This document shows positions 1 to 39,401 of a DNA stretch of 39,401 nt, in pieces. Made by a program: the position numbers and the translations under genes. Position 1 is the stretch's first letter. Each line of letters opens with the position of its first letter. Under the pieces are notes generated by a model. That model was given only the letters and a program-made list of their open reading frames with translations. It had not been told where the DNA came from and ran no database searches. The stretch comes from Clostridia bacterium DTU084 (lineage in GTDB: Bacteria; Bacillota; DTU084), in contig LFTB01000023.1 in the NCBI GenBank assembly GCA_001512905.1, positions 595-39,995 on the forward strand. The letters run 5' to 3'.

Positions 1-61
1 TCGCGATCTTTTTCTATAGTCAGAAAATTCATTACAGAAAGACATTGCGTTCGAATCATTA

Positions 62-1576
62 TTGCGGAGGGTAGATTCAGGGATAGAAATTGATTTCCAA
101 GGACTTCTGTGCTATTATACATCTGACAAATTTAGACCTTCAGCCTGCCTTCGCCACCGGGTGGAGGATGTGAGGTGTTCTGAAGCATTCCGCCAGCTCC
201 TAGAAGGGATGCTCCTAGGACACCTTTTTATTTTGACAGGGAGGCGCTTTAGTGGAAGATTCTGTCTTCAAGATTTTGCAAAGTACGTCAGTCTAAATAT
301 CCTCGGCATGCTCGGTATTTCCTGCTACATTTTAGCAGACACCTTTTTTGTGGCAAAGGCTTTAGGTGCTACAGGGCTTGCAGCCTTGAATCTGTCGATT
401 TCCATCTACAGCATCATTCAGGGTGTTGGCCTGATGATGGGCATCGGAGGTGCGAGCAGATTTGGCATCTTAAAGTCGCAGCGCGAGGAGCAGAAAGCGG
501 AGTCTGTGTTCGCTACCTCAATTAAAGCAGGTATTATTGCTGGTTTTATCTTTACTGCAATCGGCTTGCTTGGCTCAGGAAATCTAGCGCTGATTTTGGG
601 TGCAGATGCATCAACCCTGCCTCTTACCAAAACATATCTTATGGTAATACTTTGCTTTGCGCCTTTCTTCATCACCAACAATGTGGTTCTCGCCTTTGTT
701 CGCAACGACCAGAACCCCAAGCTGTCCATGATCGCAATGTTGGCAGGAAGCTTCTCCAATATCATCCTGGACTATGTCTTTATGTTCCCCCTTGGAATGG
801 GGATGTTCGGTGCTGCTTTTGCCACAGGTCTAGCCCCGATTATCAGCCTGGCCATTCTCTCCATGCACTTTGTAAATAAAAACCAGTTTGCCTTTCTGCG
901 GAAAAAAATAGTTTGGCATGCTCTGCCTGATTTGTTTAGCCTGGGCATATCTTCGTTTATTATAGAAGTTTCCTCTGCTGTAGTGCTCATCACTTACAAT
1001 CTCGTGATTTTAGGCCTTGAAGGCAATTTTGGAGTTGCAGCATACGGCATTGTTGCAAACTTAGCCCTCGTGGTGGCAGCGGTCTTCAGTGGCCTTGCAC
1101 AAGGCGCACAGCCCCTTTTCAGCAAATACTACGGACTTCAAAATCGTCCCATGTTGAGAAAAATATATAAATATGCTCTTTTCACAGCGCTCCTTTTGGC
1201 AGTCGTCATCTACCTTGGAACCATCTTTTCTGCAGATGGAATAATTTCCCTCTTCAACAGCGAGAGCCATTTCAAAATTGCCCAGCTGGCAAAGGAGGGG
1301 CTTTTGATTTACTTTTTCGGTTTTTTCTTTATAGGTTTGAACATGGTGACAGCTATGTTTTTAAGCGCAACAGAAAAGCCGCAAGCAGCTTTCATTGTTT
1401 CTATCCTGAGGGGCTTTGTGCTCATTATTCCGCTAGTTGTCGCCTTAAGCAGTTTTTTGGAGATGACAGGAGTATGGCTTGCCTTCGTTTTTTCTGAGCT
1501 TATCACCAACTTCGCATCTGCATACTTCGGGAAGGAGAGAGCTCGCACTGCATTATTGGCCCAGGCTAAAAACTGA
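62..1576 (+). CDS. MATE family efflux transporter (5' end of ORF probably over-extended)
   Basis: Hydrophobic protein with MATE-like N-terminal motif NILGMLGISCYILADTFFVAKALG; the first ~60 aa of the ORF run through the terminator hairpin and are unlikely to be coding. Confidence 0.85.
   Translation: MRRVDSGIEIDFQGLLCYYTSDKFRPSACLRHRVEDVRCSEAFRQLLEGMLLGHLFILTGRRFSGRFCLQDFAKYVSLNILGMLGISCYILADTFFVAKALGATGLAALNLSISIYSIIQGVGLMMGIGGASRFGILKSQREEQKAESVFATSIKAGIIAGFIFTAIGLLGSGNLALILGADASTLPLTKTYLMVILCFAPFFITNNVVLAFVRNDQNPKLSMIAMLAGSFSNIILDYVFMFPLGMGMFGAAFATGLAPIISLAILSMHFVNKNQFAFLRKKIVWHALPDLFSLGISSFIIEVSSAVVLITYNLVILGLEGNFGVAAYGIVANLALVVAAVFSGLAQGAQPLFSKYYGLQNRPMLRKIYKYALFTALLLAVVIYLGTIFSADGIISLFNSESHFKIAQLAKEGLLIYFFGFFFIGLNMVTAMFLSATEKPQAAFIVSILRGFVLIIPLVVALSSFLEMTGVWLAFVFSELITNFASAYFGKERARTALLAQAKN
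173..234 (+). terminator. Long imperfect hairpin + T-tract (terminator or attenuator) upstream of the MATE gene
   Basis: Arms AGGTGTTCTG(A)AGCATTCC (from 173) and GGGATGCT(CC)TAGGACACCT (to 225) pair over about 18 bp with G-U wobbles, followed by TTTTTATTTT. Confidence 0.7.
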
Positions 1577-1624
1577 GGCAACCAGATCCATCAACAAATA
1601 ACAAAAAGACTGTTTTTGTTATAA

Positions 1625-1653
1625 TTGCTAACTCAATAAGAGCGTGTTATAAT
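1625..1653 (+). promoter_or_regulatory. Putative sigma-A promoter for lepA
   Basis: TTGCTA (1625-1630) - 17 nt - TATAAT (1648-1653), 18 nt before the GTG start. Confidence 0.55.
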
Positions 1654-1671
1654 GTTGTTTGGTGATAAAAC

Positions 1672-3459
1672 GTGAAGCAGATTAGAAATTTTTGCATCAT
1701 AGCTCACATCGACCACGGAAAAAGCACTCTGGCAGACCGCTTGCTGGAAATTACAGGTACAGTAACCAAGCGGGAGATGACCAGCCAGCTTCTGGATCAG
1801 ATGGATCTGGAGCGGGAGCGGGGAATCACCATCAAGGCCAAAGCAGTGCGGATGATCTACCAGCACGAAGGGCAAGACTACCAGCTAAACCTCATCGATA
1901 CCCCAGGGCACGTAGACTTCAACTATGAGGTTTCCCGAAGCCTGGCTGCCTGTGAGGGGGCTTTGCTTGTAGTTGACGCTTCCCAAGGGATCGAAGCGCA
2001 GACCCTGGCCAACCTATACTTGGCATTGGATCACAACTTGGAAATCATTCCGGTGATCAACAAGATCGATCTGCCCAGCGCAGAACCGGAACGGGTCAAA
2101 GAGGAGCTTGCAGAGCTCGGACTGGACCCTGATGAGGTTATTCTCACCAGCGCCAAAACAGGCGAGGGCGCTGAAGAGGTTCTGCGGGCCATTGTGGAGC
2201 GGATTCCACAGCCGAAAAGAGAAGAGGGTGCGCCGCTGCGGGCCTTGATCTTTGACTCCCACTACGATCCCTACCAAGGCGTCATCGCCTACGTGCGGGT
2301 GACAGAAGGGCAGATAACTGAAGGAATGCCCATTCGTTTTATGGCAAGCGACAAGGAAGCTGAAGTGGCCTCTTTGGGCGTTTTCAAGCCTGCCATGGAG
2401 CCTGTTTCCATGCTGGACACAGGAGAAGTGGGCTATGTGATCACAGGAATCAAAGATGTCAGGGAATGCAGGGTGGGAGACACTATCACCTCTACCACAA
2501 ACAGCGCAACCGAACCCCTGCCAGGCTATCGGCCTGCAGTGCCCATGGTATACTGCGGCTTGTATCCGGTGGAAAACGATGATTTTTCAGACCTCAGGGA
2601 TGCTCTAGAGAAGCTGCAGCTCAACGATGCTTCTTTGGTCTTTGAGCCGGAAACATCAGGGGCATTGGGCTTTGGCTTCCGCTGCGGCTTTTTAGGGCTT
2701 CTCCACATGGAGATCATCCAAGAGCGGCTTGAGCGGGAGTACAACCTGAATTTAATCACCACTGCCCCCAGCGTGGTATACAATGTAAAGCGCGCGGACG
2801 GCAAGGAATTTACAATCCACAATCCCTCTGAGATGCCTCAGCCCCACGAGATTGAGGAGATATCGGAACCATTCGTCCACGCAACCATCCTGGTGCCCCA
2901 GGACTATGTAGGCCCCATCATGGAACTGTGCCAGGACAGGCGCGGGGAATACAGGACCATGGAATACTTTGCCGGCGGCAGAGTACTTCTGCACTACAAC
3001 CTGCCCCTCTCGGAGATCCTGCTGGATTTCTTCGACAAACTCAAATCCAGAAGCCGGGGCTACGCTTCCCTGGACTACGAATATATTGGCCACCGCGCCT
3101 CTGATTTGGTAAAAATGGATATCCTCATCAACGGCAAGTCAGTAGATGCCCTCTCTTGTATCGTGCACAGGGAGAAGGCAGCCTCCCGGGGCAGGCTCTT
3201 GGCAGAGCGGCTGCGGAAAGTGATCCCAAGGCAGCTCTTTGAAGTGCCCATCCAGGCTGCCATCGGCAGCAAGATAGTGGCCAGGGAAACAGTGCGAGCC
3301 CTGCGAAAAGACGTCCTCGCCAAATGCTACGGCGGCGACGTAACCCGCAAACGCAAGCTGCTGGAGAAGCAAAAGGAAGGGAAGCGGAGGATGAAGCAGC
3401 TGGGCAGTGTAGAGGTGCCCCAAGAGGCGTTTATGGCCATCCTCAGCATCGATGAGTAG
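1672..3459 (+). CDS. lepA: Elongation factor 4 (LepA), translation GTPase
   Basis: [55 protein letters not shown]; LepA C-terminus with [22 protein letters not shown]. Confidence 0.98.
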
Positions 3460-4627
3460 TGCAGGCATTTACACCCACTTTCCCTTTTGCCAACAGCGCT
3501 GCCACTACTGCAGCTTTCGATCTCAGGCTGTAGGCAGCCTTCCTGAGGACGAAAGAGAAGCCCTCTTTGCAGAATACCTTGCTGCTGTCCGGAAAGAGGC
3601 TGAGCTCTGGCAGCTTCCCTTAAAGCCAACCACTTTATATCTAGGCGGCGGCACGCCGAGCCTGTTGAAGCTGCATCTGGTTCCCTTTCTCAAGGTGCTG
3701 AAACAGCGGTTTGGGATTGGGGACCATCACGAGGTCACGGTGGAGGCAAATCCTGCAACTGTCACAGGGGAAGAGCTTGCAGCACTTAGGGAAGCTGGAG
3801 CAAACCGCCTTTCCTTGGGCTTGCAGAGCACTCACAACAATCTCCTTGAGGCTTGCGGGAGGCTTCACAGCTTCGAGGACTTCCTTGAAACCTGGAACGC
3901 TGCAAGAAGGGCTGGCTTCGAGAACGTAAGCCTGGACCTCATCTACGGCCTGCCGGGGCAGACCCTGGCAGATTGGGAAAATACCCTTGCTGATGTGCTG
4001 GCCTTGCGGCCTGAACACATCTCCCTTTATGCTCTGACAGTTGAAGAAGGCAGTCGCTGGGAAGCCTTGCCCCAAGGAGCATTTCCGCCTGATGAGGAAG
4101 TGGCAGCAGAATATGAACTCGCCTGCGAGCTCCTGGAAGCAGATGGCTACCTCCACTACGAGCTTTCCAATTGGGCTTTGCCAGGAAAAGAAAGCAGGCA
4201 CAACCTCCTTTATTGGACCGGTGGAGATTATCTCGGGTTGGGTGCAGCAGCCCATTCTCATCTTTCAGGTTTTAGGGTCTGGAACAGCTGGCCCACCAGC
4301 TTATACCTCGAGAAAGTTAAAAAGGAATCCAGGCCCCTCGCCTACAGCTGGGCATTACCCTTTGCCTGGGGGAAGTGGGCAGCCACAGAAGGAGGCGAAG
4401 GGCTGAGCCTTGAGGACAAAAGGGCGGAAGCGCTGATCTTGGGACTGCGCCTCATCCGGGGTGTCGATGAAACTGCTTTTCGTGCCCGCTACGGCTGGTC
4501 GGAAAAATGGGACGAAGAAATCGGGTTTTTAGCGGAAAAGGGGCTCGTGTTCACTGATCCACTGCGGCTGAGCAAGCAGGGACTGCTTCTAGCTAACCAG
4601 GTTTTTTTGCGTTTTTTGGAGGGTTAA
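3452..4627 (+). CDS. hemW: Radical SAM HemW / coproporphyrinogen III oxidase-like protein
   Basis: CX3CX2C-type motif [32 protein letters not shown]; overlaps lepA 3' end by 8 nt. Confidence 0.93.
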
Positions 4628-4655
4628 TTTTTCCCACCTCTTTTTTTATCCGTGC

Positions 4656-4684
4656 TTGACATTGCTGGAGAGGGGTGTTATTTT
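4656..4684 (+). promoter_or_regulatory. Sigma-A promoter of the hrcA operon
   Basis: TTGACA (4656-4661) - 17 nt - TATTTT (4679-4684), immediately upstream of CIRCE. Confidence 0.8.
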
Positions 4685-4696
4685 ATTAATGAGGGA

Positions 4697-4723
4697 TTAG
4701 CACTCTCTTCCTTCGAGTGCTAA
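4697..4723 (+). promoter_or_regulatory. CIRCE operator (HrcA binding site)
   Basis: TTAGCACTC-TCTTCCTTC-GAGTGCTAA, perfect 9-9-9 CIRCE inverted repeat. Confidence 0.98.
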
Positions 4724-4743
4724 AAGAAATGGAGGTGGGACTG

Positions 4744-5781
4744 GTGGGGCTTGATGAGAGGAAAAAACGTATCTTGCGAGCTGTGACTGATGACTACATC
4801 TCCACAGCTGAACCTGTGGGCTCTCGGACCATAGCTCGAAAGTATAATTTAGGTGTCAGTCCTGCCACGATCCGCAATGAAATGGCGGATCTCGAAGACA
4901 GCGGTTATTTGAAGCAGCCTCACACTTCAGCAGGCCGCATTCCATCAGAGAAAGGCTATCGCTTCTACGTGGATGTGCTCATTGAGCCAGAGCCTGTGGG
5001 GCTTGTGGAGCGGGCTGCAGTCAATAACCTGTTTCGAAGAAACCGCAAACTTGAAAAGCTTCTGGCACAGGCTGCAAGGCTTTTGTCTGAGCTTACACAG
5101 TACACAGCTGTAATCCTTGTTCCCAAAAGGAGGAACGCAACTTTCAGGCAGATTCAGTTCGTTTCCCTGGGACCGGGGTATGTGATGGCAATTCTGGTGA
5201 CAGAACCAGGCTTTGTGGATCATGAGGTCTTTCGTCTAGAAGAGAACCTGACCCAGGAAGATCTCAACAAAATAGCTGCCTGGCTGAACGAAAGGCTCAA
5301 CGGCGTGAAGCTGGCAGATTTTCACAGCACCCTTGTAGATGACCTGCCCCTTAAAGGGAACAAATCCTTAAAGGCAGCCATCTGCGAGCTGATTTTCACA
5401 AATCTCGCTTCCTCAGGCGAGCAGGTGCTGATGGAAGGGACCATGGGTTTTCTCAAACAGCCGGAATTTTGCGACCTTGAGCGGGCCAGACCCATCCTGG
5501 AGCTCCTGCAGAGGCGGGAGGTAGTGTCCACAATTCTGCAGAAAATTTCCCGTCCCGGCAAGGTGAAAGTGGTGATCGGGCCGGAAATCCATCTGCCAGT
5601 GATGTCCCAGTGCAGCATCGTGACCAGCACCTACTACATTGACTCGAGCTTTATGGGCACAATTGGCGTCATCGGTCCGACCAGGATGGAGTACGAGCGG
5701 GTGATTTCGCTGGTGGAATTTCTGGCAGCGAATTTGGAAAAGAACATGCGCAGTTACACAACAAATCAAATACAGGGGTGA
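4744..5781 (+). CDS. hrcA: Heat-inducible transcription repressor HrcA
   Basis: LDERKKRILRAVTDDYISTAEPVGSRTIARKYNLGVSPATIRNEMADLEDSGYLKQPHTSAGRIPSEKGYRFYVD; GTG 4744 follows GGAGG at good spacing; the longer ORF start at 4717 lies inside CIRCE. Confidence 0.96.
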   Translation: MGLDERKKRILRAVTDDYISTAEPVGSRTIARKYNLGVSPATIRNEMADLEDSGYLKQPHTSAGRIPSEKGYRFYVDVLIEPEPVGLVERAAVNNLFRRNRKLEKLLAQAARLLSELTQYTAVILVPKRRNATFRQIQFVSLGPGYVMAILVTEPGFVDHEVFRLEENLTQEDLNKIAAWLNERLNGVKLADFHSTLVDDLPLKGNKSLKAAICELIFTNLASSGEQVLMEGTMGFLKQPEFCDLERARPILELLQRREVVSTILQKISRPGKVKVVIGPEIHLPVMSQCSIVTSTYYIDSSFMGTIGVIGPTRMEYERVISLVEFLAANLEKNMRSYTTNQIQG

Positions 5782-5785
5782 GGAA

Positions 5786-6346
5786 ATGACAGACCAGGAG
5801 AAGGAGACCTGTTGTGAAGAGGCTATGCAGCAGGAAGAACCAACAGTTGAGGCTCCTGCCGAACAAGATGAGGTAGCGAAGCTCAAAAAGGAAAACGAAG
5901 AGCTAGAGGAGAGGCTTTTGCGCCTGCGGGCTGATTTCGATAACTTCCGCAAGCGCTCCAGACAGCAGCTGGCAGAGAGCAGAAGCATGGCCATCGAATC
6001 TTTTGCCGTGCTGATTCTGCCTGTCCTGGATAACCTCCAGCGGGCCCTTGCGGCAGCTAAAGGTTCAGAAGAAGGAGATTTTCTAACCGGGGTGGAGATG
6101 ATCCACCGGCAATTATTGGATGTTTTAGCCCAGGAAGAGATTAGGCCCATCGAGGCTTTAGGGCAGAAGTTCGATCCTCTCCTGCACGAGGCAGTGGCAG
6201 CAGAGGAAACCGAAGACGCGCCAGAAGGAACTGTTCTCGAGGAGTTCCTGCGCGGTTACTTAATAGGCAATCGAGTATTACGCTATAGCAAAGTGAAAGT
6301 AGCTAAAGCAAAAAAGACTGGAAAGGATGAGGTAGAGAATGAGTAA
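5786..6346 (+). CDS. grpE: Nucleotide exchange factor GrpE
   Basis: Charged coiled-coil N-term, [12 protein letters not shown]-term [18 protein letters not shown]; operon position. Confidence 0.96.
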
Positions 6347-8177
6347 AGTCATTGGCATTGATTTGGGAACCACAAACTCTTGTGTGGCAGTAATTGAAGG
6401 CGGCGAGCCAACAATTATCCCCAATGCTGAAGGCGGAAGAACAACACCATCTGTGGTTGCTTTCACAAAAGACGGGGAGCGCCTGGTGGGGCAGGTTGCC
6501 AAGCGGCAGGCTGTGACCAACGCCGACCGGACAGTGCTTTCTATTAAAAGGAAAATGGGCACCAATTACAAGGCTAAAATTGGTGATAAAGAGTATACCC
6601 CTCAAGAGATCTCTGCCATGATCCTGCAGAAATTGAAGGCAGATGCCGAAGCGTATTTAGGGGAAAAGGTGGATAAAGCTGTAATCACGGTTCCTGCTTA
6701 CTTTACAGACAGCCAGCGGCAGGCCACCAAGGACGCAGGGAAAATTGCAGGCCTAGAGGTGCTGCGGATCATCAACGAGCCCACAGCAGCCTCCCTTGCT
6801 TACGGCCTGGACAAAGAGGAAAACCAGATTATTCTCGTCTTCGACCTCGGCGGCGGCACCTTTGACGTCTCCATCTTAGAGCTGGGAGACGGCGTTTTCG
6901 AGGTTAAGGCCACCAGCGGCAACAACAATCTCGGCGGAGACGATTTCGACAACAAGATCGTAGAATACTTGGTCAGTGAATTCAAAAAGGACACCGGAAT
7001 AGACCTCAGCGGCGACCGCCAGGCCATGCAGCGGCTTAAGGAGGCAGCTGAAAAGGCCAAAATCGAGCTGTCCGGGCTCATGAGCACTGATATCAATCTT
7101 CCTTTCATCACAGCAGACGCAAAAGGTCCCAAGCACCTTGACATGACCATCACCCGTGCCAAATTCGAAGAGCTGACAGCTGATCTCGTTGAAAAGACCA
7201 TGGAACCACTGCGCAGAGCCCTGAAGGATGCGGAACTGGAGCCTTCTCAAGTGGATAAGGTGCTGCTTGTGGGCGGCTCCACCAGAATCCCGGCAGTGCA
7301 GGAAGCAGTGCGGAAATTCATCGGCAAAGAGCCCTATAAGGGCATCAACCCTGACGAATGCGTGGCCTTGGGCGCTGCCATCCAGGCAGGGGTGCTGACA
7401 GGTGAAACCAAAGACGTTGTCCTGCTGGATGTAACTCCCCTGTCTCTCGGAATCGAAACCTTAGGCGGGGTCTTCACCAAGCTTATTGAGCGTAACACCA
7501 CCATCCCCACTACCCAGAAGCAGACCTTCACCACAGCAGCTGACGGGCAGACAGCAGTGGACATCAAAGTATACCAGGGAGAGCGGCCCATGGCAGCAGA
7601 CAACGTGCTTTTGGGCTCCTTCCAGCTCACCGGCATCCCGCCAGCTCCCAGGGGAGTGCCGCAGATCGAAGTGTCCTTCGACATAGATTCCAACGGTATT
7701 CTCAACGTTTCAGCCAAAGACCTGGGAACTGGCAAAGAGCAGGCCATCACCATTACCAAGAGCAGCGGCTTGTCTGATGAAGAGATCAAGAGAATGATGG
7801 AAGAGGCTGAAGCACATGCTGAAGAAGACGCAAGGCGAAAAGAAGAGGTAGAGGTTCGGAACAACGCAGACAGCATCGTCTACAGCGCAGAAAAGACCAT
7901 CAAGGATTTTGAGGGCAAAGCAGACAAGGCGGATCTTGACAAGGTTAAAGCTGCTGTGGAAGAGGCGCGGAAGGCACTTGCCGGCTCTAACATCGAGGAG
8001 ATCAAGGCCAAGAGCCAGGCGCTGACAGAGGCGCTTCACGGTTTGACAACGAAAATCTACCAGCAGAATCAAGCCCAGCCAGATGGCGAAAAGACAGAAG
8101 AAGCTCAAGGCGATGAGAAAGTTGTGGACGCAGACTACCAATACGTAGACGATGACGAAAAAGACAAAAAAGAATAA
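6339..8177 (+). CDS. dnaK: Molecular chaperone DnaK (Hsp70)
   Basis: [54 protein letters not shown]. Confidence 0.99.
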
Positions 8178-8183
8178 TCTCCT

Positions 8184-8212
8184 GGAGGGCCAGGGTTTCC
8201 TGGCCTCCTTTC
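8184..8212 (+). terminator. Intercistronic dnaK-dnaJ hairpin (partial terminator or processing element)
   Basis: GGAGGGCCAGG-GTTT-CCTGGCCTCC (one bulged G) followed by TTTCGTT. Confidence 0.6.
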
Positions 8213-8232
8213 GTTAAAAGGATGATGGAGGA

Positions 8233-9342
8233 TTGAGCAAACGAGACTACTACGAGATTTTGGGTGTCAGCCGAGATGCCACAGAACAGGAAATAAAGAA
8301 AGCTTACCGCCAACTGGCTAGGAAATATCATCCAGATGTAAACAAGTCCCCAGATGCAGAAGAGCAGTTTAAGCAAATTAACGAAGCCTACTCTGTGCTC
8401 TCTGATCCCCAAAAGCGCGCCCAATATGACCAGCTTGGCCATGCAGCTTTTGAAAACGGCGGCTTTGGCGGCGCAGAAGGCTTCGGCGGTTTCGGCTTCG
8501 ATGATTTCGACAGCCTCTTCGACATGTTCTTCGGCGGCAGCACCCGCAGGCAGAGAAGGGGCCCTGTCCGGGGGGCAGATCTGAGGTATAACCTGGAGCT
8601 GGACTTTGAAGAAGCCTGCTTCGGCACCAAAAAGCGGATCAGCGTCACCCGCAGGGAGATTTGTCCCCACTGCCACGGCAATCAGGCAGAGCCTGGCACG
8701 CCTATTGAAACCTGTCCCCAGTGCAACGGCACAGGCCAAATCCAAAGCGCCAGGAACACTCCTTTCGGCAGGATGGTGAACGTTGTCACCTGTCCCCGCT
8801 GCTCTGGAGAAGGCAAGATCGTCAAAGAGCCCTGCAGCCAGTGTCAGGGCAGGGGCAGGGTGCAGAAGACAAGGGAGCTGGAAGTGGAGATCCCAGCTGG
8901 CGTGGATCAAGGTTTTCAGGTCAGGATACCTGGCGGCGGGGAAGCGGGCAGCCGCGGCGGCAGCCCAGGAGATCTCTACGTCCAGATTTACGTCAGACCC
9001 CACCGCTTTTTCAAAAGGCGCAACGACGACATTCTGCTTGAGGTTCCCCTCAACATTGTGCAGGCCAGTTTAGGCACAGAGCTTGAGGTTCCCACCATCG
9101 ACGGGCGGGTGAAACTGACAATCCCCCCTGGCACTCAACCTGGAACCACTTTCCGGGTGAGGGGAAGCGGTGTGCCTCACCTTCACGGGCAAGGTCGGGG
9201 CGACCAATTTGTAACTGTAAGAGTTGAAATCCCGAAAAAGCTCACAAACAAACAGAAAGAGCTTTTGCAGGAATTGGAGGAAACCTTTGAAGACACGAGC
9301 AAGGGCTTCTTTGGGAGGATCAAGGAAGCTTTTGGCAGATAA
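8233..9342 (+). CDS. dnaJ: Molecular chaperone DnaJ (Hsp40)
   Basis: [34 protein letters not shown]-domain, G/F region, four CxxCxGxG-like zinc motifs; TTG start after GGAGG. Confidence 0.98.
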
Positions 9343-9356
9343 AAGGAGTTTTCAAA

Positions 9357-10217
9357 TTGAACTGGATTAAAGTGTCCCTCAAAACAAGGCCTGAGGCGCT
9401 GCCTGCCCTCGAGGCCATTTTTTTAGAGTACACAGGCGGCATTCTCCTGGAAGGCACAGAATCCGAACCAGTGATTGCAGCGTACTTCCCTGCTCCCCTC
9501 AGCGCTGAACTGGAACGGGAACTGCAGGCAAAAATTGCCAAAGTTCGGGAAGCAGGGCTGGATCCGGGCAGTGAATTGCTGGAAAAGGAGCTGGTTTTGG
9601 AGGAGAACTGGGCTACAGAATGGAAGAAATATTATAATCCCCTTCCTGTGGGGAAGCGTTTCCTCATCTGTCCTTCCTGGAAAATGAAAGAAGAGCCTGG
9701 CAGGATCTCCATCGCCTTGGATCCAGGTCAGGCTTTCGGCACAGGCTACCATCCCACAACCCAGCTCTGCCTGCAGCTGTTGGAGGATACAGCGCCCGGC
9801 ACAACTGCCTACGATTTGGGCACAGGCTCTGGGATCCTCGCCATCGCCCTTGCAAAGCTCGGGGCAAAAGTTGCAGCCTTCGAGGCAGATCCTGTAGCTG
9901 TTGCCGCAGCCAAAGCCAACGCAGAGCTCAACAGGGTGGAGCTTGAGATCGTCGAGCTGGATCTCCTCACCGCACCACCCCCGAAGCGGCCTGCTCAGCT
10001 TGTGGTGGCGAACCTGACGGCGGATCTGTTTTTGGCTTTAGGAAATAAGCTTGCAGACTACCTTGAACCAGACGGCAAGCTGATTGCAGGCGGGATCGCA
10101 AGCAGACGGGAGCAAGAAGTGAAAGAGGTGTTCAGGGAAGCCGGCATCATGATTCAGGAAGCAGCTTTTGATGGGGAATGGGTCTGCCTTGCAGGGAGGA
10201 AACAGCGAGGGGAGTAA
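9357..10217 (+). CDS. prmA: Ribosomal protein L11 methyltransferase
   Basis: LDPGQAFGTGYHPTTQLCLQLLE, DLGTGSGILAIALAKLGA, VVANLTADLF; follows dnaJ as in many Firmicutes. Confidence 0.94.
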   Translation: MNWIKVSLKTRPEALPALEAIFLEYTGGILLEGTESEPVIAAYFPAPLSAELERELQAKIAKVREAGLDPGSELLEKELVLEENWATEWKKYYNPLPVGKRFLICPSWKMKEEPGRISIALDPGQAFGTGYHPTTQLCLQLLEDTAPGTTAYDLGTGSGILAIALAKLGAKVAAFEADPVAVAAAKANAELNRVELEIVELDLLTAPPPKRPAQLVVANLTADLFLALGNKLADYLEPDGKLIAGGIASRREQEVKEVFREAGIMIQEAAFDGEWVCLAGRKQRGE

Positions 10218-10224
10218 TCAGCAA

Positions 10225-11406
10225 ATGAAGTCGTTCTGCGCCTTTTTCCTCAAAACCGTTGTAGTCTTGGTATCTTTAATGGGGCTTGCCTGGCCTGTGT
10301 TTTGGTCTGAGCCTGTTGAGGTGGCAAGTGCACCCAGCCCCGAGCCTGTCGTAGCTGCAGAGGAAGCGCCGCCACCGCAGGAAGAGGAGGCACAGGCTGT
10401 AGAAACCCAACAGCCTGTTGAGGAGAAAAACCAGGCTCTCCGCAAGGCACCCGTAGCCGTCCGGGGGATCTATATCACCAGCTGGACTGCAGGCTCAAGC
10501 CGCTTTCCAGAGCTTGTGAGGTTTGTGAAAAACAACAACCTCAATGCCATGGTGATCGATCTGAAAGACGATACTGGAGTCTGCAGCTTTCAAACTGAGG
10601 TGGACTTTGCCCGGAAAATCGGCGCTCAAAGCAGAAGAATTGCAGAACTGCCCAAACTCCTTGCAGACCTCAAAAAGGAAGGGATTTACACCATCGCAAG
10701 GATTGTAGCTTTTAAGGATTCCCACCTGGCAAGGAAAAGGCCAGATCTTGCCTTTCAGGCGAAATCAGGCGGGATCTGGCGGGACCGGAAGGGAGAGAGC
10801 TGGGTGAGCCCTTATTCCCAGGAAGTCTGGCAGTACCTGACAGAGCTCGGCAAAGAAGCGATCAGGATCGGTTTTGATGAGGTCCAATACGATTACGTGC
10901 GCTTTCCGTCAGATGGGAAGCTCTCTAATTTGGTCTATCCCGAGGGAAGACCTGTGACCAAACAAATCAGCGCTTTCCTCTGCTACGCAACAGAGGAAAT
11001 TCACAGTGTAAACCCTGCGGCAATTGTTTCTGCAGACACTTTCGGTCTGGCAGGTTCAGCTCAGGATGATCTGGGAATCGGCCAATACCTGGAAGAGCTG
11101 GACGGCACTGTAGACTACCTCTCTCCCATGGCATACCCTTCCCACTACGCACCAGGCACCTATGGCCTGGCAAATCCCAATGCAAATCCCTACCAAACCA
11201 TCAAAGAGAGCATCGGTGATCACCAAAAGCGCCTGACCAAATCCCGGCTCAGGCCGTGGCTGCAGGCTTTCACTTTGGGACCGCCAGCTTACGGGGTAGG
11301 AGAGCTCCAGGACCAAATCAAAGCCCTGCGGGAGCTTGATGTGGATGAGTTTCTGCTTTGGAATCCAGGCTCTCGCTACGGGGTATTTGCTGGAGGAATT
11401 CGGTAA
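10225..11406 (+). CDS. Putative glycoside hydrolase (DUF4015-like TIM barrel), N-terminal signal/anchor
   Basis: RGIYITSWTAGSSRFPELVRFVKNNNLNAMVIDLKDDTG, FDEVQYDYVRFPSDG, DYLSPMAYPSHYAPGTYG; ATG 10225 after GGGGAG. Confidence 0.85.
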   Translation: MKSFCAFFLKTVVVLVSLMGLAWPVFWSEPVEVASAPSPEPVVAAEEAPPPQEEEAQAVETQQPVEEKNQALRKAPVAVRGIYITSWTAGSSRFPELVRFVKNNNLNAMVIDLKDDTGVCSFQTEVDFARKIGAQSRRIAELPKLLADLKKEGIYTIARIVAFKDSHLARKRPDLAFQAKSGGIWRDRKGESWVSPYSQEVWQYLTELGKEAIRIGFDEVQYDYVRFPSDGKLSNLVYPEGRPVTKQISAFLCYATEEIHSVNPAAIVSADTFGLAGSAQDDLGIGQYLEELDGTVDYLSPMAYPSHYAPGTYGLANPNANPYQTIKESIGDHQKRLTKSRLRPWLQAFTLGPPAYGVGELQDQIKALRELDVDEFLLWNPGSRYGVFAGGIR

Positions 11407-11434
11407 CGTTCAGCCCTTTAAGGGCTACACTTTG

Positions 11435-11476
11435 TCTGCCTGAACTTGCAGCCTACCAGTTCAGGCAGAACTTTTT
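11435..11476 (+). terminator. Rho-independent terminator
   Basis: Perfect 12-bp stem TCTGCCTGAACT / AGTTCAGGCAGA with T-tract CTTTTT. Confidence 0.8.
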
Positions 11477-11514
11477 GGAGGGCACAGGGCTGCGGCATTT
11501 TTTATGCACGAGGC

Positions 11515-12156
11515 TCATTTTATCTTGCCGCGTTCTGTGGCCTTTCTGATCAGCTGCCGCAGGTAGAGGTAGCTGGCCAACAGGAGAAACACAGCCCAAA
11601 ATTGCGGCAGCCCCCGGGCAAGGATGAAGTTGTATGCGCCGTGGAGAAAAGCAGCAATCCCAAGGGCTCCCCAGCTTGTTCTGCCAAAGCGGCCCCTCGT
11701 TAAAGATGCCCCCCAAATGCCGGAGAAACTTGCATGGGCAAGGAGGGTAATCAAAGCTCTGGCAGGAACCACACCAACCCCAAAGCGGAGGCCGTAAAGC
11801 AGGTTTTCCAGGGCTGCAAAACCTAAAGCAGCAGTTACAGCGTAGATGATGCCGTCCACAGGCTCGTCAAAGGCCTGGCTGTGCAGAGCTCCTGCCCACA
11901 CTGCACCGAATTTCGCAGCTTCTTCCACCAAACCAACCCCTAAAGTGATCATTAAAAAAAGGACCAGGGGATTTGGTGCCTGGGAAAAATAGTGGCTGTA
12001 CAGGGATTCAACTGCAGCTGTAGGCAGAACAAAAAAAGCTCCCCAGAGAAAGGTTTTGCCGATCAAGGAAACAGGTTCAGGCCTGGGATCTTGTCTGTAG
12101 AAATACCAAAGCCAGATCAGTCCAGGAACAAAAGAGAGAAGAATTAACAACAGCAC
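11515..12156 (-). CDS. PrsW-like intramembrane metalloprotease
   Basis: Polytopic; GVGLVEEAAKFGAV (EExxK motif), SFSGIWGASLTRGRF, FLHGAYN; GTG start after GGAGGTG. Confidence 0.85.
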   Translation of the reverse strand: MLLLILLSFVPGLIWLWYFYRQDPRPEPVSLIGKTFLWGAFFVLPTAAVESLYSHYFSQAPNPLVLFLMITLGVGLVEEAAKFGAVWAGALHSQAFDEPVDGIIYAVTAALGFAALENLLYGLRFGVGVVPARALITLLAHASFSGIWGASLTRGRFGRTSWGALGIAAFLHGAYNFILARGLPQFWAVFLLLASYLYLRQLIRKATERGKIK

Positions 12157-12279
12157 GCAGGCACACCTCCTGCAGTAGTTTGCACAGCAGGGAAATCTTT
12201 AGGACAGCAACTTTTACCTGTGCAAATTTATGCAAACAAAGTGGGAATTTTCCCATATTTTATTAAATTTTTTATTGTA

Positions 12280-12308
12280 AAAGGAATTTCATGTAATCTG
12301 CCGAATCT
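12280..12308 (+). promoter_or_regulatory. Candidate sigma-H (Spo0H) promoter for the 67-aa ORF
   Basis: AAAGGAATT - 11 nt - GCCGAATCT, close to RnAGGAwww-n11/12-RnnGAATww. Confidence 0.45.
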
Positions 12309-12380
12309 ATAGTATTGTATGCAAGCGGAGCGGCAGTACGGTGAGATGTTTTTTGGCGCCTAAGCGAAAGGAGAGGAAGC

Positions 12381-12584
12381 ATGGAAGTAGCAGAAAGCAA
12401 AGGTATCTTATTTTTGACACTAGCGGTTACTTCAGAGGATAAAGAAATCATTGCCACCTTAGCTGAGAGGGACTTGATCGAGCGGGCGCGTGAAACAGTG
12501 ATAAATTTTATTGACGGCAGTTTGGTGAAGGACATGGTTGTTGGTTTTGATGGAGAGAAAATTCAGGTAGCGGTCAAATTATAG
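12381..12584 (+). CDS. Hypothetical 67-aa acidic protein
   Basis: ATG with GGAGAGGA RBS, own upstream AT-rich promoter region and own terminator; no family recognised. Confidence 0.7.
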   Translation: MEVAESKGILFLTLAVTSEDKEIIATLAERDLIERARETVINFIDGSLVKDMVVGFDGEKIQVAVKL

Positions 12585-12587
12585 GCG

Positions 12588-12609
12588 AAGCACCTTTCTA
12601 GGTGCTTTT
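12588..12609 (+). terminator. Rho-independent terminator
   Basis: AAGCACCT-TTCT-AGGTGCTT followed by TTGCCTTTTTTT. Confidence 0.8.
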
Positions 12610-12663
12610 GCCTTTTTTTGTGAGCTTTAACAGAAAGAGTCTTTCTGCTTTCAGGGGCAGCTA

Positions 12664-12672
12664 TGCTATAAT
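12664..12672 (+). promoter_or_regulatory. Extended -10 promoter element
   Basis: TGCTATAAT (TGnTATAAT) 28 nt before the start of the next ORF; no good -35. Confidence 0.5.
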
Positions 12673-12700
12673 TGTAGCGGACCTGGAAGGAGGAAGGACT

Positions 12701-13279
12701 TTGAATTGGCGGGAATGGTTTGATGGTTTGAAGTGGCCCTTGGTGCTGTTTTGGGCTTGCTGTCTCCTCCTGCTCCTTTGGGGAGGAGAGCGCCTTTACC
12801 GTACCCACATCGTCATCCGGCCGGCTGTGGCCAAGCTGAAACAGCTGGAGGGGGTAAGGGCGGTTGAATTCAAGGAAAAGGACCTTTATGTGGAACTGGA
12901 AGCCCCAAACAACTTCAAGGCAACAGCAGAAGCCCTCAGCACAATTGCTGCTGATTTTTTAGGGCCTGATTCGTCTTTATTCATAATTGATCAAAGAAAT
13001 GAAGCATTAGAACAGCTCTTTGATGAACTGAGCCTTTCTTTGGCTCAAGCAGCCAGCCGGGGAGAATATGAAACCATGCGTCCCCACTGGACGAAAATAG
13101 CAGCTGGCGCAGGGGCAGAGATGGACGTAGCAGTTTCGCCAACCGCCATCTATGTTTCCCTGAAAAAAGGCGGGGATTATCTGTACCAGATTATCCCTAG
13201 GGAGGATGCCAACTCCTACAGGGAAGAAGACCAGCTTCCTCTCCTTCCGAAAGTGTTGGCCAAGGAGGGAGTGCAGTGA
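12701..13279 (+). CDS. Hypothetical membrane-anchored protein, partner of downstream FtsH-like gene
   Basis: TTG start after AAGGAGGAAGG; single N-terminal TM (WPLVLFWACCLLLLLWGG) then soluble domain; overlaps the downstream CDS by 4 nt. Confidence 0.75.
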   Translation: MNWREWFDGLKWPLVLFWACCLLLLLWGGERLYRTHIVIRPAVAKLKQLEGVRAVEFKEKDLYVELEAPNNFKATAEALSTIAADFLGPDSSLFIIDQRNEALEQLFDELSLSLAQAASRGEYETMRPHWTKIAAGAGAEMDVAVSPTAIYVSLKKGGDYLYQIIPREDANSYREEDQLPLLPKVLAKEGVQ

Positions 13280-14754
13280 AAAGGGAATTTACAGTTGGTC
13301 TTGTCCTGGCAGGACTTTTTTTCCTTGCCATGCAGGGGGTAAACCTCCTTCCCTGGGCCTTTTTAGTGGGAAGCTTTATCTTTTTAATGGTGATGGTGGG
13401 AGGAAGAGGACTATCTGCCAAGTTCCATGTGGTGCGGGATGCCACTGACAAACAGCTGGCCTTTTCAGACATCGGCGGCCAGGAAGTTGCCAAACGCGAA
13501 TTTAAAGAGGCGTTGGAATTTATTGTGAAGCAGGAAGGTGCTGAGAAGCTCGGGATCAGGCCCCTTAAAGGGATCTTGCTCAGCGGTCCTCCTGGCACAG
13601 GCAAGACACTGTTGGCAAAAGCTGCTGCCCGCTACACTGATGCAGTCTTCCTTGCAGCTTCAGGCAGCGAGTTTGTGGAGATGTATGCAGGCGTAGGGGC
13701 ACAGAGGGTGCGGGAGCTCTTCAGCCGGGCACGGCAGGAAGCTAAAGTCCAGGGCAAAAAGAACGCAGTGATCTTCATCGACGAGATCGAGGTCCTGGGA
13801 GGCAAGCGGGGTCAGCATTCCAGCCATCTGGAATACGACCAAACCCTAAACGAGCTTCTGGTGCAGATGGACGGCATCAAGGCGAAAGAGGACGTGCGGA
13901 TCTTGGTGGTGGGAGCCACCAACAGAGCGGACCTCTTAGATTCTGCCCTCCTGCGGCCGGGCCGCTTTGACAGAATCGTCAAAGTTGAACTGCCCGATTG
14001 TCAAGGGAGGCTGTCCATCCTCAAAATTCACTGCCAAGGCAAGCCTTTGGCAGAGAACGTGGACCTCGAGAAGCTGGCCAGGGACACCTTCGGTTTTTCC
14101 GGAGCGCACCTTGAGAGCCTGACTAACGAAGCAGCCATCGGCGCTCTGCGGGCAGGGAAAGATAAAATCGAGATGGAAGATTTCCTCGAGGCCGTGGACA
14201 AGGTGATCATGGGCGAGAAGCTGCCCCGCAGGCCTTCAAAAGATGAGAGGCAGCGGATCGCCTATCACGAACTAGGCCACGCCATTGCAGCGGAGCTCGC
14301 AGAGGAAGGCTCTGTAGCTGTAGTCACCATCGTCTCCAGAGGCGAGGCTTTGGGTTATACCAGGCAAACGCCGCCCCCAGATCGTTATCTGTACACTGCC
14401 CGGGAACTCAAGGGGCAGATCCGGATCTGCCTTGCAGGAGCTGTGGCAGAAAAGTTGATGCTGGGTGAGGGCAGCACAGGTGCTGCCGGAGACTACAAAC
14501 GGGCTGTGGAACTGGCGAAGAAGATGATCCAAGCAGGTTTTTCGCCTTTGGGCATCGTCAGCCTCAAGGATGTGCCCAAAAGCGATCTCCACAGAACTGT
14601 AAGCAAGCTCCTCGCCCAAGAAGAGAAGGAAGTTGCAGCAGAGCTTGCCGGCTTCAAAGACCTTCTTCGGGAGCTGGCAGCAGAGCTCCTGGCAAAGGAA
14701 ACCCTGGAGGGACACGAGCTGCGGAAGCGTTTGGCCTTAAGAAAAGCATCTTGA
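13276..14754 (+). CDS. Short FtsH-like AAA+ zinc metalloprotease
   Basis: LSGPPGTGKTLLAKAAA, VIFIDEIEVLGGKRG, ATNRADLLDSALLRPGRFDR, zinc motif HELGHA, GSTGAAGDYKRAVELA; two closely spaced N-terminal TMs with no sizeable external domain. Confidence 0.88.
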   Translation: MKREFTVGLVLAGLFFLAMQGVNLLPWAFLVGSFIFLMVMVGGRGLSAKFHVVRDATDKQLAFSDIGGQEVAKREFKEALEFIVKQEGAEKLGIRPLKGILLSGPPGTGKTLLAKAAARYTDAVFLAASGSEFVEMYAGVGAQRVRELFSRARQEAKVQGKKNAVIFIDEIEVLGGKRGQHSSHLEYDQTLNELLVQMDGIKAKEDVRILVVGATNRADLLDSALLRPGRFDRIVKVELPDCQGRLSILKIHCQGKPLAENVDLEKLARDTFGFSGAHLESLTNEAAIGALRAGKDKIEMEDFLEAVDKVIMGEKLPRRPSKDERQRIAYHELGHAIAAELAEEGSVAVVTIVSRGEALGYTRQTPPPDRYLYTARELKGQIRICLAGAVAEKLMLGEGSTGAAGDYKRAVELAKKMIQAGFSPLGIVSLKDVPKSDLHRTVSKLLAQEEKEVAAELAGFKDLLRELAAELLAKETLEGHELRKRLALRKAS

Positions 14755-14783
14755 AAAAGCGGGCACTCGGCCCGCTTTTTTCT
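14754..14783 (+). terminator. Rho-independent terminator
   Basis: AAAAAGCGGGC-ACTCG-GCCCGCTTTTTTC. Confidence 0.9.
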
Positions 14784-14809
14784 TTGGAGCGGAGGGATTA
14801 GTTTTTCTT

Positions 14810-15000
14810 CGTCGAACTTTATGAAAGACGAGGCCGAGTCCACTTTTCGGGCTCATTTTGATGGTGTATGAGAGCCCGTAGAGAGTGTTGGCAGTATAGG
14901 GATCCCCTTGGCCATAAACGGCAATGAACAGCATTTTTGAGACATCCACGATGCTCAGTTCAGGTTTCGGCTGGTAGAGGCCTTTGTATTCTTTTTAAAA
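14810..15000 (-). pseudogene. Remnant of GyrI-like small-molecule-binding domain protein
   Basis: Minus strand reads (stop)KEYKGLYQPKPELSIVDVSKMLFIAVYGQGDP|YTANTLYGLSYTIKMSPKSG, with an apparent internal deletion after GQGDP and no intact ends. Confidence 0.6.
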
Positions 15001-15086
15001 TAGAACCCACTAGCCACAGCAGGGCTTCCTTAACGCAGCTGTAGGAAATATCAGTACAGCGATAGAAGCGTTGTCAGAGAAGAAAT

Positions 15087-15660
15087 GCAGTTGGGACGAT
15101 TAAAGGTGTCGAACCTCATTATCTGCGGTGCAAGAGTGGCAAATCTAAAGAAGCTGCGAAATTTCGGAAACACTGTGATCGTTATTGAGCATGATCCCGA
15201 TGTCATGCAGGCAGCTGATCATATCATCGAAATCTGCCCTGGTTCAGGAAGGCATGGTTGAGAAGTAACTGCCCAGGGAACACTCGCAGAGATAAAAGAA
15301 CCACACAGCATCGGTGACAGGAGCCTATCTATGGAAGCCAACACAGGTCCGCAGTGAATTCCGAAGGGGCAGCGGAGAAGCCATCGAGGTCAGGAACGCT
15401 GATTTATATAACCTCAAGAGTTTTGATGTAAGTTTCCCGGTGGGATGTCTCACGACGGAGTGTCGGGTTCAGGAAAATCCACCTTGATATTTGAAGTGCT
15501 TGCTGCAGCAGCTGGCGTATTCGGGCTGAAGCACTTTGACCAAATGGTCACTGTGGAATAAGGTGCAATAAGCAGAATGAGACGCTCCACTGCTGCTTAT
15601 TCTGGGGCTTACACGGAGATTCTGAAGGTCTTTGGCGGTTTAGAAGATGCCAAGAACAAG
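15087..15660 (+). pseudogene. Degraded UvrA-paralogue (ABC excinuclease-like) pseudogene
   Basis: In pieces: [137 protein letters not shown]; several stops/frameshifts. Confidence 0.85.
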
Positions 15661-15714
15661 GGATTATCTACAAGACACTTTTTTTGACTGCGATTGCTCT
15701 TTTCCACGGAGCAG

Positions 15715-15736
15715 CGGGCACTAAGCCCGTTTTTTT
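15715..15736 (+). terminator. Rho-independent terminator, directly abutting the group II intron 5' end
   Basis: CGGGC-ACTAA-GCCCG + TTTTTTT, then GTGCG. Confidence 0.85.
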
Positions 15737-16125
15737 GTGCGTGTTTGCCAATCTGATGGGTGAAAGAACCCCTATCGCCTAACCAGCGAGAAGACAACCT
15801 GTAGGCAAGGGTGTCGCCGGCAATAGATGGGTCTCGTAGAAGTTTCGAATGTGAACTGTTTCGAATGTGAACCAGGTTTGGCGGTGCAATGGGGAAAGAG
15901 AAACCGAAATGGGAGGAAAACCCTAGTAAGGGAGGACAAGAGTCGCAAACAGACCGGTACGAACATCCGGCGGTGATAAACTAGCTAGACGTATCGACTG
16001 CCAGCAGAATCGGAGGCAAATTGACATTAATAAGTGCAGCTAGGTTCTCAGAAGCTGTATGTGTGGCCCATGCGTACGGTTCTGCGACAGGAACGACGCA
16101 GCGAATTAGTCGCAGCGTCTATCTA
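15737..16125 (+). mobile_element. Group II intron remnant lacking its reverse-transcriptase ORF (3' end approximate)
   Basis: 5' GTGCG; domain-I-like GAGTCGCAAACAGACCGGTACGAACATCCGGCGGTGATAAACTAGCTAGACG; domain-V-like AGCTGTATGTGTGGCCCATGCGTACGGTTCTG (16053-16084); domain-VI-like hairpin GACGCaGCGAattagTCGCaGCGTC (16095-16119) then TATCTATCC. Confidence 0.78.
15842..15873 (+). repeat. 16-bp tandem duplication inside the intron remnant
   Basis: GTTTCGAATGTGAACT GTTTCGAATGTGAACC (15/16 identical). Confidence 0.9.
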
Positions 16126-16205
16126 TCCGATTTATTTGAGGTGGAGGAATTGGGTTTTTCTGTGTCGAATTTTTAGATGGGCGATTTTAAGAGGAGGGCA
16201 GACGA

Positions 16206-18674
16206 GTGAAAAATTCATTCACCTTTCTTTTATTGTGTTTGAGTCTCGTTGCTTGCGCAAATGAAGCTGACAGATGGCAGCTTTTGGAGACAGAGCATTT
16301 TTATATCGCTTACGAAAAGGAAAATGTAGCCGAACTTCAAAAGGTGGGAGATTTGGCTGAGGATATCCACAAAAGACTCACCGCAATTTTCCCTAGTAAA
16401 TTGTCAGGGAAAACCCACATTGTGCTCAGCGATTGGAACGATGAAAGCAATGGTTTTGCTGAGTTAATGCCCTATCCAAAAATCCGTATCTACCTACCGC
16501 CTCCTCAAGATAATAGCCTCTACGGCCTGGGACAAAGCCAGTGGCTGGAGTATGTCCTCACTCATGAATATGCACATATCCTGCAGTTGGGGGCCAGAGA
16601 CGGCACTCCTGCTTCCTTGGGGAAAATTTTCGGTTCTGCTATTCTGCCTGCGGCCTTCACCCCGCCCTGGGCTTACGAAGGCTGGGCAGTATATTGTGAG
16701 AGCAATTTTGTGCCCCAATCAAGTGGAAGGCTCGCGGAACCATATTTTCGTGGCATTTTGCGTCATGATTTGGCAGAGAATAACTTGCGAAGCTTAACGC
16801 AAGTCTCTAACATAGTTTTAGACTGGCCGCAGAGCATGATTTATTACCCTTATGGAGCTTTATTTATTGAATATCTAGCTGCCCAATATGGTAGAGCCAA
16901 GCTTGTGGAGTTTTTTCAGAACCTTCTCTCCCAGCCCCCAAGTCTTGGTTTTGTCCCTACCTTCGACAAAACTTTTGGCATACCTCTACAGGAGGCTTAT
17001 CGTAATTGGCAGCAGCAACTATCCAGCCAGGTGGGCGAATACGCCTTGCGGGATGGTAGGCAGCTGACGCAAACAGGGGCCCGAACCAGCCAGCCATTTT
17101 GGGACAAGCAAGGTAACCTTTACTACCTGGCAGCTGAAGTGAACAAGCCTCGCAAATTGATGAAATATAGTAATGGAGAGCACACCTTTATTGCCCTCTG
17201 GGACGATGAGGAAGAATTTGTCCTCTCAAATCAAGGGGAACTGTTCTTCAGCCGTCCTACTTGGCAGCAAGATCGCTACTACCACGATTTATACGTTTCA
17301 GACCTCAACAAGAAGAGGACAAGGCGCCTGACAGAGAACAGCCGCGCCAGCTCCCCAACGCTCTCGGCAGATGGCAGGCAGCTTGCCTTTGTGGTCTTGG
17401 ATCCTCCCCTGCGACACATTTATCTACTGGAACTAGCAACAGGAGACACCAGACCCCTCCTCTTGGCAGATGAAGAAACTTCTTTTTATTCCCCTGCCTG
17501 GTCTCCGGCAGGCGACAGATTAGCTGTGGTCACACAGCGGCGGGGAGTAGGCAGACAGCTGGAGTTCGTTGATGTACATACAGGACGTAGAGAACCAGTC
17601 ACAGGTTGCTATTGGCAAGAAAGCTCTCCCAGTTGGGATCCCTCTGGCCGTTATCTTCTCTTTACAGCTCAGGACGAAGGGTTTATAAACCTCTATGCTT
17701 TTGATCTGGAAACTGAAAAGGTTCACTTGGTGGCGAAGGATGCTGGACCTGGCACAGTCTCCCCGGATGGAACGCTGGCCTATGTGGCAAGCACAGCAAA
17801 GGGAGAGCAAATTTATACATTGCCTTTTAAGCTGCAAGGAGAACTGACGCCACCTTCTGTAGTTTCTGAGGTAAATATTACCGCTTTACCAGCTGTGCCC
17901 AGCAAGATCACAGACTATAGAGCCTGGCCCAGTCTCAGACCCCACTTTTGGCTGCCCATGTGGCAAGACGGCGCCCTGGGTGCCTTCACCATGGGGGAAG
18001 ATGTCTTGGAACTGCAAAAATATATGTTCTTCGTGGGCATGGGGCCTTCCGGTAGAGCTAGTTATAGCTTCAATTACTCAAATAGCGCCTTTGGTCCTAC
18101 CTTTGAGCTAGCATCGCAGTCAGGCGTAAATTCTTTCAAGCTGACTCAGACTTGGCGCAGCGTTTTTGTGCCAGCTGGGACCCTAGGTTTAAGTGGCCTT
18201 TGGAGCGATGGAGAGACTGAGCTGCACCTAAGCTATTCCACAGCCCGCACCTATGGCTTTATGCCTGGACCTAGCCGGGGCACAACCTGCTCCGTGGCTG
18301 TAGGACTGCAGCAAAGAGACTATACAGCCCAGCTGAAAAGTTATTTTCCTTTAGGCAGGGGAGTGCTGGCAGGGAGCCTGGCGGCCGTTTGGGGAGAGCA
18401 GTGGGCAGCAGGCAGCAAGCTTCAGGTAATGTGGCCTTTAGCAAGCTGGCAGCAAGGTCTCCTTAACCCACCTGTCTATCTTGTGGACAGCTGGGGAAAG
18501 TTGGGGTTTGCTGTCACAGGGAACAGGGAAAAAATGTGGCTAACCTGGGAAGGCGAACTTTTCACCCGCTTTACTGTTGGTTTTGTTCCAACGCCTTTTT
18601 CTTTTTTTGTGCGGATGAGCCAGCGCCTAGGTAAAAAGCCTGAAGGTACCTTTGGTTTCAATTATGATTGGTAG
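16206..18674 (+). CDS. Secreted gluzincin-like peptidase + TolB/WD40-like beta-propeller + C-terminal beta-barrel-like domain
   Basis: Signal peptide/lipobox-like MKNSFTFLLLCLSLVAC; VLTHEYAHILQL (HExxH) and downstream YEGWAVYCES; PD40-type repeats (SPTLSADGRQLAFV, SPAWSPAGDRLAVV, SPSWDPSGRYLLF); alternating amphipathic C-terminal third ending ..FGFNYDW. Confidence 0.75.
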   Translation: MKNSFTFLLLCLSLVACANEADRWQLLETEHFYIAYEKENVAELQKVGDLAEDIHKRLTAIFPSKLSGKTHIVLSDWNDESNGFAELMPYPKIRIYLPPPQDNSLYGLGQSQWLEYVLTHEYAHILQLGARDGTPASLGKIFGSAILPAAFTPPWAYEGWAVYCESNFVPQSSGRLAEPYFRGILRHDLAENNLRSLTQVSNIVLDWPQSMIYYPYGALFIEYLAAQYGRAKLVEFFQNLLSQPPSLGFVPTFDKTFGIPLQEAYRNWQQQLSSQVGEYALRDGRQLTQTGARTSQPFWDKQGNLYYLAAEVNKPRKLMKYSNGEHTFIALWDDEEEFVLSNQGELFFSRPTWQQDRYYHDLYVSDLNKKRTRRLTENSRASSPTLSADGRQLAFVVLDPPLRHIYLLELATGDTRPLLLADEETSFYSPAWSPAGDRLAVVTQRRGVGRQLEFVDVHTGRREPVTGCYWQESSPSWDPSGRYLLFTAQDEGFINLYAFDLETEKVHLVAKDAGPGTVSPDGTLAYVASTAKGEQIYTLPFKLQGELTPPSVVSEVNITALPAVPSKITDYRAWPSLRPHFWLPMWQDGALGAFTMGEDVLELQKYMFFVGMGPSGRASYSFNYSNSAFGPTFELASQSGVNSFKLTQTWRSVFVPAGTLGLSGLWSDGETELHLSYSTARTYGFMPGPSRGTTCSVAVGLQQRDYTAQLKSYFPLGRGVLAGSLAAVWGEQWAAGSKLQVMWPLASWQQGLLNPPVYLVDSWGKLGFAVTGNREKMWLTWEGELFTRFTVGFVPTPFSFFVRMSQRLGKKPEGTFGFNYDW

Positions 18675-18689
18675 AAGGAAGGGAACTCT

Positions 18690-19952
18690 TTGAAAGCTGA
18701 GATCATTTCTGTGGGCACAGAACTTCTCTTGGGACAGATTGTGGACACCAACGCTGCTTTTCTCGCCAGGCGCTTGGCAGAGCTGGGAGTTGAGCTGTAC
18801 AGGCGGGTAACTGTGGGAGACAACCCCGAAAGGCTCAAGAAAGCACTGCAGGAGGCCCTTCAGAGGGCAGATTTGGTAATCACAATTGGAGGGCTTGGCC
18901 CTACAGACGACGACCTGACTAGAGAAATGGCGGCAGAGGTCATGGGCCTACCTTTGGTTTTGGACCAGGCAGCCTGGGAAGACATCCAAACATATTTCAG
19001 AAAGCTAAACCGGCCACTGACGGAAAACAACAAGAAGCAAGCGCAAATACCCCAAGGGGGAAAGGCCCTGGCCAACAGATGGGGCACAGCAGCAGGGGTA
19101 TGGGCTGAAAAAGACGGTAAATGCGTCTTGTGTCTCCCTGGCCCGCCGAAAGAGCTTGAGCCTATGTTTGAAGAGGAAGTGCTGCCCCTTCTTGCCGCAA
19201 GAGCCCAGGGGACAATAACCTCCACTGTGCTCAAGATCGCCTCCTTAGGGGAGAGCCTGGTGGCAGAGAAAATCTCAGATCTCCTGAGAGAACAGACCAA
19301 CCCCACCATAGCACCATTGGTGCAGGATGGAGAGGTTATACTGCGCCTCACCTCAAGAGCCCGAGACAGGGAGGAGGCAGCAAGGCTCATGGCGCCTTTG
19401 GAAGAGGAGCTGCACAGAAGGCTCGGCACTGCCATCTACGGCAGAGATGGAGATACTCTCGCCTCTGTAGTGGTGGAGCTTTTAGCCTCCTTTGGCCAGA
19501 CTCTGGCCACTGCAGAATCCTGCACTGGAGGGCTTTTGGCAAGCAGAATCACAGACGTTCCCGGTGCATCTGAGGTTTTCGGTCTGGGAGTTGTGGCCTA
19601 CAGCAACCAGGCCAAAGAGGAGCTATTGGGGGTGCCAAAGGAGCTTCTGGAAAAGGAAGGTGCGGTAAGTTCCCTTGTGGCAGAAGCCATGGCAAAAGGG
19701 ATCCAAAAAAGGGCCTCCAGCCACTGGGGAATTGGCATCACAGGCATCGCAGGGCCCACTGGCGGCACGCCCCAAAAGCCTGTTGGTCTGGTTTATCTGG
19801 CTTTGGCAAGGGGCAAAGACTGCGAAGTGCATAAGCTGCACTGGCCAGGATCCAGGGAAGCTGTGAGAAGGCGGACTGTCAACTTTGCCTTGGATTTGCT
19901 CAGGCAAAAATTGCTCAGGCAGGAAAAGAATAACCAGTGTCGAAATAATTAA
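18690..19952 (+). CDS. cinA: CinA-like competence/damage-inducible protein
   Basis: AEIISVGTELLLGQIVDTNAAFLARRLAELG, GGLGPTDDDLTREM; C-terminal TAESCTGGLLASRITDVPGAS, GIAGPTGGTPQKPVGLVYLAL. Confidence 0.96.
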   Translation: MKAEIISVGTELLLGQIVDTNAAFLARRLAELGVELYRRVTVGDNPERLKKALQEALQRADLVITIGGLGPTDDDLTREMAAEVMGLPLVLDQAAWEDIQTYFRKLNRPLTENNKKQAQIPQGGKALANRWGTAAGVWAEKDGKCVLCLPGPPKELEPMFEEEVLPLLAARAQGTITSTVLKIASLGESLVAEKISDLLREQTNPTIAPLVQDGEVILRLTSRARDREEAARLMAPLEEELHRRLGTAIYGRDGDTLASVVVELLASFGQTLATAESCTGGLLASRITDVPGASEVFGLGVVAYSNQAKEELLGVPKELLEKEGAVSSLVAEAMAKGIQKRASSHWGIGITGIAGPTGGTPQKPVGLVYLALARGKDCEVHKLHWPGSREAVRRRTVNFALDLLRQKLLRQEKNNQCRNN

Positions 19953-19976
19953 GCGGGATCTGCAGGAGGGATAGGA

Positions 19977-21011
<1,035 letters not shown>

Positions 21012-21034
21012 CGTCCCAAGGCGAGAAGATAGCT

Positions 21035-21487
21035 TTGCGGCTCCTGGCCAGGCGCTGGCACACCACAAAGAGGCTGGCGGAGAAACTCGCCCAGCGGGGC
21101 ATTGGCCAGGAGGAAATCCAAGAGGTCATCCGGCGGATGACAGATTTAGGCTATCTGGACGACCAGCGCTATGCAGAGACCTGGCTTGAGGAAAAGCTGG
21201 CTGCGAAAAAGTGGGGCCCCAGAAGGCTCCGCGCAGAGCTGATCAAACAAGGGATCGCTCCTGAGCTTGCAGAGAAACTGCTTGCCGAGGCTTTTCCGCC
21301 TGGCGAGGAAAGGCAGCTGGAGCTGGCTTTGGCCTTGGCGAGAAAAAAAGCAGCTGATCCCGGCAGGTGGCGGGAGAAGACAGGCGCCGCCCTGGAGAGA
21401 GCAGGGTTTGAATATGAGGTTATTCGGCAGGCTCTAAACATCATCGAAAAAGAGAAAGTCCTTGACAGTCATTGGGAAAAGGATTAG
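21035..21487 (+). CDS. recX: Regulatory protein RecX
   Basis: [21 protein letters not shown]-type RecX three-helix repeats, [38 protein letters not shown]; directly after recA. Confidence 0.9.
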
Positions 21488-21490
21488 AAT
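21462..21490 (+). promoter_or_regulatory. Strong sigma-A promoter inside the 3' end of recX, driving rny
   Basis: TTGACA (21462-21467) - 17 nt - TAGAAT (21485-21490). Confidence 0.8.
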
Positions 21491-21576
21491 TATTGGCAGA
21501 AAAGCGCACTGGTACGATGTTTTCAAGCCGGGCTGGCGCCCGGCTTTCGCACATCTATCGGCAGGAGGTGGCTAAC

Positions 21577-23109
21577 ATTATAGCTGTTTTGTTGTATATA
21601 CTTGGACTTGGACTTGCCTTTGCAATAGGCTTTTACCTTCGAAAAATAATTGCGGAAGCGAAAATCCGCTCGGCAGAGGAAGCTGCAAAACAAATTCAAG
21701 AGGAGGCGCGGCGCGAGGCTGAAGCGAAGAAAAGGGAAGCGATTCTGGAAGCCAAAGATGAGGTCCACAAGCTGCGCAGCGATTTAGACAAAGAAATCCG
21801 CGAGCGGCGGGTTGAGGTACAGAAGCTGGAAAAACGGCTCCTGCAGCGGGAGGAAATGCTGGATCAGAAGAGCCAGAGCTTGGAGAAGAAAGACGAGCAA
21901 ATCCAAAAAAGGGAACAGGAGCTGGCACGGCTCAGGGAAGAAGCGGAAAAACTTCGGGACCAGCAGCGGCAGGAACTTGAGCGGATCAGCGCCCTCAGTT
22001 CTGAAGAGGCCAAGCAGCTGCTTTTGACGACCATCGAGGAAGAAGTAAGGCACGACGCAGCGCTGTTGGTTAAGGAAATCGAAAGCCAGGCAAAAGAAGA
22101 AGGAGAGCGGAAAGCCAGGGAGATCATCACCACAGCCATCCAGAGGTACGCTGCAGACCACGCAGCTGAAACAACTGTTTCCGTTGTCGCCCTGCCCAAT
22201 GACGAAATGAAAGGAAGGATCATCGGGCGGGAGGGCAGAAACATCAGGACTCTCGAAACCCTCACTGGCATAGACCTGATTATTGACGACACTCCCGAGG
22301 CAGTGCTGTTGTCTGGCTTTGACCCCATCAGGCGCGAAGTGGCAAGGCTGGCCTTAGAGAAGCTGATTGTAGACGGCAGGATTCACCCTGCCAGAATCGA
22401 AGAGATGGTGAACAAAGCCCAGAAGGAAGTTGACGCAACCATCAGGGAGCAGGGAGAACAGGCAGCCTTTGAAGTGGGGGCAACAGGCCTTCACCCGGAA
22501 CTCATCAGGACCCTTGGCAAACTCCACTATCGCTCCAGCTACGGCCAAAACGTCCTCAAGCACTCCATTGAGGTGGCGCACCTTGCAGGGATGATGGCAG
22601 CTGAGCTGGGCGAAGACGAGGCCCTTGCCAAACGGGCAGGACTCCTCCACGACCTGGGCAAGGCCATCGACCACGAACAGGAAGGGCCCCACGTGGAGCT
22701 GGGAGCAGAGCTGGCCAAACGCTATCGGGAATCTCCCGAAGTGATCCACGCCATCGCAGCTCACCACGGCGACATCGAGGCCACGACTGTGATCGCAGTC
22801 CTGGTGCAGGCGGCAGACGCCATCTCTGCAGCAAGGCCTGGCGCCAGAAGGGAAACCTTGGAGAACTACCTCAAACGCCTGGAGAAGCTTGAAAAAATTG
22901 CTGATTCTTTTGATGGAGTGGAAAAAGCCTACGCCATTCAAGCAGGCCGGGAAGTGAGGATCATGGTCAAGCCGGACAAAATCGATGATGCCAAAGCCGT
23001 GCTCATGGCCAGGAATATTGTCAAGAAAATAGAAGAGGAAATGGAATATCCTGGACAAATAAAAGTAACAGTGATCCGCGAAACCAGGGCTGTGGATTAC
23101 GCCAAATAA
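21577..23109 (+). CDS. rny: Ribonuclease Y (start codon uncertain; ORF track start 21472 is implausible)
   Basis: N-terminal TM, long coiled coil, KH domain [47 protein letters not shown] domain; AGGAGG at 21562-21567. Confidence 0.95.
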
Positions 23110-23133
23110 GCTTCTTGGGAGGGGTGTTGGCAA

Positions 23134-23673
23134 ATGGCAAGGCAGAGCCGGAACATTCCAGACGATGGATACAACCGCAACAGCGTCAACCTTCTGCTTT
23201 CAATTCTGTTCCGCTATCCGCAGATCAGCACCATCAAGTTTTTGGAAGAAGGCACCTTCAGGTTCACTTTTCTGTTCAAGGACGAAGAGCTGGACCAGCA
23301 GAAAATAGCAGAGGAAATCGAGAAATACCTTCGTGTCCACTGCCAGCTTTTAGGGCAGGAACCGCAGTGCTGTAATGTCCAGTTCCACAGCCTCGGCACC
23401 TACGGCCGCCTGGACGTGCTGCGGGATCTGGCAACCTTGACTGGTGCTGAGATTTCGCTCCTCATCAACGTGGTGCAGAATGCTTTAGGTTCGCAGCTGA
23501 TTGTGGAACAGCCGGAGTCAACACCTTCTGAGGATGCAGCATATCAAGACGAACTGATCTCTGTCCTCCTGGAAGATTTGCAGGACTGTCCGAAAGGCCA
23601 TACTCTATATGGGATGAGAGAAAACGGACTTGTCTTGGTGTTCAACCACCAAGACCTGGATTTTAGGAGGTAA
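23134..23673 (+). CDS. Hypothetical 179-aa protein between rny and ymdB
   Basis: Intact ORF with upstream GGGAGGGGTGTTGGCAA RBS region; colinear, no family recognised. Confidence 0.8.
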   Translation: MARQSRNIPDDGYNRNSVNLLLSILFRYPQISTIKFLEEGTFRFTFLFKDEELDQQKIAEEIEKYLRVHCQLLGQEPQCCNVQFHSLGTYGRLDVLRDLATLTGAEISLLINVVQNALGSQLIVEQPESTPSEDAAYQDELISVLLEDLQDCPKGHTLYGMRENGLVLVFNHQDLDFRR

Positions 23674-23675
23674 GG

Positions 23676-24470
23676 GTGCGACTACTTTTCATCGGCGATA
23701 TTGTTGGCAGGCCAGGGAGAAGGGCAGTCCGCGAGCTTCTCCCTGGCCTTGTAGAAAAATACGCCCCTGATGCTGTGATCGCCAATGGGGAGAACGCTGC
23801 AGGTGGGAAGGGGATCTCAAGCAAGGTTGCAGACAACCTCTTCCAGCTGGGGGTCAGCGTCATTACCATGGGCAACCACACATGGGGGAACAAGGAAATC
23901 TTCGCTCTGCTCGAGACGGAAAGGCGCCTCGTGCGCCCTTTGAATTACCCGCCTGGCCTTCCCGGCCAGGGGTGGCTGAAGATTGAAACTTCAAAAGGGC
24001 CCCTTGTGGTGGTGAATCTCCTGGGCCGCACCGGCATGGCAGGACCTATAGACTGCCCTTTCCAGGCCATGGAAAGGCTCCTGGCAGAGGTGGATGCCCC
24101 TGTGGTGGTGGATTTTCACGCAGAGACCACCTCTGAGAAAGCAGCTTTGGCCTGGTTTCTGGCAGGGAGAGCCGCAGCTGTGGTGGGAACCCACACCCAC
24201 GTGCAGACTGCAGACTGCCGGATCCTGCCCGGCAGCACCGCCTTTATTACGGACCTCGGGATGACAGGGCCAGTGAACTCCATTTTGGGCGTGAAGACCG
24301 AGACTATCATCAACAGGTTCAGGACTGGCCTGCCAGAACGCTTTGAAGTGGCTTCAGGTCCTGCCCAGCTTGCCGGCGCCTTTGTGGAGCTTGAGCAGGG
24401 CAAGGCGATCAGAATTGAGAGCTTTTGTGAGTACACGGACAGGGAGGAAGACGAAGGTGGCACTTGCTAA
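23676..24470 (+). CDS. ymdB: YmdB-family metallophosphoesterase
   Basis: LFIGDIVGRPGRRAV, VIANGENAAGGKGI, TMGNHTWGNKE, VVDFHAETTSEKAALAWFLAGRAAAVVGTHTHVQTAD. Confidence 0.95.
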   Translation: MRLLFIGDIVGRPGRRAVRELLPGLVEKYAPDAVIANGENAAGGKGISSKVADNLFQLGVSVITMGNHTWGNKEIFALLETERRLVRPLNYPPGLPGQGWLKIETSKGPLVVVNLLGRTGMAGPIDCPFQAMERLLAEVDAPVVVDFHAETTSEKAALAWFLAGRAAAVVGTHTHVQTADCRILPGSTAFITDLGMTGPVNSILGVKTETIINRFRTGLPERFEVASGPAQLAGAFVELEQGKAIRIESFCEYTDREEDEGGTC

Positions 24471-27096
24471 AAAATACGACCCCCACGCCACAGAAAAGAA
24501 GTGGTACCGCTACTGGCTGGACGGGGGTTTTTTTCATGCTGAGGTGGACAAAACCAAAGAGCCGTTTTGTATTGTGATTCCGCCTCCAAACGTTACTGGC
24601 CAGCTGCATCTGGGCCATGCCTTGGACAACACTCTCCAGGATATTTTGATCCGCTGGCAGAGAATGAAGGGCAAAAATGCAGTCTGGATCCCAGGCACGG
24701 ACCACGCAGGGATCGCCACCCAAATCAAGGTGGAAGAAGAGCTGGCCAAAGAGGGAAAGACCCGCCACGATCTGGGAAGAGAAAAGTTCCTGGAGCGGGT
24801 CTGGGAGTGGAAAGAACGCTACGGCAGCCGAATCATCGAGCAGCTCCAGGATCTGGGCGCCTCCTGCGATTGGGAGCGGGAGAGGTTCACCATGGACGAA
24901 GGCTGCTCCAGAGCCGTGCGGGAAGTCTTTGTGAGCCTATACGAGAAAGGCCTGATCTATCAGGGCAACTACATAATCAACTGGTGCCCCAGGTGCCAGA
25001 CAGCCCTCTCAGACATTGAAGTGGAACACAAGGACCAGGAAGGCAAGCTCTGGGAGATCCGCTACCCGTTGGCTGACGGCTCTGGTGAGCTGGTTGTGGC
25101 CACCACAAGACCTGAGACCATGCTTGGGGACACTGCAGTGGCAGTGCACCCGGACGACGAACGGTATAAGGACCTTGTGGGCAGGGAGCTCATTCTGCCC
25201 ATGGTGGGCAGGAGAATTCCAATTATCGCAGATAGCTACGTAGATCCCTCTTTCGGCACTGGGGCTGTGAAGGTAACCCCAGCCCACGATCCCAACGACT
25301 TTGCCATGGGCCAGCGCCACAGCCTCCCGCAGGTTACAGTCATCGGACCAGACGGGAAGATGAGCCCTGAGGCAGGCAAATATGCAGGCCTGGATCGCTA
25401 CCAGTGCCGCAAGCAGCTGATCTCTGACCTGGAAAAGGAAGGCTACCTTGTGAGCACAAAAGCTCACCAGCACGCAGTGGGCAGCTGCTCCCGCTGCGAC
25501 ACCACAGTTGAGCCCACTGTTTCCAAGCAGTGGTTCGTGAAGATGAAGCCGTTGGCAGAACCTGCAATCGAGGCAGTCAAGAAGGGCCTTGTGGAGTTCA
25601 TTCCCAGCCGCTTTGCCAAGCTCTATCTCAACTGGGTGGAGAACGTCAGGGACTGGTGCATCTCCAGGCAGCTCTGGTGGGGCCACAGGATCCCTGTCTG
25701 GTACTGCCAGGACTGCGGCGAGGTGATTGTGGCAAGGGAAGACCCAACTGCCTGCACGAAATGCAGCAGCGGGAACATAGAACAAGATCCCGACGTCTTA
25801 GACACCTGGTTCAGCTCTGCCCTCTGGCCCTTTTCCACTTTGGGCTGGCCTGACCAGACCCAGGAGCTGGAGCATTTTTATCCCACGTCAGTGCTGGTTA
25901 CAGGCTTTGACATCATCTACTTCTGGGTGGCCAGGATGATCTTCATGGGCCTTGAGTTCCAAAAAGAGGTGCCCTTCCACAAAGTATACATCCACGGCCT
26001 CCTCAGAGACGCCCAGGGCAGAAAAATGAGCAAGTCCCTGGGCAACGGCATCGACCCCAGTGAGGTCATCGAGGGGTACGGGGCAGACACCCTGCGCTTT
26101 TCTCTGGTCTCCGGCACCGCCCCAGGCAGCGACATGCGCTTTTACACGGAAAAAATCGAAGGTGCAAGGAACTTTGCAAACAAGATCTGGAACGCTGCCC
26201 GCTTCGCTTTGATGAATCTCGAGGATTTCCAGCCCCAGGGGGACGAGTTCGCCTCTCTGCCCTTGGAGCTGGCAGACAAATGGATCCTCGCAAGATACAG
26301 AAAAGCTGCTTTAGAGGTGGACAGGTGGTTGGAGCGCTTTGAGCTGGGAGAGGCAGCCCGGGTGCTCTACGATTTCATCTGGAGCGAGTTTTGCGACTGG
26401 TACCTGGAGCTTGCAAAGCCCAGGCTTTACGGCAGAAAGGGCGAGGAGGCAAGGCGCGCTGCCCAGTACACCCTCTGGTACGTGCTGAGCCGCACCATGG
26501 AGCTTCTCCACCCCTTCATGCCTTTCATTTCTGAAGAGATCTGGCAGCAGCTGCCCCACGATGGGCCAAGCATTGTGGTGGCCAGCTGGCCTGCGCCTCC
26601 TGAAAGCTTTGCAGATGAGGAGGCAGAAGAACAGTTTACAATTTTAATGGATTCCATCCGCTCCATTCGCAACGTGCGCAGCGAAAAACAGGTGCCGCCA
26701 GGGAAAAAGGTCCCAGCCATTATTCAAGCAGAACAGCAGCTGCAGGACCTTTTCGGGGACTGGGGACAGTATATAACAGAACTTGCTTCCCTCTCTGAAC
26801 TTGAGCTTACAGTGCCCGGTGCTGCTCCGGAGAAAGCAGAGGCAATTGTGGCCACAGGCTACACCATCTACCTGCCCCTGGCAGGGCTCGTGGACCTTGA
26901 GCAGGAGATCGCAAAGCTCGAGAAGGAGCTGGCTGGCGCCAGAGAGCAGCTCGGAAGGGTGGAAAACAAGCTTGCCAACGCAGACTTTGTTCAGAAAGCG
27001 CCTGCCCATGTTGTTGAGCGGGAGCAGAAGCGGAAGCAAGAACTGGAAGCTTTAATTGCAAACCTCGAGAAACGCCTGCACGAGTTGGAGGATTGA
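24457..27096 (+). CDS. valS: Valyl-tRNA synthetase
   Basis: PPPNVTGQLHLGHALDNTLQD, GTDHAGIATQ, KMSKSLGNGIDPSEVI, C-terminal coiled coil; GTG 24457 after GGGAGGAAG. Confidence 0.98.
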   Translation: MALAKKYDPHATEKKWYRYWLDGGFFHAEVDKTKEPFCIVIPPPNVTGQLHLGHALDNTLQDILIRWQRMKGKNAVWIPGTDHAGIATQIKVEEELAKEGKTRHDLGREKFLERVWEWKERYGSRIIEQLQDLGASCDWERERFTMDEGCSRAVREVFVSLYEKGLIYQGNYIINWCPRCQTALSDIEVEHKDQEGKLWEIRYPLADGSGELVVATTRPETMLGDTAVAVHPDDERYKDLVGRELILPMVGRRIPIIADSYVDPSFGTGAVKVTPAHDPNDFAMGQRHSLPQVTVIGPDGKMSPEAGKYAGLDRYQCRKQLISDLEKEGYLVSTKAHQHAVGSCSRCDTTVEPTVSKQWFVKMKPLAEPAIEAVKKGLVEFIPSRFAKLYLNWVENVRDWCISRQLWWGHRIPVWYCQDCGEVIVAREDPTACTKCSSGNIEQDPDVLDTWFSSALWPFSTLGWPDQTQELEHFYPTSVLVTGFDIIYFWVARMIFMGLEFQKEVPFHKVYIHGLLRDAQGRKMSKSLGNGIDPSEVIEGYGADTLRFSLVSGTAPGSDMRFYTEKIEGARNFANKIWNAARFALMNLEDFQPQGDEFASLPLELADKWILARYRKAALEVDRWLERFELGEAARVLYDFIWSEFCDWYLELAKPRLYGRKGEEARRAAQYTLWYVLSRTMELLHPFMPFISEEIWQQLPHDGPSIVVASWPAPPESFADEEAEEQFTILMDSIRSIRNVRSEKQVPPGKKVPAIIQAEQQLQDLFGDWGQYITELASLSELELTVPGAAPEKAEAIVATGYTIYLPLAGLVDLEQEIAKLEKELAGAREQLGRVENKLANADFVQKAPAHVVEREQKRKQELEALIANLEKRLHELED

Positions 27097-28400
27097 CCTT
27101 GACCTACCAGGAAGCAGTAGCTTATCTTGAAAGCTTGAGCCGCTTCGGCAGCAAGCTCGGCCTTGAGAGAATGCAGAAACTTGCGGAGCTTTTGGGAAAC
27201 CCGCAAAAGGACCTGAAGTTTCTGCACATCGCCGGCACCAACGGCAAAGGCTCTACAGTTGCCATGCTCTCAGCAATTTTGCAGGCAGCAGGGCTTCAGG
27301 TGGGGACTTTCACAAGTCCGCACCTTTCCTCTTTCCGGGAGCGGATCGCCATTTCCAACCAGCCCATCCCGGAGGAGGCAGTCTCCCGGATGGTAGAGGA
27401 ACTCAAGCCCTTTGCCGACAAAATTCCAGAGCTTACCAAATTTGAGTTTTTCACCGCCCTGGCTTTGCGCTATTTCCAGGAGCAAAAGCCGGATCTTGTG
27501 ATTTTCGAGGTGGGCATGGGCGGCAGGCTGGATGCCACAAACATAATCGAGCCTGTGGCCTGCGGCATTACCCATCTTGCCCTGGATCACACCCAGCGGC
27601 TTGGGAAAACCCTTCCTGAGATCGCCCGGGAAAAAGCCGGGATTATCAAGGGAGGCAGGCCTGTTGTGACTGCCCCCCAAGCGCCAGAGGCTATGGAAGT
27701 GCTGCGGGCCACAGCACAAGATAAAGCTGCACCACTGTGGGAGGTGTCAGCCGTCCCAGGGGAAGGGGAGATCTCCTACCAGGGCAGAGCTTTCTCCATC
27801 CGGGGGACAGAAGCAGATTTCTGGCTGAAGGACGAAAAGCTCACCAAAGTGCACCTCGCTCTCCCTGGCCGCCACCAATTGCCAAATGCAGCAGTGGCCC
27901 TGGGACTTGCGAAAATCACCTGCGACGAAGGTTTTGTGCCAGGGGATCTTCTCCAGCAGGCCATCTACAGCGGCCTTGAGTCTGCCCGCTGGCCTGGAAG
28001 GCTGGAGTATTTCCAGGGCAGGCCCTCAGTGATCTTAGACGGCGCCCACAATCCGGACGGCGCAAGGCAGCTGGCCAATTCCCTGGCTGAGTTTTTTCCT
28101 GAAACCAAGCCCCTTTTGGTGCTGGGGATTTTAGGGGATAAAGATCTTGAGGAGATGGTATCCCTCCTCGCTCCTAAAGCAGGCAGGATCATCGCCACAC
28201 GTCCCGATAATCCGCGGGCAGCAGACCCAGAGAAACTCGCCGAGCTCGCCCGGCGCTACCTTGAGGCAGTTGAGGTGGTGGCAGAGCCAGGGGAGGCTTT
28301 GTCCAGCGCTTTGGAAGCAGAGGAGGAACTTGTTGTTGTGGCAGGCTCCCTGTACCTTGTAGGGGAGCTGAGGGAAAAAGTGCAAACTTTATTTTCTTAA
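27093..28400 (+). CDS. folC: Folylpolyglutamate synthase / dihydrofolate synthase
   Basis: HIAGTNGKGSTVAMLSAIL, TSPHLSSFRERI, EVGMGGRLDATNI, VILDGAHNPDGARQLANSL. Confidence 0.96.
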   Translation: MTLTYQEAVAYLESLSRFGSKLGLERMQKLAELLGNPQKDLKFLHIAGTNGKGSTVAMLSAILQAAGLQVGTFTSPHLSSFRERIAISNQPIPEEAVSRMVEELKPFADKIPELTKFEFFTALALRYFQEQKPDLVIFEVGMGGRLDATNIIEPVACGITHLALDHTQRLGKTLPEIAREKAGIIKGGRPVVTAPQAPEAMEVLRATAQDKAAPLWEVSAVPGEGEISYQGRAFSIRGTEADFWLKDEKLTKVHLALPGRHQLPNAAVALGLAKITCDEGFVPGDLLQQAIYSGLESARWPGRLEYFQGRPSVILDGAHNPDGARQLANSLAEFFPETKPLLVLGILGDKDLEEMVSLLAPKAGRIIATRPDNPRAADPEKLAELARRYLEAVEVVAEPGEALSSALEAEEELVVVAGSLYLVGELREKVQTLFS

Positions 28401-28462
28401 TAAGCAGGAATTTGCACCCTCGATAGCGTATTAGTACAGGAGATGAAAGGAAGGAACTTCAC

Positions 28463-28981
28463 ATGGCTCGCCGCAAGGCAACAGCTGGTCAACTGGTTTT
28501 AGTTGGCGCCCTCGCTGTTGGCTTAGGCTACCTTTTGGGTACCTGGGCCTTGCAGCTCCTGATTGGGGACGCTCCCGCTCCGCAGCCCAAGCTGCCTGAA
28601 GTTGTCGGCGCTGAAGGCGAGGAGTTCAGCCAAAACGTTGCAGAGGCGCCCAGGGAGCAGCCTGCTTTGGAAAGAACTCCAGAGCCAGCTTTAGAATCAA
28701 GCATCCCTGCAGCTGAGGAAAGTGTAACTGTGGAAGAGCTGGCAGAGGAGCCAGAGCCCGAGACTCACTGGCGGGTTGTGGTGGGCAATTTTACCACCCG
28801 CGAACAGCTGGAAGCAGCAGCAAAAGTACTTTCGGAAGCTGGCTTTGATGTGTTGCCGAAGGGAAGCGGACCGTACTTCATTCAACTGGGAGTTTTTCAG
28901 GAAAAGGAACGGGCAGAGGCTCTGGTTGAACGGCTCGCAGCCTTCAGCTACCCTGTCCGGGTAGAAAGCACAACTTTATAA
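28463..28981 (+). CDS. SPOR domain-containing membrane protein
   Basis: N-terminal TM, acidic/proline linker, C-term WRVVVGNFTTREQLEAAAKVLSEAGFDVLPKGSGPYFIQLGVFQEKERAEALVERL. Confidence 0.85.
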   Translation: MARRKATAGQLVLVGALAVGLGYLLGTWALQLLIGDAPAPQPKLPEVVGAEGEEFSQNVAEAPREQPALERTPEPALESSIPAAEESVTVEELAEEPEPETHWRVVVGNFTTREQLEAAAKVLSEAGFDVLPKGSGPYFIQLGVFQEKERAEALVERLAAFSYPVRVESTTL

Positions 28982-29071
28982 GCATCTGAGGGAAGCCCAG
29001 ACTGTTTTTTCTTTCTGGTATACAGCATACCCTCCAAAAATAACTTAAATTTCCACAATTTTGCGGCTAGT

Positions 29072-29089
29072 TAGTGAATTTTTTCACAA
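29072..29089 (+). promoter_or_regulatory. Candidate Rex (NADH/NAD+ sensor) operator upstream of hydrogenase operon
   Basis: TAGTGAA-TTTT-TTCACAA, one mismatch from TTGTGAA-N4-TTCACAA. Confidence 0.65.
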
Positions 29090-29257
29090 AGTAAGGGAAA
29101 CATATAAGCCCCATAGCTAGGCAGGCAAATTTGGGGCTAAATGTTTTCAACTTCCTGACAAAGTTTGGGAGCAGCTCCCCTGCTGCAGCAAGTGGGAACT
29201 TGTCCCCAATCTTTATATAACATTCAGTTTCAGATGAGAAAGGAGATAGGCTAAAAA

Positions 29258-29746
29258 ATGGGAAATTGTCAGTGCACCACAAAGGCAAGTGATCCCCGCT
29301 GGCAGAAGCTGGATGAAATTCTGGCAGAATGGCGGGACAAGCCTGGGAACGTGATTCCAGTCCTGCACAAGGCCCAGGAATTGTTCGGTTACTTGCCCAG
29401 GGAAGTGCAGGAGTATGTGGCAGCGGGACTCGGAGTGCCGGTAACTGAAGTTTATGGGGTGGTTACCTTCTACTCCCTGTTCACCATGCAGCCTAAGGGA
29501 AGACATACCATCAGCCTCTGTATGGGAACAGCCTGCTACGTGAAAGGAGCCCAGGCCATTTTAGACGCCTTGCGGGAACAGCTGGGAGTCGGCCCAGGCG
29601 AGACCACAGAAGATGCCCGGTTCACTTTTGAGGTTATGCGGTGCATGGGAGCCTGCGGGCTGGCACCAGTATTAGTGGTGGACGAGGACATCTACGGCAA
29701 AGTCACCCCTGAGGGGCTGGCTGAAATTTTGGAAAAATACGAGTAA
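29258..29746 (+). CDS. NuoE-like [2Fe-2S] subunit of NAD(P)-dependent hydrogenase (HydC-type)
   Basis: VIPVLHKAQELFGYLPREVQEYVA, VYGVVTFYSLFTMQPKGRHTISLCMGTACYVKGA, RCMGACGLAPVLVVDEDIYGKV. Confidence 0.95.
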   Translation: MGNCQCTTKASDPRWQKLDEILAEWRDKPGNVIPVLHKAQELFGYLPREVQEYVAAGLGVPVTEVYGVVTFYSLFTMQPKGRHTISLCMGTACYVKGAQAILDALREQLGVGPGETTEDARFTFEVMRCMGACGLAPVLVVDEDIYGKVTPEGLAEILEKYE

Positions 29747-29874
29747 ATGAAGAAGCCCAGGGCAGCAGCCTCAGTAGAGGCAGCGCCAGGGAAGATTAGA
29801 TTGGAAAATTTCCGTCTGCTTACTTACAAGATATGATTGCACAGGACAGTACGAAGGGAATGAGGAGGTTAATG

Positions 29875-31671
29875 TCGATGGAGCGCTTTCGTGGCCACGT
29901 GCTTGTTTGTGCAGGCGCGGGCTGTATATCCAGCGGTTGCTTTGAAGTAGAGAAGGCATTAAAAGCAAGTCTCGCAAAGCACAACCTGACAGAGGAATTC
30001 AGGGTAGTGGAAACAGGCTGTATCGGTACCTGCGATCTGGGCCCGCTGCTTGTGGTCTACCCAGGAGGAGTTTTCTACCAAAAAGTCGAGCCGCAAGATG
30101 TAGAGGAGATCGTCACAGAACACCTAATCGGCGGCCAAGTGGTGAAGAGGCTGCTGTATAAAGACCCCAAAAGCGGCGAAGAATTAGAAAAAATCGACCA
30201 AATCCCCTTCTACAGCAAACAGCTGCGCATTGCCCTGCGCAACTGCGGACAGATTGATCCGGACAGCATTGAAGAATACATCGACAAAGACGGCTACAAA
30301 GCTTTGGAGAAGGCCCTCAAGGAGATGTCTCCCCAAGATGTGATCCAGCAGATCAAAGATTCAGGCCTTCGAGGCAGGGGAGGAGCAGGCTTTCCCGCAG
30401 GGCTGAAGTGGCAGTTTACAGCAGATGCACCAGGCAAGCCCAAATACGTTGTCTGCAACGCAGACGAGGGAGATCCCGGCGCCTTTATGGACCGAAGCAT
30501 CCTCGAGGGAGATCCCCACTCTGTAATTGAGGCCATGACAATCGCGGGCTTCGCCGTGGGAGCAGAAAAGGGCTTTGTCTACGTGCGGGCAGAGTATCCT
30601 TTGGCAGTCCAGAGATTGACAAAAGCCTTGGAACAAGCCCGGCAGCGCGGCTATTTAGGGGAAAAGATCCTCGGCTCTGATTTTTCCTTTGACATTGAAA
30701 TCCGGGTGGGAGCAGGGGCGTTCGTCTGCGGCGAGGAAACGGCCCTCATCGCTTCCATTGAGGGGCAGCGGGGCGAGCCCAGGCCAAAGCCTCCTTTCCC
30801 TGCAGTCAGCGGCCTGTGGGGCTGCCCAACCTTGATTAACAACGTAGAAACCTTTGCCAACATTCCCGCCATCATCCTCAATGGATCCGGGTGGCTGCAG
30901 GAGATCGGCACAGAAAAAAGCAAAGGCACCAAAGTCTTTGCCATTGCCGGCAACGTGAACAACACAGGGCTTGCTGAGGTGCCCATGGGCACCACCCTCA
31001 GAGAGCTGGTCTTCGACGTCGGCGGCGGCATCCCAGGCGGGAAAAAGTTCAAAGCAGCCCAGACTGGAGGACCTTCTGGCGGCTGCATCCCTGAAGAGTT
31101 CCTGGACACACCTTTGGACTATGAATCCTTGAGCAAATTAGGCGCAATTATGGGTTCTGGCGGCCTTATTGTTATGGATGAGGACAACTGCATGGTGGAC
31201 GTGGCCAGGTTCTTCCTGGAGTTCACCCAGGATGAATCCTGCGGCAAGTGCACCCCCTGCAGAGTGGGAACCCGCAGGATGCTGGAAATCCTCACCCGCC
31301 TCACCAAAGGCCAGGGAGAGGATGGAGATATCGAAAAGCTCGAGGCCCTTGGAAATCTCATCAAAAGCACAGCCCTCTGCGGCTTGGGCCAGAGCGCCCC
31401 AAATCCCGTTTTGAGCACCATCAAGTATTTCCGGGATGAATACGAAGCCCATATTTACGAAAAGCGCTGTCCAGCCGGCATCTGCCAGAGCCTCCTGCGC
31501 TACGAAATCGTGGCAGAGCTCTGTCAGGGCTGCGGCTTGTGCGTCAGGGTTTGCCCCACAAAAGCCATCAGCGGCCAGCGGAGAGAGGTCCACGTAATTG
31601 ACCAGGAACTCTGCTCTAAATGCGGTAATTGTCTGAGCAAGTGTCCATTTGGGGCCATCAGGAAGTATTAA
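29875..31671 (+). CDS. NuoF-like flavoprotein subunit of hydrogenase (HydB-type) with N-terminal thioredoxin-like and C-terminal 2[4Fe-4S] domains
   Basis: SGLRGRGGAGFPAGLKW, ADEGDPGAFMDR, GAGAFVCGEETALIASIEG, DESCGKCTPCRVGTRRM, C-term CQGCGLCVRVCPTKAI..CSKCGNCLSKCPFGAI. Confidence 0.96.
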   Translation, partial: SMERFRGHVLVCAGAGCISSGCFEVEKALKASLAKHNLTEEFRVVETGCIGTCDLGPLLVVYPGGVFYQKVEPQDVEEIVTEHLIGGQVVKRLLYKDPKSGEELEKIDQIPFYSKQLRIALRNCGQIDPDSIEEYIDKDGYKALEKALKEMSPQDVIQQIKDSGLRGRGGAGFPAGLKWQFTADAPGKPKYVVCNADEGDPGAFMDRSILEGDPHSVIEAMTIAGFAVGAEKGFVYVRAEYPLAVQRLTKALEQARQRGYLGEKILGSDFSFDIEIRVGAGAFVCGEETALIASIEGQRGEPRPKPPFPAVSGLWGCPTLINNVETFANIPAIILNGSGWLQEIGTEKSKGTKVFAIAGNVNNTGLAEVPMGTTLRELVFDVGGGIPGGKKFKAAQTGGPSGGCIPEEFLDTPLDYESLSKLGAIMGSGGLIVMDEDNCMVDVARFFLEFTQDESCGKCTPCRVGTRRMLEILTRLTKGQGEDGDIEKLEALGNLIKSTALCGLGQSAPNPVLSTIKYFRDEYEAHIYEKRCPAGICQSLLRYEIVAELCQGCGLCVRVCPTKAISGQRREVHVIDQELCSKCGNCLSKCPFGAIRKY

Positions 31672-31683
31672 AGGGAGTGGGAG

Positions 31684-33426
31684 ATGAAAATGGAAAAAAT
31701 ACATTTAACAATAGATGGACAGAGGGTTGAGGCAGCGCGGGACCAGACTGTCCTCGAAGCGGCACAAGCTGCAGGGATCAACATCCCAACCCTTTGCTAC
31801 TGTCCCAATACCAAACCAACAGGCGCCTGCAGGGTCTGTCTTGTGGAAGTGGAGGGCATGAGAAACCTCGTCACCTCCTGTACTCTGCCTGTGGCTGAGG
31901 GCATGGTGGTTAAAACCAGCACACCCCGGGTCCGGGAGGCCAGGCGGGGCATAGTTGAGCTGCTTTTGTCAGACCATCCTGCAGAGTGCCTCACCTGCAG
32001 CCGCAGCGGCAGCTGCGAACTTCAGAATGTGGCACAGGACCTGGCTGTCCGCGAGATCCCCTACAGCGGCGCCATGGGAGATCGCCCCTTTGACGACAAC
32101 AACCCATCCATAGTCCGGGAGATGAGCAAATGCATCTTCTGCCGCAGGTGCATAGACGTCTGCAGCCAGGTGCAGGAGGTTTCAGCTTTAGGGGCCATCG
32201 GCAGGGGATTTGAAACCCAGATCGGCCCTGCCTTTGGCGACGAGCTGGGACAAGTTGCCTGCGCCCTCTGCGGCCAGTGCGTCCTGGTCTGCCCAACAGG
32301 CGCTCTTTCTGAGAAAGACAGCACAAGGGAAGTCTGGAAGGCTTTGGCAGATCCAGAGAAGTTCGTGGTTGTGCAAGTTGCACCTGCCATCCGCACTACA
32401 ATTGGCGAGGAGTTCGGCCTCGAGCCTGGGACGCCCCTTGTTGGTGAGCTTGTAGAGGGCCTCAGGCGCCTCGGTTTCGATAAGGTTTTCGACACTGATT
32501 TCGCTGCAGACCTCACCATTATCGAGGAAGGTACTGAGCTTCTGCAGAGGCTCGAGACAGGCGGCACCCTGCCCCTCATCACCTCCTGCAGTCCAGGCTG
32601 GGTGAAATACTGCGAGCACTTTTTCCCTGAGCTCATCCCCAACCTTTCCACCTGCAAATCTCCCCAGGAGATGTTCGGTGCGGTGATGAAGAACTGGTAC
32701 GCCAAAAAGCACAACCTGGATCCAGAGAAGATCTTCGTGGTTTCCATCATGCCCTGTACTGCGAAGAAGTTTGAAATCGCTCGCCCTGAGCTTGCCACAA
32801 CTGGCGCCCCGGATGTGGATGCAGTCCTCACCACAAGAGAGCTGGCGAAGATGTTCAAGGAGGCAGGTATCCAACTGCCTAAACTGCCCAAGTCCGAGTT
32901 CGATCAGCCTTTAGGTGAGTCCACAGGCGCCGCCGTGATCTTCGGCACCACAGGCGGTGTGATGGAAGCAGCTCTGCGGACCGTCTACGAGAAAGTCACA
33001 GGCGAGACCCTCAAGGAGATAGAGTTCACACAGGTCCGGGGCTTGGATGGAATCCGGGAAGCTGAAGTGGACCTCGCAGGCAAGAAAGTGCGCCTTGCAG
33101 TTGCCCACGGCCTGGGCAACGCCAGAAAGCTCCTGGAGAGGATAGTCAAAGGGGAAGGAGACTACACCTTCGTGGAGATCATGGCCTGTCCTGGTGGCTG
33201 CATAGGTGGCGGCGGCGGGCCGAGGCCTACAGACCAGGAGCGGCGCAAGAAGCGGGCTGAAGCTTTATACCAACTTGATCGGGATCTGCCCCTGCGCAAA
33301 TCCCACGAAAACCCGGCTATTCAAGCCCTCTACAAAGATCTTGGAGAGCCAGGGGGAGAGCTTGCCCACAAGCTGCTCCACACCCACTACCAGAGCCGAG
33401 CTTGTGGCTGCAATTGCCAGGAATAA
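31684..33426 (+). CDS. [FeFe] hydrogenase catalytic subunit with N-terminal [2Fe-2S] and ferredoxin domains (HydA-type)
   Basis: H-cluster motifs TSCSPGWVKYCE, MPCTAKKFE, EIMACPGGCIGGGG; N-term CPNTKPTGACRVCLVEVEG. Confidence 0.98.
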   Translation: MKMEKIHLTIDGQRVEAARDQTVLEAAQAAGINIPTLCYCPNTKPTGACRVCLVEVEGMRNLVTSCTLPVAEGMVVKTSTPRVREARRGIVELLLSDHPAECLTCSRSGSCELQNVAQDLAVREIPYSGAMGDRPFDDNNPSIVREMSKCIFCRRCIDVCSQVQEVSALGAIGRGFETQIGPAFGDELGQVACALCGQCVLVCPTGALSEKDSTREVWKALADPEKFVVVQVAPAIRTTIGEEFGLEPGTPLVGELVEGLRRLGFDKVFDTDFAADLTIIEEGTELLQRLETGGTLPLITSCSPGWVKYCEHFFPELIPNLSTCKSPQEMFGAVMKNWYAKKHNLDPEKIFVVSIMPCTAKKFEIARPELATTGAPDVDAVLTTRELAKMFKEAGIQLPKLPKSEFDQPLGESTGAAVIFGTTGGVMEAALRTVYEKVTGETLKEIEFTQVRGLDGIREAEVDLAGKKVRLAVAHGLGNARKLLERIVKGEGDYTFVEIMACPGGCIGGGGGPRPTDQERRKKRAEALYQLDRDLPLRKSHENPAIQALYKDLGEPGGELAHKLLHTHYQSRACGCNCQE

Positions 33427-33526
33427 ATAAGATTGGAATTTCTGGTTATAGAAGGAATCCCTCAGGTGCTTGTCGAAATATAATCCTATAATCTGAGCTA
33501 CTATTTAGAAAGAGAGGGATAGACGG

Positions 33527-34435
33527 GTGAGGAACAGAATACTGATCTGCAGCTTAATAGCCGTACTGGTCGGGCTAATGATGGGAGCAGCAGTTGCAGA
33601 AGAGAAGGTAAATGGTGATGACGGCGATATTGTAGTGGTGGTAAATGGCGAGCCCATCACGGCTTTTAAGTTCTATGCAGAGATGGAAAAGCAGGTTGGC
33701 GCACAAATCCTGCAGAACATGATCATTGAATCTTTGATTATGCAGGAAGTGGAAAGGCTGAAACTTTCAATTACAGACGCAGACATTGCCCAGCAGTTGG
33801 AAATGCTGCGGATGCAGTTTCCCAATGAGCAGTCTTTCCAGTATGCCTTGATGGGAATGAGCCAGGAAAACCTCTACGCGCAGCTGAAGATCCAGGCAGC
33901 CCTGTGGAAGCTGGGCACCAGAAACGTAAAGGTGACAGAGGAAGAGATGAAGCAGTACTATGAGGAAAACAAAGACGATTATAAAGAGCCTGAGACGGTT
34001 CGTGCCCGTCATATCCTGGTGAAAACTGAAGAAGAGGCCAAAAAGATCATTGAGGCTCTGGATGCAGGCGAGGATTTCGCAGAGCTGGCGAAAGCCCACG
34101 GCCTGGACGGCACAAAAGATCGGGGCGGGGATCTGGGATATTTCTCTTACGAGGAAATGGTGCCCGAGTTCTCTGCAGCAGCTTTCGCTCTGGAGGTTGG
34201 CCAGTATACAAAGGAACCAGTGCAGACACAGTTCGGATACCATGTGATCAAGCTGGAAGAGCGCAATGAGGAGAAGCAGTACACCCTGGAAGAAGTTAAG
34301 GACAGTGTTCAGCTGGCCATTCTCTCTGAGAAGGCGGCAAGCAGTCAAGAGATCATTCAGGATTTGCTGAAGAAGGCCAAGTTCGACTGGAGATGGGAGC
34401 GGTACAGCAATATCTTCTCCGGTCTGGTTCCATAA
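33527..34435 (+). CDS. Secreted peptidylprolyl isomerase, PrsA/SurA-like (parvulin)
   Basis: Signal peptide; VRARHILVKTEEEAKKIIEALDAGEDFAELAKAHGLDGTKDRGGDLGYFSYEEMVPEFSAAAFALEVGQYTKEPVQTQFGYHVIKLEER. Confidence 0.92.
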   Translation: MRNRILICSLIAVLVGLMMGAAVAEEKVNGDDGDIVVVVNGEPITAFKFYAEMEKQVGAQILQNMIIESLIMQEVERLKLSITDADIAQQLEMLRMQFPNEQSFQYALMGMSQENLYAQLKIQAALWKLGTRNVKVTEEEMKQYYEENKDDYKEPETVRARHILVKTEEEAKKIIEALDAGEDFAELAKAHGLDGTKDRGGDLGYFSYEEMVPEFSAAAFALEVGQYTKEPVQTQFGYHVIKLEERNEEKQYTLEEVKDSVQLAILSEKAASSQEIIQDLLKKAKFDWRWERYSNIFSGLVP

Positions 34436-34457
34436 ACAATACTACAAAAAGGAGGAA

Positions 34458-34482
34458 GAGGAGGGCCTAGCCCTCCTCTTTT
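34458..34482 (+). terminator. Rho-independent terminator
   Basis: GAGGAGGGC-CTA-GCCCTCCTC + TTTTG. Confidence 0.9.
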
Positions 34483-34485
34483 GTT

Positions 34486-34890
34486 ATGCTGCAGAAAGGC
34501 ACTGTATTGAAAACAAAAGGGAGAAAAGCACAAGTTGAAGTCTGCAGCCGGGACGCCTGCAAAAACTGCAGCGGCTGTCTTGGCGGGCAGAGGGAGCACA
34601 CCCTTTGGGCAGCAAATCCCCTGGGGGCCCAAGAGGGAGAGGAGGTCTGGGTGGAGCTCTCATCTGGGCTCCTGTTAGGCGGCGCTGCCCTTCTCTACCT
34701 GTTGCCCCTTGTGCTCCTCCTTCTGGGCTATGCAGCAGGCGCCAGCCTTTTTCAAACCCAAGCTGCGGCGCTGGGCTGTGCAGCTTTGGGCTTTGTCATT
34801 GCCATCTTCATCGGCAGCTTTTGCAATCGGCTGCTGGAGAGGCGGGGCCGCCTGGAACCTGTCATCAAAAAAGTGGAAAGGAAAAGGTGA
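34486..34890 (+). CDS. RseC/MucC-family membrane protein
   Basis: GTVLKTKGRKAQVEVCSRDACKNCSGC, ANPLGAQEGEEVWVELSSG then two TMs. Confidence 0.8.
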   Translation: MLQKGTVLKTKGRKAQVEVCSRDACKNCSGCLGGQREHTLWAANPLGAQEGEEVWVELSSGLLLGGAALLYLLPLVLLLLGYAAGASLFQTQAAALGCAALGFVIAIFIGSFCNRLLERRGRLEPVIKKVERKR

Positions 34891-34942
34891 GCCTGCTTTC
34901 GGCTATTGAGGCGTGCTAATGTAAACCTAAGGGGTGGTATTG

Positions 34943-36331
34943 TTGAGCCTGCTCCTGTTTTTTGATGATAAGCATCTCCTGCTCCGAGAGAACCTGAAGC
35001 GCATTTGCGCTCAACCTCAATTGGAAGCAGTTTATATTGATCCTGTGGCAAGCACTTCTGCCGGCTTTCCCTCAGTTGTCCGGGATCCCAAGACAGGGCT
35101 GTATCACATGTTCTATCAGGGGTGGCTGCGGGGGGATAAAATAGTGACCCTTGCTGCCGCCAGTAAAGACGGGTTGCATTTTCAGCCCCGCAGCACAGCA
35201 AGGCAGGCTGGCATCACGGCTCCTGTCTGCGATCATCAGCTTCTCGCTGAAATGGATGGAGAGCTGGCCCTGGTTTTCGAAGATCACCATGCTCCTGAAG
35301 ACAAAAGGCTGAAAGCGCTGGTTGCTGTGTACAACAGGCCCCAGATGCAGGTAAAAAACATTCTCTTCACCTCAGGGGACGGAATCCACTGGATCCTAGA
35401 GGAAGGGGTTCGCTGGAACACAAGAGGCGCAGAGCCTGGCGCCGGCTGTTTTTACTGCGAGGCCACAGAAAGCTACATTCTCACCCAACGGCCTGATTGG
35501 GGCGTACGCAGGATCTGCATTGCCGAAACCCGCGACTGGCAGCATTTTTCTGATCCGGAACTCGTCCTGCAGGCAGACGCTCTGGATGAACCCTTGACTG
35601 AAACCTACGGGATGCCTGCTTTCGCCTACGATGGCTGGTACATTGGCTTTCTCTGGCTATACCAGCCTCCTCAAGAGCGGGGTCCTGTGAAATACTGGAA
35701 GGGGAAAGTCCATTCCCAGCTCACCTACAGCGTCAATGGCCGTCATTTTCAGCGCGCCCTGCGTCAGCCATTCATCGGCAACGGCGATCCGGCAAGTCCG
35801 ACCTGGGGAATGGTTTTCCCTTCCGCCCTCTACACAGACGCAGAGGGGAATCTCGTGGTGGCTGCTTCTGCCTGCCGTTACGAACACGGCCATTTTGCAG
35901 ACCAAGGCGGCGGCTCCATTGTCTTTTATCGTTTGCGAAAGGACGGTTTTGTGGCTTTAGAGTCCACCGGCGGCCCTGGCCTCCTCTGTACTCGGGGTCT
36001 TCTGACAGCCGGAGGGGAGCTGGAAATAAACATTGAGGCTCCCTATTCTGAAGCCACATGCTGTATTTACACCCATGGCGGCATCGAGCCAATGCCGGGC
36101 TATAGCCACGAAGATTGCATTCCCTTCACCGGTGATTCCACAAAGTGGGTGCCCAGCTGGAAAGAAGGCCGCACTTTTTCCCAATTGGCAGGACAGGTTG
36201 TTTATATAGAGGTGAAGCTGAACTCCGGCATGCTGTATTCGATCCGAGGCCAGCTAACTCCCATGATGGTGAGAGATGTGGATCGCTATGTCAAGTTCGG
36301 GACGATTCCCGATGTGAGAGGTTTTTTTTAG
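34943..36331 (+). CDS. GH43/GH-J-like beta-propeller glycoside hydrolase-like protein
   Basis: FPSVVRDPKTGLYHMFYQGWLRGDKIVTLAAASKDGLHF, ITAPVCDHQL, TSGDGIHW; five-bladed propeller-like repeats. Confidence 0.6.
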   Translation: MSLLLFFDDKHLLLRENLKRICAQPQLEAVYIDPVASTSAGFPSVVRDPKTGLYHMFYQGWLRGDKIVTLAAASKDGLHFQPRSTARQAGITAPVCDHQLLAEMDGELALVFEDHHAPEDKRLKALVAVYNRPQMQVKNILFTSGDGIHWILEEGVRWNTRGAEPGAGCFYCEATESYILTQRPDWGVRRICIAETRDWQHFSDPELVLQADALDEPLTETYGMPAFAYDGWYIGFLWLYQPPQERGPVKYWKGKVHSQLTYSVNGRHFQRALRQPFIGNGDPASPTWGMVFPSALYTDAEGNLVVAASACRYEHGHFADQGGGSIVFYRLRKDGFVALESTGGPGLLCTRGLLTAGGELEINIEAPYSEATCCIYTHGGIEPMPGYSHEDCIPFTGDSTKWVPSWKEGRTFSQLAGQVVYIEVKLNSGMLYSIRGQLTPMMVRDVDRYVKFGTIPDVRGFF

Positions 36332-36345
36332 CAGATAGAGCTTTA

Positions 36346-36380
36346 AAAAGCAAAAGGGGGGAGAGTCCCCTTTCTGCTTT
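36346..36380. terminator. Inverted repeat downstream of the propeller gene, probable terminator
   Basis: AAAAGCAAAAGGGG...CCCCTTTCTGCTTT; weak T-tract. Confidence 0.5.
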
Positions 36381-36442
36381 GAATTCTTTGAGCGGTCTGC
36401 ACAGAGCCTGCGCCGCTTGAGAAAATCAAGTTTTTATGCAGA

Positions 36443-36467
36443 GAGGCTGCCCATTTCAGGCAGCCTC
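36443..36467. terminator. Inverted repeat between convergent genes, probable terminator
   Basis: GAGGCTGCC-CATTTCA-GGCAGCCTC followed on + strand by CTTTTAT. Confidence 0.6.
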
Positions 36468-36470
36468 CTT

Positions 36471-37400
36471 TTATCCGCTGAGAGAAATTCCGCTCCTCTG
36501 CGAAAGGGTCTGTTTGAACCCATCCAAACTCTCAGCTCTCAGGCTAGAGCGAAAGAGTTCCTCGAGAGTTTGTTCGTCCTGTATCTTTTTTATCTGCATT
36601 CTTATGTCCTTATCCGTACTGCCGAACCTTTCTTGCAGAATTTCTACTATGGTATCCTGTTTGTTTTCTCGAATGCCTTCAATTCTGCCTTCAATTTTTC
36701 CTTCTTTTCGAGCCTTATTCAGTAAATACTCGGTCACAGAATTTTTTTCACTGAGTATTTAGTCGAGTATTTGAAGCATTTGGATATCCTCCTTTGGGAG
36801 CTCTGAGATGTCCAAATACCTGCCGGCTAATGCCGCAGCTATGGCAAGCTGCGCATCCCGTTTTTCCGGATCAGCCTCTAGTTTTTTGATCAATGCCTTC
36901 GTTTCCCTGTACACATCCAAGCTTTTCTCCTCTGTCAGCAGTATGAGGACGGGCGCAAGGCCCGGCAGTTCGCCCTTTCTTATTCTGGGCAGGTGTTCCC
37001 ACAAGCGGACTACCGAATACGTGAAAGTGTGGCTGAGGTTGAACTGGGTTTTCTGGTATGCGTTGGGCGGAGGGAGCTGCCTCTTTCTTTCCAGGTATAT
37101 GATCACTGAATAAGTCGGCAGCCTCAGCGAGGCTTCGATCAGGGCGTTGTATTGGAACATCCGCTGAGGGAGATCCTTTCTGTGTTCCAGCTGAAATTCC
37201 AGGTGAAGGACAAATCTTTTCGTCCCCTGCTCAACTATATATATGTTGTCAGCTCGAAGCTGGGGAATATTCAACTCCTTGTCTTCGTGGTGAATTCTCA
37301 GAGGTTCTGAGGAGTTCAAAACAAGTTTCAGGAAATCTTCAGAGTAATTCCGGGCAAGATACTTAAAATTCAAATCCAAAGATGCTTTCTCTGCGGACAT
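36471..37400 (-). pseudogene. Rpn-family recombination-promoting nuclease/putative transposase, interrupted by one in-frame TAA at 36759-36761
   Basis: N-part FKYLARNYSEDFLKLVL, FVLHLEFQLEHRKDLPQRMFQYNALIEASLRLPTYSVIIYL; C-part SVTEYLLNKARKEGKIEGRIEGIRENKQDTIVEILQERFG; both ORFs in the same frame (930 nt total). Confidence 0.85.
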
Positions 37401-37531
37401 GAGAAACCACCTCCATCATTTGTAGCATAAATCCGGTAGGTGGCCTCATATGATTTATATTCTACGCCGACAAGCCAAATCCTTCTGCTGTCTGAAAGTT
37501 TACATAAAACCTGTCTCTTCAGACAATAACG

Positions 37532-37558
37532 GCCCAGCTCACCTGTCAGGAGCTGGGC
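37532..37558. terminator. Inverted repeat, probable terminator
   Basis: GCCCAGCTC-ACCTGTCAG-GAGCTGGGC then TGTTTGTT. Confidence 0.55.
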
Positions 37559-37781
37559 TGTTTGTTGAAATATTCTTTAGCTCGTGAATCAGGGCAGCTG
37601 CTACAACAAGCATGTACTTTCAGGCGTTGATCTGCAGTCCCAATTAGAGCAGCGCTGCTTTGCTTCAGCGCAAAAATAAACTGCCGACTGCTCAAAAAAA
37701 ATTCCAACAGAAACTTCTTTTTTTGAATTAGCCTGCATAATTTGAACGTGGGTGGAAAAAATAGGATCAGATTCCACAATT

Positions 37782-37809
37782 TTAACTGAAGTGGGCAGTC
37801 TTCAGTTAA
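37782..37809. promoter_or_regulatory. Perfect 10-bp inverted repeat in the leader of the secreted 161-aa protein gene
   Basis: TTAACTGAAG-TGGGCAGT-CTTCAGTTAA, just upstream of the GGGGG RBS. Confidence 0.8.
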
Positions 37810-37830
37810 GAAAAAAAAGGGGGAAATTAA

Positions 37831-38316
37831 ATGAAAAAGATTGTGTTTTTAGCAATGCTGCTTTGTCTCAGTTTGGCAGCCAGCGTCTTTGCAGAGCCTG
37901 CCCAGCCAAAGAACGTGGCTGTGGACGTGCTGGTAGTTGACACCCAGGAATTGATTGCCAACGATCCCACAATAACCATTCCCACACCAACAGCGGCCAA
38001 CTACAATGCAGGGTACACAGATGTCGTCACAGGACAGCTTGTCGTCAGAAGCAATGTCCGCTGGGTGCTCAGTGTGAAAACAGAATCATGGGGCAGCCCT
38101 TCGGGTGTCAACAAAGCTTTAACTGATTGGCAGTGGAAGCGGCAGATGCAGGATCAGTTTACAGAGTGCAGCACAGCTGATGTCAAGGTGGTGGACGGCC
38201 TTCCCACATCCGGTACAAATGTCAATATCAATTACCGGATGAAACTGGATTGGGAAAACGATGCGCCAGGCAGCTACTACTTAGTCCAATATTACACTCT
38301 GACCAAAGACAGCTAA
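37831..38316 (+). CDS. Secreted beta-sandwich-like protein (possible surface-fibre subunit)
   Basis: Signal peptide MKKIVFLAMLLCLSLAASVFA; beta-rich; shares NxGY..L.V....W.L.V..E pattern with the truncated ORF at 39198. Confidence 0.75.
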   Translation: MKKIVFLAMLLCLSLAASVFAEPAQPKNVAVDVLVVDTQELIANDPTITIPTPTAANYNAGYTDVVTGQLVVRSNVRWVLSVKTESWGSPSGVNKALTDWQWKRQMQDQFTECSTADVKVVDGLPTSGTNVNINYRMKLDWENDAPGSYYLVQYYTLTKDS

Positions 38317-38329
38317 TTTTTCTGAGTTA

Positions 38330-38373
38330 AAAAAGGGGCCACTGCCGGGAAGCTTATGCTTCTTGCCCCTTTT
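38330..38373 (+). terminator. Hairpin with T-tract between subunit-like and chaperone-like genes
   Basis: AAAAAGGGGC ... GAAGC-TTAT-GCTTC ... GCCCCTTTTCTTTTT. Confidence 0.75.
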
Positions 38374-38397
38374 CTTTTTAGGGGAAGGAGGGAAACA

Positions 38398-39201
38398 TTG
38401 AAAACCTGTATCTATGCTCTGTGCATTCTCTTTTGTTTCACCAGTTTGACAAGTGCCTTTGTCCAGTGCTCCATCGAGGACCGGGTGGTTAAACTCAGAC
38501 CTGGTGAGAGGGGCCAGCTTGAGATCGAGCTCTATAACCCAGAGGCAGAACAAAGAACCGTCCGCGCCTACCTCGGGGATTGGGAACTGGGAACTGGAGG
38601 CGAACCAGTGTTTCATCCAGCCGGCACCTTGCCTAATTCTGCAGCAGGACAGCTGAAACTTGCAGATCCCCTTGTGGTCTTAGGGCCAGGGGAGAGGGGC
38701 AAGCTGCGCCTGGAGGTGGAAGTGCCAAAGGAGCAGCGCGGCAGCAGAGCTGCCATGCTGTTTGTGGAAGCTGGCCAACTTCCTCCCCCAACCTCAGCTC
38801 TTGAGAACCAAATGCAAATCAGCGTCCAGACCCTCCTGCGCTACGGGATTAAAATTTACGTTGTGGCCCAGGGAACGGAGGAACCAGCCTCTAAGATCAA
38901 CGATCTAAGGCTCCAGCCTCCATCAGAGGGGAAAATCCCAGTAAACATTGTCCTTCAGAACAGCGGCAATATCCATCTCCGCTATCAGTGCAGGCTTGAG
39001 GTGCGCTCTTTAGAGGGAGAAGTACTGGAAGAAAAAGAGCTTGCTCCCTTTTCGATTCTGCCAGGTGCTGTCCGCACGGTGCAAAGCGAGATCAAACTGC
39101 CTCCTTTCGGCAAATACCTGCTTTTGGCTGTGCTGGATTACGGCAGCGAGAAGCTGCTCGCAGCTGAGGCACCCTTTGAGATAAGGGAGGGAGGTAAGTG
39201 A
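38398..39201 (+). CDS. PapD/DUF916-like secreted chaperone-type protein
   Basis: TTG start after GGAAGGAGGG; signal peptide KTCIYALCILFCFTSLTSA; VKLRPGERGQLEIELYNPEAEQRTVRAYLGDWELGTGGEPVFHPAGTLPNSAAGQLKLADPLVVLGPGERGKLRLEVEVP..AAMLFVE. Confidence 0.65.
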   Translation: MKTCIYALCILFCFTSLTSAFVQCSIEDRVVKLRPGERGQLEIELYNPEAEQRTVRAYLGDWELGTGGEPVFHPAGTLPNSAAGQLKLADPLVVLGPGERGKLRLEVEVPKEQRGSRAAMLFVEAGQLPPPTSALENQMQISVQTLLRYGIKIYVVAQGTEEPASKINDLRLQPPSEGKIPVNIVLQNSGNIHLRYQCRLEVRSLEGEVLEEKELAPFSILPGAVRTVQSEIKLPPFGKYLLLAVLDYGSEKLLAAEAPFEIREGGK

Positions 39202-39401
39202 AAAGCAAACTCCCATTGCTGCTTTGCATCTTGGGACTTTTGGCCGGCAGCGCAAGCGCTCTGTCCCTCGAGGTGGAGAGCACGGCAAATTTCGTCCAGA
39301 GCACAGCAGCAGACTTAAACCGCGGCTACGTGGAACTTCCCGCAGCCACAAGGCTCACCATTGAAGGGGACGAGCCATGGCAGCTGTACGTCCGTGCAGA
39401 G
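39198..39401 (+). CDS. Secreted protein, 5' part only (truncated by window end), paralogue-like to 37831 product
   Basis: GTG start after GGGAGGGAGG, overlapping previous CDS; signal peptide KSKLPLLLCILGLLAGSASA; ADLNRGYVELPAATRLTIEGDEPWQLYVRAE. Confidence 0.7.
   Translation, partial: MKSKLPLLLCILGLLAGSASALSLEVESTANFVQSTAADLNRGYVELPAATRLTIEGDEPWQLYVRAE

Follow-up and report, generated by a model that had tools for sequence, protein, structure and literature searches.

Chaperone-usher pili (classical FimC/FimD, archaic CsuC/CsuD, and the alternative EcpB/EcpC and CfaA) rely on a PapD-fold chaperone, on subunits that are small and secreted, and on a large partner rich in beta structure; their range is given in a review as Proteobacteria, Cyanobacteria and Deinococcus-Thermus (PMC4654587). 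The WxL/WxLIP systems of monoderm Bacillota (DUF916-DUF3324) likewise have this chaperone fold, together with short subunits that carry W-x-L-like motifs. Surveys of diderm Firmicutes leave ushers unmentioned (PMC5007114, PMC4793230), and a 2023 article on WxLIP mentions neither chaperones nor ushers (PMC10599100). A full-text literature search, outside the scope of which many subscription papers fell, turned up no paper that describes chaperone-usher loci in diderm Bacillota, Limnochordia and Halanaerobiales included.

Here we analyze a locus at the end of a 39,401-nucleotide stretch of DNA from Clostridia bacterium DTU084 (C67:595-39995, the window), where the contig also ends. We believe that it is probably a chaperone-usher-type surface-fiber system of a two-membraned bacterium, in which fiber assembly is inferred. 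The locus resembles both described systems in its chaperone and subunits; however, its large partner differs from that of chaperone-usher pili in having a NEW3-type Ig N-terminus and an SdrD_B/carboxypeptidase-type C-terminus, with no plug and no detectable barrel homology. It differs from WxL/WxLIP systems in that it has no C-terminal membrane segment on the chaperone, lies in a genome without a PF06030 match, belongs to a diderm and is linked to a barrel-like partner. Nearer relatives, referred to here as type I systems, share with the window type (type II) a homologous chaperone and the gene order subunits-chaperone-large partner, but N-terminal, barrel and plug regions of the usher kind are recognized in type I partners alone; the sister-clade partners resemble those of chaperone-usher pili in their plug, their barrel and a pair of C-terminal beta domains.

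Results

Gene content of the locus

A first-pass annotation, made from the window alone, had described three consecutive secreted ORFs at this place, and all three are present on the plus strand with signal-peptide-like starts (Table 1). The mechanical ORF call begins the chaperone gene at 38356 and is longer than the TTG reading; the TTG at 38398, behind AAGGAGGG, is most likely the start. At the other end of this gene, the stop is overlapped by the start of subunit 2. The stem-loop that follows subunit 1 scored as a terminator-like site, and we infer that it is a possible attenuator. A similar hairpin lies at the same place in a paralogous locus of the genome (L005:11358-11412), with a z score of only -0.99, and a stem-loop in both copies possibly keeps the chaperone and the partner at lower levels than subunit 1. 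Farther upstream, on the minus strand (36471-37400), two adjacent ORFs resemble by eye a split Rpn/PD-(D/E)XK-type transposase-family protein.

Table 1. Genes and elements of the locus (window coordinates unless another contig is named).
Feature	Position	Strand	Description
Subunit 1	37831..38316	+	ORF, 161 aa; signal peptide, beta-rich body
Stem-loop, then T-run	38330..38380	+	Between subunit 1 and chaperone; fold -21.1 kcal/mol, z -2.75
Shine-Dalgarno-like AAGGAGGG	38385..38392	+	Precedes chaperone TTG start; from sequence
Two-domain Ig periplasmic chaperone, PapD/WxLIP-like (predicted)	38398..39201	+	267 aa, TTG start
Subunit 2, N-terminal 68 aa	39198..39401	+	GTG start, runs off the window
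Subunit 2, remainder	C19, L006:11967-12284	minus	Placed via contig overlap

The two subunits are homologous

The relatedness of the two flanking proteins, suggested earlier from a short shared motif, extends beyond that motif and across most of their length (35/115 positions identical, 46.6 bits, vs. 21.6 bits for the best of 200 shuffles). Subunit 1 has an N-terminal stretch of alternating hydrophobics (NVAVDVLVV) and ends in the amphipathic strand APGSYYLVQYYTL. Many putative subunits start with alternating hydrophobic stretches, and the C-terminal amphipathic strand motif recurs in 66/108 putative subunits near chaperones, compared with 6/138 among other ORFs and 8% among shuffles. Note that this pattern was chosen after some of the sequences had been seen, and the contrast is somewhat flattering. 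Judged from sequence, with no subunit structure at hand, these ends would fit Ig domains that stop at strand F and bring an N-terminal donor strand; this is not proof, and donor-strand complementation remains an inference. Homology to FimA-type pilins was considered and dropped: the match (E 4.1e-6) was obtained with signal peptides and was gone without them.

A divergent chaperone with a predicted PapD fold

The protein between the subunits had been called PapD/DUF916-like, and its AF2 model (pLDDT 88.5) matches proteins of both kinds in the PDB: the best match is a DUF916-type protein, the Enterococcus faecium WxLIP (9i25, E 3.9e-12), followed by the PapD-type chaperones FimC, CfaA and CsuC (E about 1e-8). 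In a profile-profile comparison (hhalign), the chaperone family aligned with nine E. coli chaperones over 216 columns (E 7.4e-11; 7.6e-8 without signal peptides). A ten-member profile found EcpB in the PDB (5dfk, E 0.001), while the lone EcpC sequence did not match the family. Pfam (PapD_N) and NCBIfam (fimbrial assembly chaperone) matched the window chaperone below threshold only. As modeled, the window chaperone is a two-domain PapD fold, divergent enough to be missed by standard family models. The xRPGExx...DW...GTLPxSA layout singled out in the first-pass annotation is conserved in its relatives. There is no C-terminal membrane segment: in the model, the final strand of domain 2 is followed by only five residues, and the sole hydrophobic helix is the signal peptide.

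The review cited above (PMC4654587) calls a proline of D1 invariant in the chaperone-usher superfamily (Pro59 in CsuC, Pro60 in EcpB). It is absent at the aligned position of the window chaperone, where D90 stands with P91 adjoining, and present in 38/43 family members (13/18 of the window clade and 25/25 of the others). For archaic and alternative chaperones, the same review places the carboxylate anchor Arg89 in strand F1; R117 of the window chaperone lies near this position, with a shift of about 1-3 residues in the EcpB alignment. Chaperone-like stretches of ~500-650 aa in several genomes (G199, G174, G147, G049 and others) contain the two-domain unit twice in tandem.

A paralogous locus and an inferred contig join

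The end of another contig of this genome, C19, overlaps the window contig by 103 bases, 101 of them identical (two mismatches), and contig C128 carries a complete paralogous four-gene locus in the order subunit 1, chaperone, subunit 2, partner. Because of this overlap, and because the complete paralogous locus has the same order, we infer that C67 and C19 join. Read in reverse, C19 then supplies the rest of subunit 2, a secreted protein of 827 aa (L006:9483-11963, minus strand), and two genes that we take, from a reading of their sequence, to be SbcD- and SbcC-like. Between the two loci the partners are 58% and the chaperones 60% identical, and the two first subunits are homologous (E 1.6e-49). 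The subunit 2 frame of C128 is broken (L005:10108-10530, minus strand), by decay or by sequencing error.

The chaperone and its partner are linked across many genomes

Beforehand, the proposal had been made to depend on a conserved neighborhood in relatives, and such a neighborhood is found in dozens of loci from many genomes. The chaperone profile matches 75/398 genomes of the phylum, some of the weaker matches being longer tandem-domain proteins. A large SdrD_B-ended protein adjoins the chaperone or sits a few genes off in almost every extended locus, including 36/37 loci of the named collection. These loci are from Limnochordia-type MAGs, a Hydrogenispora MAG, Halanaerobiales/Halobacteroidaceae and Chlorobi, and further from a cyanobacterium, Acidobacteria (Geothrix), UASB270 and Vreelandella. 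For the window-type partner itself, 24 of the 27 strong matches in the phylum share their contig with a family chaperone that lies no more than about 4 kb away, a count that includes one case (C19) through the contig join. In Vreelandella azerica, the chaperone gene of a related locus is interrupted by transposase-like ORFs (L144:9875-11910).

In the chaperone tree, type II chaperones (with eight others) are split from those of type I and a Chlorobi-type group at an SH-aLRT of 99. This split follows the type of partner, and therefore chaperone type and partner type go together. The chaperones of the two clades are homologous (hhalign E 8e-52). The type I set comprised L024-L031, L064-L071 and L108-L144, minus the window-type loci.

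Partners of the sister clade are predicted ushers

The sister chaperone clade comes from Limnochordia-type Bacillota, Halanaerobiales, Chlorobi, a cyanobacterium and others. When partners were clustered without their C-terminal domains, the partner kinds separated. Compared with E. coli ushers by hhalign, type I partners matched over 265 columns (E 3.8e-6) and the Chlorobi-type group over 316 columns (E 3.9e-9), the matched stretch being the pre-plug region and the plug; against LptD, FhuA, BamA and PgaA, the same method gave neither group a match. One type I member (L108:10777-13578) was modeled with AF2 at pLDDT 86.4: a plug-like domain is inserted after the first six strands, another 24 strands follow, and a pair of beta domains makes up the C-terminus. 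In the PDB this model is matched best by FimD and PapC, with E values as low as 7.8e-27, while unrelated barrels begin at about 1e-8. From profile matches and this model, we conclude that type I partners are real ushers missed by Pfam; across the 398 genomes of the phylum, the Pfam Usher model gave no match at cut-off and a single one below threshold, to a type I member.

These proteins vary in build. Type I models contain 30 barrel strands vs. the 24 known in FimD/PapC (a model count only), and several type I ushers have a copper-amine-oxidase-N-like N-terminal domain. In some Halanaerobiales loci (L126, L128, L130 and L132), two consecutive usher-like proteins follow one chaperone.

The 827-aa partner of the window locus

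The first-pass annotation expected further components, an usher among them, beyond the window. A component is indeed there, the 827-aa partner just past the contig end, but its likeness to an usher is confined to its place in the locus and its general architecture; a demonstrable usher homolog exists in the sister clade, whereas no usher homology is detectable in the window clade. The partner is made up of a pair of N-terminal NEW3-like Ig domains, an aromatic-rich beta middle of ~390 residues, and C-terminal SdrD_B and carboxypeptidase-regulatory domains that are common to sister-clade ushers, with which it also shares its operon position. Comparison of type II partners with ushers and with type I partners, in local and global modes, found nothing outside the C-terminal domains, and no plug was found; a single-protein scan of the genome contigs with the 827-aa protein returned no relatives.

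Aromatic residues make up 14% of the partner middle, vs. 6-7% in soluble Ig proteins; among reference barrels they make up 12-16% in FimD, LptD, FhuA and BamA, and 6% in PgaA. We regard this content as only weak support for a barrel. The middle is also strongly alternating, but alternation alone is not diagnostic and was rejected as a barrel sign, since the soluble chaperone also scores high (z 3.9). In the absence of a predicted structure, a diverged barrel is not excluded. The best reading of the window-type subclass is a platform that lacks a plug or has diverged beyond recognition.

Cell envelope of the source organism

We take the source group to be Limnochordia-like Bacillota. The genome encodes BamA/Omp85 (PF01103, E 6.7e-37), and an outer membrane is therefore expected. 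With BamA in the genome, the label 'Firmicute' given in the first-pass annotation needs to read 'diderm Bacillota'. LptD was not found in this genome, but the model used is insensitive and fails on several diderm controls as well. Electron microscopy shows cultivated Limnochordia to be diderm, with filamentous envelope structures of unknown make (PMC11456536).

Discussion

We propose that two homologous beta-rich subunits would be exported to the periplasm, where the PapD-like chaperone would cap both; it probably does so by supplying a strand to an Ig fold that goes no further than strand F. Capped subunits would then pass to the 827-aa protein, which is probably an outer-membrane beta-barrel platform and would be laid out as N-terminal Ig-like domains, a barrel and two C-terminal beta-sandwich domains. 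The subunits would be threaded through this platform and polymerized via donor-strand exchange. The pore role of the window-type partner, the polymerization step and the fiber as its product are all inferred.

The main rival is a WxL-like surface complex that does not polymerize: a WxLIP (DUF916)-like adaptor would stay on the surface and bind small proteins, with the 827-aa protein as anchor or adhesin. It draws on the chaperone model, whose best PDB match is a WxLIP and not a pilus chaperone, on weak WxLIP_PGBD matches in 6/10 relatives, and on W-x-L-like motifs and a C-terminal YTL strand in the subunits. We nevertheless think it improbable, given that no PF06030 match above cut-off was obtained in the organism's own genome, that the chaperone ends after two Ig domains with no membrane segment to follow, that the organism has BamA, and that the same chaperone family is paired with true ushers in sister-clade loci. 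The 827-aa protein could instead be a secreted multi-domain stalk or adhesin without a pore, the real outer-membrane platform being encoded elsewhere; no usher homology was detected outside its C-terminal domains, and adhesins, too, often contain SdrD_B and carboxypeptidase-regulatory domains. Against this stand the aromatic-rich, strongly alternating middle and the operon position and C-terminal domains that it has in common with sister-clade ushers, and we lend this alternative very little credence. That unrelated secreted Ig-like proteins lie together by chance might be entertained on the grounds that Ig-like folds are common and match widely; this, however, is already refuted by the conserved linkage, and since the genome holds a paralogous copy, dozens of loci keep the linkage and the chaperone tree agrees with partner type, we see next to nothing left of it.

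A chaperone-usher-type system remains our preferred reading of the locus. A bolder version, which we hold to be possible but rather unlikely, is that the window type forms a separate class with the same chaperone superfamily and an outer-membrane platform that is non-usher or plug-less, and that the WxL systems of monoderms descended from a chaperone-usher system. Such a descent, following loss of the outer membrane, would be suggested by the intermediate position of the chaperone relative to WxLIP and PapD chaperones.

With a branch in diderm Bacillota, Halanaerobiales and Chlorobi, chaperone-usher systems would reach beyond the range given for them so far, and the loci of this branch offer candidates for surface appendages of Limnochordia-type bacteria. 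If it is true that the window-type partner works without a plug, this would bear on which parts of an usher are essential. The branch also makes it testable whether a chaperone-usher-like system survives as a relic in the WxL surface proteins of monoderm Bacillota.
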